From Paraflavitalea sp. CAU 1676 (lineage in GTDB: Bacteria > Bacteroidota > Bacteroidia > Chitinophagales > Chitinophagaceae), in NCBI RefSeq assembly GCF_029223285.1, contig NZ_JARHUJ010000001.1, forward strand, positions 310,001 to 374,000: 64,000 nt of DNA. Reading direction: 5' to 3'. The notes beneath the pieces are model-generated. The model did not search any database. It was not told the DNA's origin and saw only the letters and a program-made list of their open reading frames with translations. Position 1 is the first letter of the stretch, and every line of letters begins with the position of its first letter. The translations under genes were made by a program, and so were the position numbers. Positions 1 through 64,000 of the stretch are shown piece after piece.

Positions 1-80
1 ATAGGTTTAATGGCATGGACAGTATTTTGTATATGGTTGCGTTGGTAAGCGTGGTTGGTGGAGGGGCAGGAATCATTCTT

Positions 81-515
81 TTATGGTGCATGTATCACCC
101 AGGTAACGACTCCCCATATCTCGAACGAATCGCACGAACCATCAATTTCAATGGTGGCTAGTTTTGGTGTTTCCGGAATAAGACGGAGTTTGTTAAATGT
201 TTTCTCCATACGGCGTATCAGCATTTCTCCGTTCAATACAGCGATGATCACTTTACCGCTCACGGGTTTCAGGCTGCGGTCAACAATTACAATGTCGCCA
301 TCATGGATACCGGCGCCTGTCATAGCGTTGCCTCTCACCCGCATGAAATAGGTGGCGGGTTTATTCTGGATGAGCTGTTCGTTGAGGTCGATGCCCCGTT
401 CCATATAGTCGTCGGCTGCTGCTCCGAAGCCCGTGGCGTCGGCGGTTTTCACGTCCCATTGGTTGAATCTTTTGGATCCTTTGTAGGCCGGGTTGTAATA
501 AATTTCATCCTCCAT
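81..515 (-). CDS. UmuD-like S24 peptidase-fold protein, catalytic residues lost
   Basis: A 144-residue protein with the length and layout of UmuD, the accessory subunit of the SOS translesion polymerase V. An N-terminal arm (about 1-40) with a TGF segment where UmuD is self-cleaved (CGF) is followed by the S24 fold: RIDLN-like segment, AGIHDGDIVIVDRS, and a C-terminal WGVV strand. The nucleophile motif, normally GDSM or GNSM, reads GNAM here (Ser to Ala), and the general-base lysine region, normally VKKL or VKRL, reads IRRM (Lys to Arg). Self-cleavage by the Ser/Lys dyad therefore looks impossible. A umuC partner would lie off the left edge of the window and is not seen. It is divergent from the 2H genes and shares with them a palindrome at 533-549. 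The fold assignment is firm; the function as a polymerase subunit or as a repressor is inferred. Confidence 0.85.
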   Translation of the reverse strand: MEDEIYYNPAYKGSKRFNQWDVKTADATGFGAAADDYMERGIDLNEQLIQNKPATYFMRVRGNAMTGAGIHDGDIVIVDRSLKPVSGKVIIAVLNGEMLIRRMEKTFNKLRLIPETPKLATIEIDGSCDSFEIWGVVTWVIHAP

Positions 516-532
516 AAAAATTAATTTTGATC

Positions 533-549
533 TACTAAATTATTTAGTA
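533..549. promoter_or_regulatory. Perfect palindrome in divergent promoter region (candidate operator)
   Basis: TACTAAA-TTA-TTTAGTA is an exact inverted repeat with 7-bp arms and a 3-bp centre. It sits between the divergent UmuD-like gene (start 515) and the 2H gene (start 588). Position and symmetry suggest a dimeric repressor site that could control both directions, possibly LexA or another S24-family regulator. The binding protein is not known from the sequence. Confidence 0.55.
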
Positions 550-587
550 AATTTATGCTAAAATAATGATCAGGTAAAATTTTCTTT

Positions 588-1202
588 ATGGAGCCGGTAA
601 AAAATAATAGCACGCAAAGCTGGGCGGAATACGGGTTGTACGAGTATCTGCTGGTAGCGGATCCTGACCCGGTGGTTCAGGATAAAGTGTTGGCGCAGAA
701 GCAGGAATTCTGCGAAGAATACTGCGATCAGTCGGCCATTAAAACCGGCTCCCATATTGTGGTGGCGAGTTTTTTAGCGCGGGAGGCGATGGAGGATACG
801 CTCATCCGTTGGATCCAGCGGATCTGTGATCAGCTGCAGCCTTTCCGGGTAACGCTCAATAATTACAGTGGTTTTCCTCCTCACACCATTTATCTAAGGG
901 TGCAGGACCCGATACCTTTTTTACATCTTAGCCAGAAGCTGAAGGCGGTGGATGATCTGGTGCGTTCATCGTCGTGCCCGCCGGTAAGGTTGATCGGCAA
1001 GCCGCATTTAAGTATAGCAAAGCGTTTGCCTGAGCCTGTTTATACGAAGGCGATGTTCAATTACTCGCAGAAGACCTTTCATGAATCATTCATGGTGCAT
1101 GAGTTGCGTTTGTTGCGGAGGGCGCACCAGTTTGATACCTCCAAAATGGTCAACAAATTTCCTTTCGCTCCCGGTTCTCAACCCTGGTCGGAAGTGGCCT
1201 GA
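588..1202 (+). CDS. 2H phosphoesterase / 2'-5' RNA ligase-like protein (copy 1)
   Basis: A 204-residue protein of the 2H phosphoesterase superfamily (LigT / 2'-5' RNA ligase fold), whose members act on 2',3'-cyclic or 2'-5' phosphodiesters of RNA and nucleotides. The two expected histidine motifs are visible: GSHIVVASF near residue 55 and KPHLSIAKR near residue 138. The second is canonical (H-x-S). The first lacks the usual Thr/Ser two residues after His and has Val. It is followed after 25 bp by a second, related gene (1228-1890), so the pair arose by duplication. It is transcribed away from the UmuD-like gene across a palindromic operator. Substrate unknown. Confidence 0.7.
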   Translation: MEPVKNNSTQSWAEYGLYEYLLVADPDPVVQDKVLAQKQEFCEEYCDQSAIKTGSHIVVASFLAREAMEDTLIRWIQRICDQLQPFRVTLNNYSGFPPHTIYLRVQDPIPFLHLSQKLKAVDDLVRSSSCPPVRLIGKPHLSIAKRLPEPVYTKAMFNYSQKTFHESFMVHELRLLRRAHQFDTSKMVNKFPFAPGSQPWSEVA

Positions 1203-1227
1203 TAATAAACCTTTAAAAAGACATCTT

Positions 1228-1890
1228 ATGACAAGAAATATGCAGATCTCACCGGTAAAAAAGATCCATGGTACCCCCAGGGCTTTTTATGAAGACTACA
1301 CCAGTCAGCTTCGTGTAAACGAATACATGCTGGTATTGCTTCCGCATGAAGAGTTGCGGAAGCGGGTGTTGCAGATCCGTAAAGATTTTTACGAGGCATA
1401 TCAGGCGCCTTCGGCGTTGGGCGCCAAGGTGCACATACCTCTGGCAACCTTTACCCAGCTGGAGATCATGGAGGAGCGTATTGTTAACCGCCTGAAAGTG
1501 GTGGGAATGGGCTACTACCCATTCAAAGTGGAGTTAAAGGATTATGGAACTTATCCGAGTCATACTTTATATATCAATGTTACTACCAAGTTGCCGATCC
1601 AGAAGCTAGTGCGGGAGATCAGGGATTCGCAGCGTCTTATGAAACTCGACAATGAACACAAACCGCATTTTCTCGATGATCCGCACCTCACGATAGCCCG
1701 TAAGTTGCTGCCCTGGCAGTATGAGAAGGGTTGGCTGGAGTACTCCCATCGTCATTTTACTGGCCGTTTTATTGCGGATTGTATGTTATTGCTGAAACGA
1801 AGGGCAGGCGATAAGACCTATCAGATCGCGCAGCGTTTTGATTTTATGAACCTGCCTGTAAGTACCAAACAAGGGGAGTTGTTTGTCTGA
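1228..1890 (+). CDS. 2H phosphoesterase / 2'-5' RNA ligase-like protein (copy 2)
   Basis: A paralogue of the preceding gene. I chose the ATG at 1228, which gives 220 residues; the frame stays open upstream to 1081 but overlaps the upstream gene, and the residues added there show no family features. The histidine motifs read KVHIPLATF and DPHLTIARK. Again the second motif is standard, while the first has Pro in place of Thr/Ser. The shared segments between copies (YPFKVELKDYGTYPSHTLY against QPFRVTLNNYSGFPPHTIY) show clear homology. It probably forms an operon with copy 1. Its function is likely an RNA or cyclic-phosphate hydrolase; activity is uncertain because of the altered first motif. Confidence 0.7.
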   Translation: MTRNMQISPVKKIHGTPRAFYEDYTSQLRVNEYMLVLLPHEELRKRVLQIRKDFYEAYQAPSALGAKVHIPLATFTQLEIMEERIVNRLKVVGMGYYPFKVELKDYGTYPSHTLYINVTTKLPIQKLVREIRDSQRLMKLDNEHKPHFLDDPHLTIARKLLPWQYEKGWLEYSHRHFTGRFIADCMLLLKRRAGDKTYQIAQRFDFMNLPVSTKQGELFV

Positions 1891-2008
1891 AATTGATCAG
1901 CAGCATTGCACACCTATACTGTTCCTGTTCCCCGCTGGTTGCCTGTTTCTACAGGTGCCAGCCGGGACGGGAGGGTGTGTTTACAGTTATTTGTAATAGA
2001 GATAGAAC

Positions 2009-3085
2009 ATGGAAACACCAGAACAAGAACAAAATAATTCATACTTCAGGGGAAGAGGGGCGCAGATCAATACGAAGAACAGGTTCCTCAAAAACGAACG
2101 TGTTCGTGAGCATGTTGAAGCCATAGACGACTGGAGCGACCCCAACGTGGCCACCCAATATCTGGAGGAACATGCCAAGAGCTTTGTGAATAAGGTTGAT
2201 AGCCCCGATGTGGGAATGTATTACAGCATGAATCCTTACCAGGGTTGTGAGCACGGGTGTATCTACTGTTATGCCAGGAATTCTTTTGAATACTATGGGT
2301 ATAGTGCTGGTCTCGATTTTGAGCGAAAGATCATCGTAAAGAAAAATGCACCGGAGTTGCTGCGCAAGTTCCTGATGAACCCCAAATGGCAGTGTGTGCC
2401 CTTGAGCCTAAGTGGAAACACGGATTGCTATCAGCCTGCCGAAAAGAAATATGAACTTACCCGTCAATGTCTGAAAGTTTGTCTTGAGTTTAACCAGCCT
2501 GTTGGCATCATAACCAAAAATGCCGGCATTTTGAGGGATAAGGATATTCTCCAGGAGCTTGCGAAAAAGAACCTCGTCTGTGGTTTGATGTCGATCACTT
2601 CGCTCGATGAAGACCTTCGCCGGGTGATGGAGCCGAGAACCACTACGGCCGTCCAGCGATTCAGGGTGATCAGGGAGCTGAGCGAAGTAGGGGTTCGTAT
2701 GGGCGTGATGCTGGGGCCCATGATACCAGGCTTGAATGAGCATGATATGCATAATATCATTAAAATGGCCAGCGAGAACGGGGCCAGCTTTTCTGCATAC
2801 ACCTTCGTGCGGCTCAATGGAGCCGTTAAGTTGCTCTTTCATGATTGGTTATATAAAAATTTTCCCGACCGAGCCGATAAAGTATGGCATATGATCGAGG
2901 CGAGCCACAATGGCCAGGTGAACGATAGCCGGTTTGGGTTACGTATGCGAGGAGAAGGGAACATTGCGGAGTTGGTGGGCATGCAATATCGTAAGTACAC
3001 CCACAAATATGGACTCAATCATGAGCGTCTTGAACTGGACTGCTCGCAGTTCAGGCGCCCCGGAGAGCAAGGGCGATTGTTTTAA
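2009..3085 (+). CDS. PA0069/Rv2578c-type radical SAM protein
   Basis: A 358-residue radical SAM enzyme related to the spore photoproduct lyase-like PA0069 family. The [4Fe-4S]-binding CxxxCxxC motif is CEHGCIYC near residue 80, within the family-typical NPYQGCEHGC...YAR context. Further family blocks are visible: LSGNTDCYQPAEKKYELTR, ITKN, SITSLDEDLRRVMEPR and GVRMGVMLGPMIPGLN. The reaction of the family is not established; repair or modification of nucleic acid has been suggested from its relation to photoproduct lyases. It lies 118 bp after the 2H pair on the same strand, next to a UmuD-like gene, which would fit a DNA-damage response set. Confidence 0.85.
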   Translation: METPEQEQNNSYFRGRGAQINTKNRFLKNERVREHVEAIDDWSDPNVATQYLEEHAKSFVNKVDSPDVGMYYSMNPYQGCEHGCIYCYARNSFEYYGYSAGLDFERKIIVKKNAPELLRKFLMNPKWQCVPLSLSGNTDCYQPAEKKYELTRQCLKVCLEFNQPVGIITKNAGILRDKDILQELAKKNLVCGLMSITSLDEDLRRVMEPRTTTAVQRFRVIRELSEVGVRMGVMLGPMIPGLNEHDMHNIIKMASENGASFSAYTFVRLNGAVKLLFHDWLYKNFPDRADKVWHMIEASHNGQVNDSRFGLRMRGEGNIAELVGMQYRKYTHKYGLNHERLELDCSQFRRPGEQGRLF

Positions 3086-3179
3086 AAGATGCCTCATTGA
3101 GCGATCGGACCAGTTTTGCAACTGCAGACGTCACGGTTATGCCGTAGCTTTCTAAAGTTGAAGTAACTATTATTGAGGA

Positions 3180-3422
3180 TTAGCAAGTCAAGATTTTTTT
3201 TGCCCGGATGATCTCGACGCAAATAGCGGAGATTTCCCGGGCATTTTCCATTAGGTTCAACGAACGCAGGCGATGCTGAAGCTCCTGCAATTTTTCCCGA
3301 TAATATCCCTGTAACATTTCAAGCTCGCAGGTATTACCGGTCATGACTACTGGCCGTTTGCTGCATGCTGTGCGAAGCGGAGATGTTCCTGGTGAGGCCG
3401 GTTGTTGGCGTTTCATATGCAT
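3180..3422 (-). CDS. Small hypothetical protein
   Basis: An 80-residue ORF. The first 30 residues are low complexity and Pro/Ser/Arg-rich; the rest is a likely amphipathic helix (LEMLQGYYREKLQELQHRLRS) that could form a coiled coil. No family is recognised. It stands alone between the radical SAM gene and a lipoprotein gene, and no strong start signal is seen. It may be real, with modest confidence; the start could also be the second Met (residue 3). Confidence 0.4.
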   Translation of the reverse strand: MHMKRQQPASPGTSPLRTACSKRPVVMTGNTCELEMLQGYYREKLQELQHRLRSLNLMENAREISAICVEIIRAKKILTC

Positions 3423-3677
3423 AGTTTTGAGTAATATGTCCGCAAGCGGAATATTGGTCGTTGATCGGATTTGCGGGGTTGATCAGGGTTAGCAGAGGGG
3501 CGGATCAATTCAGTATACCAAAGTTGGTTAAAATTTATGGCCAGGCAAAGAGATGAAGTACCCTAAGTGTATCGTAAACTGTGAATGTAAAATGAGTACT
3601 TCTACGTGAGGGGTTAAAGGATGATTACGAATATCTTTAGCTGCTGTTTGACTGTTTAAACCTCAAAAATCAGTTTT

Positions 3678-4208
3678 ATGACAACTAACCTCAGAAAATT
3701 ATCCTTGCAGCGGGCCCTGCTGCTAACCGGGGCCGTAACCTTATCGTTAATGATCAGTTCGTGTGGTGATGGTGGTCCTAAAGGCGACGGAGTTTGGATC
3801 CCTACGCCTGTTGATTCAAGTGCGTTGGGTGTGCGCGACCACTTTATCCCTAAAGATTCGATTGCGGCCTACAGGAAACGGTTTGATGCCGACCGGGATA
3901 CGCTTGCTAAGTTGATGCCTTCCCTTTTTATCCCCTTCTCAGAAGCCTTTAACAAGAAAAGTGTGCTGGACTTAATGAAAGATTCCAATTGTATCGGAAT
4001 CAGGGTTTATTATGGTGCTACCGCCATTAATAGCAAGGGCCGGCAGGACCTTCGCCTGATCCTGGTTGGCGTGGATAAAAAAGGTAATGACCTTTTTGTG
4101 CGTAAGAGCTCCGGGGCTGAAGCACCGTCTTTGGGCAGTGGCGGAGAAGGTGGGTTTGAGTATGGCCAATGTGCACCTCCTTGTGATGGTGACAGCAGCA
4201 ATCGCTAA
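3678..4208 (+). CDS. Hypothetical lipoprotein
   Basis: A 176-residue protein with a lipoprotein signal: basic start, hydrophobic stretch LLLTGAVTLSLMISSC, and Cys at about residue 29 followed by Gly-Asp-Gly, so likely lipidated and exported. The mature part has no recognised domain; it ends in a Gly-rich tail with CAPPC. It precedes a membrane protein and a two-component system by 49 bp and may be co-transcribed with them. A role as sensor accessory or envelope protein is possible but unsupported. Confidence 0.7.
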   Translation: MTTNLRKLSLQRALLLTGAVTLSLMISSCGDGGPKGDGVWIPTPVDSSALGVRDHFIPKDSIAAYRKRFDADRDTLAKLMPSLFIPFSEAFNKKSVLDLMKDSNCIGIRVYYGATAINSKGRQDLRLILVGVDKKGNDLFVRKSSGAEAPSLGSGGEGGFEYGQCAPPCDGDSSNR

Positions 4209-4257
4209 GTTTGCAGGAAGGATTCTGCTCAATTTAATACCCCATGATTTTTAGCTA

Positions 4258-4929
4258 ATGAACAACTTTGTTCACTTTGTTCTAAGCCAAAGCATATTAA
4301 TCGCTTTGTTTATAGGGATAGTAAGGTACCGGAAGATCGATCCGGCTTACTATCCCTTCATATACTATACTTTTATTGCATCCCTGATGGAATTGCTGGC
4401 CCGGGCATTTACCGTCAATCATAGGCCAGATCTTTTAATACCCAGCCTACATGTTTACTCTTATATAGAGTTTTGCCTGTTTACCTGGTTGTTCCATAAC
4501 TGGGGGTTATTTAACAGGCGAAAAGACGTTTTTATTTCTATCCTGGCATTTTTCCTGGCGATTTGGGTGTACTGCTCATTTTACGTCCACGGGTTCAAAA
4601 CGCTGAACTTCTACTTTCTGACGATCTACTCCTTTGCCCTGATCTTTTTTAGCGTGAATACTTTTAATAAAGTAGTGGTTCATGAACGCGGTAATATTTT
4701 TCGTAATCCTAAATTCCTGATCTGTATTGGGATCATCGTGTTTTATACTTTTTTCATTCTTGTGAATGTAACTTCACTGTCTGTGTTCAAGCAAAATATA
4801 ACCAATAGTTTCAGGGTAAACTTGCAGCAGATCAATGTTTATACTAATTTACTGGTTAATTTACTTTATGCAGTAGCGGCCTTATGGATTCCCAGGAAGC
4901 AAAACTTTACGACTCCCTTCTCATTGTAG
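4258..4929 (+). CDS. Multi-pass membrane protein next to histidine kinase
   Basis: A 223-residue hydrophobic protein with about seven predicted membrane segments and almost no soluble domain. Its 3' end overlaps the start of the histidine kinase gene by 46 bp, so the two are translationally linked. The kinase has only one membrane helix and no input domain, and this protein could therefore act as its sensing module in trans, resembling the 7TM input modules seen fused to some Bacteroidota kinases. That role is an inference from gene order; no named family is recognised. Confidence 0.65.
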   Translation: MNNFVHFVLSQSILIALFIGIVRYRKIDPAYYPFIYYTFIASLMELLARAFTVNHRPDLLIPSLHVYSYIEFCLFTWLFHNWGLFNRRKDVFISILAFFLAIWVYCSFYVHGFKTLNFYFLTIYSFALIFFSVNTFNKVVVHERGNIFRNPKFLICIGIIVFYTFFILVNVTSLSVFKQNITNSFRVNLQQINVYTNLLVNLLYAVAALWIPRKQNFTTPFSL

Positions 4930-5630
4930 TTGGTGTAGTAGGGATTATTCTCTTCTACTACATCATTACCATTATCCGTTACCAGCGAAGAAGTTTGCGG
5001 ATGAACAAGGAGAAGATTCAGGCAGAGATAGACACCCTGGAAAAGGAAAGGAAAAGGATCGCTTCTGACCTCCATGATGAGCTGGGGCCGCTTTTGTCGG
5101 CCGTTAAACTTCAGATCAATAGTCTGGACACGGATAGTCCCGATGACATGTATGTCATCGAGAAGTCTAGCACCCACATTGATACCATAATAGGTAAGTT
5201 GCGTGAGATATCCAATAACCTCATGCCGAATACGCTTGTGCGAAAGGGTTTGCAGAAAGCGATTGAAGAATTGGTGAACAACAATCAGCAGATCTACGGT
5301 CTGCAGATTAAATTCATCTGTGAACAGGGGCTACAACTGGATCAGCATAAGGAGATCAACATTTACCGTATCATCCAGGAAGTGCTGCACAATACGGTCA
5401 AGCATGCTGAAGCAACCTATCTGATCATTAAGATCGTGATCGAGCAGAACCGGTTACTCCTGATGACAGCCGACAACGGAAAAGGGTTCAATTATTTTAA
5501 TAAAGTAAAAGATAATCCGGGCCTTGGACTTCGTAACTTGCAAAGCCGGGCAGAAGTGATGGGTGGTGAACTGAGTTGCCAGTCTGAACCTGGAAAAGGA
5601 ACCATGTACACATTTGACATCCCTGTCTGA
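4884..5630 (+). CDS. NarL-type sensor histidine kinase (HisKA_3)
   Basis: A 248-residue kinase. One N-terminal membrane helix (about residues 11-29) is followed by a coiled linker, the HisKA_3 phosphoacceptor motif RIASDLHDELGP near residue 58 (phosphorylated His in DLHDE), then an HATPase_c domain with the N box (VLHNTVKHA), G1 (ADNGKGF) and G2 (GLGLRNLQSRA). The length is short for the family because no sensory domain is present. It overlaps the membrane protein upstream by 46 bp and is followed 15 bp later by its cognate LuxR-type regulator, which it should phosphorylate on Asp. Confidence 0.9.
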   Translation: MDSQEAKLYDSLLIVVGVVGIILFYYIITIIRYQRRSLRMNKEKIQAEIDTLEKERKRIASDLHDELGPLLSAVKLQINSLDTDSPDDMYVIEKSSTHIDTIIGKLREISNNLMPNTLVRKGLQKAIEELVNNNQQIYGLQIKFICEQGLQLDQHKEINIYRIIQEVLHNTVKHAEATYLIIKIVIEQNRLLLMTADNGKGFNYFNKVKDNPGLGLRNLQSRAEVMGGELSCQSEPGKGTMYTFDIPV

Positions 5631-5645
5631 AACCAACCTAATTGT

Positions 5646-6317
5646 ATGAAAATACACGGCAATATAAAAGTGATTATTGCTGATGATCATGAGATTTACC
5701 GCGACGGCCTGCGCATGGTATTGGTAAAGCAGCCCGATATCGAACTCATTGGCGAAGCAGCCGATGGCAAAGAGCTCATAGACCAGGTGAAAGCCAAGCA
5801 GCCTGATATTGTGATCAGCGATGTAAAGATGCCGAATATGGATGGCGCTACCGCTACACGCCATTTGGCAGAACATTATCCGGAAGTAGGAATTATTGCG
5901 CTTACGATGTTTGATGAGGAAGACCTGATCATCGATATGCTGGAGGCCGGAGCGAAGGGTTACCTGCTTAAGAATGCCGATAAGTACGAGATCGTGGAAG
6001 CCATCAAGTCGGTATACAATCAACAACCTTATTACTGCCGCCATACCTCTAACAAGCTGGCACAAATGGTAGCTAAAAGTAAGTTCAATCCGCACAAGCT
6101 GCAAAACAAACCTGAATTCAGCAGTCGCGAGTTGGACATCATCGGTTTTATCTGTAATGGCCTTACCAGCAAAGAAATTGCCGAAAAGATATTCCTTAGT
6201 GTGCGGACCGTTGAAGGACTCCGCATGAAGATCATGGAGAAAATGGATGTCAAGAATACGGCGGGCATCATCATTTATGCGATCCGGCATCACCTCTATA
6301 AGCCAGGCGCCTTTTGA
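5646..6317 (+). CDS. NarL/FixJ-family response regulator
   Basis: A 223-residue regulator. The receiver domain (about residues 8-125) shows the acidic pair ADDHE, phosphoacceptor Asp in VISDVKMPNMDG, and conserved Thr and Lys (ALTMFD, YLLKNA). The C-terminal LuxR HTH (about 155-215) has FSSRELDIIGFICNGLTSKEIAEKIFLSVRTVEGLRMKI-type features. It pairs with the kinase 15 bp upstream. Its targets are unknown; the genes upstream in the same direction are candidates. Confidence 0.92.
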   Translation: MKIHGNIKVIIADDHEIYRDGLRMVLVKQPDIELIGEAADGKELIDQVKAKQPDIVISDVKMPNMDGATATRHLAEHYPEVGIIALTMFDEEDLIIDMLEAGAKGYLLKNADKYEIVEAIKSVYNQQPYYCRHTSNKLAQMVAKSKFNPHKLQNKPEFSSRELDIIGFICNGLTSKEIAEKIFLSVRTVEGLRMKIMEKMDVKNTAGIIIYAIRHHLYKPGAF

Positions 6318-6379
6318 TAATTATTCGTTTGTCTGTGAGGGTGGAAAGGGCGGGTGACTAACTTGCCTGGCCTGTCGCT

Positions 6380-6433
6380 GAAAAATATTTTTCGGAAAAA
6401 GTTGGTGGGAATAAAAAAATAATTACACCTTTG
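6380..6433 (+). promoter_or_regulatory. Candidate promoter and palindrome upstream of RNA-repair island
   Basis: A perfect 14-bp palindrome (GAAAAATATTTTTC, 6380-6393) precedes a TTG at 6402-6404 and CACCTTTG at 6426-6433, one base away from the Bacteroidota -7 consensus TAnnTTTG, with 21 bp between. This is the best promoter candidate for the transcript that runs into the Ro60-like gene. The palindrome could be an operator or part of the terminator of the response regulator gene. Confidence 0.4.
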
Positions 6434-6463
6434 CACTGTTAATAAAATTTAAAACAAATAATC

Positions 6464-6565
6464 ATGCTTCGCATACAAATGCATATCGAGTCAACGAAGT
6501 GGTTTAATCCCGGTCAGGATTATACCAAATATGCGGGGCATGTTATGTTGCCAGGTAAATTGTAA
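6464..6565 (+). CDS. Possible 33-residue leader ORF
   Basis: ATG at 6464 opens a 33-codon frame ending TAA at 6563-6565, about 30 bp after a candidate promoter and 27 bp before an intrinsic terminator. The peptide (starting MLRIQMHIESTKW) matches nothing I know. Position suggests either a leader peptide for attenuation or the message of a small protein. Support is positional only. Confidence 0.3.
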   Translation: MLRIQMHIESTKWFNPGQDYTKYAGHVMLPGKL

Positions 6566-6591
6566 ACTACAAAGCCAAGATATAACAGAAG

Positions 6592-6614
6592 CCCCGCCGG
6601 ACGCGGGGTTTTTT
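6592..6614 (+). terminator. Intrinsic terminator 1 in leader
   Basis: A GC-only stem CCCCGC (6592-6597) / GCGGGG (6603-6608) with loop CGGAC, followed by six T and then a T-rich stretch. It lies within the leader, before any of the island genes, so transcription into the Ro60-like gene must pass it or start later. Confidence 0.8.
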
Positions 6615-6624
6615 GTTTTTCACC

Positions 6625-6783
6625 ATGCAGCAAAAAAGACAATCCATACCAGAAATGTCAATGGCAGGCTTATGTTCACTGGCCATACAGGCGAGCTATG
6701 TTCTGACCAATCTAAATAACGGGCTTAGCCGATTTAGGAATGAGCGCGCGCATAAACGACCGGATCATTTTCATCCGCAGTAA
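6625..6783 (+). CDS. Possible 52-residue small protein
   Basis: ATG at 6625 to TAA at 6781-6783, 52 residues, between the two terminators. The middle is hydrophobic (GLCSLAIQASYVL), the C-terminus basic and His-rich. No family recognised and no strong ribosome site. Listed because the arrangement of small ORFs alternating with terminators looks organised; it may not be translated. Confidence 0.25.
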   Translation: MQQKRQSIPEMSMAGLCSLAIQASYVLTNLNNGLSRFRNERAHKRPDHFHPQ

Positions 6784-6808
6784 AAAACTGTGTGATCATG
6801 AATGTGAA

Positions 6809-6836
6809 CCCGGTCTCTTAAAAGACCGGGTTTTTT
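6809..6836 (+). terminator. Intrinsic terminator 2 in leader
   Basis: Stem CCCGGTCT (6809-6816) / AGACCGGG (6823-6830), loop CTTAAA, then six T. It is perfect over 8 bp. Together with terminator 1 it places two stop points before the Ro60-like gene, with the next possible start of transcription or antitermination between here and 6874. Confidence 0.85.
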
Positions 6837-6873
6837 GTTGCCCCGTATTAAACAGCAATGAAAGGAGGTTAAC

Positions 6874-7011
6874 ATGAAATTAGTATTAGCAGTATTGTCG
6901 ATCAGGATGTTGGTGCATTTGTTTTCGACCAAACGATCAGTAAAGGAGCCGTTGAAAAGGGCGTGTGATACCGGTATGGTACAGCACCCGGCGGCGTTTG
7001 AATTGCGATAA
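6874..7011 (+). CDS. Possible 45-residue peptide with strong Shine-Dalgarno
   Basis: ATG at 6874 to TAA at 7009-7011, preceded by AAAGGAGG at the ideal distance. A strong Shine-Dalgarno is rare in Bacteroidota, which makes translation of this 45-residue frame more credible than its length suggests. The N-terminus (MKLVLAVLSI) is hydrophobic; the rest is basic. It ends 56 bp before the Ro60-like gene, which has a similar ribosome site. No family recognised. Confidence 0.4.
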   Translation: MKLVLAVLSIRMLVHLFSTKRSVKEPLKRACDTGMVQHPAAFELR

Positions 7012-7067
7012 TCATTATTAGCAGGTATGCCTGCATAGACAAGCTAAATATCAGGGAGGGTATAGCC

Positions 7068-8585
7068 ATGAAATTCAACATCAGTCTCCGCAGGAAAGTT
7101 CCTGCTCAAAACTACGAAGGGGCAAAGGCCTTTGTGCTAACACCGGAAATGGAATTGTACACAGCCGTGGTGACCACTGCGTTGAGTGATCAATTCTACG
7201 AAGGAAGTGCGGAACGCCTGGAAAGGATCCGGGTTTTGATCTCCATCTGTGACGCGGCATTTGTAGCGAGGCTCGCCGTGTATGCACGGGAAGTTTTGAA
7301 CCTGCGGAGTATTCCGCTGGTACTTACGGTAGAACTGGCCCGAATTCACCAGGGGGATACCTTGGTGAGCCGGCTCACCGGAAGAGTTGTACAGCGTGCC
7401 GATGAAATCACTGAAATGCTGGCTTTGTATGGGCAAGCCAATAGGCGTAAAGGGAGAAAGCAATTGAACAGGCTGAGTAAACAAGTGCAGCGGGGATTGG
7501 CGACAGCCTTCAATAAGTTTGATGAGTACCAGTTTGGCAAGTACAACAGGGGCGCTCAGGTAAAACTGAAAGATGCCTTGTTCCTGGTGCATCCGCGAGC
7601 CAGCGATGAATCACAGCAAGCCTTATTTGACAAGATCGCGCAGGATACCCTTGCGAACCCATATACCTGGGAGGTGGAATTGAGCGCACTTGGTCAACTG
7701 CGCTATGTGAATGATGAGGTTAAGCGTTCTGCGTTTACAGAAAAGTGGGAGGAGTTGATCTTCAGCAAGCGACTGGGTTATATGGCCACGTTGCGCAACC
7801 TACGCAATATTCTTGAAGCAGACGTGTGTGTTGAGGCGATAGACAAGGTTTGTGCGTACCTGGCCGATCCGGTTGCTGTGGCAAAAAGCAGGCAGCTTCC
7901 TTTCCGGTTCCTGAGCGCCTGGCGGGAATTGAAACTGGTGCAACATGGTATGGTTGGAAAAGTGCTGGAGGCATTGGAGAGCGCAGTCCAACATAGTGCT
8001 GCGAACATAGCCGGGTATGATGAAAAAACTGCAGTGGTTATCGCTGCCGACGTTAGCGGTAGTATGCAGAAGCCGGTGAGTGCCAGGAGTAAAGTGCAGT
8101 TGTTTGATGTTGGTCTGATGCTGGCGATGTTGTTACAGTACAGGTGCGCGAATGTTGTTGCAGGTATGTTTGGCGATACCTGGAAAGTGATCCCGGTTCC
8201 CCGCAACCAGGTGTTGAGGAATGTGGATGAGTTGCATCGTCGGGAAGGGGAAGTAGGTTACAATACCAATGGCTTCCTGGTAATCAAAGATCTATTGCAG
8301 CAAAAACGTAGGGTAGATAAAGTAATGCTCTTTACGGATTGCCAGTTGTGGAATAGCCATGGAAGCGCGGAGCATATTGAAGATCTGTGGAAACAGTACA
8401 AGCGTATAGCGCCGCTTGCAAAATTGTACCTGTTCGATCTTGCGGGGTATGGAAATGCTCCGTTACGGATACAGAACAACGATGTATATCTGGTAGCGGG
8501 ATGGAGTGACAAGATCTTCGACGTATTGGATGCTATAGAACGCGGTGAAGATGCTTTGAAACTGATCGGTTCTATTGAGCTATAA
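7068..8585 (+). CDS. rsr: Ro60/Rsr-like TROVE domain RNA-binding protein
   Basis: A 505-residue Ro60 orthologue. The N-terminal TROVE module of helical repeats (about residues 15-310) normally forms a ring that holds misfolded RNA ends in its hole and Y RNA on its outer face. The C-terminal von Willebrand A domain (about 320-500) has the MIDAS metal motif DVSGSM and later Thr and Asp residues (GYNTNG, LFTDCQ). Known bacterial Ro proteins act in RNA quality control, stress survival and, with PNPase, RNA decay. The start is backed by GGGAGG at 7054-7059, 8 bp before ATG. Downstream are a DinB-fold gene, a tRNA array, an AAA ATPase and rtcB, a layout comparable with the Salmonella rsr-yrl-rtcBA RNA-repair operon. 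Family assignment is firm; targets here are inferred to be the array RNAs. Confidence 0.93.
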   Translation: MKFNISLRRKVPAQNYEGAKAFVLTPEMELYTAVVTTALSDQFYEGSAERLERIRVLISICDAAFVARLAVYAREVLNLRSIPLVLTVELARIHQGDTLVSRLTGRVVQRADEITEMLALYGQANRRKGRKQLNRLSKQVQRGLATAFNKFDEYQFGKYNRGAQVKLKDALFLVHPRASDESQQALFDKIAQDTLANPYTWEVELSALGQLRYVNDEVKRSAFTEKWEELIFSKRLGYMATLRNLRNILEADVCVEAIDKVCAYLADPVAVAKSRQLPFRFLSAWRELKLVQHGMVGKVLEALESAVQHSAANIAGYDEKTAVVIAADVSGSMQKPVSARSKVQLFDVGLMLAMLLQYRCANVVAGMFGDTWKVIPVPRNQVLRNVDELHRREGEVGYNTNGFLVIKDLLQQKRRVDKVMLFTDCQLWNSHGSAEHIEDLWKQYKRIAPLAKLYLFDLAGYGNAPLRIQNNDVYLVAGWSDKIFDVLDAIERGEDALKLIGSIEL

Positions 8586-8613
8586 AAAAATTATGTGCAG
8601 AAAAGGAGGATAC

Positions 8614-8646
8614 AGTAGCTCTCCCGCGATGCTGCGGGAGGCTACT
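8614..8646 (+). promoter_or_regulatory. 13-bp hairpin between Ro60-like and DinB-like genes
   Basis: AGTAGC (8614-8619) pairs with GCTACT (8641-8646) and CTCCCGC (8621-8627) with GCGGGAG (8634-8640), leaving one bulged T and a GATGCT loop. An unused AAAGGAGG (8602-8609) lies just before it with no start codon at the right distance. The hairpin could be a processing site, a translational control element, or an mRNA stabiliser. Confidence 0.6.
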
Positions 8647-8678
8647 TTCCAAAAAAAGAAAGTATGAAGGAGGATCTA

Positions 8679-9212
8679 ATGAGCAGAATTAGGGGAGAGC
8701 TGGCAAGCACTTTTAGCGAGGTGTATGGATGGTTCGACATGCAGGAAGATCAATTACATGGATTGCGGTTGAATGGTGGGTGGAGTATCGCTGAAATATT
8801 GGAACATATTTCATTAACGAATCACTACTTGTTGATCCTGATACGCAAGGGTGCCATAAAGGCCCTTGAAAAGGCGGCCCATGAAAGTTACCGCCATTTG
8901 CTGGACGGATATGATATTGATTGGGCAAAAATGGAATTGATCGGCAGGCCGGAAGCTTTTAATTGGCAGCGGCCCGATCATATGGTTCCGACTGGTGATG
9001 TCTCGCTGGACGCGGTAAAGGACAAGTTGCGCCTTCAGGAAAAGGAGTGTCTCGACCTGTTGAGTCACCTGTCCCATGGACAAGGGGTATTATATAAGAC
9101 TACAATGTCAGTGAATAACCTGGGTAAGCTCGATGTGTATCATTATATCGTTTTCCTGGTTGAGCATGCCAAAAGGCATTTGGTTCAGATGGAAAAAATA
9201 GTCATGATCTAA
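8679..9212 (+). CDS. DinB-fold (DinB_2) protein
   Basis: A 177-residue four-helix protein of the DinB/YfiT superfamily, which commonly holds a metal with three His; here LEHISLTNH near residue 45 and VEHAKRH near the C-terminus supply candidates. The ATG at 8679 is chosen over 8664 because AAGGAGG (8667-8673) lies 5 bp before it. The family contains thiol-dependent transferases and many uncharacterised proteins. It stands between the Ro60-like gene and the tRNA array (22 bp before the first tRNA), so it is probably co-transcribed with both. Its role in RNA repair, if any, is unknown. Confidence 0.8.
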   Translation: MSRIRGELASTFSEVYGWFDMQEDQLHGLRLNGGWSIAEILEHISLTNHYLLILIRKGAIKALEKAAHESYRHLLDGYDIDWAKMELIGRPEAFNWQRPDHMVPTGDVSLDAVKDKLRLQEKECLDLLSHLSHGQGVLYKTTMSVNNLGKLDVYHYIVFLVEHAKRHLVQMEKIVMI

Positions 9213-9233
9213 GAGACAGGATCATGGCTACCT

Positions 9234-9306
9234 ATAGCAGCATTCCAATTGGTTGGATACTTCGCCTGGAACGAAGAGGATGCAGGTTCGAGTCCTGCCT
9301 GCTATA
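9234..9306 (+). tRNA. tRNA-like gene, anticodon TGG (Pro-like)
   Basis: Acceptor ATAGCAG/CTGCTAT (7 bp), D arm with loop AATTGGTT, anticodon stem CTTCG/CGAAG, loop CCTGGAA, T stem GCAGG/CCTGC, T loop TTCGAGT. By position the anticodon is TGG (9267-9269) with A73. Position 33 is C instead of the near-universal T, and position 8 is C instead of T. CCA is not encoded (CAA follows). Confidence 0.8.
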
Positions 9307-9320
9307 CAAAAGAGAAATAA

Positions 9321-9391
9321 GGTCTGTTCGTCTAATGGTAGGGCCCGGGACTTTCTATCCTGAGACAGGGGTTCGATTCCCCTACAGACTT
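9321..9391 (+). tRNA. tRNA-Glu (TTC)
   Basis: Acceptor GGTCTGT/ACAGACT with a G-T first pair, D arm in the Glu style (GTCTAATGGTA), anticodon stem CGGGA/TCCTG, loop CTTTCTA with anticodon TTC at 9353-9355, T stem AGGGG/CCCCT, T loop TTCGATT. Discriminator T where Glu tRNAs usually have G. CAA follows in place of CCA. Confidence 0.85.
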
Positions 9392-9392
9392 C

Positions 9393-9463
9393 AAGCGTGT
9401 CGTAGACCAGTGTTACTTCGTCTTGAAACCGATATATGGACACTGTTCGTTTGTTACCGCTTT
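9393..9463 (+). ncRNA. Decayed tRNA-like or Y-like RNA segment
   Basis: Between two good tRNAs. Outer pairing AAGCG (9393-9397) / CGCTT (9458-9462), a D-like arm GTAG/TTAC, and TTCGTTT near the T-loop position suggest a tRNA that has lost its anticodon and T stems. An alternative fold pairs CAGTGT (9408-9413) with ACACTG (9440-9445), giving a long hairpin with paired ends, as in Y RNAs that bind Ro60. I cannot decide between them. Confidence 0.4.
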
Positions 9464-9467
9464 TCCT

Positions 9468-9538
9468 AGTCTATTAGTGTATGGGTAACGCCCCGGATTG
9501 TCGATCCGGAGAAACGGGTTCGAGTCCCGTATAGACTG
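9468..9538 (+). tRNA. tRNA-Asp (GTC)
   Basis: Acceptor AGTCTAT/ATAGACT, anticodon stem CCGGA/TCCGG, loop TTGTCGA with anticodon GTC at 9500-9502, T stem ACGGG/CCCGT, T loop TTCGAGT. Discriminator G, as expected for bacterial tRNA-Asp. CGA follows in place of CCA. A GTN anticodon of the queuosine type. Confidence 0.9.
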
Positions 9539-9553
9539 CGATATTCCTTATCT

Positions 9554-9627
9554 GGCGACCTGGTGTAATGGTAGCATGTTACCCTCATAAGGTAATCGTT
9601 CCGGTTCAAGTCCGGAGGCCGCAACCA
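9554..9627 (+). tRNA. tRNA-Met-like (CAT), CCA encoded
   Basis: Anticodon stem TTACC/GGTAA, loop CTCATAA with anticodon CAT at 9586-9588, T stem TCCGG/CCGGA, T loop TTCAAGT. The acceptor GGCGACC/GGCCGCA has two mismatches, including G1-A72 and A5-C68. Discriminator A, then CCA at 9625-9627, the only unit here with a full CCA. CAT could also be an Ile2 tRNA read after lysidine modification. The initiator-type G-C run in the anticodon stem is absent. Confidence 0.8.
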
Positions 9628-9629
9628 AC

Positions 9630-9702
9630 TGGCCTGTAGCTCAATGGTGAGAGCGGTTGCCTTATACGCAAATGGTTGTGGGTTCGATCCCCGCCAGGCC
9701 AA
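9630..9702 (+). tRNA. tRNA-Ile (TAT)
   Basis: Acceptor TGGCCTG/CAGGCCA (7 perfect pairs), D stem GCTC/GAGC, anticodon stem with four of five pairs, loop CTTATAC with anticodon TAT at 9663-9665, T stem GTGGG/CCCGC, T loop TTCGATC. A73 fits Ile. Anticodon TAT is rare in bacteria, which normally read ATA with lysidine-modified CAT. It begins 2 bp after the CCA of the preceding unit. Confidence 0.82.
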
Positions 9703-9705
9703 CAA

Positions 9706-9779
9706 TACCGGGTAGTGTAACCGGCCCAACATATCACACTTTGACTGTGATGTTCTCAGTTCGAGTCTGAGCCCGGTAT
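9706..9779 (+). tRNA. tRNA-Gln (TTG)
   Basis: Acceptor TACCGGG/CCCGGTA (7 perfect pairs), anticodon stem TCACA/TGTGA, loop CTTTGAC with anticodon TTG at 9741-9743, T stem CTCAG/CTGAG, T loop TTCGAGT. The D arm is weak. Discriminator T instead of the usual G. Only 3 bp separate it from the unit before. Confidence 0.85.
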
Positions 9780-9788
9780 CTGTTTTAT

Positions 9789-9861
9789 GTTGTCTTTAGT
9801 TTATCTGGCAAAATACCTCACTGTGAATGAGGAGTACAGGGTTCGAGCCCCGAAGACAACC
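9789..9861 (+). tRNA. tRNA-His (GTG)
   Basis: Acceptor GTTGTCT/AGACAAC, anticodon stem CCTCA/TGAGG, loop CTGTGAA with anticodon GTG at 9823-9825. The discriminator is C, the His-specific identity base, but position -1 is T rather than an encoded G. The T stem (CAGGG/CCCGA) has only three good pairs. A queuosine-type anticodon. Confidence 0.82.
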
Positions 9862-9865
9862 GAAA

Positions 9866-9936
9866 CGGCTTATAGTTCAACGGAAGAATAGTACGCTACG
9901 AACGTACAGATAGAAGTTCGAGTCTTCTTAAGCCGT
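9866..9936 (+). tRNA. tRNA-Arg (ACG)
   Basis: Acceptor CGGCTTA/TAAGCCG, D stem GTTC/GAAT, anticodon stem GTACG/CGTAC, loop CTACGAA with anticodon ACG at 9898-9900 (the inosine-edited bacterial form), T stem AGAAG/CTTCT, T loop TTCGAGT. Base 73 is T and could extend the acceptor by pairing with A at 9865. Confidence 0.87.
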
Positions 9937-9950
9937 CTACAAGTGCCGTA

Positions 9951-10062
9951 AGGAAAAGTTACTTCGACTGGGATGCAAAGGTCATAGGTTCGAATCCTAT
10001 AGCCGGCAGGAATGCTGGACTTGGCGCAGGGGTAGCGCATTGTACGAAAAAAAGCTTTTCCT
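9951..10062 (+). tRNA. Circularly permuted tRNA-Pro-like gene (TGG)
   Basis: The 3' half (9967-10008) lies upstream of the 5' half (10014-10044), joined by GGAAT. Reading 10014-10044 then 9967-10008 gives a 73-nt tRNA. The acceptor has seven pairs, with G10014 pairing C10007 and T10021 pairing A10001, and one bulged A. T8 and G9 follow, then D stem GCGC/GCGC with loop AGGGGTA, anticodon stem TTGTA/TGCAA, variable loop AGGTC, T stem ATAGG/CCTAT, T loop TTCGAAT and A73. The 7-nt loop would be ACTGGGA, anticodon TGG. The outer flanks continue the anticodon helix: CGAA (10045-10048) with TTCG (9963-9966), then CTTTTCCT (10055-10062) with AGGAAAAG (9951-9958). That places the anticodon loop as a bulge beside a 4-bp helix, much like archaeal splicing sites. 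RtcB, encoded downstream, could join such ends. Seen: the pairings. Inferred: processing. Confidence 0.72.
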
Positions 10063-10078
10063 GATTGTTGCCTTGTTT

Positions 10079-10149
10079 GGGAATATAGTTCAATGGCAGA
10101 ACGCTCCGCTGTTAACGGAAGAATGGATGTTCGACTCATCCTGTTCCCG
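10079..10149 (+). tRNA. tRNA-Asn (GTT)
   Basis: Acceptor GGGAATA/TGTTCCC, D stem GTTC/GAAC (perfect), anticodon stem CTCCG/CGGAA with one mismatch, loop CTGTTAA with anticodon GTT at 10111-10113, T stem GGATG/CATCC, T loop TTCGACT. Discriminator G fits Asn. A queuosine-type anticodon. Confidence 0.88.
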
Positions 10150-10161
10150 CGAATATTTTAT

Positions 10162-10233
10162 GGACGAATAGCTCCAATGGTAGAGCAGCCCGTTGAAGCC
10201 GGGTGTGTACAAGTTCGAATCTTGTTTCGTCCA
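10162..10233 (+). tRNA. tRNA-Phe-like (GAA)
   Basis: Acceptor GGACGAA/TTCGTCC (7 perfect pairs), D stem GCTC/GAGC, anticodon stem GCCCG/CGGGT, loop TTGAAGC giving anticodon GAA at 10095 + 100 (10195-10197), T stem ACAAG/CTTGT, T loop TTCGAAT. A73 fits Phe. The loop bases 37-38 (GC) are atypical. Confidence 0.8.
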
Positions 10234-10239
10234 CAACCT

Positions 10240-10312
10240 GCGGGTTTGATGTAATTGGCTAACAATCCGGACTCCAAATCCGGCCATGGAGGTTCGAATC
10301 CTTCAACCCGTG
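10240..10312 (+). tRNA. tRNA-Trp (CCA)
   Basis: Acceptor GCGGGTT/AACCCGT, D stem with three pairs around AATTGGCT, anticodon stem CCGGA/TCCGG, loop CTCCAAA with anticodon CCA at 10274-10276, T stem GGAGG/CCTTC, T loop TTCGAAT. Discriminator G fits Trp. It is the last unit, 51 bp before the AAA ATPase gene. Confidence 0.87.
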
Positions 10313-10363
10313 CTTTAAAACAATGTATATGCGCACTCTTGTAATGAAATAGGCAGTGTTAAG

Positions 10364-11503
10364 ATGTATTGCCCGGTATGCCTGCCGGTGCCGAATCAAC
10401 AACTGTTTAACTATTTCAATCTTACATCAATGGACAAGGCTATTGAACAGCGCGTTATCAGCGCTAATAGCGTATTTGGCAGGTACTTTATCGACTGCCA
10501 GGCTTTATATATGTATTGCTTCACTTCTATCCCGAGCATCAGCTATGTGGATGATATTGAAGGTGAAACCGCATTTGATGCCTTTCGTGAGCAATATAAG
10601 GATCATATTTCTTCGGTACACACCTACCGGTGGATCAGGCGCAAGGATAAGGATGTGGAGTTTGATGACACCGTTGTCATTCTCCATGATCGATGTGTGC
10701 TTGAGTTCGGCGAGGGATATTGCAAGATCCTTCATAATGAGGAACGAAAGGAGTTCACTTCCGGGCTTATCAGCTATTTACGGGGCTTTAAAGAAAAGCA
10801 AAGAAGAAAGCCCCTTGAGATCAACCTTATTGTCAAGAGCGGCAATTATCTTGAACTCAAAGCCATGGAGATCAAGCGGACAAAACTGGACCTGCGCCTA
10901 TTCTATGAAGACGACTTTAAAGCGGTGGATGAAAATATCCGCAAACGTCTGAATCAAAAGGACGACAAAGGCATCGTGTTATTGCACGGTTTGCCAGGGT
11001 CGGGGAAGACTACTTACCTGAGGTATCTGGTGGGGAGAATCAAAAAGAAGGTGTTGTTCCTTTCTCCCAATATTGCGTGTAGTCTGACTGATCCTGATTT
11101 TATTGATCTGCTGATCGATAACCCCAATAGCGTGGTCATTATCGAAGATGCTGAAAATGTGATCATGGACAGGCGAAGCAATCCGCAATCATCTGTTTCG
11201 AACCTGTTGAACATATCTGATGGGCTATTGTCCGACTTCCTGAATGTTCAGCTGGTATGTACTTTCAACAGTTCAGTGGCAATGATCGACCAGGCGTTGA
11301 TGCGGAAAGGGAGATTGATTGCCCGGTATGAATTCGGTAAATTGAGTATTCAAAAATCCCAGCAGCTTAGCAATCACCTGGGATTTGATAACGTTATTAA
11401 TCAGCCTAAGACCATTGCCGAAATAGCCAATCCCCACGAGGAGGCTTACCAGTCTCCGCAGGTTCAGGTTATCGGTTTCAGGAGGGCTGTTATTGAAAAT
11501 TAA
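10364..11503 (+). CDS. BCS1-like AAA ATPase
   Basis: A 379-residue AAA protein of the BCS1-like type. The N-terminal region (about 1-185) is family-specific. The ATPase core has Walker A GLPGSGKTT near residue 209, Walker B SVVIIEDAE near 252, and an Asn-containing sensor 1 (CTFNSS) followed by an arginine-finger region with MRKGRLIARYEF. Mitochondrial BCS1 is a translocase; bacterial relatives are uncharacterised but are probably ring-forming remodelers. It lies 5 bp before rtcB and directly after the tRNA array, so it may unfold or deliver damaged RNA or RNP. Start alternatives are 10364 and the internal Met at 10430; the first 22 residues look unlike a domain, so 10430 is quite possible. 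Confidence 0.85.
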   Translation: MYCPVCLPVPNQQLFNYFNLTSMDKAIEQRVISANSVFGRYFIDCQALYMYCFTSIPSISYVDDIEGETAFDAFREQYKDHISSVHTYRWIRRKDKDVEFDDTVVILHDRCVLEFGEGYCKILHNEERKEFTSGLISYLRGFKEKQRRKPLEINLIVKSGNYLELKAMEIKRTKLDLRLFYEDDFKAVDENIRKRLNQKDDKGIVLLHGLPGSGKTTYLRYLVGRIKKKVLFLSPNIACSLTDPDFIDLLIDNPNSVVIIEDAENVIMDRRSNPQSSVSNLLNISDGLLSDFLNVQLVCTFNSSVAMIDQALMRKGRLIARYEFGKLSIQKSQQLSNHLGFDNVINQPKTIAEIANPHEEAYQSPQVQVIGFRRAVIEN

Positions 11504-11508
11504 AGAGT

Positions 11509-12957
11509 ATGGCAAAGTTAAAATTGAAAGGAAAAGAATTGAGAGCGATCGGTTATCCGGAAGGTCCGGTGATCAGCATTGCTATGCATTTAATGGAACG
11601 TAACTATAAGCATCATACAGGGGAGCAGGCGCTTGAAATATTGAAACGTGTGCTGGATGCTCCCGGCGAGTTCCTGGCAGATGAGGTGTTGGCGCCTATT
11701 GCGGAACAGCTGATGCCCAAGCCCGAGCCGGAAGGTGAGGATATTCCGCTGAATCAGACCGGGGTGCAGTACAATGTATTTGGTGGTGAGTTTATTGAAT
11801 CCGGCGCGATGAACCAAATGAACCAGGCTGCCAGGCTACCTGTATCGGTTGCCGGTGCCCTGATGCCTGATGCCCATGCGGGTTATGGACTGCCGATCGG
11901 TGGTGTGCTTGCTACGGAAAATGCTGTGATTCCCTATGGCGTAGGCGTGGATATCGGTTGCAGGATGTGTTTGTCTGTTTTCGACATCGATCCTAAGGAG
12001 CTTACTCAGCGGGAAAGCTATTTCACCCGAGAGTTGAATGAGGCTACTTTATTTGGTAGCGGACGGCAATTTGACGTGATGAGTGAGCATGCAGTGATCG
12101 ATCGTCCGGAGTTTGATGATCTGCCGATCCTGAAAAGCTTGAAAGACAGGGCTGCACGGCAGCTTGGCTCTTCGGGTTCCGGAAATCATTTTGTGGAATT
12201 CGGGATCGTTGAAATAATAGATAAAGATGTTCAGCTTGGTATTGAGCCCGGTGTTTATCTTGGTTTGCTGAGCCATTCGGGGTCTAGAGCGCTGGGGGCT
12301 AATATTGCTAACCATTATACCCGAGTGGCCAAAGACAAAAGGCGTTTGCCTGGCGAAGCCCATAACCTGGCCTGGTTGAGCATGGATGAACAGGAAGGTA
12401 TTGAATATTGGTTGGCCATGAACCTGGCCGGCGATTATGCAAGTGCCTGTCATCATATTATCCATGCGAAGATCGCGAAGCAGTTGGGACGTCAGCCGTT
12501 GAAGATGGTAGAAAATCACCACAATTTTGCCTGGAAGGAAATGTATGAAGACCGGGAGGTGATCGTGCACCGGAAAGGGGCGACCCCGGCAGGGAAAGAT
12601 GTATTGGGTATTATCCCCGGGTCCATGACTGCCCCTGGTTTCATTGTAAAGGGGAAAGGTGAAGCTGCGTCATTATTCTCCGCTTCGCATGGTGCCGGAA
12701 GAAAGATGAGCCGTACGGCTGCACTGAACTCCATCACCAAAAATGCTTTAAATGACATGTTAACCAAGCATGGTGTAAAGCTCCTGGGTGGTGGTTTGGA
12801 TGAAGCGCCTCATGCCTATAAGGACATTCATACCGTGATGAACGCGCAACAGCATCTTGTGGATACTGTAGGGGCGTTCTATCCGAAGATCGTGAAGATG
12901 GATGGTACAGCTCCCAAGCCCTGGATGAAGAAGGGGCAGGATATTGTGGGAGAGTAG
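11509..12957 (+). CDS. rtcB: RNA-splicing ligase RtcB
   Basis: A 482-residue RtcB. The enzyme joins RNA 2',3'-cyclic phosphate or 3'-phosphate ends to 5'-OH ends using GTP and Mn2+; in archaea and animals it is the tRNA-splicing ligase. Family motifs are visible: MPDAHAGYGLPIGGV, the metal site GVGVDIGCRM with the key Cys, SGSGNHFVEFG, HSGSR, ENHHNFAW, HRKGATPA, and the guanylylated His region SASHGAGRKMSR. No rtcA is present, so ends with plain 3'-phosphate would rely on RtcB itself. It is the last gene of the Ro60-tRNA-AAA set. Candidate substrates are the adjacent tRNAs after anticodon cleavage, and the permuted tRNA. Confidence 0.96.
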   Translation: MAKLKLKGKELRAIGYPEGPVISIAMHLMERNYKHHTGEQALEILKRVLDAPGEFLADEVLAPIAEQLMPKPEPEGEDIPLNQTGVQYNVFGGEFIESGAMNQMNQAARLPVSVAGALMPDAHAGYGLPIGGVLATENAVIPYGVGVDIGCRMCLSVFDIDPKELTQRESYFTRELNEATLFGSGRQFDVMSEHAVIDRPEFDDLPILKSLKDRAARQLGSSGSGNHFVEFGIVEIIDKDVQLGIEPGVYLGLLSHSGSRALGANIANHYTRVAKDKRRLPGEAHNLAWLSMDEQEGIEYWLAMNLAGDYASACHHIIHAKIAKQLGRQPLKMVENHHNFAWKEMYEDREVIVHRKGATPAGKDVLGIIPGSMTAPGFIVKGKGEAASLFSASHGAGRKMSRTAALNSITKNALNDMLTKHGVKLLGGGLDEAPHAYKDIHTVMNAQQHLVDTVGAFYPKIVKMDGTAPKPWMKKGQDIVGE

Positions 12958-12967
12958 GGCTTATGGT

Positions 12968-14065
12968 TTAAATAAGAGAATCAAAGATGTAATCCAGCGG
13001 CGCTTCTTCCAATACTTTCCGTTGGGGGCCGTCATCAGACGACTCCCATTTGGTAAGCCGGATAAAGCCATCCGAGATCTCGATTCCTGTAATATCACCG
13101 TCGCTAAAACAACAGCAACCGCTGTTAAAATAACTGGGATGCGCCATGGTTTTAACTACTTGTTTGCCGGCGTATTCCAGTTTTCTTTTTTCAATGTCTG
13201 CTGTGATCACCTTTGCCTGCTCTTCGTTATCGGTAGCAATTGCTTTTTCCAATTGTCTAGTAAGCCGGTCAATATGATCGAGCGATGCAAATACTGGTTT
13301 ATGCGTATGCCCCGAAATGAAGACAAGGTTCTTTTGAGTAGCGCTCCATTCGTACATCATAATATTGTGGCGGTCTACGAGTTCGAATGAGTCTGAGGTA
13401 GTGTTGATGGTTACTTCAAGAAAACGCTGTATGGGTGTCCAGATGGCTGCCACCACCCACTTGCTAAATGGATTGCCATCGCTTTTTTTATCGCCCTGAT
13501 GTCCATGGGTAAGAAACACGGCGTATTCCTGGTTCTTGTATCTTGTCTTTAACAGGACGCCTTCATGTACTTTGAATTTTTCTCCAAAGATGGGCTTCAG
13601 GTATTGGTTCTGTTGTATCAGGTAGTTCCATTCGAGATCGTGATTGCCAAATACGCGATAGTACCGGTCTTCCTGCAGGAAACGGGCTTCCTCAAGCAAG
13701 GTGAGCCTATTGCTTTCGATCACCGCCTTAGGGGTGTTTTCCCACAATTCTTCACAATCACCGATATTTATAAAGGTATAACCCTGATCAAAATAGTGTT
13801 GAAGTGCTCTCCGGTAATTGGTTTCGGCAGGAGCAAAGTCGTCGGCAAAGTCCTTGCATCCTTTATGCTGGTCGGAGAATACAATATATTTTGCGCCCTC
13901 CATTTCAAATGGCATGATAACGCCATTGGTTCCCTTGCTTTTTTCTATATCGGCTTTTAGCTTGTTGAGTGATGCAAATACTGCCTCCTTATCGGGAGAG
14001 GAGGATACTTTTTCAGCCAGCCATGCTACTGGTTTTCTGAATAGCCATTGCAGGAGCTTTTTCAT
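12968..14065 (-). CDS. Calcineurin-like metallophosphoesterase
   Basis: A 365-residue protein with a metallophosphoesterase core. The dimetal motifs are spread as FSDQHKG (about residue 68), IGDCEELWEN (about 100), VFGNHDLEWN (about 140), LTHGHQGD (about 190) and SGHTHKP (about 255). An insertion between the last motifs and the C-terminus carries a coiled segment. It converges on rtcB, with 10 bp between stop codons. The family includes cyclic phosphodiesterases and RNA end-processing enzymes, so a link to RNA repair is conceivable, but convergent orientation gives weak support. Substrate unknown. Confidence 0.85.
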   Translation of the reverse strand: MKKLLQWLFRKPVAWLAEKVSSSPDKEAVFASLNKLKADIEKSKGTNGVIMPFEMEGAKYIVFSDQHKGCKDFADDFAPAETNYRRALQHYFDQGYTFINIGDCEELWENTPKAVIESNRLTLLEEARFLQEDRYYRVFGNHDLEWNYLIQQNQYLKPIFGEKFKVHEGVLLKTRYKNQEYAVFLTHGHQGDKKSDGNPFSKWVVAAIWTPIQRFLEVTINTTSDSFELVDRHNIMMYEWSATQKNLVFISGHTHKPVFASLDHIDRLTRQLEKAIATDNEEQAKVITADIEKRKLEYAGKQVVKTMAHPSYFNSGCCCFSDGDITGIEISDGFIRLTKWESSDDGPQRKVLEEAPLDYIFDSLI

Positions 14066-14205
14066 GCTATAATATATTGAAATTATGGGAATCTATGTCC
14101 TTGTGTTGATCACTGATCCCGTTATAGCCAAATTTCAGAAATTAGTTAACTTTATCTGGTGCCGGGTGATCTTCGACGATCGTTTGGCCGCTAATTCCAC
14201 TTGCT

Positions 14206-14763
14206 ATGAAAGTGACATACGCAGCTCCTACAACTTCGCTTCAACGATGGTTTTGGTGGTTACTGGTCATCAACGTCCTATTTATCTTTGGTGCTGATAC
14301 TTACCTGCGGCCGCTTACTTATGCCGAAATGGTTCGGTTTGAGATTGCGAAGGATATAACTGTTGCGCAGGGAATTATCAGGGAGTGGACCCTGGGTGGT
14401 TTTTTTGCCAAGGTCTTGCAGGGTATATACTTCAACTGCGTTTTTATCGGATTATACACTTTCGGACTGGCTGTTGCCTGTATCTTTTTGTCGAGGCTGA
14501 CCGGTCACGAGATCCTGATCCGTGCAGGTAAAGGCGCTTTCTGGTTGTTGGCTGGCGCGGCGATTTGCGGTATTATCGGTTCTACAGCTATGATCAAAAG
14601 CCTGCAAGGGAATATTTCGAAATGGAATGTGATGATGGCTTATGACATGGCTGCGGCCAGGTTTTCTGTCCTTATTGTTTGCCTGCTGTTTGTGTTGGTT
14701 TGCCTTGTCTTTTGGTTAAGCAACAAGCTTTTCAATGGCAACCGGTCTTCTATGCTTTTTTAG
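14206..14763 (+). CDS. Four-helix membrane protein of unknown function
   Basis: A 185-residue protein with four strong membrane segments (about residues 15-32, 67-92, 105-128, 150-172) and short loops. It resembles DUF2975-type proteins in size and topology, but I do not see decisive motifs. Its 3' end overlaps the converging acyltransferase gene by 48 bp. Confidence 0.6.
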   Translation: MKVTYAAPTTSLQRWFWWLLVINVLFIFGADTYLRPLTYAEMVRFEIAKDITVAQGIIREWTLGGFFAKVLQGIYFNCVFIGLYTFGLAVACIFLSRLTGHEILIRAGKGAFWLLAGAAICGIIGSTAMIKSLQGNISKWNVMMAYDMAAARFSVLIVCLLFVLVCLVFWLSNKLFNGNRSSMLF

Positions 14764-15777
14764 TGACAATGCTTTCTTTTCAACGACATGCCAGGATGCG
14801 ACAGCCAGTATTAATGTTATTGCCAGCGTTATAGTATTGAATTGCCAGTATTTCATTTGATGGCCCCAGGCCTGATCTACACAAAGTTGTACAGGATAGG
14901 AGTACAGATAGAAGCCGTATGAAATGTCGGCTGTTCCTAAGTAGACCATTGGTTTACACACGCCTATGCATATAACAGTGTACACGAAAAATAAAACTGT
15001 TGGCACAGACGAATAGGCTGGAAACACTTTTAGCGCAAATAGCCAAACGATAAGCAAGGCAAGCCAAATGGTTCCTTTCACAGGAATTTTATCTCTGAAA
15101 ATGTAAAAAAAGGCTCCACTCATGAAATAGGTGATTAATGTTCGCTCAGGCAGAAATGCCTGTATCGACTGTGCGAATGTTCCCGGAAAGAGTTTGGTCA
15201 TTAGGCTTGCGAGGAGGATAGAGCACCAGACAATGCCTATTGCAATTCGAAGTGAACTGCCCTTGAGTAAATAACCGATCAACAGTAGACAATAAAGTTT
15301 CAGTTCAAGCGGTATGGTCCATAGTGAACTATTAACCGATCGTCCATCAAATGCTCCCGGCAATGTGAACACAACCCGGAAGGGAAGAGCGTTCTGCGCC
15401 AGGAAATGCCAGGTTTGCACGTGTGTGATGAATTGAACAAATGGTAAGGTGGTGAAAAAAAGTCCGGTTACCAGTACGGTGAGCAAGGTGCATACAGAAA
15501 TGCCGGGGATTATCCGGAGCAGGCGGTTACGCAGATAGTCTTTTACCGTTGTTTGACTTAAGCTTCGGCAAACGAGGAATCCACTTAGCGTAAAGAATAT
15601 ATATAACCCACAAGAACTAAGGTGGAATTTCCCGTCGGTCAGCAATTCGAGCGGCTCTCCCTTGTAGGGCCGTTGATACATGGTGGCATGTGAAGCAAAC
15701 ACCATTAGTGCTGCCAACAGGCGAAGCGCATCGAAATTGTTTTGCTTTCTTTCAAAGGTTTTTTCATGGATATACAT
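14716..15777 (-). CDS. Acyltransferase 3 family membrane protein
   Basis: A 353-residue multi-pass protein of the acyltransferase 3 (OafA/NodX-like) family, which moves acyl groups, often acetyl, onto sugars at the membrane. Family features are the N-terminal NNFDALRLLAALMVFASHATMY-type opening with its conserved His, FFTLSGFLV, RNRLLRIIPG, and about ten membrane helices. It is followed upstream by another predicted acetyltransferase (15789-16985) 11 bp away on the same strand, so the two likely form a pair acting on cell-surface glycans. Confidence 0.88.
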   Translation of the reverse strand: MYIHEKTFERKQNNFDALRLLAALMVFASHATMYQRPYKGEPLELLTDGKFHLSSCGLYIFFTLSGFLVCRSLSQTTVKDYLRNRLLRIIPGISVCTLLTVLVTGLFFTTLPFVQFITHVQTWHFLAQNALPFRVVFTLPGAFDGRSVNSSLWTIPLELKLYCLLLIGYLLKGSSLRIAIGIVWCSILLASLMTKLFPGTFAQSIQAFLPERTLITYFMSGAFFYIFRDKIPVKGTIWLALLIVWLFALKVFPAYSSVPTVLFFVYTVICIGVCKPMVYLGTADISYGFYLYSYPVQLCVDQAWGHQMKYWQFNTITLAITLILAVASWHVVEKKALSLKKHRRPVAIEKLVA

Positions 15778-15788
15778 GTCACTACGCC

Positions 15789-16985
15789 TTAGACCTTAAT
15801 ATAGATCTTCTTTTTGTCGAGCCAATAAACGATAGACCAATAGAACGCTATCATGCAAATTGCATATAGGAGTGATCCGTTTTTCAGGTTTTCCGATATC
15901 GGTTTACAAATATGTTCATAAAACCAGGGGAATGCGCTGGTGTAAACGGGTTTTCCATTATCTCCTACATGGTCTACCCAGCGGAACAGTCCAAGGAACC
16001 GGGGCAGGAATCCGCTCAGCACAAAAATGAAAAGGGGGTTTTTGCCAAATACATCGAAGAACTTGCTAAGGCTCCTGGTGATACCTCTGTGTTCGTGTAC
16101 TTTCCGGAACTCTATCAGGAATATGAGGAATGAAAGAACAAAGATGGCGAGGCCGGTTGTGTAGAGAACAAATGAGCTTGACCAGATCTTTTTGTTAATG
16201 GGGAATACCATATCCCAGCAAAAGCCTGTAAATATCAATAGGCCTGCGGCCACAAAGAGGTGGGTAAGCATTTCATAGGTTTTGCCTTTTTGCTGAATAT
16301 AATGTCCAACGAAGTACCCAAATATCACCTGCACTATCGAAGTGAGCGTACTGGTAATTCCCTCCGGATCGAAGGGTATCCCTTCTCCTTTGTACATGTG
16401 TGCTACTCCCAAAATGTCTTTGTCGACCTGGGTGCCAAAATATCCCTGCAGGCTGAAAGGATCGGCTGGGTTGCCCAGGAGGCACCAAACCCAATAGCCG
16501 AGCATTAAGATGATGGAAGCGAAAAGAGCTCCCCGTATTTTAAAAAAGTAAACGATCAATGAGGCGAAGCAATAGCTGAGTGCGATGCGTTGCAATACGC
16601 CAAGGATACGGACGCCGGAAGGTGTTTTGCCTTCAACGAGTGGGTCAGTCCATGGGCGGAAGGAGAGTGCTCCATCGACCCATCTTACAAATGGTGACCA
16701 GTTGAGAAACAGGCCTATAGCAAATATCAGCAGGGTACGGGTGAGGACTTTTTTGAGGAAAACGGGTGTGCCGGCAGCTTCCAGCCGGGGCATTACGAAC
16801 GACATGGCGTTGCCGACCGCAAAGAGGAAAAAGGGAAATACAAGGTCGGTAGGAGTGCATCCGTGCCAGGGGGCGTGTTCGAGCGGAGCATAGATATGTC
16901 CCCAGCTTCCGGGGTTATTTACGAGGATCATGAGGGCTACTGTGGCGCCACGGAATACGTCGAGGGAATAGAAGCGTTGGGTCAA
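15789..16985 (-). CDS. DUF5009 / heparan-alpha-glucosaminide N-acetyltransferase-like membrane protein
   Basis: A 398-residue multi-pass protein. The opening RFYSLDVFRGATVALMILVNNPGSW and the following HGCTPTDLVFPFFLFAVGNAM are hallmarks of the bacterial relatives of human HGSNAT (NagX/YeiB-like, DUF5009), which are thought to acetylate amino sugars across the membrane. About ten membrane helices are seen. It is the upstream gene of a two-gene minus-strand unit with the acyltransferase 3 gene. Substrate unknown. Confidence 0.87.
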   Translation of the reverse strand: MTQRFYSLDVFRGATVALMILVNNPGSWGHIYAPLEHAPWHGCTPTDLVFPFFLFAVGNAMSFVMPRLEAAGTPVFLKKVLTRTLLIFAIGLFLNWSPFVRWVDGALSFRPWTDPLVEGKTPSGVRILGVLQRIALSYCFASLIVYFFKIRGALFASIILMLGYWVWCLLGNPADPFSLQGYFGTQVDKDILGVAHMYKGEGIPFDPEGITSTLTSIVQVIFGYFVGHYIQQKGKTYEMLTHLFVAAGLLIFTGFCWDMVFPINKKIWSSSFVLYTTGLAIFVLSFLIFLIEFRKVHEHRGITRSLSKFFDVFGKNPLFIFVLSGFLPRFLGLFRWVDHVGDNGKPVYTSAFPWFYEHICKPISENLKNGSLLYAICMIAFYWSIVYWLDKKKIYIKV

Positions 16986-17386
16986 AGCTGATCAATTTAT
17001 AGGGAAAGATAAGGAACAAGGTTGAAGGAGCAAGATGTGTCGTGCTGTCAAACTTTGTAAAGAATTAAAATGAATTAAGAAGCTGATCATGAATTTGGTC
17101 TGTGGTTTGTAATGGGAGTGCTGCGCTTTACCTTTCGAAGCCGGATGAGCTTCGGGTAGCTACTTGTTAGCGTTACGCGTATACCCCAAGCATTGGATGT
17201 CGAAACTGAGGCTAGAGCTTATCATGTTGGCAGTCAATTGTGCTAATCCCTGAATAGACTGAAGAAGGTTTCCAATAGATTATTTCAATTAGCCATATCT
17301 GCCAATATGGAAATCGCTCAGTTTTGTGACTGAGAGATTGATATTTTTTATTGAAAAATAATGGTTTAAGTATTTTAATGGCGTGA

Positions 17387-17415
17387 TTTTGCGCATTAAA
17401 AATCTCCTATATTTG
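17387..17415 (+). promoter_or_regulatory. Bacteroidota-type promoter of the exopolysaccharide locus
   Basis: TTTTG at 17387-17391 and TATATTTG at 17408-17415, spaced 16 bp, match the Bacteroidota sigma-ABfr consensus (TTTG, TAnnTTTG). It lies in the 744-bp gap before upxY and predicts a leader of about 300 nt. The remainder of the gap (16986-17386) shows no convincing gene. Confidence 0.65.
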
Positions 17416-17510
17416 CAAACGTCCAACGAAAAGTTGGCAGTCCAATTTTAGGTGACCTGGAACGAATACCTGTGAAAATAACACAACACTCATTTTTACA
17501 ATATTATAGG

Positions 17511-17557
17511 AAGGGTATGGGGAGTACTTCTCTGGAAGGCTCACTTATACCCTTTTT
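17511..17557 (+). promoter_or_regulatory. Terminator-like hairpin in exopolysaccharide leader
   Basis: AAGGGTAT (17511-17518) pairs with ATACCCTT (17547-17554), extendable by G-T pairs inside, and is followed at once by a T run (17553-17557). It sits between the promoter and upxY. UpxY-family proteins are known to prevent premature termination in the leaders of their own polysaccharide operons, so this may be the attenuator it overcomes. Confidence 0.6.
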
Positions 17558-17729
17558 CGCTTTATAGGATATAGACCTCAATTTGGTTAAGTATTGTTAA
17601 TCAGTCACTTATTCGATAAATGTGGGACTGAGGTGGCGAAGCTATGGGTGGGAAGCGTGAACGTTGTACTTGACATAGCAATGGCAATGGAATGATTAAA
17701 AGTTCGTTAGATAGGATCTTATTATTCAG

Positions 17730-18245
17730 ATGAGCAGTAATGGAACCATAAAGAAGTGGTATGCGATCTATACCAAGCCCCGATGGGAGAAGAAGGTCTA
17801 TGGCCTTTTGTTGGAAAAGGGGGTAGAGTGCTATTGCCCATTGAATAAGGTGCACCGTAAATGGAGTGACCGGATAAAAGTTGTGGAAGAGCCTCTCTTC
17901 AAGTCCTATGTTTTTGTGCGTGTTACCGAAGATGATAAAACGCCTGTTAGGATGGTAGATGGGGTAGTAAATTTTGTGTACTGGGAGGGCAAGCCGGCGA
18001 TCATCAAGGATAAAGAAATACTAACAATTCGCAAGTTCCTAAGCGACTTTGAAGATGTGGAGGTTCGGCAAATCAATCTTGCCGCAGAGGATACGGTTGT
18101 CATTCAACAAGGCGTATTGATGGGGAAAAAAGGTACCGTTAAACGCGTGCTGCGCAAAAAAGTCGAGGTTTTGATTGAAAGCATTGGATTTACATTAACA
18201 GCTTATATCGACAAATCAAAAATCGGGGTGATTGAAAAACAATAG
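17730..18245 (+). CDS. UpxY-family NusG-like transcription antiterminator
   Basis: A 171-residue NusG paralogue. The NGN domain (about residues 8-100) opens with KKWYAIYTKPRWEKKVYGLL and ends near the family-typical FKSYVFVRV segment; a KOW-like domain (about 118-170) has VVIQQGVLMGKKGTVKRV. In Bacteroides, UpxY proteins bind RNA polymerase and let it read through long capsule operons. It is the first gene of a locus of about 34 kb transcribed in one direction, and lies behind a 300-nt leader with a terminator-like hairpin, just as expected. The likely regulation is locus-specific antitermination. Confidence 0.9.
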   Translation: MSSNGTIKKWYAIYTKPRWEKKVYGLLLEKGVECYCPLNKVHRKWSDRIKVVEEPLFKSYVFVRVTEDDKTPVRMVDGVVNFVYWEGKPAIIKDKEILTIRKFLSDFEDVEVRQINLAAEDTVVIQQGVLMGKKGTVKRVLRKKVEVLIESIGFTLTAYIDKSKIGVIEKQ

Positions 18246-18273
18246 AATCGATAAATACCTTAAAACGATCTTC

Positions 18274-19077
18274 ATGCAACGCCTATCAGGCATCATTTTG
18301 ATGGCATTTGTAATCCTACTGGCTAGTTCTTGTGGCAATGTTAAGAATCTTCAGTACGTGCAGGGCAGTTTCGACACGGCGAGGTTAAGCAAAGTTCAGT
18401 TTACCGATCCGGTCATTCAAACCGGCGATTTGTTGGGTATAACTTTATTCAGTGACGATGCCAGTGCAACGGCTGCTGTATCAGGCCAGCCGATAGCCTT
18501 GGATATTGATGCGAAGAGCACGAAACCTGAACTATTTAATGATAACCCTGCCAAGAGCTCTACCGGCTACCTGGTTAGCCATGATGGATTTATTCAGCTG
18601 TATAAAATTGGCAGGATACAGGCAGCTGGAATGAGCAAAAGACAATTGGCCGATACGCTGGCTGGGCGTTATGTTGCGTTGGACCTTTTAAAGAATCCTT
18701 ATGTTGAGGTTCGCTTCCTTAACTATAAAGTGACTTTGGTTGGTGAGGTAAGCCGGCCGGGCGTATACAGTTTTCCCACTGAAAAGATCAGCATCTTTGA
18801 CGCCATTGGCCTGGCCGGAGACATTACGGTATACGGGAAGCGGGATAATGTCATGGTTGTACGGGAAGTTAATGGTGTGCGCCAGTTTGCTCAACTAGAC
18901 CTTAGTAAACCAGAGGTATTCGCATCTCCCTATTATTATCTGCAGCAAAATGATATGGTGATTGTGGACGTGACCAAGAAGAAGGCTGCGTTAAATGACC
19001 AGGCTACGGTTCGAAATATCACTATTGCCACCAGTATTTTAGCAACTATAGCAATCTTCATCAATATATTCAATTAA
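18274..19077 (+). CDS. Polysaccharide export lipoprotein (Wza-like)
   Basis: A 267-residue outer-membrane polysaccharide export protein (Poly_export plus SLBB domains). I start at ATG 18274, which opens with a lipoprotein signal (IILMAFVILLASSCGN); an upstream TTG at 18232 is possible but would overlap upxY and add a non-signal extension. The family core is seen: IQTGDLLGITLFSDD, YLVSHDGFIQLYKIGRI, and VTLVGEVSRPGVYSFPTEKISIFDAIGLAGDI-type SLBB residues. A C-terminal hydrophobic segment (about 245-263) could be the outer-membrane helix. It partners with the BY-kinase gene 2 bp downstream. Confidence 0.9.
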   Translation: MQRLSGIILMAFVILLASSCGNVKNLQYVQGSFDTARLSKVQFTDPVIQTGDLLGITLFSDDASATAAVSGQPIALDIDAKSTKPELFNDNPAKSSTGYLVSHDGFIQLYKIGRIQAAGMSKRQLADTLAGRYVALDLLKNPYVEVRFLNYKVTLVGEVSRPGVYSFPTEKISIFDAIGLAGDITVYGKRDNVMVVREVNGVRQFAQLDLSKPEVFASPYYYLQQNDMVIVDVTKKKAALNDQATVRNITIATSILATIAIFINIFN

Positions 19078-19079
19078 CC

Positions 19080-21473
19080 ATGGTAGAAGAGATTTTAGAA
19101 CCAAAACGGTCGAGGCTTTCAATTACGCCCCGTGAGATCATCTTTAAGTACATCCGGTACGTGCCATGGTTGATCGTTTCGGTAGTGATCATGCTGGCTG
19201 CCGCTTATTTGAAGCTGCGCTACTCCACACCAACCTACAATGTTTCTGGTAAACTGTTGGTCAACAGTCAGACCCCTTATAGCAATGCCGGCGAGAAGTT
19301 TGACGACATCTTTATGATGCAGAAGGCTGATAAGTTAAATGATGAGATTGAGATCATTAAATCCCGTTCAATGGCCAGTCGGGTGGTTCGAAGCCTTGGC
19401 CTGGAAATGCAAGTTAATAACAAAGGAAAGATTCGTTCTACCATTATTCACCCGGAGGAGGTTCCTTTTGATTTTGAAATCGTTTCTGCTGATTCCCTGA
19501 AAGGTTTTGGCATCTTGATCACTATACTGAATGATAATCAGTTCAGGATTAATGAAGCTCCCCAAACATACAATTTTAATGAAGCGGTTGAGGTCGGTGG
19601 TGTTCGCTTTCGTCTTAGAGGAGGTAATTCAGATCGGTTAGGGTTTGCGAGTAACGAGTTCAACGTAAGTTGGGTACCAACGGAAAGTATGGCTGCTATG
19701 TTGAGCGGCTCGATCGGTGTAGGGCGAGTTGGTGAAGGAACAAATGTCTTAAGCATTTCCTATCAAACAGAAAATATCAGACTGGGCAATGATATTGTTA
19801 ATCAATACATGAGAGAATATCAACTGGCCAGTCTGGAAGACAAGCGGGAAATTGCCGGCAAAACGCTTTCATTTATTAATAGTCAGTTGGATACAGTATA
19901 CCGGGAGTTGAAGGGAGTGGAGTTCAATCTGCAGAATTACCGGCAGAAGAACCAGGTTTATAGTGCTGAAGCCCAGGCAAACTTATTGTTCAATGAATTA
20001 TCGGAGAGCAATAAAGAAATAGTCCAACTTGGTATGAAGCTCAAATGGATCGACTACAATATTGCCTACCTTTCTGATAGGCGTAATGAGCACCAGATCA
20101 TTTCTGCTATGTTGGGAGCTGAAGAACCTGCGTTGATGGAGCAGGTGAGTGCCTTTAATAAACTGCAACTTGACCGATCGACTGCGTTGATTACGATCCC
20201 GGCCGGCAACCCTACCATCGTCAAGATGGATGCCGCCATCGAAAAATTGCGTAGTGACATGATATCGAATATGAGGAATGTGCGCCAAACTTATACGCTG
20301 GCTTTGGACGAATTACAACGTCAAAACCGTAGTGCAGGTGGTGTGATCAGCACAATTCCATCGAAGGAAAAGCAATTGTTGGAGGTGACCAGGCAACAGG
20401 CAATCTTGCAAGAGTTGTATTCTTACCTGCTGCAGAAAAAACTCGAAACAGCGTTGGCGTCTGCGTCTACCATTTCCAGTATTAAAGTGGTGGAGTCGGC
20501 GATTTCGAATGGTATTCCTGTAAGCCCCAATCGGAAGGGATTGTATATCATGGCTATCCTTTTAGGGATAGCAATTCCGGTGGGCATTGTATTTCTGTTG
20601 GAATACCTGAACGATAAGGTTAAAAGTAAAAATGATATACAGCAAATTACCGATGCTCCCATTCTCGGGGAAGTTGGGCATGCCGACCAGGCTGGAGCTC
20701 TTGTAGTTACCAGTAATAACCGGAAATTTTTGGCTGAACAATTCAGGATCATCCGTTCGAATCTGCAATACATTTTACCGAAGGTTGAAAAGCCGGCTAT
20801 TCTGGTTACCTCTTCATTTAGTGGTGAAGGGAAGTCTTTCATCAGCACCAATCTGGGCTCAGTACTTGCCTTGTCGGGCAAGCGGACGGTGATCCTGGAG
20901 TTTGATATCAGGAAGCCAAAGATCCTTAAGGGATTGGGACTTCATGAAAGAAAAGGTATCACAAACTATATAGTAAGTTCGATCAAGCTGGACGAGGTGA
21001 TTACTCCTGTGCCCGGTGTAGATAACCTTTTTGTGATCCCTTGCGGACCTGTTCCGCCAAACCCCGCCGAAATGCTTCTGGATGAGCGGATCGATCAATT
21101 GTTCAAGGAATTGAGGAGCCGCTTTGATGTTATCATTGTGGATACTGCCCCAGTAGGCCTTGTAAGCGATGCGATTTCTCTCGGACGCCATGTGGACGCC
21201 ATTGTATACATAGTTCGTCATAATTATACGTTGAAAAAGCAGATCCAGTTGATCGATGATATTTATGTGAATAATAAATTACCACACGCCTCTATCATTA
21301 TTAATGATATTACCAAGCAAGGTGGTTACGGGTATTATGGCTACGGTGGTTATGGCTATGGCTATGGATATGGCTATGGTTATGGAAAAGAAGGCACGAG
21401 CTATTTTGATAGTGAAGATGGCCGTAAGCGTTCCGGTTGGAAGAAATGGGTTTCGTTTTCTAAAAAAGACTAA
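19080..21473 (+). CDS. Chain-length determinant / BY-kinase (Wzc-like)
   Basis: A 797-residue inner-membrane protein combining a Wzz domain with a bacterial tyrosine kinase. Membrane segments lie near residues 30-47 and 490-510, with a long coiled periplasmic part between. The cytoplasmic kinase has Walker A SSFSGEGKSF, a Walker A' (ILEFDIRKPK) in which the usual Asp-Ala before the second Asp is changed to Glu-Phe, and Walker B VIIVDTAP. The tail is a Gly-Tyr run (about residues 745-770), the autophosphorylation cluster, with about eleven Tyr in alternation with Gly. A PHP-type phosphatase at 51227-51967, at the far end of the locus, is the likely antagonist. Together they should cycle to control polymer length and export. 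Confidence 0.92.
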   Translation: MVEEILEPKRSRLSITPREIIFKYIRYVPWLIVSVVIMLAAAYLKLRYSTPTYNVSGKLLVNSQTPYSNAGEKFDDIFMMQKADKLNDEIEIIKSRSMASRVVRSLGLEMQVNNKGKIRSTIIHPEEVPFDFEIVSADSLKGFGILITILNDNQFRINEAPQTYNFNEAVEVGGVRFRLRGGNSDRLGFASNEFNVSWVPTESMAAMLSGSIGVGRVGEGTNVLSISYQTENIRLGNDIVNQYMREYQLASLEDKREIAGKTLSFINSQLDTVYRELKGVEFNLQNYRQKNQVYSAEAQANLLFNELSESNKEIVQLGMKLKWIDYNIAYLSDRRNEHQIISAMLGAEEPALMEQVSAFNKLQLDRSTALITIPAGNPTIVKMDAAIEKLRSDMISNMRNVRQTYTLALDELQRQNRSAGGVISTIPSKEKQLLEVTRQQAILQELYSYLLQKKLETALASASTISSIKVVESAISNGIPVSPNRKGLYIMAILLGIAIPVGIVFLLEYLNDKVKSKNDIQQITDAPILGEVGHADQAGALVVTSNNRKFLAEQFRIIRSNLQYILPKVEKPAILVTSSFSGEGKSFISTNLGSVLALSGKRTVILEFDIRKPKILKGLGLHERKGITNYIVSSIKLDEVITPVPGVDNLFVIPCGPVPPNPAEMLLDERIDQLFKELRSRFDVIIVDTAPVGLVSDAISLGRHVDAIVYIVRHNYTLKKQIQLIDDIYVNNKLPHASIIINDITKQGGYGYYGYGGYGYGYGYGYGYGKEGTSYFDSEDGRKRSGWKKWVSFSKKD

Positions 21474-21490
21474 TCTTTTAACAGATCACT

Positions 21491-22330
21491 ATGAGTGGTG
21501 TAACTGAAGAACTGATCATTGAAGCAGGACGAGCGGAGAAGAACTATTGGAGAGATATCTGGCGGTACCGGGAACTGTTCTATATTCTTAGCTGGAGGGA
21601 TATAAAAGTACGGTATAAACAAACCGTCATTGGTGCTGCCTGGAGTGTAATACGCCCTCTGCTCACCATGCTGATCTTTACTTTTGTGTTTGGTCAACTT
21701 GGCAGGCTGGCACAACCTGGTGGTGCTCCCTACCCGATCATTGTATTTGCCGGCCTTCTGCCCTGGCAATTCTTTTCAACTGCCCTGTCCGAAGCGAGTG
21801 GCAGCCTTGTGGGAAACGCGAACCTGATCACTAAGGTTTATTTCCCCCGCCTGATCATTCCTGCCAGTTCAATCATTGTAAGCTTCGTTGATTTCGCCAT
21901 TTCCTTTTTGTTGCTGGTTGCGGTTATGCTGTTCTACCAGTACCTGCCGCCGTTGCAAGTGCTCTTATTGCCGGTTTTTATCCTGATTGCTTTCCTGATC
22001 TCCTTTGGCGTGGGATTGTATGTAACTGCGCTCAATGTGAAGTATCGTGATTTCAGGTATGTTATACCTTTTATCGTTCAGTTGGGTATCTATATTACAC
22101 CTGTGGGTTATAGTAGCACTGAAATTGTGAACAGGTATTCGGAACAGGCCAGGTTCTGGTATTCATTGAATCCCATGGTAGGCGTTATCGATGGTTTCCG
22201 CTGGTGCATTACCGGCGAACCGATGTACTGGCCGGGATTATTGTTGTCGATCGTTATTACCTTTTTCTTTTGCCTGATCGGCATTCGATATTTCCGGAAA
22301 ACTGAAAAATCTTTTGCAGATAATATTTAA
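21491..22330 (+). CDS. Polysaccharide ABC transporter permease (Wzm-like)
   Basis: A 279-residue ABC-2 type permease with six membrane helices and the family opening YRELFYILSWRDIKVRYKQTVIGAAWSVIRPL. It exports undecaprenyl-linked O-antigen-like or teichoic-type polymers together with the ATPase encoded 5 bp downstream. Its presence with a Wzc/Wza-type pair is notable because those normally serve other export routes. Confidence 0.92.
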   Translation: MSGVTEELIIEAGRAEKNYWRDIWRYRELFYILSWRDIKVRYKQTVIGAAWSVIRPLLTMLIFTFVFGQLGRLAQPGGAPYPIIVFAGLLPWQFFSTALSEASGSLVGNANLITKVYFPRLIIPASSIIVSFVDFAISFLLLVAVMLFYQYLPPLQVLLLPVFILIAFLISFGVGLYVTALNVKYRDFRYVIPFIVQLGIYITPVGYSSTEIVNRYSEQARFWYSLNPMVGVIDGFRWCITGEPMYWPGLLLSIVITFFFCLIGIRYFRKTEKSFADNI

Positions 22331-22335
22331 AGAAT

Positions 22336-23577
22336 ATGTCAAACCCCGTCATAAAAGCGGAGCACCTTTCGAAGAAGTTTATTTTGTCGCACGAGACACA
22401 GGAGCGGTATACGTCGCTGCGGGATGTGCTTTCGCGTAAAGCTAAAGGGTTATTGGGGAACGGGAAGAAACCTGCTGGTAGCATAGAAGAGTTTAAGGCG
22501 CTCGATGATGTCAGTTTCGAGATCTATCAAGGCGACCGGGTTGGGATCATTGGCAGAAACGGCGCCGGAAAAAGCACGTTACTGAAAGTGCTGAGCCGAA
22601 TTACTGAACCTTCCAGCGGATCTATAACTATACGTGGCCGTGTTGCTTCTCTTCTTGAGGTTGGAACCGGCTTTCATCCTGAATTGTCGGGGCGTGAAAA
22701 TATCTTTCTCAACGGTGCGATCCTTGGCATGAGCAGAACAGAGATCAGGAAAAAGTTTGATGAGATCGTTGCTTTTGCGGAAGTCGAGAAGTTTCTGGAT
22801 ACTCCGGTGAAGCGCTATAGCAGTGGGATGTATGTACGGCTGGCTTTTGCAGTGGCGGCACATCTCGAGCCGGAAATTCTTATTGTCGACGAAGTGCTGG
22901 CCGTTGGTGATGCCCAGTTTCAGAAGAAATGTCTGGGTAAAATGGAAGATGTGAGTAAGAATGAGGGCCGCACAGTTTTGTTTGTGAGCCATAATATGGG
23001 TGTGATCTCTCAATTGTGCAAAAAGGCGATCCTTTTAAGCAAAGGAAGATTGATCCAAACCGGTGAAACGCGGAAAGTGATAGACAATTATGTATTGAAT
23101 ACCCAGGCCAATTCTAACTCTTACGAAGTAAAGCCTGGTATCGACAAGAATCAAAAGCGGATCTATTTCTCCAGGGTGTCGACCCTGAATACGGACGGCG
23201 TTGCTTGCGAAGACTTCCAGTTTGATCAGAATATCGTTTTAGATATCGGCCTTGTGATCACTCAATATGATCATGCAGCCAAGATATCCTTTACTCTACA
23301 AAATAATAACGGAGACTACCTGTCTACTTTTGTCGAGGACCTGAGCAGGTTTTATAATGGTAAAGAAGAAGCATCATTTAAGATCAAAGTCCCTTCGCAT
23401 GTCATTGCTCCCAACACGTATGCTTTCAGGCTGGCTATTTTTCTACCCCACGGTACTACCTATGACCTGGTTGAAATGATCTGTCCGATAAGGATCCACG
23501 ATTCGGGAACAGATATGGCTATGTTTGAAGGAGCGAATTATGGTAGTTTCTTTCTGAACTACGAGGTGCTTTCTTAA
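22336..23577 (+). CDS. Polysaccharide ABC transporter ATPase with C-terminal domain (Wzt-like)
   Basis: A 413-residue Wzt-type ATPase. The nucleotide-binding domain (about 1-240) has Walker A GRNGAGKSTLLK, signature YSSGMYVRLAF, Walker B ILIVDEVLAVGD and the H-loop (FVSHN). A C-terminal beta-sandwich domain (about 265-410) matches the region that in Wzt proteins recognises the finished polymer's end modification, so the exported glycan probably carries a terminal cap. It follows the permease gene by 5 bp. Confidence 0.93.
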   Translation: MSNPVIKAEHLSKKFILSHETQERYTSLRDVLSRKAKGLLGNGKKPAGSIEEFKALDDVSFEIYQGDRVGIIGRNGAGKSTLLKVLSRITEPSSGSITIRGRVASLLEVGTGFHPELSGRENIFLNGAILGMSRTEIRKKFDEIVAFAEVEKFLDTPVKRYSSGMYVRLAFAVAAHLEPEILIVDEVLAVGDAQFQKKCLGKMEDVSKNEGRTVLFVSHNMGVISQLCKKAILLSKGRLIQTGETRKVIDNYVLNTQANSNSYEVKPGIDKNQKRIYFSRVSTLNTDGVACEDFQFDQNIVLDIGLVITQYDHAAKISFTLQNNNGDYLSTFVEDLSRFYNGKEEASFKIKVPSHVIAPNTYAFRLAIFLPHGTTYDLVEMICPIRIHDSGTDMAMFEGANYGSFFLNYEVLS

Positions 23578-23643
23578 CTTCTGACGGTTCAACCCGATGG
23601 GACCGCTTTTTAGAGGATATAATTGCTGCAAATCGAATAATCA

Positions 23644-24255
23644 ATGGGTTTTCTACGTTCAATTGCAAGGAGAGTAGTCAATGTATTCAGGGCCCCGGTT
23701 CGCCCGGCTTACCTGGATCTTGTTGAGCGAGGCTACCTAAAGGTTGGTAAAGACTGTAACCTGGATGGGGCGAATTTCGTCCTTGTGTGCCAGGAGCCAG
23801 GAACTACTTATATCGAAATTGGAGATAAATGCTGCATCAGAGGGACTTTGATGCTATACCGGCAAACCTCGAGAATTTTCATTGGCAATAATGTATATAT
23901 TGGTCCTGGTACGCTGCTTGAATGTGTTGAGGAGATCAGGATGGGTAATGATATCCTGGTGTCTTTGAATTGCAATATTATTGATACGAATTCCCACTCA
24001 CTTCATTCGGCTGAGCGGCTGGATGATACTATAGACTGGCAGAAAGGACTTGCATTTAAGAACTGGGATGTGGTAAAGTCGAAAAAGGTAATCATTGAAG
24101 ACAAATGTTGGATCGGATTGAGGAGTATCGTCATGAAAGGGGTGACATTGGGTGAGGGTACCGTCGTTGGTGCTGGTTCTGTTATTACCAAGAACACCGA
24201 GCCCTTTTCCATCATGGCGGGGAACCCCGCAGTTTTGGTACGGAAAGGCGATTAA
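23644..24255 (+). CDS. Left-handed beta-helix acyltransferase
   Basis: A 203-residue protein with hexapeptide repeats over residues 30-195 (IGDKCCIRG, IGNNVYIGPG, IEDKCWIGLRSIVMKGVTLGEGTVVGAGS), ending in the usual AGNPAVLVRKG. It probably adds acetyl groups to a sugar of the polymer. It begins 66 bp after wzt and precedes a sugar-nucleotide enzyme by 12 bp. Confidence 0.85.
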   Translation: MGFLRSIARRVVNVFRAPVRPAYLDLVERGYLKVGKDCNLDGANFVLVCQEPGTTYIEIGDKCCIRGTLMLYRQTSRIFIGNNVYIGPGTLLECVEEIRMGNDILVSLNCNIIDTNSHSLHSAERLDDTIDWQKGLAFKNWDVVKSKKVIIEDKCWIGLRSIVMKGVTLGEGTVVGAGSVITKNTEPFSIMAGNPAVLVRKGD

Positions 24256-24267
24256 CTGTTTGATGGA

Positions 24268-25176
24268 ATGAAAATATTAATACTTGGTTCGGAAGGATTC
24301 ATTGGCCGGCATTTAGCCGAGAGTGCTACAAAGCAAGGCTGGTCGGTTGTAGGATGTGACCTTATCGAGGCGGGCGCAACAGCCTACCAGTACCACAAGA
24401 TCTCCCTGCTATCAGCCGACCTGGAGTTGCTGTTTTCGGAGCATGAATATGATTTTTGTATCAATGCGGCTGGCAGTGGTAGTGTTCCTTATTCATTGAC
24501 CCATCCGTTAAGTGATTTTGAAGCTAATGTGTCTTCAGTCATCCATGTTCTGGAGGCCATAAGAAGATCTAATCCTTCCTGCTGTTATCTGCATATTTCC
24601 AGTGCCGCGGTTTACGGCAATCCTGGCCAATTACCCATTAAGGAATCGGATCCGCTGGGACCACTGTCTCCCTATGGTTGGCATAAAAAGATATCAGAAC
24701 AATTGTGCCTCGAATATTTCCAGCAGTTTGGAATTCGATCTGCCATTACGAGGCCTTTTTCTGTATATGGTCCTGGACTGCGAAAGCAATTGTTTTGGGA
24801 TGTTTGTCAGAAGTTATTAAAAGCGCAGGGTTCCCTTGAGCTATGGGGTACCGGCAAGGAGAGCCGTGATTTCATATATGTGGAAGACCTCGTGCAAGCT
24901 ATCTGGAGCATTCTGGAGAAAGGCGAGATGCAGGCAGAGATATATAATGTTGCCACTGGTGTGGAAACCACTATAGAAGATGTTGTGCGTTTGTTTGTTG
25001 AAGCGCTGAAGAAGGACGTCAAGGTGATTTTTAATCAGAAGGTAAGACCTGGTGACCCACTTCATTGGCGGGCGGATATCTCACGGCTATCGGATCTGGG
25101 TTTTAGTCCCCGATTTTCGCTGGGAGGTGGCATCGAGGCAACGGCTAAATGGATTAGCGCGTTTTCTCAACAATAA
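24268..25176 (+). CDS. NAD-dependent epimerase/dehydratase (extended SDR)
   Basis: A 302-residue extended short-chain dehydrogenase. The nucleotide site is ILGSEGFIGRHLA at the N-terminus; the catalytic Tyr-x3-Lys is YGWHK near residue 138 with the Ser of HISSAAVYG upstream; the substrate part shows TRPFSVYGPG and GKESRDFIYVEDL, as in UDP-glucose or UDP-GlcNAc epimerases and related dehydratases. The exact sugar nucleotide cannot be told by eye. It supplies or modifies a precursor for the surrounding glycosyltransferases. Confidence 0.85.
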   Translation: MKILILGSEGFIGRHLAESATKQGWSVVGCDLIEAGATAYQYHKISLLSADLELLFSEHEYDFCINAAGSGSVPYSLTHPLSDFEANVSSVIHVLEAIRRSNPSCCYLHISSAAVYGNPGQLPIKESDPLGPLSPYGWHKKISEQLCLEYFQQFGIRSAITRPFSVYGPGLRKQLFWDVCQKLLKAQGSLELWGTGKESRDFIYVEDLVQAIWSILEKGEMQAEIYNVATGVETTIEDVVRLFVEALKKDVKVIFNQKVRPGDPLHWRADISRLSDLGFSPRFSLGGGIEATAKWISAFSQQ

Positions 25177-25218
25177 ATGTGCTGTAAGTTTTTCAAATGA
25201 TAAGAATCTGGCTGAGAG

Positions 25219-26394
25219 ATGAGTAAACCGGAAATGGTATTTATTTTTCCCAATTGCATGGGCGGCGTTGCGAGCTTTAACCGTAACCTGATCAATTTTA
25301 CCACGCTTAATTCACAGTGCTTTATACGGGTGATTTTATTGGAGCCAGAAGGCGATACCCGACCAAAGTTTACGGATGAGATCAGGGCGGATGAGGTCAT
25401 TCACTTTTCTTATTCGGCTTTGGAAAAGCAATATGACATTTGTTTACGCCTTCTAAAGAATGTTGGAAATAAGCCTGGATGTATTATTACGGATAGCAAT
25501 GTCGTGTTGAACATGGCTGCGATCTTTAATCCCGTCAAGAAGCTTATCTATTTAGTGCACGATTATTTTTACGTGGCAGGGGCACTTCAGTATCAACCAG
25601 TGATTGACGTTGCTGTTGCCCATGCTTCACTGTTTTGTGATATCCTGCTGGCGGCCAGTCCCGATTATCAGGGCAAAGTAAAATACCTTTCATATGGTGT
25701 TGAGCTGCCCCGGCAATCCATAAAAAAGCAAGCCGGACCTGCCTTGAAACTAATTTTCCTTGGCAGGCTGGTGGAAGAAAAAGGGGTTAAGCTGTTGAAG
25801 GAAATTGATGCTTTGCTGTCCGAAAGGAATGTGCCTGTTGAGTGGACAATTGTGGGTAAGGGTCCCTTGCTGGGCGAGTTAAAGCAGTCATGGAGCCAGA
25901 ATACCAATGTCGAATTTGTTCAGGCGGCGGATACCGCTTCGGTGTATGCTATTTTAGAGCACCAGGATATTCTTGTTTTCCCTTCGTGGTTTGAAGGAAC
26001 TCCGGTGTCTATCATGGAAGCGCTTTCGCGAGGAGTTGTACCAGTGGTGTCTAATCTACCTGGAGGTACGCGTGACATGGTAACAGAAGATGTGGGTATG
26101 CTTTGTACAGTCAAGGATGCGGCGGCCTATGCCGATGCCATAAGTTTTTTACACAGTAACCGTGACGCCCTGTCGAATATGCAGTCAGCCTGCCTGGATG
26201 CCTGCGGTGTGCGATTTGATATCAGGAAGGCTTCGGACACCTATTTTAACTTTTTCCTCGAGCAGGCTGCACGCACGCCCAGTTCGAAACAGACTGCTCA
26301 GTTGATACAATTGTCCAGGTTGGATAAATCATTCCTGCCGGGCTGGGCTGTTTATAATTTCAGGAAGTTCAGGCGTTATCTCTTTCAAAAATAG
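25219..26394 (+). CDS. Glycosyltransferase family 4
   Basis: A 391-residue GT-B glycosyltransferase. The C-terminal GT4 domain (about 175-345) has KLIFLGRLVEEKGVKLL, TIVGKGPLL and the nucleotide-sugar binding ending FPSWFEGTPVSIMEALSRGVVPVVSN with its EX7E motif. The N-terminal acceptor domain is variable. It is cytoplasmic and builds the polymer's repeat unit. Donor and linkage unknown. Confidence 0.88.
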   Translation: MSKPEMVFIFPNCMGGVASFNRNLINFTTLNSQCFIRVILLEPEGDTRPKFTDEIRADEVIHFSYSALEKQYDICLRLLKNVGNKPGCIITDSNVVLNMAAIFNPVKKLIYLVHDYFYVAGALQYQPVIDVAVAHASLFCDILLAASPDYQGKVKYLSYGVELPRQSIKKQAGPALKLIFLGRLVEEKGVKLLKEIDALLSERNVPVEWTIVGKGPLLGELKQSWSQNTNVEFVQAADTASVYAILEHQDILVFPSWFEGTPVSIMEALSRGVVPVVSNLPGGTRDMVTEDVGMLCTVKDAAAYADAISFLHSNRDALSNMQSACLDACGVRFDIRKASDTYFNFFLEQAARTPSSKQTAQLIQLSRLDKSFLPGWAVYNFRKFRRYLFQK

Positions 26395-26396
26395 GT

Positions 26397-27236
26397 ATGA
26401 ATACTCCACTTGTTAGTGTTTTGATGACCTCATATAACCGGGAGAAGTATATAGCGTATGCTATTGAAAGTGTATTGGCTTCGACTTACAGTCACTTTGA
26501 GTTGATCATCACAGACGATGGATCGAAGGACCGGACTGTAGAGATCGCCCGCAAGTATGCCCAGCAGGATGAAAGGGTTAAAGTGTTCCTCAATGAAAAG
26601 AACCTGGGCGATTATCCCAACCGGAACAAGGCGGCGAGTTATGCAAGTGGGAAGTACCTCAAATATGTGGACGCGGACGATTATATATATCCAAGGGGGT
26701 TGGAAATCCTGGTTGAAATGATGGAGCAGTTTCCTGAAGCTGGTTGGGGGTTGTGTTCGCTCGATCAGTATGTGGGCAAACCGTTCCCTTTTATGCTTTC
26801 TCCTTCGGAGGCCTATTTGTTCAATTACAAAGGGCCAGGTTTATTTCATAAGGCGCCTCTCTCTTCCATCATAAGAAGGGATGTATTTGAGCAGGTAGGT
26901 GGATTTAATCCTATCCGCATGGCAGGAGATTTCGATATGTGGAACCGGCTTGCCAGGTATTTCCCGGTGGTGTTGATGCCACAAGGAATTGTCTGGTACC
27001 GCGAACATGGCGAGCAGGAAGTTAAGTACTATCGCCAATTTATAAAGATCTATGAGTCATTAAAGATCGAGCATTTGCGAAGTAGAGACCTTCCTCTGGA
27101 ATCTTCCATCGCCAATGAATTGATGAATGCAGAGAAAAAGCGGTTGATGAAGGGTGTTTTAGGTGCAATGATCCGATTGAGGCCAGCTGCTTTCAAAGAT
27201 AATCTTGTCAGAATTCGCCAGTACTATGCTCGATAA
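26397..27236 (+). CDS. Glycosyltransferase family 2
   Basis: A 279-residue GT-A enzyme opening LVSVLMTSYNREKYIAYAIESVLASTYSHFELIITDDGSKD; the metal-binding DxD-like motif is VDADDYI near residue 95, and a GGFNPIRMAGDFDMWNRLA segment closes the catalytic domain. It starts 2 bp after the upstream glycosyltransferase stop and overlaps the next gene by 11 bp, showing tight operon packing. Confidence 0.9.
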   Translation: MNTPLVSVLMTSYNREKYIAYAIESVLASTYSHFELIITDDGSKDRTVEIARKYAQQDERVKVFLNEKNLGDYPNRNKAASYASGKYLKYVDADDYIYPRGLEILVEMMEQFPEAGWGLCSLDQYVGKPFPFMLSPSEAYLFNYKGPGLFHKAPLSSIIRRDVFEQVGGFNPIRMAGDFDMWNRLARYFPVVLMPQGIVWYREHGEQEVKYYRQFIKIYESLKIEHLRSRDLPLESSIANELMNAEKKRLMKGVLGAMIRLRPAAFKDNLVRIRQYYAR

Positions 27237-27873
27237 GCTAAAGTATTTTCTACAAAGGCCACTGCAGTTGCCCATTGTGTTGATCACGAAGCTGCCTTAT
27301 TTCAAGTTCATTCATGAAACCCTGGATTACCAGGGACGTGTAAATTTTGAATTTTGGTTTAAGCAGAAAGTGTTGAACCTGGGTGGTAACCGAAAGGCTT
27401 ATTGGCCGGTACACTGGACAAGTGAGGTATATGATGTAGAGAATATCCTGGTAGGGGTTGATGCCTATCCCGGCATCATGAAAGGCTGCTATATTACTGG
27501 TAAAGGAGGTCTCGAGATAGGAGATTATACGCAGATTGCTCCGAATGTTGTCATTGTCACCTCCAATCACGATGTGTATGACAGTCGTAAATCGTTAACC
27601 GCGCCGGTAAAGATCGGCCGGTATTGCTGGCTGGGGGCAGGTGCCAAGATCATGCCGGGCGTTGAGTTGGGTGACTGGACCATTGTGGGCGCAGGAGCTG
27701 TCGTAACAAAGTCGTTTGCGGGAGGGTATTGTGTCATTGGTGGTGTGCCCGCACAAAAGATCAAAGACCTTGAACGGGAAAAATGTATTCCATTTAATGC
27801 TTCACAAGCATACAATGGCTATATAAAATCTGATAGGTTTCAAGCCTATAGAAAGAAAAATCTTACAATATGA
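27226..27873 (+). CDS. Hexapeptide acyltransferase
   Basis: A 215-residue protein with left-handed beta-helix repeats (IGDYTQIAPNVVIVTSNHD, IGRYCWLGAGAKIMPGVELGDWTIVGAGAVVT) and the end IGGVPAQKIKDL. The His in TSNHD fits the acetyltransferase active site. I use ATG 27226, overlapping the preceding gene by 11 bp; an upstream TTG at 27205 adds only seven residues. Probably O- or N-acetylates a sugar. Confidence 0.87.
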   Translation: MLDKLKYFLQRPLQLPIVLITKLPYFKFIHETLDYQGRVNFEFWFKQKVLNLGGNRKAYWPVHWTSEVYDVENILVGVDAYPGIMKGCYITGKGGLEIGDYTQIAPNVVIVTSNHDVYDSRKSLTAPVKIGRYCWLGAGAKIMPGVELGDWTIVGAGAVVTKSFAGGYCVIGGVPAQKIKDLEREKCIPFNASQAYNGYIKSDRFQAYRKKNLTI

Positions 27874-29012
27874 AGCAGGCGGTAAGGGATTATAAACAAT
27901 GTACGATTTCTGTAATGGATACCATTGCAGACCCCGACATAAGTTTCGACAAAAATGGAATTTCAAATTACTATTACGAATACAAGGCAGCCGAAAAGGA
28001 ACGAGTTTTTACCGGTGATGAAGGTAAGAAGCGTTTGGAAACGCTGATCAATACGATCATCGATGAAGGAAAGGGAAAACCCTATGATTGTATCGTTGGC
28101 CTGAGCGGTGGTGTCGATAGCTCATATGTTGCCTATAAAGCCAAAGAATACGGATTGCGTCCATTGACAGTTCATTTCGACAATGGCTGGAATTCGGAAT
28201 TGTCGGTCATGAATATCGAGAATATTGTCAATAAATTGGGGTTTGACCTGCATACGCTGGTGGTTGATTGGGAAGAGTTCAAAGACCTGCAACTGGCTTA
28301 CCTGAAGGCTTCTGTAGTGGATATTGAAGTGGCTACCGATCATGCAATCTCAGCTACCTTGTTCAAGCTCGCGAAAGAACATAAGATAAAACATATCTTA
28401 AGCGGATCGAACGTATCTACCGAATGCATAATGCCCAAAAGTTGGATATTCAACAAGGGCGACCATGCGAATTTGCTCGATATTCATAAACATTACGGGA
28501 CAAGGCCGCTAAAAACATATCCTATTTTTGATGCCTATCTCAAAAGGTATTGTCATCACGTACTAAAAGCCCGTTGGGTATCATTCCTGAATTACATTCC
28601 TTACAATAAGAAAGAAGTAAAGCAAACCATTACCCGTGAACTTGGCTGGCGTGATTATGGGGGCAAGCACTATGAATCTATCTTCACCAAATTTTACCAG
28701 GCTTATATCCTGCCTGAGAAATTCAAGGTGGACAAGAGAAAGCCACACCTCACCAATCTTATCCTATCGGGCCAGATCTCAAAAGAAGAAGCTTTGGCCG
28801 AATTAAAGCTGCCCTTGTACCCTGAAGCTGATTTCAAGAATGACTATGAATTTGTGTTGAAAAAATTCGGGTTCACTCCAGATCAGTTTGAGTCGATCAT
28901 GAAGTTGCCTCCCAGGAAACATACTGACTTTAAAACTGAGACATCACTCTATACCACTTATCCTGCGTTGAAGATTGTAAGACCCCTCATAAAACTCATC
29001 AAGGGCGAATAA
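27870..29012 (+). CDS. WbpG/PseA-like N-acetyl sugar amidotransferase
   Basis: A 380-residue ATP-pyrophosphatase-type amidotransferase, like WbpG of Pseudomonas and PseA/LegX-type enzymes that turn an acetamido or carboxyl group into an amidine or amide using ammonia from HisH/HisF-like partners. The PP-loop is VGLSGGVDSSYVA near residue 80. The N-terminal VMDTIADPDISFDKNGIS matches the family, but the usual zinc Cys pairs are mostly gone: CxxC reads CTIS and the later CxxC reads SNYY. Partners are encoded at 31135-32492 after two unrelated genes. Start overlaps the previous gene by 4 bp. Confidence 0.88.
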   Translation: MKQAVRDYKQCTISVMDTIADPDISFDKNGISNYYYEYKAAEKERVFTGDEGKKRLETLINTIIDEGKGKPYDCIVGLSGGVDSSYVAYKAKEYGLRPLTVHFDNGWNSELSVMNIENIVNKLGFDLHTLVVDWEEFKDLQLAYLKASVVDIEVATDHAISATLFKLAKEHKIKHILSGSNVSTECIMPKSWIFNKGDHANLLDIHKHYGTRPLKTYPIFDAYLKRYCHHVLKARWVSFLNYIPYNKKEVKQTITRELGWRDYGGKHYESIFTKFYQAYILPEKFKVDKRKPHLTNLILSGQISKEEALAELKLPLYPEADFKNDYEFVLKKFGFTPDQFESIMKLPPRKHTDFKTETSLYTTYPALKIVRPLIKLIKGE

Positions 29013-30214
29013 TGAAAAGTGGTTTGAAGCATTCGCTGAAGCGCACCATTATCGGTATCAGCAACGGACTGAATATCAGTTCGAGATATTTTGGCGCTCC
29101 AAAAGGATGGATTGGCGCGAAAGACTGGATTGCGAAACACGCAGATATGCCGGGGGCCGCTTTTACTGAAGTTTTTCCGGGGCGGGAGCAATCGCACGGC
29201 CTTCCTGTTACATTGGATGATACGGTACATCAGATATTTTCAAATAATGCCAACTGGCTGCAGCCGGCTGCTTTCGTTGCCAGCATCCCCAAAGGCAGGG
29301 CATGGGGCCGTAATGGTGCTGTGATTACCTGCGATGATCTGCTCATTGGAGATGTTTCCAGAGAGTTTGGGAAGTACGGCGGCGTATTCAATGAGGAACA
29401 CAGTATTTTCCAGCAGGTAAAGCTGGCAGGTATCAGGAAAGTAAATGGCACTGTTGCAGTGGTGGCTGCGCCGGGCAGCACTAATTATCACCATTGGCTG
29501 TATGATACGTTACCTCGTATCGGGTTGCTAAAAAGTGCCGGTTTGTTTGATAAGGTTGACTATTTTGTTATTGACTACAGGGAACTTCCTTTTCAAAAGG
29601 AAAGTCTACGGGCCGTGGGTATTGATCCTGCCAGGGTAATAGCCTGCAATGATCACTGGAAATTTCATATTGAAGCAGATCTGTTGATTGTGCCTTCCCT
29701 GCCTGCTCAACTGGGTACTATTTGTGAGTGGACTACCCAATTCTTGCGTAGCACGTTTCTGAAAAATGATCATACAGCGCCTGGTACAAACTATAATATT
29801 TACTTAAGCCGAAAGAAAGCGCCCACCCGGAAACTCATCAATGAGGGGGCATTTTTTGAAGAAGTATTGAAGCCACTTAATTTCATAGAGTTTTTTGCGG
29901 AAGATCATTCCATCAGTGAAACGGCCAGGTATTTTGCCAATGCCCAACATGTTGTTGGCGTTCATGGAAGCGGATTTGCCAACCTGGTGTTTTGCAGTTC
30001 CCAAACAAAGGTTATAGATATTGTAGCTCCAAGACATATAGACGCTTACTATTGGCTACTAACCGATTATACGGCCTCCAGATACGGCTATATTTTTGGC
30101 GCCGGCAACAGGGCCCATGAACAAGAAGACCTTGTACAAAACAAGGTAGATCAAGACATTGAACTAGATATCTCCCAATTCAAAGCATTGATGCAATTAA
30201 TGCAAATCCATTAA
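29012..30214 (+). CDS. Glycosyltransferase family 61
   Basis: A 400-residue GT61 (DUF563) enzyme: GSTNYHHWLYDTLPRIGLL near residue 155, YLSRKKAPTRKLINE near 268, and the closing VVGVHGSGFANLVFCSS near 312. Family members transfer pentoses, GlcNAc or related sugars in plants, animals and bacteria. It overlaps the WbpG-like gene by one base and separates it from its HisH/HisF partners. Confidence 0.85.
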   Translation: MKSGLKHSLKRTIIGISNGLNISSRYFGAPKGWIGAKDWIAKHADMPGAAFTEVFPGREQSHGLPVTLDDTVHQIFSNNANWLQPAAFVASIPKGRAWGRNGAVITCDDLLIGDVSREFGKYGGVFNEEHSIFQQVKLAGIRKVNGTVAVVAAPGSTNYHHWLYDTLPRIGLLKSAGLFDKVDYFVIDYRELPFQKESLRAVGIDPARVIACNDHWKFHIEADLLIVPSLPAQLGTICEWTTQFLRSTFLKNDHTAPGTNYNIYLSRKKAPTRKLINEGAFFEEVLKPLNFIEFFAEDHSISETARYFANAQHVVGVHGSGFANLVFCSSQTKVIDIVAPRHIDAYYWLLTDYTASRYGYIFGAGNRAHEQEDLVQNKVDQDIELDISQFKALMQLMQIH

Positions 30215-30215
30215 G

Positions 30216-31100
30216 ATGAATAAATTACAAATGCACTTTCAAAGCCTGTCCAAATTTGGGTTTGCCAAAGGACTTAAAGTAGCTACGGGTGTAATGTTCC
30301 GGAAGGCAACCAACCTTTTTTCTCCGTATGAACTAATTGCAAAGACGACTTTCGATATGTTGCTGGCCCAGGGCGCCGATGTCAGAAAGAAAGGAGACTT
30401 AATCGATATTGCCTTTAAGCCTGAATACGCTGCAAAGCCTGTTCATTTTCATATTCGTCCGGCTGCAACGGACATTGTCATTTTCAATGAAGTTTTACGG
30501 CATGAAAGTTACAAGCCCGCTATCGAGCTTCAAAAAAGGCTGAATCTGAAAGTTGAATACATCATAGACGCCGGTGCCAATGTGGGCTCGGCTACTGTTT
30601 ATTTCAAAACCTATTACCCTGCTTCAAAAATAGTGGCTGTTGAGCCTGCCGACTCGAATGCTGCAGTGTTGCAGGCAACCATTGCCGCCAACGGTTATAC
30701 CGATGTCAAATTATTTAAAGGGGCTTTGTGGAATAAGAACGAAAAGCTGGCGATGAAAGATTTTTTCAGGGGGGATCGTGAAAAAGAACTGTCCTTTTAT
30801 GTTGAAGAAGCGGAACCTGCAGCTGCCAGCGACTCCTATGTAGAAGGTGCGACCATTGAGCATTTAATGGAACTGTATCAATTTCCCCGGATCGATATCC
30901 TGAAGATCGACATAGAAGGGGCTGAAACGAAGATCTTTACCAGCCCCGACCAATACTTGCCACTTTTATCGAAAGTGGGTATCCTGGCTATTGAAATACA
31001 TGAAGAGGTTTTTGATAAATGGAAGTTTGTCAATGAGTTGGAGCAAGCTGGTTACAGCCAGATCAATATCGGCGAGATATTGTACGTTTATAAGCGATAA
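30216..31100 (+). CDS. FkbM-family methyltransferase
   Basis: A 294-residue SAM-dependent methyltransferase with motif I IIDAGANVGSATVYF near residue 112, acidic loop VAVEPADSN, and IDILKIDIEGAE near 230, typical of the FkbM family that O-methylates sugars and other hydroxyls. It probably decorates the exopolysaccharide; a methyl cap could also be the end mark recognised by the Wzt C-terminal domain (inference). Confidence 0.88.
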   Translation: MNKLQMHFQSLSKFGFAKGLKVATGVMFRKATNLFSPYELIAKTTFDMLLAQGADVRKKGDLIDIAFKPEYAAKPVHFHIRPAATDIVIFNEVLRHESYKPAIELQKRLNLKVEYIIDAGANVGSATVYFKTYYPASKIVAVEPADSNAAVLQATIAANGYTDVKLFKGALWNKNEKLAMKDFFRGDREKELSFYVEEAEPAAASDSYVEGATIEHLMELYQFPRIDILKIDIEGAETKIFTSPDQYLPLLSKVGILAIEIHEEVFDKWKFVNELEQAGYSQINIGEILYVYKR

Positions 31101-31134
31101 GAATTGGGCATTTTGTTGATCTTATTCCTATAAC

Positions 31135-31752
31135 ATGAATGCGATCGTTAACTATGGTTTGGGAAATCTTACCTCAATTCTGAATATGCACAGGAGGTTG
31201 GGCATTCCCGCAGTCATCACGAGTCAGCCCGAAGAGATTCGTGGAGCCGACAGAATCCTGATCCCGGGGGTAGGCCATTTTAAAAAAGGCATGGACAATC
31301 TGCATCAGTCGGGACTAAAAACCCTGCTGGACGAGCTTGTACTAGGGCAAAAGAAACCCGTTTTGGGCATTTGCCTGGGTGCGCAACTGCTCACGAAACA
31401 TAGCGAAGAAGGCGATGTCGATGGGCTTGGTTGGGTGGATGCAGTTACAATACGATTTGATCAATCTAAACTGAATGGTCGAAAAGTGCCTCATATGGGC
31501 TGGAATGATGTGAAGCTGGTAGATAAGAACCCACTTTGGGAAGGATTGCAGGATGAACCCCGGTTCTATCATGTGCATTCTTACCATTTCCAGTTTGAGC
31601 GGCAGGAAGAAATAAGCGCTACAGCTACCTACGGATACGAATTCGCGACAGCTTTCAGAAAAGGCAATATTTATGGTACGCAGTTTCACCCCGAAAAAAG
31701 TCATAAGTTCGGGATGAAGGTGCTGGAAAACTTTTCACACCTTAGTCAATGA
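31135..31752 (+). CDS. hisH: HisH-like glutaminase subunit
   Basis: A 205-residue class I glutamine amidotransferase of the imidazole glycerol phosphate synthase type. The nucleophile is Cys in LGICLGAQLL near residue 80 and the His-Glu pair is in TQFHPEKSH. It splits glutamine and hands ammonia to the HisF-like partner, whose gene overlaps by 4 bp. Sitting in a polysaccharide locus with a WbpG-like enzyme and no other his genes, it should serve sugar amidation rather than histidine synthesis. Confidence 0.9.
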   Translation: MNAIVNYGLGNLTSILNMHRRLGIPAVITSQPEEIRGADRILIPGVGHFKKGMDNLHQSGLKTLLDELVLGQKKPVLGICLGAQLLTKHSEEGDVDGLGWVDAVTIRFDQSKLNGRKVPHMGWNDVKLVDKNPLWEGLQDEPRFYHVHSYHFQFERQEEISATATYGYEFATAFRKGNIYGTQFHPEKSHKFGMKVLENFSHLSQ

Positions 31753-32492
31753 GCCGCACGAGAATCATACCGGTCCTGTTATTAAAGAATGGCGGGTTGT
31801 ATAAGACCATCAAGTTCAAAAGCGCCACTTATGTTGGAGATCCCATCAATACTGTTAAGATCTTCAATGAAAAAGAGGCCGATGAATTGGTGGTGCTTGA
31901 CTTTAACGCCTCTGCCGAGAACAGGGCAATCGATCTTAAGAAAATAGCAGAGATTGCCGGTGAAGCATTTATGCCCATGGCTTACGGAGGTGGTATAAAG
32001 TCCATGGATGATGCCCGGAAGGTGTTTGATGCCGGTTATGAAAAGGTGGTGTTGAATTCGATATTGTTCGATAAGCCGGACATCATTGAAAGTATTGGTT
32101 CTGTTTATGGGGCACAAGCGATTGTGGCTGCTATCGATGTAAAGAAGAACTTTCTTGGAAAGTATAAAGTATATTCCCATTCTGGTACCAAAAGTACCGG
32201 GTATTCACCGGTTGAATGGGCGCGCAAACTGGAAGGGGCTGGGGCTGGCGAGATCCTTGTCAATTCCATTGACCAAGATGGTACGTGGGCTGGTTATAAT
32301 GTTGACCTGGTAGAGTCGATCGCACATCAGATCAACATACCGCTAATCGCCTGTGGCGGTGCGGGAAATACTGAGGATCTGAAAAATGCTGTTGCTGCCG
32401 GCGCTTCGGCAGTGGCAGCAGGAAGTATGTTCGTTTATCAGAAGAAAGGAATGGGTGTTTTAATCAGTTTTCCTACCGGGTTAAAGATCTGA
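31749..32492 (+). CDS. hisF: HisF-like subunit lacking catalytic Asp11
   Basis: A 247-residue beta-alpha barrel of the HisF type. In histidine-making HisF the first strand reads CLDVK with the catalytic Asp; here it is VLLLK, so the acid is replaced by Leu, while the second catalytic Asp (AAIDVK and NSIDQDGT region) is kept. The cyclase reaction is therefore probably lost and the barrel serves as an ammonia channel for the WbpG-like amidotransferase. Overlaps the hisH-like gene by 4 bp. Confidence 0.88.
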   Translation: MSRTRIIPVLLLKNGGLYKTIKFKSATYVGDPINTVKIFNEKEADELVVLDFNASAENRAIDLKKIAEIAGEAFMPMAYGGGIKSMDDARKVFDAGYEKVVLNSILFDKPDIIESIGSVYGAQAIVAAIDVKKNFLGKYKVYSHSGTKSTGYSPVEWARKLEGAGAGEILVNSIDQDGTWAGYNVDLVESIAHQINIPLIACGGAGNTEDLKNAVAAGASAVAAGSMFVYQKKGMGVLISFPTGLKI

Positions 32493-32496
32493 ATTA

Positions 32497-33513
32497 ATGA
32501 GTATGGATAATAAAAGATTGAAATTTGGTATCATTGGTTGCGGCAGGATCGCTCAGCGACATGCTGAACACATTCGCAAGTCGGGCGACCTGGTTGCCGT
32601 GTGTGATATCGTTTCCGAAAAGGCCGACGATCTGGCTAAGCTGCATGGTGCAAAGGCATATAGCAATACGGACGAGTTTTTGAAGGAACATCCCGAGATG
32701 GATGTTGTTGCTATTTGCTCTCCTAATGGATTACACGCCGAGCATTCTGTCAAAGCACTGAAAGCCGGTTTTCACGTTTTATGTGAAAAACCAATGGCCT
32801 TGAGTGTGCATGACTGCGGAGAAATGATCAACATGGCAGAAAAGGCCAACAGAAGGCTTTTTATCGTTAAACAAAACCGGTTCAATCCTCCAGTTGCAGC
32901 TGTCAAAAATCTGATTGAAGAGGGTAGACTGGGTAAAGTTTATAGTGTACAACTGAACTGCTTCTGGAACCGAAATGAAGCTTACTATAAGAACTCCTGG
33001 AAAGGGACAAAAAACATGGACGGTGGTACGCTGTATACACAGTTCAGTCACTTTGTTGACCTTTTGTACTGGTTGATCGGCGATGTAAAAACGGTTCATG
33101 CTTTTGGTGGTAACTATCATCATGAAAATATCATTGAGTTTGAGGACAGTGGTGTTATTTGTATGAAATTCTACAACGGCGTGATTGGTACAATCAATTA
33201 TACCGTGAATAGTTTCGACAAGAACATGGAGGGATCATTAACGATTTTTGGTGAAAAGGGCACGATCAAGATCGGCGGCCAGTACCTCAACGAACTGGAG
33301 TACCAGAAGATCGATGGTTATGAGATCAAAGATCTTCCCCCTGGCAATCCTCCCAACAATTATGGCCAATACCAGGGTTCCATGTCGAACCATGATAAGG
33401 TATATCAAAACCTCGTTGAAGTGCTGACCGGTAATGGCGTAATTGCCACCAATGGTTTTGAAGGGCTTAAAACGGTTGAAATTATTGACAAGATCTATTC
33501 TGCAATGCAATGA
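32497..33513 (+). CDS. Gfo/Idh/MocA oxidoreductase (WbpB-like)
   Basis: A 338-residue dehydrogenase with Rossmann motif KFGIIGCGRIAQRHAEHI, the CEKPMALS family signature near residue 95 and a C-terminal alpha/beta domain. In the Wbp pathway the equivalent enzyme oxidises C3 of UDP-GlcNAcA. The neighbours, an N-acetyltransferase (overlap 4 bp) and an aminotransferase, match the next two steps. Confidence 0.88.
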   Translation: MSMDNKRLKFGIIGCGRIAQRHAEHIRKSGDLVAVCDIVSEKADDLAKLHGAKAYSNTDEFLKEHPEMDVVAICSPNGLHAEHSVKALKAGFHVLCEKPMALSVHDCGEMINMAEKANRRLFIVKQNRFNPPVAAVKNLIEEGRLGKVYSVQLNCFWNRNEAYYKNSWKGTKNMDGGTLYTQFSHFVDLLYWLIGDVKTVHAFGGNYHHENIIEFEDSGVICMKFYNGVIGTINYTVNSFDKNMEGSLTIFGEKGTIKIGGQYLNELEYQKIDGYEIKDLPPGNPPNNYGQYQGSMSNHDKVYQNLVEVLTGNGVIATNGFEGLKTVEIIDKIYSAMQ

Positions 33514-33980
33514 GTAATAGTCCACAGCTATTTGAAAGCGGCATCCGTGCCGATGTAGTGTTTGGAGAACAGGTTAAGGTGGTAAATCCTGTTAACCTAT
33601 ACGGATGTTCCATCGGTAATCAGTGCTTTATTGGTCCTTTTGTGGAGATACAAAAGGATGTGGTGATCGGTGACCGTACCAAGATCCAATCGCACACATT
33701 TGTTTGTGAGCTGGTTACTATTGGCAGCGATTGCTTTATTGGCCATGGTGTTATGTTCATTAATGACCTTTTCAGTGGTGGAGGGCCGGCAAGGGGCGAT
33801 AAATCCAAATGGAAGAGCACCTCGATCGGCAATAATGTTTCCATTGGTTCCAATGCTACTATTTTGCCCATATCGATTTGCGATGGGGTTGTCATTGGTG
33901 CAGGATCGGTCGTTACGCGTGATATTACCGAACCGGGTGTTTACGTAGGTAACCCTGCCATTTTTCTCCGTAAAATTTAA
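33510..33980 (+). CDS. WbpD-like sugar N-acetyltransferase
   Basis: A 156-residue left-handed beta-helix protein (IGNQCFIGPFVEIQKDVVIGDRTKIQSHTFVC-type repeats, then IGNNVSIGSNATILP and VIGAGSVVTRD). Length and order match WbpD, which acetylates the C3 amino group made by WbpE. It overlaps the upstream oxidoreductase gene by 4 bp. Confidence 0.87.
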   Translation: MSNSPQLFESGIRADVVFGEQVKVVNPVNLYGCSIGNQCFIGPFVEIQKDVVIGDRTKIQSHTFVCELVTIGSDCFIGHGVMFINDLFSGGGPARGDKSKWKSTSIGNNVSIGSNATILPISICDGVVIGAGSVVTRDITEPGVYVGNPAIFLRKI

Positions 33981-34000
33981 CTATCTACAATTCCAATAAC

Positions 34001-35107
34001 ATGCAAATCCCATTTGTTGACCTTAAGAAGCAATATCATTCAATTAAGTCGGATATCGATACGGCCATTCAACGAGTGATAGAAGAAACGGCCTTTATTG
34101 GCGGTACTCATGTTAAGCAGTTTGAAAAAGCCTTTGCCGAACTCTATGGAGTGAAGTATTGTGTGGGTTGCGCCAATGGAACGGATGCCATTTACATCAT
34201 TCTTAAAATGTTGGGTATAGGACAAGGCGATGAAGTGATCACCACAGCCAGCAGCTGGATATCTACTTCAGAAACCATTGGCCAGACTGGCGCCAAGCCG
34301 GTATTTGTGGACATCGAGCCTGACTTTTATACGATCGATGCCAACAAGATCGAAGAGAAGATCACTTCCCGGACCAAAGCTATCATACCTGTTCACCTAT
34401 ATGGTCAGGTTGCAGACCTGGAAGCCCTGGCTAAGATCTGTGAGAAGCATAACCTTTACCTGATCGAGGATTGTGCTCAATCGCATTTCTCTCAGTTAAG
34501 CGGGCGCAATGCAGGTACCTGGGGTATTGCAGGTACGCTCAGCTTCTATCCGGGCAAAAACCTGGGGGCATACGGAGATGCCGGTGCGATCATTACCAAC
34601 GACGAAAAATTTGCCGAAAAATGCAGGATGTATGCGAACCATGGTGCGCTCATCAAGCATCAACATTATATCGAAGGTATCAATAGTCGACTCGACGGTC
34701 TTCAGGCCGCAATTTTGAATGCAAAGTTGCCCCATGTCCTTCAATGGACCGATCAGCGTATCGCCAATGCCGCTATCTATACTGAACTGTTGAAGGGGAT
34801 ACCTAATATTTCCCTTCCTGCCCAGCGACAAGGCTCGCGTCATACCTGGCACCTATATGTTATCAGGGCCGAAAAGCGAAACGAACTGGCCACCTGGCTG
34901 AAGGAACGTGGTATTGAAACAGCGGTTCATTATCCTACGCCTCTACCTTTTATGGCTCCCTACGAGTATCAGCGTGCTGCCCGTGAAGATTTCCCGATAG
35001 CTGCTGCTTACCAACAGGAGATACTCTCTCTTCCCATGTATCCGGAATTATCAAAGGATCAAATGCAATATGTGGCAGATGCTATCGCTGCTTTCTACCG
35101 GCAGTAA
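34001..35107 (+). CDS. DegT/DnrJ/EryC1/StrS aminotransferase (WbpE-like)
   Basis: A 368-residue PLP-dependent sugar aminotransferase. The PLP lysine is in LSFYPGKNLGAYGDAGAI near residue 185, with IEDCAQSHFS before it and the N-terminal IPFVDLKKQYHSIK. In the Wbp pathway it installs the C3 amino group with Glu as donor. With the two genes before it this predicts UDP-2,3-diacetamido-2,3-dideoxy-uronic acid; the UDP-GlcNAc 6-dehydrogenase (WbpA) for the first step is not in the window. Confidence 0.9.
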   Translation: MQIPFVDLKKQYHSIKSDIDTAIQRVIEETAFIGGTHVKQFEKAFAELYGVKYCVGCANGTDAIYIILKMLGIGQGDEVITTASSWISTSETIGQTGAKPVFVDIEPDFYTIDANKIEEKITSRTKAIIPVHLYGQVADLEALAKICEKHNLYLIEDCAQSHFSQLSGRNAGTWGIAGTLSFYPGKNLGAYGDAGAIITNDEKFAEKCRMYANHGALIKHQHYIEGINSRLDGLQAAILNAKLPHVLQWTDQRIANAAIYTELLKGIPNISLPAQRQGSRHTWHLYVIRAEKRNELATWLKERGIETAVHYPTPLPFMAPYEYQRAAREDFPIAAAYQQEILSLPMYPELSKDQMQYVADAIAAFYRQ

Positions 35108-35113
35108 ACAATT

Positions 35114-36271
35114 ATGAGTTTTACATTCAGTAATAAAGTAATCTACCTGCTGTCGCCCGAACGGTGGGGTGCTATGCGCATCTCAAAGCACCATTATGCT
35201 ATTGAGTTGGCGGAGAGAGGCAATACCGTTTATTTTATTGAGCCTCCGGATCTTTCGCACACAGGGATCACCGTTTCTCCATCAGGTGAGCATGATTCCT
35301 TGTTCATTGTCAAATATAAACCCCTATACAGGGGCAAGCGGTTTTTGCCAACTGTTGTTTACAGGTGGCTGCTGCAAGTGCAGATCAGGTCTCTTGAACG
35401 GGCGATCGGCCGGCAACCGAACGTTGTTTGGTGCTTCGATCCATACCGGTTTCTAAATCTCAAATGGTTCAGGGCATCTGTTACTATTTTTTTCGCTGCC
35501 GACCTGTTCAGTCATGCTGAGCTGCCGGAGGAAGCGTTGACTGCGGATATCTGCCTGGGCGTTTCGGACACTATCGTGGAGACATTGAAAAGAGGCGCCC
35601 GGAATGTCCATTTCGTCAATCACGGTTTGAATCGATTCTTCGTCCAGGCTGCCACAACCCAGTTAGAGCAATTGGCGAAGGCACCTGAAGGTGCCCAAAA
35701 GCCCATTACCGCCGGATATGTTGGCAACCTGCTGATGGAAGCACCTGATAGAGAAAGAATGCGGCAGGTAATTACCGCGCACCCCGACGTACGTTTTGTT
35801 TTTTGGGGGCAGTATGAAAAGGGTGGGAATATTGGCAGTTTTGAACATGAAGGGGTAACCTCTTTTGTCAAATTCCTGAAGGCACAACCGAATGTGGTGC
35901 TACGCGGTGCCGTACATCCTTCCGTGCTCAGTGAAGAGTGCAGGCAGGCCGATGTTTTTTGGATCTGCTGGCAGCTTAACCTGAACAAAATGTGGGACGG
36001 CTCCAATTCGCATAAAATATTGGAATACTTAAGCACTGGTAAACCAGTGGTTTCTCATTATATGTCTACCTACAAAGGAACGGGGCTGATCGATATGCTG
36101 GCTTCAAAAGATAATCAGGATTTCGCAGCCCTGTTTGCTCAGGTAATAAACCGTGTTAAAACCGGAGAACAAATCGACAAACAGCGGGAACGCATCCAGT
36201 TCTCCATTTCCAATGCTTACCAATCGCATATCTCGAACATTGAAAGCCTTGTACAAGGGCATCATTCATGA
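35114..36271 (+). CDS. Glycosyltransferase (GT-B fold)
   Basis: A 385-residue protein opening VIYLLSPERWGAMRISKHHYAIELAERG, with a donor-binding half containing TAGYVGNLLMEAPDRERM, VFWGQYE and the late SHKILEYLSTGKPVVSHY. Similar to GT1/GT4-type enzymes of polysaccharide clusters. Its stop overlaps the next glycosyltransferase gene by 4 bp. Confidence 0.8.
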   Translation: MSFTFSNKVIYLLSPERWGAMRISKHHYAIELAERGNTVYFIEPPDLSHTGITVSPSGEHDSLFIVKYKPLYRGKRFLPTVVYRWLLQVQIRSLERAIGRQPNVVWCFDPYRFLNLKWFRASVTIFFAADLFSHAELPEEALTADICLGVSDTIVETLKRGARNVHFVNHGLNRFFVQAATTQLEQLAKAPEGAQKPITAGYVGNLLMEAPDRERMRQVITAHPDVRFVFWGQYEKGGNIGSFEHEGVTSFVKFLKAQPNVVLRGAVHPSVLSEECRQADVFWICWQLNLNKMWDGSNSHKILEYLSTGKPVVSHYMSTYKGTGLIDMLASKDNQDFAALFAQVINRVKTGEQIDKQRERIQFSISNAYQSHISNIESLVQGHHS

Positions 36272-37470
36272 AGCATATTTTGTTCATCACCAGTACTAAC
36301 CTGGCCAGTAACCCCCGTTGTAGAAAAGAAGTAGAACTGGCCATTGAAAACGGATACCAGGTTTCGGTTATCGCTTTTCAGATGTCCAACTGGACCTGGG
36401 AAAAGGAACTGCAGATCAGGGAAAGTTTGCCAGCTGTTACTTTCTATTATATCCCTGCCGGCCGGTCTTCGTACCGGTTGTGGCTGGAATCGGTATTTTT
36501 TGAAAAGGCATGCGTGTGGCTAAACCGTATAGGTATCAAAACCACCCAAACGTTGGGTATTGGTGTTAACCGGAGAGCTGTGTTGATCCAAAAGCTTCTT
36601 AAAAGCAAGAACCTGCAACCGGATATTGCGATTGCTCATAATCCCGGCGCCTTTTGGCCTGCGATTTATCTCGCCAATAAGAAGATCCCTATTGGTATCG
36701 ATGTAGAGGATTACCATCCTGGCGAAGTCGGAGATCAGGTTTTGAGCGACATGCACAAGCTGCTTTTGCAGAAAGCTTTGCCAGCCGCCACTTATGTGTC
36801 TTTCGCTTCGGGACCAATAATGGATGAAACCGTTTCGCTGCTGAAGTCATCAAACGGGGTAACGCATTTTGTAATCAATAACCTTTTTAAAAAGAGGGAT
36901 TTTCCCTCCCCTGCAGAACAGGTGAACGATGGACCGCTTAGGATCGTTTGGTTTTCTCAAAACATCGATGCCGGAAGAGGACTCGAGCAGATTTTACCCA
37001 TCCTGGATAGGTTTACCGATAGGATCTCTGTGACTTTGATCGGAAACGCCGGAACTGCCTTCTGTGAGCAATTCGTTGCTCCCCGCAAACATATTAAGCT
37101 GGTAAATTCAATGTCGCAGGCCGAATTGAACAGCTGCATGAGTAATTATGATATTGGACTGGCGATCGAACCTGGAAAAGACCGGAACAATACGCTGGCC
37201 CTATCGAACAAGATCTGTACTTATTTCCAGGCTGGCATGTATATCATTGCCACCGAAACCATTGCGCAGGCTTCCTTTATAGAGTCATTTCCGGAACATG
37301 GTACGCTGATCGACCTGAAGATGGAGAATCTGGAACCTACCCTTGTACGCTTACTGGCCGGGGTGGTGCCATTGAGGAATGCGCGGCTTTCAAGATGGGA
37401 GGCAGCACAAGGGCAGTCGTGGGAGCATGAAAATCAAAAACTGCGGCTAGCATGGAGCAAAATGGCTTGA
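36268..37470 (+). CDS. Glycosyltransferase (GT-B fold)
   Basis: A 400-residue protein with the N-terminal ILFITSTNLASNPRCRKEVELA and a C-terminal donor half (RIVWFSQNIDAGRGLEQILPIL, LSNKICTYFQAGMYIIATET). The early region holds VEDYHPGEV, as in other exopolysaccharide GT4-like enzymes. It overlaps the gene before by 4 bp and the one after by 19 bp. Confidence 0.78.
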   Translation: MKHILFITSTNLASNPRCRKEVELAIENGYQVSVIAFQMSNWTWEKELQIRESLPAVTFYYIPAGRSSYRLWLESVFFEKACVWLNRIGIKTTQTLGIGVNRRAVLIQKLLKSKNLQPDIAIAHNPGAFWPAIYLANKKIPIGIDVEDYHPGEVGDQVLSDMHKLLLQKALPAATYVSFASGPIMDETVSLLKSSNGVTHFVINNLFKKRDFPSPAEQVNDGPLRIVWFSQNIDAGRGLEQILPILDRFTDRISVTLIGNAGTAFCEQFVAPRKHIKLVNSMSQAELNSCMSNYDIGLAIEPGKDRNNTLALSNKICTYFQAGMYIIATETIAQASFIESFPEHGTLIDLKMENLEPTLVRLLAGVVPLRNARLSRWEAAQGQSWEHENQKLRLAWSKMA

Positions 37471-38780
37471 AGAAGGTGAAACGCGTTTTAATCATATCTC
37501 CTCACTTTCCGCCGGTGAACAGCGCTGATATGCACAGGGTGCGCCAGTCGCTTGCCTATTTCAGGGAGCTGGGTTGGGAGCCGGTCGTTATCACGGTAGA
37601 TGAGCGATGCATAGAATCCTATAGTCTTGATCCATTATTGTTGCATACCTACCCGGCAGATATCGAAGTCCATAAAGTAAAGGCCTTTGATGTCAAGTAT
37701 ACACGGAAGCTTGGTCTGGGTAGTTTGTCCATGCGTTCCTATTTCCATATTAAGCGGAAAGGAGATGAATTGTTGAAGGGACGCAAATTTGATCTGGTAT
37801 ATTTCTCTACCACGGCCTTTCACGTAATGGCTTTGGGGCCAGGCTGGAAAAAAAAGTGGGGTGTTCCATTTATTCTTGATATTCAGGACCCATGGAGAAG
37901 CGATTTTTACCTGGACAAACCAAAGTCTGAACGCCCGCCTAAGTTTTTCATTTCCTATAATATCGATAAATACCTGGAAGGTAAAACTGTTCCCCGGGCA
38001 GATGGGATCATCAGCGTTTCTCAAGGATACTGCACTGTTTTTCAGCAGCGTTATGCCGGCATGAGCAATAAGAAGTTTCGGGTGATCCCCTTTGGCGTAT
38101 CGGAGGCGGACTTTTCTGTTATGGAGAAGTTTGTTCGTAAAGCCGATAAGGTGGAATTATCCAAGGATAAAATAAACCTGGTATATGTAGGGCGGGGTGG
38201 TCATGATATGAAGTTCGCCCTGGAAATCCTGTTTCGCGCAGTAGCGAAAGGTATGGCCAACAATCCTGAACTATTTTCGAATGTTCATCTTTGGTTTGTG
38301 GGTACCAGTTACGCCCCGGCAGGCCGGGGGCAAAAGACTATAGAACCATTGGCCCTGGAATTGGGCATTGGCAACAAGGTTACCGAAGTTACCGATCGTA
38401 TACCTTATTTCGAGACACTATACCTGCTGCGGAAGGCCGATCTATTGGTGGTTCCCGGCTCTGTAGATACTTCTTATACGGCATCAAAAATTTATCCTTA
38501 TATATTGGCACAGAAGCCATTGCTGGCTCTGTTTTACAAGGAAAGCAGCGTAGTGCAGGTATTGCAGACAGTAAGCCCGGAAAGCATCCTTGCTTTTGAT
38601 CATTTGCAATTTTCCCCGGATACCTACGTTGATGAATGCCTGACCTGGCTGAGTGCATACCTCCTGGGTGAAAAAAAATTGATTAATAACCTGGGAGCAT
38701 TCGCTCCTTACATGGCGAAGCAAAGAACCATAGAACAAGTTGATTTTTTCAATGAAGTAATCGATGAACCTCGGCCTTAA
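37452..38780 (+). CDS. Glycosyltransferase family 4-like
   Basis: A 442-residue GT-B enzyme with the opening VLIISPHFPPVNSADMHRVRQSLAYF typical of GT4 proteins that act on amino sugars, FILDIQDPWRSDF near residue 138, and VYVGRGGHDMKFALEI in the donor half. It overlaps both neighbours (19 bp and 17 bp). Confidence 0.82.
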   Translation: MEQNGLKKVKRVLIISPHFPPVNSADMHRVRQSLAYFRELGWEPVVITVDERCIESYSLDPLLLHTYPADIEVHKVKAFDVKYTRKLGLGSLSMRSYFHIKRKGDELLKGRKFDLVYFSTTAFHVMALGPGWKKKWGVPFILDIQDPWRSDFYLDKPKSERPPKFFISYNIDKYLEGKTVPRADGIISVSQGYCTVFQQRYAGMSNKKFRVIPFGVSEADFSVMEKFVRKADKVELSKDKINLVYVGRGGHDMKFALEILFRAVAKGMANNPELFSNVHLWFVGTSYAPAGRGQKTIEPLALELGIGNKVTEVTDRIPYFETLYLLRKADLLVVPGSVDTSYTASKIYPYILAQKPLLALFYKESSVVQVLQTVSPESILAFDHLQFSPDTYVDECLTWLSAYLLGEKKLINNLGAFAPYMAKQRTIEQVDFFNEVIDEPRP

Positions 38781-39810
38781 AAAACTAAACGCTCAAAAAG
38801 AGATTGCCTCTATAGACCTGTTGCGGGGAATTGCTTCCTGTATGGTATGTTTCTTTCATTTGGCTAAAGGCAATGAGCAGTTTTTGCCCGAAGGCAATAC
38901 GATGAGGCAGATAGGTTCCATAGGTTGGACCGGCGTCCAGGTTTTCTTTGTTATATCAGGATTCGTGATCCCCTATGCCATGTATATAAAACAGTATACA
39001 GCCGCCAGCATGGGTACTTTCCTCAAGAAAAGGATTATCCGTATCGAACCTCCTTATCTTATTTCAATCGTACTGGTGGTTTGCCTGAATTTTGTAAGTA
39101 CGCTATCTCCGTATTACAGGGGAGCACCTTTTTCCATAGATTGGGGCAATTTGCTAGGGCATGTAGCTTACCTGAACATTTTTACCGGTGATACCTGGCT
39201 GAATCCTGTTTACTGGACACTGGCGATCGAGTTCCAATATTATTTGCTGATTGCCTTTGCCTACAGCCTTATTGTGCACGAGCGACCATTGGTCCGTTAC
39301 CTGTTCTTTATCGCATTTGTGTCGCTATCATTTTTCCCCTGGCCCAGTGGACGCTTTCTATTCACATACGCACCTTTCTTCCTTTCGGGGATCTTATTCT
39401 TTCAATTCATTTGTGGCATTATTAAAGCCCGTGAGTTCTTTGTATTATTTGGTGCTACTTGCATTTTGCTAGGTTATCAGCAAACCCCCTGGTTCTCCTT
39501 TTTGGTCCTGGTTACCGTTGCAGCCATCAATTATGTAGACCGTGTACCTAAAGTTTTCAGGTTCCTTGGCCTGATCTCCTATTCGTTGTACCTGATCCAT
39601 GTGCCCATCGGCGGTCGGATTATTAATTTATGTGAGGCTCGTATTCAAAACGTTCACATCAGGGAGGCTATCGTTATCATTTCTTTCCTGGTGTGTATAG
39701 GTGCCAGCTACTTGTTTTACCGGGTGGTTGAAGTGTATTTCAAAAAATTATCGTCTTCGTTCGGATACCGGCGGAAAAATAATGTAGCGCCTGTTGTAAC
39801 AGAGGCGTGA
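38764..39810 (+). CDS. Acyltransferase 3 family membrane protein
   Basis: A 348-residue multi-pass OafA-like acyltransferase: IASIDLLRGIASCMVCFFHLAKG with its conserved His, GVQVFFVISGFVIPYAM, and KKRIIRIEPPYLISI. About ten helices. Likely O-acetylates the exopolysaccharide at the membrane. It overlaps the preceding gene by 17 bp. Confidence 0.9.
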   Translation: MNLGLKKLNAQKEIASIDLLRGIASCMVCFFHLAKGNEQFLPEGNTMRQIGSIGWTGVQVFFVISGFVIPYAMYIKQYTAASMGTFLKKRIIRIEPPYLISIVLVVCLNFVSTLSPYYRGAPFSIDWGNLLGHVAYLNIFTGDTWLNPVYWTLAIEFQYYLLIAFAYSLIVHERPLVRYLFFIAFVSLSFFPWPSGRFLFTYAPFFLSGILFFQFICGIIKAREFFVLFGATCILLGYQQTPWFSFLVLVTVAAINYVDRVPKVFRFLGLISYSLYLIHVPIGGRIINLCEARIQNVHIREAIVIISFLVCIGASYLFYRVVEVYFKKLSSSFGYRRKNNVAPVVTEA

Positions 39811-39868
39811 ACAGTTTGGATGACCAGAAAAGCGAAGTGCGGATTCTAATATTTCTTTATTCAGTTCC

Positions 39869-41020
39869 ATGAAGCGGCTTGCAATCATTACCACACACCC
39901 TATTCAATATAATGCTCCCTGGTTTGAACTACTGGCAAAATCTGACCTGGCGGTTAAGGTTTTTTACACCCAGGGGCCACCGTCTGATAATGGGAATTTC
40001 GACGAAGGATTTGGCCGCGTCATTAAATGGGATATTCCATTATTAGAAGGTTATGAATACACCTTTGTGAACAATGTGTCTGCCAACCCGGGTACAGGAC
40101 ATTTTAAAGGGATTATTAACCCAACATTGAATCAGGAAGTGACCGATTGGAAGCCTGACGCTATCCTGGTGATCGGGTGGAGTTTTGACAGCCATATTAA
40201 ATTGATGCGTCGCTTTCACAAGAAAGTGACTATTTTATTCAGGGGCGATTCCACTTTGCTTGATGAACGACCAGGATTTAAAAAGCAGCTTCGAAGGTTG
40301 TTCCTGAAGTGGGTGTACAGGCATATCGATGTAGCGCTTTATGCTGGAGCCAATAATAAAGCTTATTTCCAGGCTCATGGACTGAAGGAGAAGCAGCTTG
40401 TTTTTACTCCCCATGCTATCGATAATACCAGATTTTTCGATAAAGATGGGCAATATGCACGGCAGGCCAGTGAATGGCGTGCAAGCCTGGGGTTTCGTCC
40501 AGATGATATTGTCGTGTTGTTTGTAGGCAAATTAGAGTGGCGGAAAGATCCCCGCATTCTTACTGATTTAGCCAGAAAATTGACAAACCCCAAAGTCAAG
40601 ATACTGATGGTGGGCAACGGAGCTATGGAGCCAACCATAAAAAAAGAAGCAGGCGGGTTAGCCAACATTAAGTTTGTTGATTTTCAGAACCAAAGCATGA
40701 TGCCGGTCGTGTACCGGCTGGGGGATGTTTTCATTTTGCCATCAACGAGTGAAACCTGGGGACTGGCGCTTAACGAAGCAATGGCCTGCGGCTTACCTGT
40801 TATTGCAAGCGACAAGGTTGGGGCTGCCGTAGATTTGATCAAACCCGATGTAAATGGTTTTATTTTTGCTACCGGAAACCTTGATGATCTGCACAGCAAA
40901 CTGGAAAAGACCATTGAGGGGCATTCACTGAAGGCGATGGGGGCGAAGTCGGCTGAAATTATCAGGTCGTGGAGTTTCGAGCAGATCGTTGGATCTATTC
41001 GTTCTGTGGATGTAAATTGA
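39869..41020 (+). CDS. Glycosyltransferase family 4
   Basis: A 383-residue GT-B enzyme with AIITTHPIQYNAPWFELLAKS at the start, FRGDSTLLDERPG near residue 125, and the donor site VLFVGKLEWRKDPRILTDL through PSTSETWGLALNEAMACGLPVIAS. Donor sugar unknown. Confidence 0.9.
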   Translation: MKRLAIITTHPIQYNAPWFELLAKSDLAVKVFYTQGPPSDNGNFDEGFGRVIKWDIPLLEGYEYTFVNNVSANPGTGHFKGIINPTLNQEVTDWKPDAILVIGWSFDSHIKLMRRFHKKVTILFRGDSTLLDERPGFKKQLRRLFLKWVYRHIDVALYAGANNKAYFQAHGLKEKQLVFTPHAIDNTRFFDKDGQYARQASEWRASLGFRPDDIVVLFVGKLEWRKDPRILTDLARKLTNPKVKILMVGNGAMEPTIKKEAGGLANIKFVDFQNQSMMPVVYRLGDVFILPSTSETWGLALNEAMACGLPVIASDKVGAAVDLIKPDVNGFIFATGNLDDLHSKLEKTIEGHSLKAMGAKSAEIIRSWSFEQIVGSIRSVDVN

Positions 41021-41037
41021 TTTATTAGTTTCGCACC

Positions 41038-42501
41038 GTGAAGTCATTTAAACCATATTTATTCCTGGGAATGCAGGGCGTAGTGCTATTGCTATCGCTC
41101 CTTACGAATTGGTATATCCCTTTGTCATATATCATGTTGGCCATCATTTTCATGATGGTACTGGATAAACTGGGAAAAGGCCTCGTATTGCGCGAAATCG
41201 TGGCACTCCATACAATTTTTATTTGTTTGGCGATGCCCACTTTGGGATATACTACCTATACAAGAACAAGCAATTTTGGGTTTTGGGTTAAATACATGCC
41301 TGTAACGGAGGAAACTTACTTCGGTTTTGCCTTACCGGCCATTATTGCCTTCTCGATAGCCTTGTGTTGGCCGTTAGGACGGGAGGGTAAAACTGATCAG
41401 GGCGCATCGCTGGCGGCTAAGGTTGATTTGTGTCGACAGATATTGTCCAGACCAGCTATGAAGAGGGTGAGTCTTATCATTCTTACGACAGGTGTGGTCA
41501 TGTTTTTCGCTATGACCGTTTTGCCTTCGGCTTTGCAGTTCATCTTCTCTCTGTTTTACTTTACAGCGTTTGCGGGCCTGCTTTACGTTTACTACACTCC
41601 CTCGTTTAAATACAAGTGGGCGATCCTTTCCCTGTTTGTCCTCTTTATTTTCTATAATGCCTTGCGTACGGGTATGTTTACAGTCGTGGCATACATGGGT
41701 ATTACTCTTTTCTCTTTCTTCTTCCTGGGTTCTAAAGCCGGAATCGCCCGCAAGCTGGTATTTTTTCTTTTTGGAGCTTTTATATTGATCATCATCCAGG
41801 TGGTAAAGCCGGAATTTCGTAAATCGACGTGGCGGCAGAACTATGCGGGGAGTAAATCGGAGTTGTTCTTCAATTTGATGACAGAACAGTTGGCTAAGGA
41901 AAGCATGTTCTCTATGAAAGCTTTTTATCCCATCTATTACCGCGTAAACCAGGGCTACAACGTGGCGTTGGTAATGAGGCGCATCCCGGAAGTTCAGCCT
42001 TATGATGGTGGCAAAAACCTTTCGCTTTCTTTTGCGTCGGCTTTTGTGCCGAGGTTATTGTGGCCCGACAAACCGGAGGCGGGCGGTAAGTTTAATATGA
42101 AATACTATGCTGGTGTTTCTATAAAAGGTTGGTCGACCAATGTGGGGCCCCTGGGAGAAGCATATGGTAGTTTTGGCAAGTTTGGAGGCATTCTCTTCAT
42201 GTGCTTGCTGGGTATCTTCATCCGGGGGGTGTATCTGCTCGTGTTTGTACTGAGTAAAAAAGTTCCATTGCTGGTCTTCTGGCTCCCAGTATTATTCTAC
42301 CAGATTACCTATTCCGCAGAAACGGATAGCCTTCAGATATTCAATTCGCTTATCAAGTCTGCATTCTTCATTTGGGGGGTTTATAAGATCATGCCTCAAT
42401 GGTTTGGACTATATAAGGACAGGTACATTATGAAACGGCGCAGGAAGCCCACCATTCAGGATCAGGTAAACGGAGCGCAGGTTTCAACTCACCCCGGATA
42501 A
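41038..42501 (+). CDS. Wzy-like polysaccharide polymerase
   Basis: A 487-residue membrane protein with about eleven helices and one large periplasmic loop (about residues 265-370) carrying PRLLWPDKP, a motif seen in exopolysaccharide polymerases of the Wzy type. It starts at GTG 41038, 17 bp after the preceding stop. A Wzy enzyme normally goes with a Wzx flippase, but no flippase is seen; the export system here is an ABC transporter. Confidence 0.8.
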   Translation: MKSFKPYLFLGMQGVVLLLSLLTNWYIPLSYIMLAIIFMMVLDKLGKGLVLREIVALHTIFICLAMPTLGYTTYTRTSNFGFWVKYMPVTEETYFGFALPAIIAFSIALCWPLGREGKTDQGASLAAKVDLCRQILSRPAMKRVSLIILTTGVVMFFAMTVLPSALQFIFSLFYFTAFAGLLYVYYTPSFKYKWAILSLFVLFIFYNALRTGMFTVVAYMGITLFSFFFLGSKAGIARKLVFFLFGAFILIIIQVVKPEFRKSTWRQNYAGSKSELFFNLMTEQLAKESMFSMKAFYPIYYRVNQGYNVALVMRRIPEVQPYDGGKNLSLSFASAFVPRLLWPDKPEAGGKFNMKYYAGVSIKGWSTNVGPLGEAYGSFGKFGGILFMCLLGIFIRGVYLLVFVLSKKVPLLVFWLPVLFYQITYSAETDSLQIFNSLIKSAFFIWGVYKIMPQWFGLYKDRYIMKRRRKPTIQDQVNGAQVSTHPG

Positions 42502-42507
42502 TTTTTC

Positions 42508-43524
42508 ATGGCGGATAACGAACAAAACTCGCTCAGGATTTCGCTGATCTTCCGAAAAAACCGTGAACACGGCTTTAGTATTGAAAAGATCTTTCGGCAG
42601 CTTGGCGATATCATCGCACAAAAAGCGACGGTACAGCAGGTCTACGTACCGGAAATAAAAGCTTCACCCCTGCATATTTGGAAGAATATCAGGTCGGGAA
42701 AGTCATTGTCGGCAGATATATTCCATATTACCGGCGATATCCACTATATGGTGATGGCATTTCCGCGTAAGAAAACAATCCTCACGATCCATGATTGTGT
42801 ATTCCTGTACCAATCGAATGGACTTAAAAAATGGCTCCTAAAGCTCATTTTCCTGAAATTGCCTGTAAAGCGATCCAGGCTGATAACGACCATTTCCGAT
42901 AAATCACGCCGGGAAATCATTGAAAATTCCGGATGTGATCCTGAAAAGGTGGTGGTAGTGCCCAATCCTGTGGGAGATCTATTTTACTATCGGCAACATA
43001 GTTTTAGGCAAGAACAGCCCGTACTGCTATTTATTGGCTCTACACCCAATAAGAATATCGAGCGGGTCATCGAGGCTATCAAAGGAATTCCCTGTTTGCT
43101 TCATATTGTGGGAAACCTAACTGCGCATGCTAAGAATTTGCTCGAAATGAACAATATTCAGTATGAACAACGCGAAGGCCTGTCTGAACAAGCATTGGCT
43201 GATGCTTATGCGGATTGTGATATTGTTATGTTCCCTTCTACTTACGAGGGCTTTGGCTTGCCAGTTGTGGAAGGACAAAAATCCGGCCGCCCGGTGATCA
43301 CCAGCAATATCAGCCCCATGAAAGAAGTAGCCGCCGAAGGCGCCTGTTTGGTAGATCCATACGATACTGCATCGATCAGACAGGGGGTTTGCAAGATCAT
43401 GGCCGACGCTGAATATAGGGACCAATTGGTGAAAAAGGGGTTTGAAAATGTTAAACAATATGAAGCAGTTGCCATTGCCGAAAGGTACTTACAGGTATAC
43501 AAGCGCGTGAAAATCAATGATTGA
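42508..43524 (+). CDS. Glycosyltransferase family 4
   Basis: A 338-residue GT-B enzyme. The donor half shows VLLFIGSTPNKNIERVIEAI and MFPSTYEGFGLPVVEGQKSGRPVITSN, and the N-terminal half TILTIHDCVFL and KVVVVPNPV. After it the operon has its widest break (211 bp, 43525-43735) with no clear gene and only a weak promoter-like TTTAG region near 43571. Confidence 0.9.
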   Translation: MADNEQNSLRISLIFRKNREHGFSIEKIFRQLGDIIAQKATVQQVYVPEIKASPLHIWKNIRSGKSLSADIFHITGDIHYMVMAFPRKKTILTIHDCVFLYQSNGLKKWLLKLIFLKLPVKRSRLITTISDKSRREIIENSGCDPEKVVVVPNPVGDLFYYRQHSFRQEQPVLLFIGSTPNKNIERVIEAIKGIPCLLHIVGNLTAHAKNLLEMNNIQYEQREGLSEQALADAYADCDIVMFPSTYEGFGLPVVEGQKSGRPVITSNISPMKEVAAEGACLVDPYDTASIRQGVCKIMADAEYRDQLVKKGFENVKQYEAVAIAERYLQVYKRVKIND

Positions 43525-43735
43525 ACACTCGTACTGTAGAAACATTTAATTTCATTTTAATTGCACAACTTTAGGCCACGGTCTTAATTTTTAGTAATTA
43601 TGCATCGGAATCCTGACCAAATACGTTCACATAAGAGATCAAGACCAGTTTCCAAAAAATCTTACTTATGGCCAGGATATGTACCTCTAAATCTGATACC
43701 GGCATGGAATTCCGTACGTTCAATGTCGTTATCTT

Positions 43736-44635
43736 ATGAATTTATTTCGACGCTTAATACAGCCCAATTCTTTCCTTTCCAGAAATGGAAAGTATATTAT
43801 TATATTCCTGAATGGCTTCTTACTCGCTTCACTGGTTTACTTCTATATCGAAAAACAATATGAGAAGGGATTGTTCACGGCAATGGCCTCGTTTGTCAAA
43901 AGCCAGGTAGTGAACACACCTTCCGATAGCCAGGCTGGCAAAGAAGATAGTCTGCTTACCAAAAGTGTTCACCTGGTACACCAGATTTGTGAATACCGGA
44001 TGCCTGTATTTGTTGCTAACAATATTAGTGGAGTGAAGGCCAATGTGATCGCCCCGGTTAGTGTCGACCTGATGACTGCGCAGGGGGCCTGTGGAAGCCA
44101 CGCCTACGTACTGGCCAGATTGCTCCAGGAAATGGATATCGAAACGCGGATCCCACAAATGACTGTAGAAGGGCAGAGTGCCGGGCATATCATTGTGGAG
44201 GCCAAAACATCAGCGGGTTGGGTTGTTATGGATGCGCTGAGTGATGTCTTTTTCAGAAAGCCCGATGGACAGTTGGCCGGGTTCAAGGATGTTCATAGCA
44301 ATTGGGAATATTATAAACAACAACTTCCCGCGGATTATAATATGGCATACCGGTACGAGGGCGTTCGCTATACCAACTGGGACAAAGTACCCGTTATTAT
44401 GCCCTTATTGAAAAACGTAATGTACCTGGCCGTCGGAAAGGAGAAAACGGATAGCTATTCCATCAGAAGTCTTGGCCTCAAGAAAAATAATATTCTTTTT
44501 AACCTGACCCTTGGTGCATACCTGATCGTAATGCTTTTTTCCATCAACCTGTATTTGAAGGCAAAGAAGAAAGCTGCTTTGACGACGGCCGCACCAGACG
44601 CCACAGTTGCTCCGGTTCCCGTTCAACCTATCTAA
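43736..44635 (+). CDS. Membrane-anchored transglutaminase-like protein
   Basis: A 299-residue protein with membrane helices near both ends (about 24-40 and 255-275) and, between, a papain-like transglutaminase core: Cys in GACGSHAYVLARLL near residue 121, His in AGHIIVEA near 149 and Asp in WVVMDALSD near 162, in the expected order. Such domains form or split amide bonds. It is a rare companion in a polysaccharide locus; it may modify an amidated sugar or a peptide at the envelope, but no substrate is evident. Confidence 0.75.
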   Translation: MNLFRRLIQPNSFLSRNGKYIIIFLNGFLLASLVYFYIEKQYEKGLFTAMASFVKSQVVNTPSDSQAGKEDSLLTKSVHLVHQICEYRMPVFVANNISGVKANVIAPVSVDLMTAQGACGSHAYVLARLLQEMDIETRIPQMTVEGQSAGHIIVEAKTSAGWVVMDALSDVFFRKPDGQLAGFKDVHSNWEYYKQQLPADYNMAYRYEGVRYTNWDKVPVIMPLLKNVMYLAVGKEKTDSYSIRSLGLKKNNILFNLTLGAYLIVMLFSINLYLKAKKKAALTTAAPDATVAPVPVQPI

Positions 44636-44770
44636 GCAAGGCTGTACTATTTACCCTGGTTTCCCGTTGTACTCAATGATCGAAAATTTGAGAACCCGTA
44701 ATAGGAGTACTCTTTTTTTTGCGGTTCGATGCCACCCTTTGGCATTATTCCCTTATAATTTTTTTGAAAC

Positions 44771-46630
44771 ATGTGCGGCATTGCCGGTATACTTCATTTC
44801 AGGCAGCCTCTGGCTGATCCTTCGACCATTAAAAAGATGACCGATGCCATGGCGCATCGGGGCCCCGATGCCCACAACGACTTCATCGAAGATGAAGTGG
44901 CTTTGGGACATCGGCGGCTCTCGATCATCGACCTGTCTACAGCTGCGAATCAGCCGTTTACCGACCCAAGTGGCCGTTATAGAATGGTCTATAATGGCGA
45001 GATATATAATTTTAAGGAGGTCAGGGATCGCCTCAGTGATTATCCGTTCACTACCACGGGTGATACGGAAGTATTACTGGCAGCCTATATAAAATGGGGG
45101 GCCGACTGCCTCCCGTTGCTGAAGGGGATGTTCGCATTCGCCATTTGGGACCGGGTCGAAAAGGTGCTGTTCATCGCACGCGACAGGATGGGTGTAAAGC
45201 CCATCTATTATTTTGCCAATGATCACCACTTCCTGTTCGCTTCAGAGATAAGGGGGATTTTGGCTACCGGGCTGGTTCCTAACAAGATCAGTACAGCTGC
45301 CGTTAGAGAGTTTCTCAGTTACCAATCAATCGGGTTCCCACTATCCATCATTGAAAACATATTCCAGTTGGATGCCGGTTCCTGGATGACCATCCGTCAA
45401 GGGAAAATCACCACCCGGAAATATTGGGATATCACCTCAACTTCTACAGAAGGAAGCTACGATGATAAGAGTCAGGTGTTGCGGACAATTCGTCAACTTT
45501 TACGTGACTCTGTTGAACGGCGCCTGGTGAGCGATGTGCCCATTGGTGCTTTTTTATCGGGAGGTATCGATTCAAGCGCTGTTGTTGGCCTGATGGCTGA
45601 AGTAAGCAGTGCAAGACCCAATACTTTTACGATCGGCTTCAGTGAAAAGGAATTTGATGAGTCGGACTATGCAGCTACGATTGCGCGAAAATTCAATACC
45701 AACCACAACCAGGTATTGCTTAAGCCTTCCGTTTTCCTGGATGAACTTGATAATGCACTGAATGCCATGGATACGCCCAGCGGCGACGGGGTGAACACTT
45801 ATGTTGTTTCAAAAGCTATCAGACAAAACGGCCTCACGGTAGCACTATCGGGCGTTGGTGGCGACGAATTGTTTGCGGGCTACCCCTTTTTCAAGCAGTT
45901 TTTGCAGCTTAAGAAGTTCAGTAAGATGTGGGGTATAGCCGGTCCGGCACGACAGATAGCTGCAAGTGTCCTTGCCTTAAAAGGTTCAAATAAAGCAGGC
46001 AGACTGCAGCAATTGCTGAAAGCTCCGGCTTGCTCCATTGCTGCGTTTTATCCGGAGTTTAGAAGGATACTGTCGGGAGGGCTGCTGACTAATCTTACAC
46101 ATCTCGATCGGCAATCCACTGCATTGGAAAATAATTTATTGCAACTCAATGGCAGTATGGAGAAGTTTCCAAGCCTGAGTCAGGTATCGATAGCGGAGTA
46201 CCTTGGGTATACGCAGCATACGCTTTTGAAAGACACCGACCAGATGAGTATGGCCGTATCGCTTGAGGTACGAGAGCCTTTCTTCGATCACGACCTCGTA
46301 ACCTATGTGCTGGGTATTCCCGATCACTTCAAGTTCCCTCATACCCCAAAAGGTCTTTTGGTAGATTCCCTCCAGGGGTTGTTGCCCCACGAAGTGGTTC
46401 ACCGCCGTAAACAAGGTTTTCTGTTCCCCTGGTCGGTTTGGATGAAAAACGAACTGTTCGCCTTCTGCGATCAGCGACTGAAACGGATCAGCGAGCGGGA
46501 TTTTGTCGATGGTAAGGCGTTACTGGCCTATTGGGACCGGTTCAGGAAAGGAGATCCAGGGGTACGGTGGATGGAGTTGTGGCTTTTTGTGGTATTGGAG
46601 TATTGGATGGAAAAAAACAGCAGCAATTGA
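44771..46630 (+). CDS. asnB: Asparagine synthase-like amidotransferase
   Basis: A 619-residue glutamine-hydrolysing asparagine synthase type protein. The glutaminase nucleophile is Cys2 (MCGIAGILHF), followed by MAHRGPDAHN and VYNGEIYNF. The synthetase half has the PP-loop FLSGGIDSSAVVGLM near residue 260. Members in polysaccharide clusters are thought to amidate uronic acids or other acidic sugars instead of Asp. It precedes a glycosyltransferase gene by 9 bp. A housekeeping role cannot be ruled out. Confidence 0.93.
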   Translation: MCGIAGILHFRQPLADPSTIKKMTDAMAHRGPDAHNDFIEDEVALGHRRLSIIDLSTAANQPFTDPSGRYRMVYNGEIYNFKEVRDRLSDYPFTTTGDTEVLLAAYIKWGADCLPLLKGMFAFAIWDRVEKVLFIARDRMGVKPIYYFANDHHFLFASEIRGILATGLVPNKISTAAVREFLSYQSIGFPLSIIENIFQLDAGSWMTIRQGKITTRKYWDITSTSTEGSYDDKSQVLRTIRQLLRDSVERRLVSDVPIGAFLSGGIDSSAVVGLMAEVSSARPNTFTIGFSEKEFDESDYAATIARKFNTNHNQVLLKPSVFLDELDNALNAMDTPSGDGVNTYVVSKAIRQNGLTVALSGVGGDELFAGYPFFKQFLQLKKFSKMWGIAGPARQIAASVLALKGSNKAGRLQQLLKAPACSIAAFYPEFRRILSGGLLTNLTHLDRQSTALENNLLQLNGSMEKFPSLSQVSIAEYLGYTQHTLLKDTDQMSMAVSLEVREPFFDHDLVTYVLGIPDHFKFPHTPKGLLVDSLQGLLPHEVVHRRKQGFLFPWSVWMKNELFAFCDQRLKRISERDFVDGKALLAYWDRFRKGDPGVRWMELWLFVVLEYWMEKNSSN

Positions 46631-46639
46631 TGATCTCCC

Positions 46640-47788
46640 ATGAGTAAAGACAAGAAGTCTATCCTGGTATTTATTGATTGGTTCGATCCAGGCTTTAAGG
46701 CCGGCGGCCCCATACGTTCGGCGGTTAATTTTGTACGCCACCTGCAGCACCACTATAAGGTGTATGTGTTTACTGGTGACCGCGATCTGAATGCACAGGA
46801 ACCCTATGCAAACGTCCAGACTGATCAATGGGTTACTTATGATGAGGCCGTCAACGTGTTGTATTGTTCACCCGGCAACCTGAACTGGAAATACATCCGG
46901 GGTGTAATGGAATCGATCAATCCGGATCATATTTATCTCAATAGCCTCTTTTCGAGGTACTTTACCATTTATCCGCTGTTGATCAACCGGTCGAGAGGAT
47001 GGAAAAATAATACGGTACTGGCTCCCCGGGGAATGTTGCGGCAAAGCGCTCTGCAATTCAAGGCTACCAAAAAGAAGTTTTTCCTGCGCGCTTTCCGGTG
47101 GTTGTCGGTGCACCGCCATATAGCTTTCCAGGCAACGGATGACACGGAGTTTAAGGACGTACAGCAGGCTTTCGGTAATTCCTCCAAAGTCGTATTGATA
47201 CCCAATTTCCCGGCTTATGTGCAACCTTACCCGGGAAGTTCGCCCAAGAAGAAAGGGACTTTGAACATTGTTTTCGTAGGCAGGATCCACCCCATCAAGA
47301 ACCTGCATTTCCTGATCGAACGGATGAAATACCTAAATGGGGAGGTTTCGTTGAGCGTTATTGGTAGTGAGGAAGATAAAGCTTACACAGAAAGCTGCCG
47401 GCAACTGTCCGCAACATTACCGACAGGAGTTAGGGTCAATTTTATGGGTGAGAAGCCTAATCATGAGCTGCCCGGCATTATTGCCCAACATCATATTTTC
47501 GGATTGCCAACGCAGGGAGAGAACTTTGGACATGCTATTTTTGAAGGGCTTTCTGCCGGTAAGCCTGTATTGATCAGCGATCAAACTCCCTGGAGAAGTC
47601 TGCAGACTGCCAGAGCAGGTTGGGATTTACCGCTTGGAGACCCTAAGGGCTTTGAACAGGCACTTCAATCTGTACTCGATATGGAACAGGAGCAATACAA
47701 CCAATGGTCGTCAGGAGCCTGGAATTTCGCCTACCAGTTTAGCGCAGGTTCAGATGCTTTGCAAAAATATACCCGTTTATTTCAATGA
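46640..47788 (+). CDS. Glycosyltransferase family 4 (WcaI/GumH-like)
   Basis: A 382-residue GT-B enzyme: FIDWFDPGFKAGGPIRSAVNFVRHL at the N-terminus, TVLAPRGMLRQSALQFK near residue 130, and a donor half NIVFVGRIHPIKNLHFLIERM through LPTQGENFGHAIFEGLSAGKPVLISD. It overlaps the acetyltransferase gene downstream by 4 bp. Confidence 0.9.
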   Translation: MSKDKKSILVFIDWFDPGFKAGGPIRSAVNFVRHLQHHYKVYVFTGDRDLNAQEPYANVQTDQWVTYDEAVNVLYCSPGNLNWKYIRGVMESINPDHIYLNSLFSRYFTIYPLLINRSRGWKNNTVLAPRGMLRQSALQFKATKKKFFLRAFRWLSVHRHIAFQATDDTEFKDVQQAFGNSSKVVLIPNFPAYVQPYPGSSPKKKGTLNIVFVGRIHPIKNLHFLIERMKYLNGEVSLSVIGSEEDKAYTESCRQLSATLPTGVRVNFMGEKPNHELPGIIAQHHIFGLPTQGENFGHAIFEGLSAGKPVLISDQTPWRSLQTARAGWDLPLGDPKGFEQALQSVLDMEQEQYNQWSSGAWNFAYQFSAGSDALQKYTRLFQ

Positions 47789-48354
47789 AGCCCGCAACAG
47801 ACCTTTCATCGTACAACAACGATTGGTATAAAGCCGAGATCGGGGCTTCCCGTTTCAAACAGGCTGCCTGGTACCTGATCAACGTTTGTTTCTACATCAA
47901 TCCCTTGTTTCCACTAAGTGGGTTTAAAACAACAATGTTACGTTGGTTTGGCGCCAAACTGGGTAAAGGCGTCGTGATTAAACCAGCGGTCAATATCAAG
48001 TATCCCTGGAAACTAACCATCGGCGATCATGTTTGGATAGGTGAGAAAGTTTGGATCGACAACCTGGCCCCTGTATCCATTGGTAGCCATGTTTGTCTTT
48101 CTCAGGGCGCCATGCTGCTAACCGGTAACCATGATTACAGCAAGACAACTTTCGATCTGTCGGTTTCCGGTATTACTCTGGAGGAGGGTGTATGGATTGG
48201 TGCGCAAGCACTTGTTTGCCCCGGAGTTCATGCTGCCTCTCATGCTGTATTATCGGCTATGTCCGTGGCTACGAAGAATTTAGAATCCTATACTATTTAC
48301 CAGGGCAATCCTGCACAACCCGCCCGCGAAAGGGTGATCGCTCCCAAGCCATGA
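47785..48354 (+). CDS. wcaF: WcaF-like colanic acid acetyltransferase
   Basis: A 189-residue hexapeptide acetyltransferase with the WcaF pattern: WYLINVCFYINPLFPLSGFKTTMLRWFGAKLGKGVVIKP, then IGDHVWIGEKVWIDN and LTGNHDYSKTTFDL, with the His of GNHDY in the active site. WcaF relatives O-acetylate fucose in colanic acid; GDP-fucose genes lie 1 kb downstream. Overlaps both neighbours by 4 bp. Confidence 0.88.
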   Translation: MKPATDLSSYNNDWYKAEIGASRFKQAAWYLINVCFYINPLFPLSGFKTTMLRWFGAKLGKGVVIKPAVNIKYPWKLTIGDHVWIGEKVWIDNLAPVSIGSHVCLSQGAMLLTGNHDYSKTTFDLSVSGITLEEGVWIGAQALVCPGVHAASHAVLSAMSVATKNLESYTIYQGNPAQPARERVIAPKP

Positions 48355-49097
48355 CAATATCAATTATCACAGCTACCTATAACAGTGCCGAAACCGTTCG
48401 GGACACGCTGACCAGCGTTGCCCGGCAAGATCATCCGTCCATTGAACATATTATTATAGATGGGGTGTCGAAGGATGGTACCCTCGATATTGTTAAAGAC
48501 TTTCCGCACGTTGCACGAATCGTTTGTGAAAAGGATAGGGGTATTTATGATGCCATGAACAAAGGGCTGAAAGTGGCTACCGGTGATGTAGTCGGCATAT
48601 TGAACTCCGACGACTTTTATAACAACGATCAGGTCCTTTCCCGTGTCATGGCGGCTTTCGAAGATCCGGCAATAGATGTTGTATACGGTGATCTGCAATA
48701 TGTTAGAAAAAATGACGTTTATGTAGTCACCCGCCACTGGAAAAGTGGCCGGTACAAGAGAAAATACTTCTACTATGGATGGATGCCCCCGCATCCTACG
48801 TTTTTTGTGCGACGCAGGATTTATGAGCAGGTAGGAGTTTTCAACACTGATTTACGATCTGCTGCCGATTATGAAATGATGCTCCGCATCCTGGTGCGCC
48901 ACGATGCGAAAGCAGGATATATCCCTGAAGTATTGGTGAAAATGAGAGCTGGCGGTATGAGCAATGCTTCCCTGAAGAACCGGCTTCGGGCAAACCGAGA
49001 AGACCGGATGGCCTGGGCTTTGAATGATCTGAAACCATTTTTTTTTACGACCTGGCTGAAGCCCGTGCGTAAAATATTCCAATTTATAACCAGATAA
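48351..49097 (+). CDS. Glycosyltransferase family 2 (WcaA/WcaE-like)
   Basis: A 248-residue GT-A enzyme: [42 protein letters not shown] at the start, [11 protein letters not shown] with the metal-binding Asp pair near residue 88, and [12 protein letters not shown]. The ATG at 48351 overlaps the upstream stop as ATGA; the longer frame from 48192 has no family features. Confidence 0.9.
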
Positions 49098-49102
49098 ACA
49101 CT

Positions 49103-50218
49103 ATGCCAAAAGTTGCTTTAATTACCGGTGTTACCGGCCAGGATGGAGCTTATTTGACTGACCTGCTTTTGAAGAAAGGGTACGTTGTTCACGGGATCAA
49201 GCGCAGAAGTTCGCTTTTCAATACCGAACGTATTGATCATCTCTATCAGGATCCTCATGAAAAGAACGTACAGCTGAAGCTGCATTACGGTGATCTTACG
49301 GATTCTACCAACCTGATCCGTATCATTCAGGAAACTCAACCCGACGAGATCTATAACCTCGCGGCCATGAGCCACGTTGCGGTGAGTTTCGAAACGCCGG
49401 AATATACAGCTAACGCCGATGGTATCGGTACGCTGCGGATCCTGGAAGCAGTACGTTTATTGGGCATGACCAAGAAAACCAAGATCTATCAGGCATCAAC
49501 TTCCGAATTATACGGAAAGGTGCAGGAAATCCCTCAATCTGAAAGAACTCCTTTCTATCCCCGTTCTCCCTATGCAGTAGCTAAAATGTATGCCTACTGG
49601 ATCACGGTGAACTACCGGGAAGCTTATGATATGTATGCCGTAAATGGTATCCTGTTCAACCATGAATCTCCACTTCGCGGTGAAACATTCGTTACCCGCA
49701 AGATCACCCGTGGTGTGGCCAAAATAGCACTGGGGCTGCAGGATAAAATTTACCTCGGTAACCTCGATGCCAAGCGCGACTGGGGGCATGCCAAGGATTA
49801 TGTAGAAGCAATGTACCTGATACTTCAACAACCCAAGCCGGAAGATTATGTTATTGCAACCGGTGTAACCACGCCCGTTCGTGAGTTCGTGCGTATGGCC
49901 TTTAGTGAGGTCGGTATCACTGTTGAATTCAAGGGCAAGGATGAAAAGGAAATTGGTGTCGTTACTGCCTGCAAGAACCCCGACTTCAAGGTCGAGATCG
50001 GTAAAGAAGTGGTAGCTGTGGATGCACGCTATTACCGCCCAACCGAAGTAGACCTGCTGATCGGCGACCCCACCAAATCTCAAACACAATTGGGGTGGAA
50101 GCCTAAATACGACCTGGCCGGCCTGGTTAAGGAGATGGTAGCCAATGATGTAGAGTTATTCAGGAAAGAAGTGCTGCTAAAAGGAGAGGGTTACTACGTG
50201 CGTAACCAGTTTGAATAG
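49103..50218 (+). CDS. gmd: GDP-mannose 4,6-dehydratase
   Basis: A 371-residue extended SDR with all Gmd hallmarks: [34 protein letters not shown], the catalytic Thr/Glu in [12 protein letters not shown], Tyr-x3-Lys in [11 protein letters not shown] and [17 protein letters not shown]. It makes GDP-4-keto-6-deoxymannose, the first step to GDP-L-fucose, which is completed by the next gene. Confidence 0.96.
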
Positions 50219-50260
50219 TATTTGACCTAATTTTGTTAGTTATCAGAAGCTTTATACCTC

Positions 50261-51199
50261 ATGAACAAATCCGAAAAGATATATATAGCTGGTCACCGCG
50301 GTATGGTGGGTTCTGCCATTCTGCGGAAATTAAAGGCAGAGGGCTTCAACAACATTATCGTACGTACCTCGTCTGAGCTAGACCTGCGCAATCAGCAGGC
50401 TGTGAATGATTTCTTCGCCGCCGAGAATCCTGATTACGTTTTTTTGGCAGCAGCCAAAGTAGGTGGTATCCAGGCTAATAATGTGTACCGGGCCGATTTC
50501 ATTTATGAAAACATGATGATCCAATCGAATGTGATCCATGCGGCTTATGTACAAAAGGTGAAGAAGCTGATGTTCCTCGGTTCATCCTGTATCTACCCCA
50601 AGCTGGCGCCTCAGCCGCTGAAAGAAGAATACCTGCTGACCGGTTTGCTGGAATCAACCAATGAACCTTACGCCATTGCGAAGATCGCGGGTATCAAAAT
50701 GTGCGATGCATACCGCGCTCAATATGGATGCAACTTCATTTCGGTGATGCCAACCAACCTGTATGGTCCGAATGATAATTATGATCTTACCAATTCGCAT
50801 GTATTACCGGCACTCCTCAGAAAGTTTCATGAAGCCAGGATCAACAATGCACCGGAAGTAATGATGTGGGGTACTGGTAGTCCTCGCCGCGAGTTCCTTC
50901 ATGCCGACGACCTGGCTGCTGCTTGTTATTTTCTGATGCAGAACTACAATGAAGAAGGGCTGGTAAACGTGGGCACCGGTGAAGACGTAACGATCAAAGA
51001 ACTGGCTTTACTGGTTAAAGAAATAGTTGGCTTTAAAGGTGAAATCAAACACGATCTGAGTAAACCGGATGGTACACCCCGTAAGCTCATGGATGTAGGT
51101 AAACTGCATAACATGGGTTGGAAGCATACCATCGGGTTGCGTGAAGGGATCGAGAAAGTGTATAAAGAATTCGTGAAGACGGAAGCCGTTGCCCAGTGA
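50261..51199 (+). CDS. fcl: GDP-L-fucose synthase
   Basis: A 312-residue SDR with [38 protein letters not shown], Tyr-x3-Lys in [12 protein letters not shown], and [13 protein letters not shown]. It epimerises and reduces the product of Gmd to GDP-L-fucose, so fucose is a predicted component of the polymer. It follows gmd by 42 bp. Confidence 0.96.
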
Positions 51200-51226
51200 G
51201 GCGGTAAAAATAGCATTTAGCCTGGC

Positions 51227-51967
51227 ATGTTCTCTATTTTCAAAAAGAAGAGTGTTCCCAAAATAGATCTGAGCGCAATAGGTACGGATATGCATTCGCA
51301 CCTGTTGCCCGGAATAGATGACGGTAGCCCCGATGAGGCAGTTTCCCTTACATTGATCAGGGGATTGCAGCAACTGGGCTATCGTCAATTTATTACTACT
51401 CCCCACATTATGTGGGATGTTCATAAGAATAACCCTACCATCATCAACGGCGCAAAAGAGCGTTTGGAAAAGGCGATCCGCCAGGACGCCATAGACGTTC
51501 CATTGAGGGCCGCTGCCGAGTATTACCTCGACGATCATTTTGATGGATTATTAAGCCAGGGCATCCCCTTGCTCACCATAAAAGACAATTGGGTACTGGT
51601 TGAATTTTCCTTTGTGGCGCCTCCCCGCAATCTGAAGGATATGCTGTTCGAGATGCAGATCAAAGGATATAAGCCCATCCTTGCGCATCCTGAACGTTAC
51701 AATTACATTATTTCCCAAAAGAATTTGTACGATGAGCTGAAAGAGCTTGGTTGTTATTTTCAGCTCAACCTGTTATCCCTGACAGGTTACTATGGAAAGG
51801 TTACCAGTGAATTGGCGAACTACCTGATCAAAAAGAAATACATCGACCTACTGGGTACCGATCTGCACCACGAGCGTCATTTAGAGGCTTTAAGTACCTC
51901 TCCCCACCTTATGAATGGTGTTAAAGCCGTATTCGACTCAGGTAATATCCTGAATTCCTCCCTTTGA
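51227..51967 (+). CDS. PHP-family protein-tyrosine phosphatase (CapB/YwqE-like)
   Basis: A 246-residue metal-dependent phosphatase of the PHP fold: TDMHSHLLPGIDDGSPDEA gives the first His pair and Asp, then TTPHIMWD and LAHPERYNY, and a late GTDLHHERH. Such enzymes dephosphorylate BY-kinase tails, and the kinase with a Gly-Tyr tail is encoded at the start of the locus. It is the last gene of the polysaccharide unit and is followed by a GC hairpin. Confidence 0.92.
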   Translation: MFSIFKKKSVPKIDLSAIGTDMHSHLLPGIDDGSPDEAVSLTLIRGLQQLGYRQFITTPHIMWDVHKNNPTIINGAKERLEKAIRQDAIDVPLRAAAEYYLDDHFDGLLSQGIPLLTIKDNWVLVEFSFVAPPRNLKDMLFEMQIKGYKPILAHPERYNYIISQKNLYDELKELGCYFQLNLLSLTGYYGKVTSELANYLIKKKYIDLLGTDLHHERHLEALSTSPHLMNGVKAVFDSGNILNSSL

Positions 51968-51979
51968 CCTTCCCAAGGT

Positions 51980-52009
51980 TAAAATGCAAAACGGGGCCCA
52001 GGGGCCCCG
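51980..52009 (-). terminator. Intrinsic terminator of the heme operon
   Basis: CGGGGCC (51992-51998) / GGCCCCG (52003-52009) with loop CAGG. On the minus strand it is followed by TTTTGCATTTT, so it ends the hemL-side transcript. On the plus strand no T run follows, so it would only weakly stop the polysaccharide transcript. Confidence 0.75.
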
Positions 52010-52038
52010 CCGAATTGATTCGTTCATTATTTCCCGCC

Positions 52039-53328
52039 TTACAGAATTTCTTCCAGGCTTTCTTTCGTTGCTTTAATCGTTGCATCAAGATCTTCCTGCG
52101 TCAATGCATTGTTCAGGAACCAGCTTTCGAATGCAGAAGGAGGCAGGTATACGCCTCTTTTGAGCATAGCGTGGAAGAACTTGTTGAACAGTTGATTATT
52201 GGCTGATGCGGCCGATGCAAAATCAGTTACCGCGTGATCGCTGAAATGGATGCTGATCATGGAGCCCAATTGATTGATCACATAAGGTGTACCGGTGGCA
52301 GCCAGTACTTTATCAAGACCTTCCTTAAGATAAAGCGTTTTGTCTTCGATCTCTTTCAAAAGCAGCGGCTGGTCGTTTAGGATCGACAATAAGGTATATC
52401 CTGCGATCATCGCTATGGGGTTACCACTGAGGGTGCCAGCCTGGTAAACATTGCCGAGTGGTGATACCACTTCCATGAATTGACGTTTGCCGCCAAAAGC
52501 ACCCACAGGCATGCCCGCACCTATTACCTTTCCATAAGTTACCAGGTCGGCATCGATGCCGAGTCGCTCCTGTGCACCACCTTTCGCCAGGCGGAAACCG
52601 GTCATCACTTCATCGAAGATGAAGAGAATGCCTTCGTCGGTACAGATCTTTCTCAGCGACTCCAGGAAGCCGGGTTGCGGCAAAATGCAACCCATATTGC
52701 CCGCCACCGGCTCGATGATGATGGCGGCGATCTCGCCTTTATGTTCCTGTACCAGTTTTTCAACGGCCGGGAGATCGTTATAAGCGCAGGTAAGTGTGTC
52801 CGCAGCAACGCCGGCGGTTACCCCCGGAACGGTTTGTATATTGAAGGTTGCCACACCACTGCCGGCCTTTACCAGGAAGGAGTCGGCATGGCCGTGGTAG
52901 CAGCCTTCGAACTTGATGATCTTGTTGCGTCCGGTATAGCCGCGGGCCACCCGGATGGCACTCATGCAGGCTTCGGTACCGCTGCTCACCATGCGGATGA
53001 GGTCTACATTGGGGACCATACTTTTAATAAGCTCGGCCATTTTGATCTCCAGCTCGGTGGGCGCGCCATAAGAGGTGGAGTACACAGCTTGTTCCTGGAT
53101 GGCTTTGATGACAGGCTCATAAGCGTGGCCCAGGATCATCGGGCCCCAGGAAGCGATATAGTCGATGTAGCGGTTGCCATCCGCATCGTACAGATAAGTA
53201 CCTTTTGCTTTGGATATGAAAAGAGGCGTGCCGCCTACGCTCTTGAAGGCGCGTACGGGCGAATTGACGCCACCGGGTATGGATTGCTGGGCACGCTGAA
53301 ACAGTGATTCGCTTTTTTGAATGCTCAT
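52039..53328 (-). CDS. hemL: Glutamate-1-semialdehyde 2,1-aminomutase
   Basis: A 429-residue PLP enzyme turning glutamate-1-semialdehyde into 5-aminolevulinate. Seen: [68 protein letters not shown], and the PLP lysine in [17 protein letters not shown]. The last gene of the minus-strand heme unit, 76 bp from hemB. Confidence 0.97.
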
Positions 53329-53404
53329 ATGTTACTAGTGTAGATCTTGATTATTATTGACCCGATCGGTTGTACGCAAATAGCGACCGGTGTTTCGTTG
53401 CGCT

Positions 53405-54379
53405 TTAAGAGATCAGGCGTACAGCATCCTTCGCAAAATAAGTAGCGATCAGATCGGCGCCGGAGCGCTTGATGGCCGTGAGCGTTTCCAGGATGGCTTT
53501 CTCTTCATTGAGCCAGCCCATCTTTGCCGCCGCTTTGATCATAGCGTATTCGCCGCTGATGTTGTAAGCGCTTACCGGAACGTCAACACTGTTCTTCACT
53601 TCGCGAATGATATCGAGATAGGCCAATGCCGGCTTTACCATCACGATATCGGCGCCTTCCTGCACGTCCATCAGCGTTTCCTTAATGGCCTCGGTACGGT
53701 TGGCATAATCCATCTGATAGGTTTTCTTATCACCAAAGCCCGGAGCCGAATCCAGCGCATCGCGGAATGGACCATAAAAGCAGGAGGCATATTTGGCGCT
53801 ATAGCTCATGATGCCGGTTTTGGTGAAATTATTCTCTTCGAGAGCTGCCCGAATAGCGGCAATGCGGCCGTCCATCATATCGCTGGGGGCCACAAAGTCG
53901 GCCCCGGCCGCTGCATGGCTCACACTCATCTGCGCCAGTACTTCCACCGTAGCGTCATTCACGATCTCCGATCCTTCTACAATACCATCATGTCCGTAAG
54001 AAGAGAACGGATCGAGGGCTACATCGGTCATCACCAGCATGTCCGGACAAGCTTCCTTAATGGCTCTTACGCTTCTTTGCATCAATCCCTGTGGATTCAG
54101 GGCTTCAGTTCCTTTGTTATCCTTCAGTTCATCCTTGCACTTGATGAAGAGTAGTACGCTCTTCAGTCCCATCGCCCACAACTCCTTTACTTCTTTTACA
54201 GTATTGTCAAGGCTCATGCGGTAGTAGCCCGGCATGGAGGCGATCTCTGTTTTTATATTCGTGCCCTCATCAATGAAAAGCGGCACGATAAAATCGTTGG
54301 GGGAGAGTATTGTTTCTGCTACCAGCGAACGGATGGCTGGAGATTGACGCAGTATTCTGTTTCTTCTTTGTAAGTGCAT
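53405..54379 (-). CDS. hemB: Delta-aminolevulinic acid dehydratase (porphobilinogen synthase)
   Basis: A 324-residue enzyme condensing two aminolevulinates. The ATG at 54379 is used; an upstream extension to 54490 overlaps hemF and has no family residues. Active-site lysines lie in SYSAKYASCFYGPFRDA and MVKPALAYLD. The metal loop reads TDVALDPFSSYGHDG, without the Cys triad of zinc enzymes, so it should be of the Mg2+-dependent type. It follows hemF by 28 bp. Confidence 0.96.
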   Translation of the reverse strand: MHLQRRNRILRQSPAIRSLVAETILSPNDFIVPLFIDEGTNIKTEIASMPGYYRMSLDNTVKEVKELWAMGLKSVLLFIKCKDELKDNKGTEALNPQGLMQRSVRAIKEACPDMLVMTDVALDPFSSYGHDGIVEGSEIVNDATVEVLAQMSVSHAAAGADFVAPSDMMDGRIAAIRAALEENNFTKTGIMSYSAKYASCFYGPFRDALDSAPGFGDKKTYQMDYANRTEAIKETLMDVQEGADIVMVKPALAYLDIIREVKNSVDVPVSAYNISGEYAMIKAAAKMGWLNEEKAILETLTAIKRSGADLIATYFAKDAVRLIS

Positions 54380-54407
54380 ACGATTTATTTTACAGGTCCG
54401 GTACTCT

Positions 54408-55343
54408 TTACACCCAATCTTTCGGCTGCAAACATACCTGTTGCAGTTTGTCTTCGGGCGATCCGGGAACGGGCTGATAATTGTAATCAAAGCGAACGGT
54501 GGGTGGCAGACTAATCAGGATGCTTTCTATGCGCCCGTTGGTTTTGAGCCCAAAGATAGTGCCCCGGTCATGTACCAGGTTAAATTCTGTGTAACGGCCC
54601 CGGCGTATCTCCTGCCAGTATTTGTTTTCGGGGGTGAAGGGCATATCCTTGCGCTTCTCCACTATAGGCAGGTAGGCGGGCAAAAAGGCGTTGCCGCAGG
54701 CTTTGCCGAAATTCATCCAGTAATCCACATCCTGGCTGCCGCTTGGTCGCTGATAATCATAGAAGATGCCTCCGATACCGCGGCGCTCGTTGTTGCGGTG
54801 TTTGTTGACGAAGTATTCATCGCACTCCTGTTTGAACTTCGGGAACAGGGATGCATCAAACTGGTCGCATACCTGCTTATAAGCGCCGTGAAAATGGACG
54901 GCGTCTTCCTCAAACAGGTAGTACGGGGTGAGGTCGGTGCCACCGCCAAACCAGCGATCGGTCACCTCATAGTTGGCATTGTACAGCTCGAACATGCGGT
55001 AATTACAATGCACGGTTGGTACAAATGGATTGTTGGGATGCAGCACGAGTGAGAGACCACAGGCAAACCAGTTGTCGCCATTGATCTTGAGTTGCGTACG
55101 CATAAGATCAGTTACCGGACCAAATACAATGGAAGTATTGACGCCTCCTTTCTCAAAAACATTACCACCGGTGATCACTCGCGTTCTTCCACCGCCGCCT
55201 TCGGCGCGTTCCCATTTGTCTTCGTGAAAAGATGCTTTCCCATCGATCTGTTCGAGGCCCGCGCAAATGCGATCCTGCAGTTCGTGGATGAAGCTTACCC
55301 AATTGTCTTTTATGTTATTGGCCGTTGGTGCAGTGATATTCAT
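54408..55343 (-). CDS. hemF: Oxygen-dependent coproporphyrinogen III oxidase
   Basis: A 311-residue HemF. Blocks: GGGGRTRVITGGNVFEKGGVN, WFGGGTDLTPYYLFEED, GIGGIFYDYQ, RRGRYTEFNLVHDRGTIFGL and the C-terminal motif. It makes protoporphyrinogen IX using O2, so heme synthesis here is aerobic. Start and the stop of the hydrolase gene overlap by 4 bp (ATGA), indicating coupled translation. Confidence 0.97.
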   Translation of the reverse strand: MNITAPTANNIKDNWVSFIHELQDRICAGLEQIDGKASFHEDKWERAEGGGGRTRVITGGNVFEKGGVNTSIVFGPVTDLMRTQLKINGDNWFACGLSLVLHPNNPFVPTVHCNYRMFELYNANYEVTDRWFGGGTDLTPYYLFEEDAVHFHGAYKQVCDQFDASLFPKFKQECDEYFVNKHRNNERRGIGGIFYDYQRPSGSQDVDYWMNFGKACGNAFLPAYLPIVEKRKDMPFTPENKYWQEIRRGRYTEFNLVHDRGTIFGLKTNGRIESILISLPPTVRFDYNYQPVPGSPEDKLQQVCLQPKDWV

Positions 55344-56344
55344 GATTGAAGAAATGCAATGAGGGGTTGAATGAAACGGTCAAAGGCTTCAATATGCGGC
55401 AGGTGCCCTACATTGTCCAGTTCTACCAGTCGCGCACCTTTGATCTTGTCGCGGGTTTGTTTACCTAGAGCCGGGTAGTTGCCCAATGTTTTTCTTACTG
55501 CCTCGGGCGCCTGTGCTTTGCCAAGCGCGGTGCGGTCGCGCTGACCGATGATGAGCAAGGTTGGCGCATTGATCTTTTCGAACTCGTATACTACTGGCTG
55601 AGTAAATATCATGTCGTAGGTGAGGGCAGCATTCCAGGCTATCCGGTTGTATTCGGGGCTCAGTGTCCAGCCGGCGAGCAGGTTAACCCATTCATCATAG
55701 GCTGGTTTCCATTGCCCTCCGTAATAGTTCTCCAGCTGGTATTTTTTGATGCTGCTGTAATCCTGCTTCAGTTCATTCTGGTACCAGGTTTCGATGGGTT
55801 GATAGGGAACCACCAATTTCCAATCCTCAAGTCCGATGGGGTTTTCCAAAATGAACTTCTCAACCATATCGGGATACATGAGTGTAAAGCGGGTAGCCAG
55901 CATGCCGCCCATGGAATGGCCCAGTACGGATACTTTGGTGATACCGAGTGTATCGAGGATCGCTTTGGTATTGCGGCCCAGTAACTGAAAGGTATACTGG
56001 ATACCAGTCGGTTTGGATGATTTGCCAAAACCTATCTGGTCGGGAATGATGACACGGAATCCTTTATCGGCCAGGGCCTGCGCCGTGGTACGCCAGTAGG
56101 CGCCGTTGAAGTTCTTGCCGTGCAGTAACAATACTGTTTTGCCGTTGCCGTTAACCGGCTTCACATCCATATAAGCCATCTTAAGCGGCTGCTGCTGCAT
56201 AGTGAAGCTGAGGTACTGTACCGGAAACGGGTAGTCATAGTTTTCCAGGCAAAGCCCCAAAGGCCGGGGCTGTGCGAAGACCGAAAGCAGAGAGCCGCTT
56301 GCGATCAACAATACAGTAAGGCGTTTAATAAGTACTGTTTTCAT
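55340..56344 (-). CDS. Exported alpha/beta hydrolase
   Basis: A 334-residue alpha/beta hydrolase with a Sec signal peptide (TVLLIASGSLLSVFAQ). The nucleophile elbow is LGHSMGGMLA near residue 145, the oxyanion region LLHGKNFNG near 75, acid in LLIIGQRDRTA and His in VGHLPHIE. Secreted or periplasmic, yet sandwiched between hemE and hemF and coupled to hemF. No known step of heme synthesis needs it; substrate unknown. Confidence 0.88.
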   Translation of the reverse strand: MKTVLIKRLTVLLIASGSLLSVFAQPRPLGLCLENYDYPFPVQYLSFTMQQQPLKMAYMDVKPVNGNGKTVLLLHGKNFNGAYWRTTAQALADKGFRVIIPDQIGFGKSSKPTGIQYTFQLLGRNTKAILDTLGITKVSVLGHSMGGMLATRFTLMYPDMVEKFILENPIGLEDWKLVVPYQPIETWYQNELKQDYSSIKKYQLENYYGGQWKPAYDEWVNLLAGWTLSPEYNRIAWNAALTYDMIFTQPVVYEFEKINAPTLLIIGQRDRTALGKAQAPEAVRKTLGNYPALGKQTRDKIKGARLVELDNVGHLPHIEAFDRFIQPLIAFLQS

Positions 56345-56355
56345 ATCGGAAAGTT

Positions 56356-57438
56356 TTATGCCTGGCTTTTGTGACGGTAATTCTTTACCGTATTCACGAA
56401 AGCCCTGGCATGGTCTACCGGTACATTGGGTAAAATACCATGTCCCAGGTTGGCGATATGTCCTGTGGGGCCGAAAGCCTGCAGCATCTGCGTTACTTCC
56501 TGCTCGATCACGGGAATGGGTGACAACAGTTTGGCGGGGTCGAAATTACCCTGGAACACAATGTTCCTGCCGGCAAACTGGCGGGCCAGTTGTGGTGTAA
56601 TGCACCAATCGATACCCAGACCATGGGCGCCGGTGGCGGCCATGCCTTCGAGCGAATGCCAGGCGCCTTTGGCAAATACGATGGTCAATACTTCATCTTT
56701 CAGGGCGGCTACGATCTGGCGGATATAACGCAGGGAAATATTTTCAAAGTCAGTGGGACTCAGCAAGCCTCCCCAGCTATCGAAGATCTGAACCACATCG
56801 GCGCCTGCTTTTACCTGTTCTTTCAGGTAGGCGATGGTGGTGTCGGTGATCATCTGTAACAGGAGGTGGGCCGTTTCGGGTTGGGTATAGCAGAAGGCTT
56901 TCGCATCATCGAATGTTTTGGAGCCCTTGCCCTGCACCATATAGCAGAGCAGTGTCCAGGGCGCACCGGCAAATCCGATGAGGGGTACGCGGCCGTTGAG
57001 TTCTTTTTTAGTAAGACGCAGGGCATCGAATACATAACCCAATTTCTCCTGCACATCGGGAATATGGATGCGGCTGAGGTCGCTTGCCTTTTTGATGGGA
57101 TCGGGGAGGAAAGGCCCCTTGCCTTCGAGCAGTTGTACTTCGAGGCCCATGGCCTTGGGTACTACCAGGATGTCGGAGAAGATGATGGCAGCATCTACGC
57201 CTACCTGATCTATTGGTTGAATGGTGATCTCGGCAGCGAGTTCGGGTGTTTCACAACGTTCGAAGAAAGAATACTTTTCACGCAGCTTGATATAGTCGGG
57301 CAGGTAGCGACCGGCCTGGCGCATCATCCACACAGGGGTACGTTCGGTTTGTTCGCCACGCAACGTGCGTAACAGGAGGTCGTTTTGCAGGGCGTTGCCG
57401 GCATTGTTCTTCGTAGTAGGCTGAGTAGATGATGTCAT
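56356..57438 (-). CDS. hemE: Uroporphyrinogen decarboxylase
   Basis: A 360-residue HemE. ATG 57438 is used; the frame extends upstream to 57666 over hemD without family features. Motifs: [62 protein letters not shown] and [15 protein letters not shown]. Decarboxylates uroporphyrinogen III to coproporphyrinogen III. It follows hemD by 13 bp. Confidence 0.96.
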
Positions 57439-57451
57439 GTTATTGGTCTTA

Positions 57452-58186
57452 CTATTTGTATGAATCGATGTTTTGTAAATAATGCCAGGCGCTTGCCACC
57501 ATGGATTCCTGGGTGGGGGTATCGCTGGTAATGATCCTGTTGCTGGTATGTTGACCGAGTGATGCTGCAGTTGTGCTCCCGATCGCAAAGCAGGTTGTTT
57601 CAGGCTGCAGGGCGTTGGCAGAGAAAAAGCTATCCACGCCACTGGGGCTAAAGAACAATACGCCATCGTATTCAGCTGTTACAACCGAAGGCGATGCACT
57701 GGTTTCGTAAACCACGATCTCCACCACTTGAATGCCTGCTGCTGTGAGCAGTGTGGGGATGGTATCCAGTCGTTGGTTGCCACAAAAGAACACTACTTGT
57801 TTGAAGTTGCCGTTCGCTATGATCTTTGCCGCCAGTTCGGTAGCATAGGTTGCGGTGGCGATGATCTGGTCTTCTGCGAATACGCCTTTCATTCTTTCGA
57901 GGGTAGCTCCATTGAGCGAGAAGAGCTGCCAGTGATCGGGCGAATAAAAAGCGTCGCCACCATGCAGGTACCGGTCTACCGCATCTACTGCATGCTGACT
58001 GGTAAATACAATGGCTTTTTCTTCCCGATCGCTCATCCAGGGCCAGATCTCGGTATACTTGCTGTGGGAAATGATCGGCTTGATCGTGATGAACTCTTTT
58101 TCCAATAACTCCACACCTTTACCTGCCAGCTCTTCTTTAAGAGCGGGTTTGAGTTTTTTGGTGCTGAGTATGGTGTGTTGAGCCAT
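57452..58186 (-). CDS. hemD: Uroporphyrinogen-III synthase
   Basis: A 244-residue protein with the two-lobed HemD pattern. It is poorly conserved, as usual for this family, but shows [16 protein letters not shown] in the first lobe, and [17 protein letters not shown] and [17 protein letters not shown] with [12 protein letters not shown] in the second. Location between hemC and hemE settles the call. It cyclises and inverts hydroxymethylbilane. Confidence 0.9.
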
Positions 58187-58208
58187 CTTATAAGTATTGA
58201 ACTTCCTG

Positions 58209-59192
58209 TTAAGAAGCTACTGTTTTTTGAATGCCGTCTGCAATGGCCTGTCCGCCGTTGGCCAGCAGTTCGTTCGCCAGTGTGCTGCCGAGGCCTGCCG
58301 CGGAAGCGCGGTCTATGGTTTTTTCGATGGCGACTTTCTGGCGACCGTCTACCGAAAGGATATTGCCCTGAAAATAGATCTGTCCATTCTTCACTTCCGC
58401 CAGCGCGCTGATGGGGGTTGAACAGCCTCCCAGCAAGGCACGCAGGAAATCTCTTTCTATTTGGGTACAGAGGGCGGTGTCGGCATCGTTGAAAGCCTGG
58501 CAAATATCGGCTATCGCTTTGTCTTCTTCCCGGCATACCACCATGATGGCTCCCTGTGCAGGGGCCGGCAGCATCCAGTCGAGTTCGAGCGATTGTTCGG
58601 GACGCAGGTTGATGCGTTCCAGGCCGGCGGCGGCGAAGATGGCGCCATTCCAATGGCTGTCGGCCACCTTGGCTAGGCGGGTATTCACATTCCCCCGCAG
58701 GTTCTCGAGGGTGTGCTGCGGATACCGGTGCAGCCACTGTGCCTTACGGCGTATGCTGCTGGTAGCGATAATGAATTGGGAGGCGGCAAGCGGGGAGTGC
58801 GGGTTTTCGCCTGCTAGCCAGGCTCCGTTCACGTAACCAAGTCCTTCGGCCAGAGCGTCGAGACTGCCTTTGTACACCAGCAGGTCTTTCCAGGAAGCGC
58901 GCTTCAGGGCAGCCGCGGGCACGATGCCTTTGGGCAGCTGGGTGGGCACATCTTTCATGGAATGCACCGCGATATCGATGCGGTTATTGAGCAGGGCAAT
59001 ATCGAGGCTGCGGGTAAAAATGCCCTGCACGCCCATTTCGTAGAGGGGTGTTTTAAGGTCGATATCACCTTCACTTTTAATATATACCAGTTCGGCAGGC
59101 ACGTTCTGGCTGGCAAGCAGTTCTTTTACCTGCATAGCCTGCCACACGGCCAGTTGTGATTCCCTGGTACCGATGCGGATCGCTTGTTTCAT
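58209..59192 (-). CDS. hemC: Hydroxymethylbilane synthase
   Basis: A 327-residue porphobilinogen deaminase: IRIGTRESQLAVWQAMQVKELL, the substrate loop MKDVPTQLPKG, RRKAQWLHRYPQHTLENLRGNVNTRLAKV, and Cys in RALLGGCSTPISA that holds the dipyrromethane cofactor. It precedes hemD by 22 bp and follows hemA by 9 bp. Confidence 0.97.
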   Translation of the reverse strand: MKQAIRIGTRESQLAVWQAMQVKELLASQNVPAELVYIKSEGDIDLKTPLYEMGVQGIFTRSLDIALLNNRIDIAVHSMKDVPTQLPKGIVPAAALKRASWKDLLVYKGSLDALAEGLGYVNGAWLAGENPHSPLAASQFIIATSSIRRKAQWLHRYPQHTLENLRGNVNTRLAKVADSHWNGAIFAAAGLERINLRPEQSLELDWMLPAPAQGAIMVVCREEDKAIADICQAFNDADTALCTQIERDFLRALLGGCSTPISALAEVKNGQIYFQGNILSVDGRQKVAIEKTIDRASAAGLGSTLANELLANGGQAIADGIQKTVAS

Positions 59193-59201
59193 GCAACAAA
59201 A

Positions 59202-60443
59202 TTAGTTAGAACCCGTGGCAATAAATTCATTGATGGCTTCTATGTAATGACAGCCACGTTGGTTTTCGCGGCGCATTTTGGTAGCCATACCATTGATCAC
59301 CCGCTGAATCTTTGCGTCAGCGTCTATGGTGCAGGTTGTTGAAACGGGAGAAAGGCCGGTGAGGTAGAGAGGAAATGCATGGATTTCCTGTAATTTGGTT
59401 TTTACCGCTTTCAGTACTGGCACGTGCTTGCGCATTTCGAACCATTCCATGAATTCGGCCATGTGCTCATCGATGATGAGTTTCGCTTTGGGAACTTCCG
59501 CTTCACGCTTCTGCAAGGTCTCGTCCTTCAGTTTTGACAGTTCATCGACATTTACCAAATGTACATTGGGTAAATCCTGAGCAGCTATCTCTACATTGTA
59601 TGGGATCGACAGATCGATGATCAATTTGTCTGTCTTGCCTTCGAGGTGCGATTTTAATATGGTTGGGGTAGCCGCGTTGGTGGCTACCAGTATAATATCG
59701 GATTGATCGATGTATTGGCTCAGTTGTTCTAAGGGGGCGTGTTGCAATCCCAGTTCGCTGGCCAGCTCTGCTGCTTTCTCTTCAGTGCGATTGATGAGGG
59801 TGATATCAGTAGTTTCGAGGTAGTCGACCAGGTTCTTGCAGGTGCTGCGACCGATCTTACCTACACCCAGCAGCAGGATCTTTTTGCCTTTAAGGTGCGG
59901 AAACTGTTGTTTGATGTATTGTACAGCCGCGAACGATACCGATACGGTTCCATCGCTGATGGCGGTGCGTGTTTTAACGGCTTTGGATGATTGCAGTACG
60001 CTGCCTACCATACGGTCGAGGTAAGTGCCTACGTAATTGTGTTCGCGGGCAAACTTCACAGCTACTTTCAGCTGGCCTACGATCTCATAGTCGCCGAGTA
60101 TCTGCGAATCGAGACCGGCGCCTACAGTGAAGAGGTGATCGATGGCATCCACACCATTCTTGATGTAAGCCATCTTCGCAAACTCTTCAGTATTGCTTTC
60201 GGATTGTGTGCAGAGTAAGCTGATCAGCTGACCGGCGTGCTCGGCAAATCCATAAATTTCTGTGCGATTACAAGTGGAGAGAATAAATAACTCATGCAAG
60301 CCATAAGAAGGTGCGAGGGAGAGGAGGGTAGCATACTGGTCGTTGTTGATCGCAAACTGACCCCTGATCGCTGCATCGGTTTTCTTATAGTTTATCCCCG
60401 CTATGAAAAACTTCGATATGTCTTTGCTACTATGTCCGTGCAT
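59202..60443 (-). CDS. hemA: Glutamyl-tRNA reductase
   Basis: A 413-residue HemA, the committed step reducing Glu-tRNA to glutamate-1-semialdehyde. The catalytic Cys is in STCNRTEIYGF near residue 57; LDSQILGDYEIVGQLK and the NADPH site LLGVGKIGRSTCKNL follow; the C-terminal dimerisation helices close the protein. The first gene of the minus-strand unit (hemA-C-D-E-hydrolase-F-B-L), downstream of a TATTTTTG promoter element. Confidence 0.97.
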   Translation of the reverse strand: MHGHSSKDISKFFIAGINYKKTDAAIRGQFAINNDQYATLLSLAPSYGLHELFILSTCNRTEIYGFAEHAGQLISLLCTQSESNTEEFAKMAYIKNGVDAIDHLFTVGAGLDSQILGDYEIVGQLKVAVKFAREHNYVGTYLDRMVGSVLQSSKAVKTRTAISDGTVSVSFAAVQYIKQQFPHLKGKKILLLGVGKIGRSTCKNLVDYLETTDITLINRTEEKAAELASELGLQHAPLEQLSQYIDQSDIILVATNAATPTILKSHLEGKTDKLIIDLSIPYNVEIAAQDLPNVHLVNVDELSKLKDETLQKREAEVPKAKLIIDEHMAEFMEWFEMRKHVPVLKAVKTKLQEIHAFPLYLTGLSPVSTTCTIDADAKIQRVINGMATKMRRENQRGCHYIEAINEFIATGSN

Positions 60444-60472
60444 GAGGTATATGGTTCAGAGAATTGACACCG

Positions 60473-60496
60473 CAAAAATACTTTCGCAAGCGTCAA
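60473..60496 (-). promoter_or_regulatory. Candidate promoter for hemA operon
   Basis: On the minus strand TATTTTTG (60480-60473) matches TAnnTTTG and lies about 30 bp before the hemA ATG. A TTG at 60496-60494 is 13 bp further up, a little close for the -33 element. The rest of the 337-bp gap between hemA and hemH shows no gene. Confidence 0.45.
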
Positions 60497-60734
60497 TCAC
60501 CTAATCTATCTGTCATTTCACTGTCATTTTAAACCCTGATCCTCATCACATAAAGTGGTGAGGATGATCAACCTTTTGCAGGTAGGCAATTGGCGGAATT
60601 GGCCATGGAGCAGCCTTTCAACGACCGGAAAGGGAGCGTGCAAACGTTTCCGGAAGTGGGAAAACTGAACATTGCGAACAGTTGTTTGTCACATAGCATG
60701 TGATGGATATGTTATTGTGTTGGCTAAAAAATAA

Positions 60735-60764
60735 TTGTTGAGGCCCGTTACTGATTTACTTTTG
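60735..60764 (+). promoter_or_regulatory. Candidate promoter for hemH
   Basis: TACTTTTG (60757-60764) matches TAnnTTTG exactly, with TTGTTG at 60735-60740 as the upstream element, 16 bp before. It would give a very short leader ahead of the hemH ATG at 60781. Confidence 0.65.
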
Positions 60765-60780
60765 CACCTATTTCAAACGT

Positions 60781-61812
60781 ATGGCAGCTACTAAAAGAGG
60801 CATTGTTTTGATGAATCTGGGATCACCCGATTCAACCTCAGTAAAGGATGTAAGGCGTTACCTGGATGAGTTTCTCATGGATGGCCGTGTGATCGACACG
60901 CCCTTGTTATGGAGGGCATTATTGGTGAAAGGGATCATCGTTCCCTTCCGCGCGCCTAAATCGGCAGAAGCGTATAAATCGATCTGGACCAAAGAAGGTT
61001 CGCCGCTTATCGTGATCAGCAAACAATTGCAGGAAGCGTTGCAGGCTGAGGTGGAGGAACCTGTTGCACTGGCGATGCGTTATGGTAGTCCGGCCCCGTG
61101 GACGGCCTTCGACGAACTGTTGGAAAAGCAGCCCGATCTGGAGGAAGTAGTGGTGGTGCCCTTATATCCTCACTATGCGATGTCGAGTTATGAAACGGCG
61201 GTTGAATGTGCGAGGAAGGCCCATAAGAAAGGCAACTACAAGTTCAGATTGACTTTCGTACCGCCCTTCTATGATGATGCGGATTTTATCGATGCACTGG
61301 TAGAGAGCATCAAGCCCTATCTTAACCAGGAGTATGACAAGATCATCTTCAGCTATCATGGTATTCCCGAGCGGCACATTCAAAAAAGCGACCCAACGGG
61401 CAATCATTGCCTGAAGTTCAAAGAAGGGGACAACTGTTGTGCAAAGAAATCTGAAGCCCATAAAACCTGTTATCGCCATCAGTGTATCGTAACTACTGAG
61501 CTGGTATCAAAGGCGTTGAACATTCCTGCTTCCAAAGTAGAATTCTCTTTTCAATCGCGCCTCGGCCGCGATGAATGGCTGAAACCCTATACAGCAGTGC
61601 GTTTGGCGGAGTGGCCGAAAGAAGGTGTGAAGAAAGTGTTGTTGCTGTGCCCCGCCTTTGTAAGCGATTGTCTCGAAACGCTCGAAGAGATGGGGGAAGA
61701 AGGACGCGAGATATTTCTGCATGCAGGTGGTGAAGAATTTACATTGATCCCTTGCCTCAATGTTCAACCGACGTGGGTGAAGGCGTTGAAGAAATTAATT
61801 GAGCGCGTATAA
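60781..61812 (+). CDS. hemH: Ferrochelatase
   Basis: A 343-residue ferrochelatase inserting Fe2+ into protoporphyrin IX. Motifs: GIVLMNLGSPDSTSVKDVRRYLDEFLMD, YGSPAPWTAFDELL, VVPLYPHYAMSSYET, the metal-site His in FSYHGIPERHIQKSDP, VEFSFQSRLGRDEWLKPYT and CPAFVSDCLETLEE. It is transcribed divergently from the hemA unit and with the hemJ-like gene 25 bp downstream. Confidence 0.97.
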   Translation: MAATKRGIVLMNLGSPDSTSVKDVRRYLDEFLMDGRVIDTPLLWRALLVKGIIVPFRAPKSAEAYKSIWTKEGSPLIVISKQLQEALQAEVEEPVALAMRYGSPAPWTAFDELLEKQPDLEEVVVVPLYPHYAMSSYETAVECARKAHKKGNYKFRLTFVPPFYDDADFIDALVESIKPYLNQEYDKIIFSYHGIPERHIQKSDPTGNHCLKFKEGDNCCAKKSEAHKTCYRHQCIVTTELVSKALNIPASKVEFSFQSRLGRDEWLKPYTAVRLAEWPKEGVKKVLLLCPAFVSDCLETLEEMGEEGREIFLHAGGEEFTLIPCLNVQPTWVKALKKLIERV

Positions 61813-61837
61813 TCTTTTCACTTAACGTACTGCATGT

Positions 61838-62365
61838 ATGTATCTCTACATTAAGGCGCTGCATATCATCTTCATTGTAACCTGGTTTGCCGGCATGTTC
61901 TATATGCCGCGGTTGTTCATTTACAATACGGAAGCAGGCGACAAACCCGAAGCCGCAAAGGCGGCGCTGCGTGAGCAGTTTGCCATCATGATGAAACGGC
62001 TTTGGTACGGTATCACCTGGCCATCTGCTGTGCTTACACTTATATTCGGACTTACTACCTGGCACCTGATGGGCGCTACGCCGGAATGGTTGAAAGTGAA
62101 ATTGCTTTTTGTGATAGGTCTGTATATTTATCATTTCACCCTGCATGTCATTTTCAAACAGCAACAGCAAGGCGTGTTTAAATATTCTTCTCAACAACTG
62201 CGTATCTGGAATGAAGTGGCGACCATCTTCCTGGTGGCCATTGTGATGCTGGTGGTGGTGAAGCAAAGTCTCAGCTTTCTATGGGGCATCGTTGGTTTGC
62301 TGCTCTTCGTGATTTTGCTGATGAGCGCCATTAAGATCTACAAAATATTGAGAGACAAGAAATAG
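61838..62365 (+). CDS. hemJ: HemJ-like protoporphyrinogen IX oxidase
   Basis: A 175-residue membrane protein with four helices, opening YLYIKALHIIFIVTWFAGMFYMPRLFIYN; the conserved His (residue 9) and the FYMPRLFIYN block are marks of HemJ. It supplies the step between hemF and hemH; no hemG or hemY is present. With it the locus encodes every enzyme from Glu-tRNA to heme. Confidence 0.9.
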   Translation: MYLYIKALHIIFIVTWFAGMFYMPRLFIYNTEAGDKPEAAKAALREQFAIMMKRLWYGITWPSAVLTLIFGLTTWHLMGATPEWLKVKLLFVIGLYIYHFTLHVIFKQQQQGVFKYSSQQLRIWNEVATIFLVAIVMLVVVKQSLSFLWGIVGLLLFVILLMSAIKIYKILRDKK

Positions 62366-62714
62366 TGGCACAACGCTGACTATTTCCGGAACTCGGGTAT
62401 ATAGCTGGGAAACCTACTGTAAACCTGGCCTCATCCATGTGTCAACCATGTAACAAATGGGGGTGTTCGTCAATGGCAGACACATAGATCACAGATGGTT
62501 GATCCGTGGGTTGCCTTATGATTGTATGATATTCAGAGTTTTACATCTCAGCCGCTGATGGATTGCGACATGATTGCCGCCTAAGCCGGTGATAAACAGA
62601 TAATTAGCGTCAAAGCGACATAACCCGAGTCGTTTGCTAAAAACGTAGAACCAATTAATTATCAAAGGAAAATAAAAATACTGAAGGAGAAGTATAATGC
62701 GGGGAGGTATATAA

Positions 62715-62750
62715 ATGAGAAAAACCTTTCCAACGCCATTAGAGTTTTAA
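62715..62750 (+). CDS. Possible 11-residue leader peptide
   Basis: ATG at 62715 to TAA at 62748-62750 encodes MRKTFPTPLEF. A GGGGAGG ribosome site (62701-62707) lies 7 bp before the ATG. A second ribosome site (AAGGAG at about 62685) and a five-codon frame from 62697 precede it. A terminator-like hairpin follows at once. It looks like an attenuator or a tiny translated RNA; unproven. Confidence 0.3.
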   Translation: MRKTFPTPLEF

Positions 62751-62754
62751 AAGG

Positions 62755-62782
62755 AAAGGGGAGCAGGAATACTCCCCTTTTT
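62755..62782 (+). terminator. Intrinsic terminator
   Basis: AAAGGGGAG (62755-62763) / CTCCCCTTT (62772-62780), loop CAGGAATA, with the T run 62778-62782. No gene of normal length ends here, so it must close a short transcript starting in the gap after hemJ. Confidence 0.75.
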
Positions 62783-63865
62783 AACCCCTAAACCCTAAAC
62801 CGTAGAAAAGGTTTTTCATGTAATGCATTATAAAAATAAATCAAATATCTGAATTTGTTGCAGTAAATATTCTTAGGATATGTTGCAAATTTCGCGCCGT
62901 AAATTCCCTCCTTCACACTTTCTGTTATTTGCAATTACTGCATCATCGTAACGTGAGATATATTTCCATAAATTATGCCAAAGCTGGTCTTTTGAAGAAA
63001 CAATTTTCCAAATGACAGATTTGTTAAGCTATTTAATCCCATTTTAACCAATAGCTCTAACAACACGACCGGATGCGGGTAGTAGCAACATTATCAGGGT
63101 ATAAGTTTTTGCATCAGTTTAAAAAGTTCTCCAGCCACTAAATACACTTGTTCTGTGAATATTGTTGATTTTTTTTCCCATTCCACACTTCTTTGCTGCA
63201 TCTGGGTAATGAACTAACTGTTTCCAACGGTTGCAAATATTTTATTTTATACCTATGGGGCAGCTAATAGCGGTTTACCAGTAGTAAAATAAGGTGCACT
63301 AAGGTTTTGAATACCCGAAAAATGTCAAAACAAGGCGATATGACCATAATGCTTACCTGAGTATTAATGTTGTTAAATGGAGTATTCCATAATTAATGGA
63401 GAAACCCTCCGTCTTTTTAGTAGTCTGCCCGGATTTGCCATTGATTTTTCTCAATCGGTTATTGCCCGCCACCCTGATACAATGAATGTATAGTAGTTGC
63501 ACCCGGAACTTATTTCATTTTCTCCAGGCCATGTTGCTGTTGAACCATTAAAATCGTAATGAACGCAAGTAAAAATCGGGGGGCGGTGACAGCGGGGGTG
63601 GGTTCAGGTTGGAGATTGACTAACCGGGGCCGATACCTGGTTGTCAGCAAATGGAGTTTGTTGAATACTGTGAAGTGGTGCCAAGACCACTTGAGACAGC
63701 AGGCATTGCGCCTGGCAAGACCTCACACATGCTCTACGCACCCTACCCCAACCCTACTTGAGCTTGTCAATAAGGATAAGACATCCGGAGTACCTCAATG
63801 ACCCCATCAGGCGAGTACCAGTGTATGTAGGGTGAACTATCACCGGGTGTGGGCGCCAGAAAGGG
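62783..63865. other. Non-coding stretch
   Basis: I see no convincing gene on either strand. AT-rich until about 63540, then more GC-rich. An 80-codon frame at 63559-63801 (+) has no recognisable content and unusual composition (runs of G, Pro/Thr-rich end). No tRNA, rRNA or inserted element is seen. Confidence 0.5.
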
Positions 63866-63920
63866 CTCTGTAGTTCCTCTATAACTGCTCTGTAGGTCCT
63901 CTGTAGGTGCTCTGTAGTTT
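63866..63920. repeat. Five 11-bp tandem repeats
   Basis: Five units of the form CTCTGTAGnTn at 63866, 63877, 63888, 63899 and 63910, each 11 bp; the second is degenerate (CTCTATAACTG). The period matches about one turn of B-DNA. They overlap a minus-strand open frame (63754-63969) which I do not accept as a gene, because 11 is not a multiple of 3 and the frame has no known motif. Confidence 0.8.
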
Positions 63921-64000
63921 TTGTCATATGATAATCAATAATATGTGTTTTGGCCGGGATGATAGCCAATCAAGCTGGCCTGGCCGGTGGTAAGGCGGCT

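Follow-up and report, generated by a model that had tools for sequence, protein, structure and literature searches.

Does the 64-kb stretch of DNA analyzed here (the window) contain a circularly permuted proline tRNA gene, as suggested by an earlier note on its sequence, or do the tRNA-like parts belong to a different kind of RNA? The element in question, at positions 9943 to 10078, presents the pieces of a tRNA in the wrong order among ordinary tRNA genes. We conclude that it is very probably a small non-coding RNA, namely a YrlA-type Y RNA and likely partner of the Ro60 protein encoded upstream, and, judging from sequence comparison, that it is probably not a working proline tRNA gene.

Genomic context of the element

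The gene for the Ro60 protein (7068..8585; Pfam TROVE, E = 6.5e-22) is located 1.4 kb upstream of the element, and a DinB-like gene is also annotated upstream. The element itself is embedded in an array of 11 ordinary tRNA genes (9234..10313; 11 Rfam matches and 10 ARAGORN calls) that is followed by genes for an AAA ATPase (10364..11503; Pfam AAA, E = 3.7e-9) and for the RNA ligase RtcB (11509..12957; Pfam RtcB, E = 1.1e-81); the Ro60 gene, the array and the latter two genes are all on the forward strand. The array also contains a second Y RNA on the same strand (9397..9462), between the genes for tRNA-Glu and tRNA-Asp, which consists of a basal stem and flanks as in the main element but has no tRNA body. 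This simpler RNA is matched at 44.3 bits (E = 7.9e-9 in the window) by R1, the covariance model with 40 training rows that was used in the searches for relatives, and relatives of it are present in loci L001 (11383), L002 (11180) and L135 (8408-8471).

The anticodons identified by ARAGORN at 9321-10313 are those of tRNAs for Glu, Asp, Met, Ile, Gln, His, Arg, Asn, Phe and Trp. These are mostly two-codon amino acids, and ordinary genes for them are found elsewhere in the genome; in the case of Ile, the other gene has the anticodon GAT and the array copy has TAT. Elsewhere in the window (17730-25176), inspection by eye of the list of open reading frames revealed an apparent polysaccharide export cluster that includes genes for a chain-length tyrosine kinase-like protein, an ABC transporter pair, an acyltransferase and epimerase-like proteins.

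Architecture of the element

The pairings from which a permuted tRNA had been proposed, namely those of the acceptor, the anticodon stem, the CGAA/TTCG helix and the outer helix, are all present in the window, on the forward strand. The outer helix is an 8-bp basal stem formed by AGGAAAAG (9951..9958) and CTTTTCCT (10055..10062); it presumably binds Ro60, and downstream of its 3' strand comes a TTGTTGCC-like tail that is conserved in part. As seen from its relatives, the element extends through conserved flanks beyond 9951-10062, to 9943 and to approximately 10078. Next to the 5' strand of the stem lies the motif TTACTTCG (9959..9966), recognized from per-base conservation in 40 relatives, and TTCG at 9963-9966 forms four pairs with CGAA at 10045-10048. 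Further inward, the element contains the anticodon-loop-like segment ACTGGGA (9967..9973; 7 nt, with C at position 33 in the permuted-tRNA register); TGCAA (9974..9978), the 3' side of an anticodon-like stem, which makes five pairs here with TTGTA at 10040-10044; a T arm (9984..10000); an acceptor-like hairpin (10001..10021, in which 10001-10007 pairs with 10014-10021, with one bulged base and a loop at 10008-10013); and a D arm (10024..10038). Joining 10044 to 9967 indeed leaves the 7-nt loop ACTGGGA with the triplet TGG.

A descriptor that combines the T arm, the acceptor hairpin, the D arm and five out of five anticodon pairs matched a single place in the window, the element, and had no matches on either strand in 100 dinucleotide shuffles of the window; because the descriptor was written after the element had been seen, this result measures rarity and yields no formal probability. 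On the comparison with the shuffled windows, a chance fold was rejected, and the scan and the coordinates of the pairings together confirm that the two pieces fold as one tRNA body in permuted order. The energy of the single-sequence fold is mildly low (z = -1.79, with 9 of 200 shuffled sequences equally good), so that energy alone would not have revealed the element. No tRNA was called at the element by ARAGORN or by the Rfam tRNA model at its cut-off; below the cut-off, the Rfam model matched the T arm only (15.3 bits). An ordinary intact tRNA overlooked by ARAGORN was also considered and ruled out because the pieces are in the wrong order.

Relationship to the YrlA family

The Rfam model of YrlA (RF02553), which is independent of our alignment of 40 relatives, spans its full length (1-114 of 114) at positions 9950-10066 of the window, with 26 bits and an E-value of 5.9e-4 for 139 nt. 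This score is far below the curated cut-off of 69 bits, which is a score line and not a biological feature; therefore, we refer to the element as being of the YrlA type and do not file it as a member of RF02553. When 15 further loci, drawn from the 16 other Ro60 loci of the survey of family genomes, were scanned with the same model, 20 sub-threshold matches were detected in 12 of the 15, the best with 54.4 bits (E = 1.8e-9), and none exceeded 69 bits. Three features of the YrlA type are nevertheless in place: a Ro60 gene nearby, the 8-bp basal stem, and the T, acceptor and D arms inside that stem. R1 assigns 90.6 bits to positions 9943-10076, a score that is not independent given that the window element is one of the 40 training rows.

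In YrlA, as described in the accessible portion of the literature, the basal stem holds Ro60 and a separate domain is similar to tRNA in its D, T and acceptor arms (PMC8394870). A fold in which these three arms are enclosed by a stem is, by construction, a tRNA in permuted order, which shows how claims of the kind considered here can originate. Furthermore, the rsr-yrlBA-rtcBA operon of Salmonella is reported to bring together Ro60, Y RNA and RtcB (PMC7790460). Such a grouping is thus already known, and the nearby RtcB gene, previously read as a sign of splicing, is no argument for tRNA splicing.

Conservation and covariation among relatives

Ro60 loci came from a scan of genome contigs with the protein, in which the best 80 of 300 were kept, and from a survey of family genomes. 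An anchored scan, which requires the basal-stem motif and then the T arm, the acceptor hairpin and the D arm, yielded 192 matches in 98 sequences, compared with 1 match after mononucleotide shuffling; the 98 sequences include duplicate genomes (L081 is the same as the window, and L082/L002 and L084/L005 share elements), and a few of the 192 matches, such as some on the minus strand, seem accidental. Two other scans were set aside as too loose: the first permuted-tRNA scan (95 matches versus 7 after mononucleotide shuffling), which partly captured junctions of neighboring ordinary tRNAs, and a motif scan for basal stems alone (467 versus 128 in shuffled sequences), which is unsuitable for copy counts. 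Among the 192 anchored matches, 111 were kept that have a loop segment of 11-21 nt, at least five acceptor pairs, and a D loop that starts with A and holds GG; removal of duplicates left 106, represented by 55 sequences at 80%. The 3' end was found for 50 of the 55 representatives, 11 of which were dropped by hand as odd or divergent; with L081 swapped for the window and a neighboring element (L083, 3773) added, the alignment comprises 40 rows.

In this alignment, where the selection by hand favors clean pairing, 90.0% of the cells pair in the proposed structure, compared with 64.0% in column shuffles and 31-47% when slid. Both sides are changed in 302 cells (101 in column shuffles) and in 23 of the 27 pairs (18.8 in shuffles). 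The basal stem is paired in 89.6% of the cells, with five of six pairs changed on both sides, and the acceptor hairpin in 91.8%, with seven of seven; the T and D arms are paired in 99.5% and 99.4% of the cells, respectively, and the D stem is almost invariant. The basal, T and acceptor stems are maintained as pairs, with covariation. Conversely, the sequences GTGYCGTA and TACTTC are nearly or fully invariant in the 40 diverse relatives, the bodies of which differ widely; within TTACTTCG, TACTTC is found in 40 of 40 rows, the last G in 39 of 40 and the first T in 29 of 40. The idea that all the proposed helices would be kept in relatives holds for the basal, T, D and acceptor stems but fails for the outer three pairs of the anticodon stem, which form in about half of the 40, and the CGAA/TTCG helix is not general, CGAA being present in the 3' part of 5 of the 40 rows.

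Some of the loci contain other variants of the same theme. In a number of candidates (for example, L007 10574, L004 8005, L071 2010 and L080 8379), the point at which the Y stem opens the body seems to be the D loop rather than the anticodon, and the whole anticodon arm is kept; the scan for such forms gave 18 distinct candidates, a count that has no shuffled control and includes several doubtful cases. Y stems with the same flanks also enclose a different insert (L010 10746, L079 10725, L013 11413, L076 10899), which runs from a GGGGAGGAATAGCG-like sequence to GCCCC, contains a TTCGA hairpin and shows no obvious tRNA.

The anticodon region and the fit to a tRNA

Each of the two core pairs of the anticodon stem is maintained in 38 of the 40 relatives, mostly by compensation, and the outer three, on which an anticodon loop would depend, form in 20 of 39, 21 of 39 and 21 of 37. 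The third pair (20 versus 12.6 in column shuffles, with 13 of 5000 shuffles as high) and the fourth (21 versus 14.1, 33 of 5000) are above chance, and the fifth is at chance (21 versus 20.7). Thus, a subset of the relatives, the window element included, keeps a longer stem that the family at large does not need. In the 55 unselected representatives, the first two pairs are present in 50 and all five in 11, among them the window element, where two variable-loop lengths were tried for both counts and the better one was taken. Between CTTCG and the stem lies a segment of 1 to 11 nt, which is 7 nt long in 12 of the 55.

This segment often resembles an anticodon loop: in the 38 representatives that have the 17 nt needed to define loop positions (a 5-nt variable loop being assumed), T33 is found in 29 and a purine at position 37 in 32. 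The loop triplet fits the isotype of the body in 2 of the 38, against 2.0 expected by chance, the window element (Pro) being one of the two; in the control, with Leu, Ser and Tyr excluded, 78 of 182 real tRNAs from these loci fit, against 12.6 by chance. The test, which takes the tRNAs of one genome as its reference, is noisy. A subgroup of 37 orthologues has a pyrimidine at position 37 in 31 members, and its triplet varies among those that have a common stem and mostly a common acceptor.

tRNAs have U at position 33. In the window element, the joined arm forms five pairs and a 7-nt loop with G37, and the body is Pro-like; position 33, however, is C. When the anticodon arm is masked, the top three matches to the body among the tRNAs of the genome are the three Pro tRNAs; unmasked, Pro-GGG ranks first, and Ala-GGC and Pro-CGG are tied for second place. 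The likeness to tRNA-Pro is thereby borne out, and this resemblance suggests that the body was probably derived from tRNA-Pro; an alignment to tRNA-Pro(GGG) would change the triplet from TGG, with C33, to GGG, with T33.

Ordinary tRNA-Pro genes with the anticodons TGG, CGG and GGG are present in the genome. A search for the splicing endonuclease domain (PF01974) gave no match in this genome and was positive in the 4 archaea among 14 control genomes. The junction, a 7-nt bulge beside four pairs, differs from the bulge-helix-bulge motif, which is given as 3-4-3 in the available text on permuted tRNA genes (PMC3978253); with this geometry and no PF01974 match, the suggestion that the junction recalls the archaeal splicing motif is not supported.

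Association with Ro60 across genomes

A TROVE protein is encoded in 17 of 244 genomes drawn from the family. Full-length R1 matches of at least 75 bits were detected in 16 of these 17 genomes and in 1 of the 227 genomes without Ro60, where the 75-bit line was set after the scores had been seen and at least 10 of the genomes gave training rows; of the seven Ro60 genomes without a training row, six have an R1 match of at least 75 bits. At E = 0.001 or better, 100 of the 244 genomes have a match, and many of these matches are partial and confined to the tRNA-like portion, as ordinary tRNA genes would be expected to give. In the genome analyzed here, R1 produced two full-length matches at E = 0.01 or better (9943-10076 and 9397-9462) and three partial ones. 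Among 55 held-out Ro60 loci, many of which come from closely related Chryseobacterium, 53 contain a full-length R1 match of at least 57 bits; the exceptions are L072 (49.7 bits) and L075, a 3.5-kb contig with none among the matches listed. All 224 R1 matches listed in the held-out loci are on the Ro60 strand, with the partial ones looking like ordinary tRNAs.

The association has its exceptions. G185 encodes Ro60 but has no strong R1 match, the best one listed being partial, with 52.2 bits, and in G114 the two best copies are far from Ro60, with weaker copies (54.4 and 51.5 bits) beside it. The Y RNAs of G114 away from Ro60 are at L137 7486-7602 and L138 7008-7359, and in G089 copies are likewise found on stretches away from Ro60.

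Two genomes of the same genus are of particular relevance. In G085, the gene order is as in the window (response regulator, DinB, array, AAA ATPase, RtcB, phosphoesterase), and there is no TROVE match in the genome. The tRNA-Arg and tRNA-Asn genes that flank the element in the window are 8 nt apart in G085, with no element between them, but two such RNAs are retained elsewhere in the array: one with 112.2 bits between Asp and Met and a simple one between Glu and Asp (both within L135 8408-8691, the stem-only one at 8408-8471). G214 has part of the array, the AAA ATPase and RtcB, and neither Ro60 nor a strong R1 match. In L001, from a metagenome-assembled genome of Niastella sp. that encodes the most similar Ro60 (78% identical), an element occupies the same Arg-Asn site but has a very different body. 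The site being empty in G085 and holding another body in L001, the element appears as a separate unit that can be gained or lost and can exchange its body while the array around it is otherwise stable; such behavior is more in keeping with a Y RNA than with a tRNA gene that the cell requires. The pair of same-genus genomes, one with and one without Ro60, also lends itself naturally to asking whether Y RNAs depend on Ro60.

The array with the AAA ATPase and RtcB (9234-12957) seems to be a separate module for spare tRNAs and RNA repair. The AAA protein has matches, some of them weak, in 88 of the 244 family genomes at E = 0.001 or better, far above the 17 with Ro60. The combination of array, AAA ATPase and RtcB was also observed in genomes without Ro60 (L143, L144 and L145).

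Alternative explanations and possible function

If the element were a permuted tRNA-Pro gene, the transcript would be cut at 9966/9967 and 10044/10045, the body closed into a circle by RtcB, the acceptor loop opened by RNase P and RNase Z, and CCA added. The permuted order, the complete set of pairings, the 7-nt loop with TGG on five paired bases, the body that is closest to tRNA-Pro and the RtcB gene nearby all are compatible with such a pathway, as are the longer than random anticodon stem in a subset of relatives and the frequent T33 and purine 37. Nevertheless, we consider it very unlikely: C replaces U at position 33, the acceptor is bulged, the anticodon stem is not regularly kept among relatives, the junction loop varies in length, CGAA is rare, and the loop triplets do not fit the bodies, in a genome with three normal Pro genes, no match to the splicing endonuclease and a junction bulge of a different form. 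There is no indication here that the body is cut out and used in translation. More improbable still is a functionless, degenerate leftover of tandem tRNA-Pro copies that survived by chance; an array is a row of tRNAs, the body is tRNA-Pro-like and the Arg-Asn spacer of G085 is empty, as such an origin would allow, but decay does not account for the conservation of GTGYCGTA and TACTTC, for the compensatory changes in the basal, T and acceptor stems, or for the association with Ro60.

A third reading retains the Y-RNA-like scaffold but assigns it a main partner other than Ro60, namely RtcB, the AAA ATPase or the tRNA array. It draws on G085, which keeps two intact elements by the array, AAA ATPase and RtcB without a TROVE protein, and on the much wider distribution of the AAA protein; G214, which has part of the array, the AAA ATPase and RtcB but neither Ro60 nor a strong R1 match, and the strongly skewed distribution of R1 matches toward Ro60 genomes both speak against it, and we regard it as unlikely. 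The points that count against a YrlA-type Y RNA are the Rfam score of 26 against 69 bits, the exceptions to the Ro60 link in G085, G114 and G185, the subset of relatives with a longer anticodon stem, and the frequent T33 and purine 37 of the loop.

As a YrlA-type Y RNA, the element would work as follows. The basal stem, formed by the 5' and 3' ends, would hold Ro60, by analogy with YrlA elsewhere, and its loop carries a tRNA body with its opening at the anticodon and a closed acceptor end. According to the pairing seen in comparison, this body consists of the T arm, the acceptor hairpin, the D arm and the two core anticodon pairs. Such a body may dock tRNA-recognizing proteins or a nuclease such as PNPase, tethered to Ro60; alternatively, it could compete with real tRNAs, for example, for a nuclease. 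For a YrlA-type RNA, one would expect binding by Ro60 and a body that docks on PNPase or undergoes modification by TruB and DusA. One possibility offered in the available text on YrlA is that it acts as a competitive inhibitor of an anticodon nuclease (PMC7790460). The composition of the island and the analogy with YrlA elsewhere suggest a role in RNA damage, shared with the spare tRNAs of the array and with the RtcB encoded next to it. More speculatively, and less likely than not, the Y RNAs of Bacteroidota may have expanded into sets of tRNA mimics whose permuted bodies differ and open at either the anticodon or the D loop, many of them with an anticodon-like loop; located among spare tRNAs and beside RtcB, they would serve as decoys or sensors for tRNA-cutting nucleases and in some genomes outlive Ro60.

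The analysis removes an attractive but probably wrong claim, that of the first permuted tRNA gene in bacteria. It also points to a Bacteroidota branch of Y RNAs that escaped the Rfam cut-off at all the loci scanned. Its copy number, its varied bodies, the candidate D-loop-open forms and its survival without Ro60 in one genome give this branch moderate interest.

Comparison with known systems

By 2014, according to the accessible text of one account, 34 permuted tRNA genes were known, in six unicellular algae and one archaeon (PMC3978253). The element shares with these genes the placement of the 3' half before the 5' half and the closure of the acceptor end by a short linker. It differs in having no bulge-helix-bulge junction, in residing in a genome with no match to the splicing endonuclease, and in belonging to a family with an irregular anticodon stem and an anticodon that does not fit the body.

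In Anabaena, TrcR is reported to repress a stress-induced tRNA operon, rtcB and a gene for an AAA ATPase, with translational stress relieving the repression (PMC10272220). As far as the available text describes it, that system likewise couples an array of spare tRNAs to RtcB and an AAA ATPase in function. Its tRNA operon is plasmid-borne and its rtcB gene chromosomal, whereas here all of these genes form one island, and neither Ro60 nor Y RNA is mentioned by name in the available text (PMC10272220).

No description of the element was found in the portions of the literature searched on Ro60 and Y RNA, permuted tRNAs, and tRNA arrays with RtcB, which is no proof of novelty. Simple Y RNAs without a tRNA domain, such as YrlB, also exist. 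The stem without a body at 9397-9462 may be likened to these in architecture.

The closest known counterpart is the YrlA-type Y RNA, with which the element shares the basal stem formed from both ends, the tRNA-like D, T and acceptor arms, and the adjoining Ro60 and RtcB genes. The differences are the score below the cut-off, the anticodon-loop-like segment that often follows 3' of the stem motif, and the opening of some candidates at the D loop; moreover, many loci here hold more than one copy, the bodies of these copies differ, and the element is embedded among tRNA genes. What looks new, then, is the Bacteroidota branch, with several Y RNAs per locus and diverse bodies within an array of tRNA genes.
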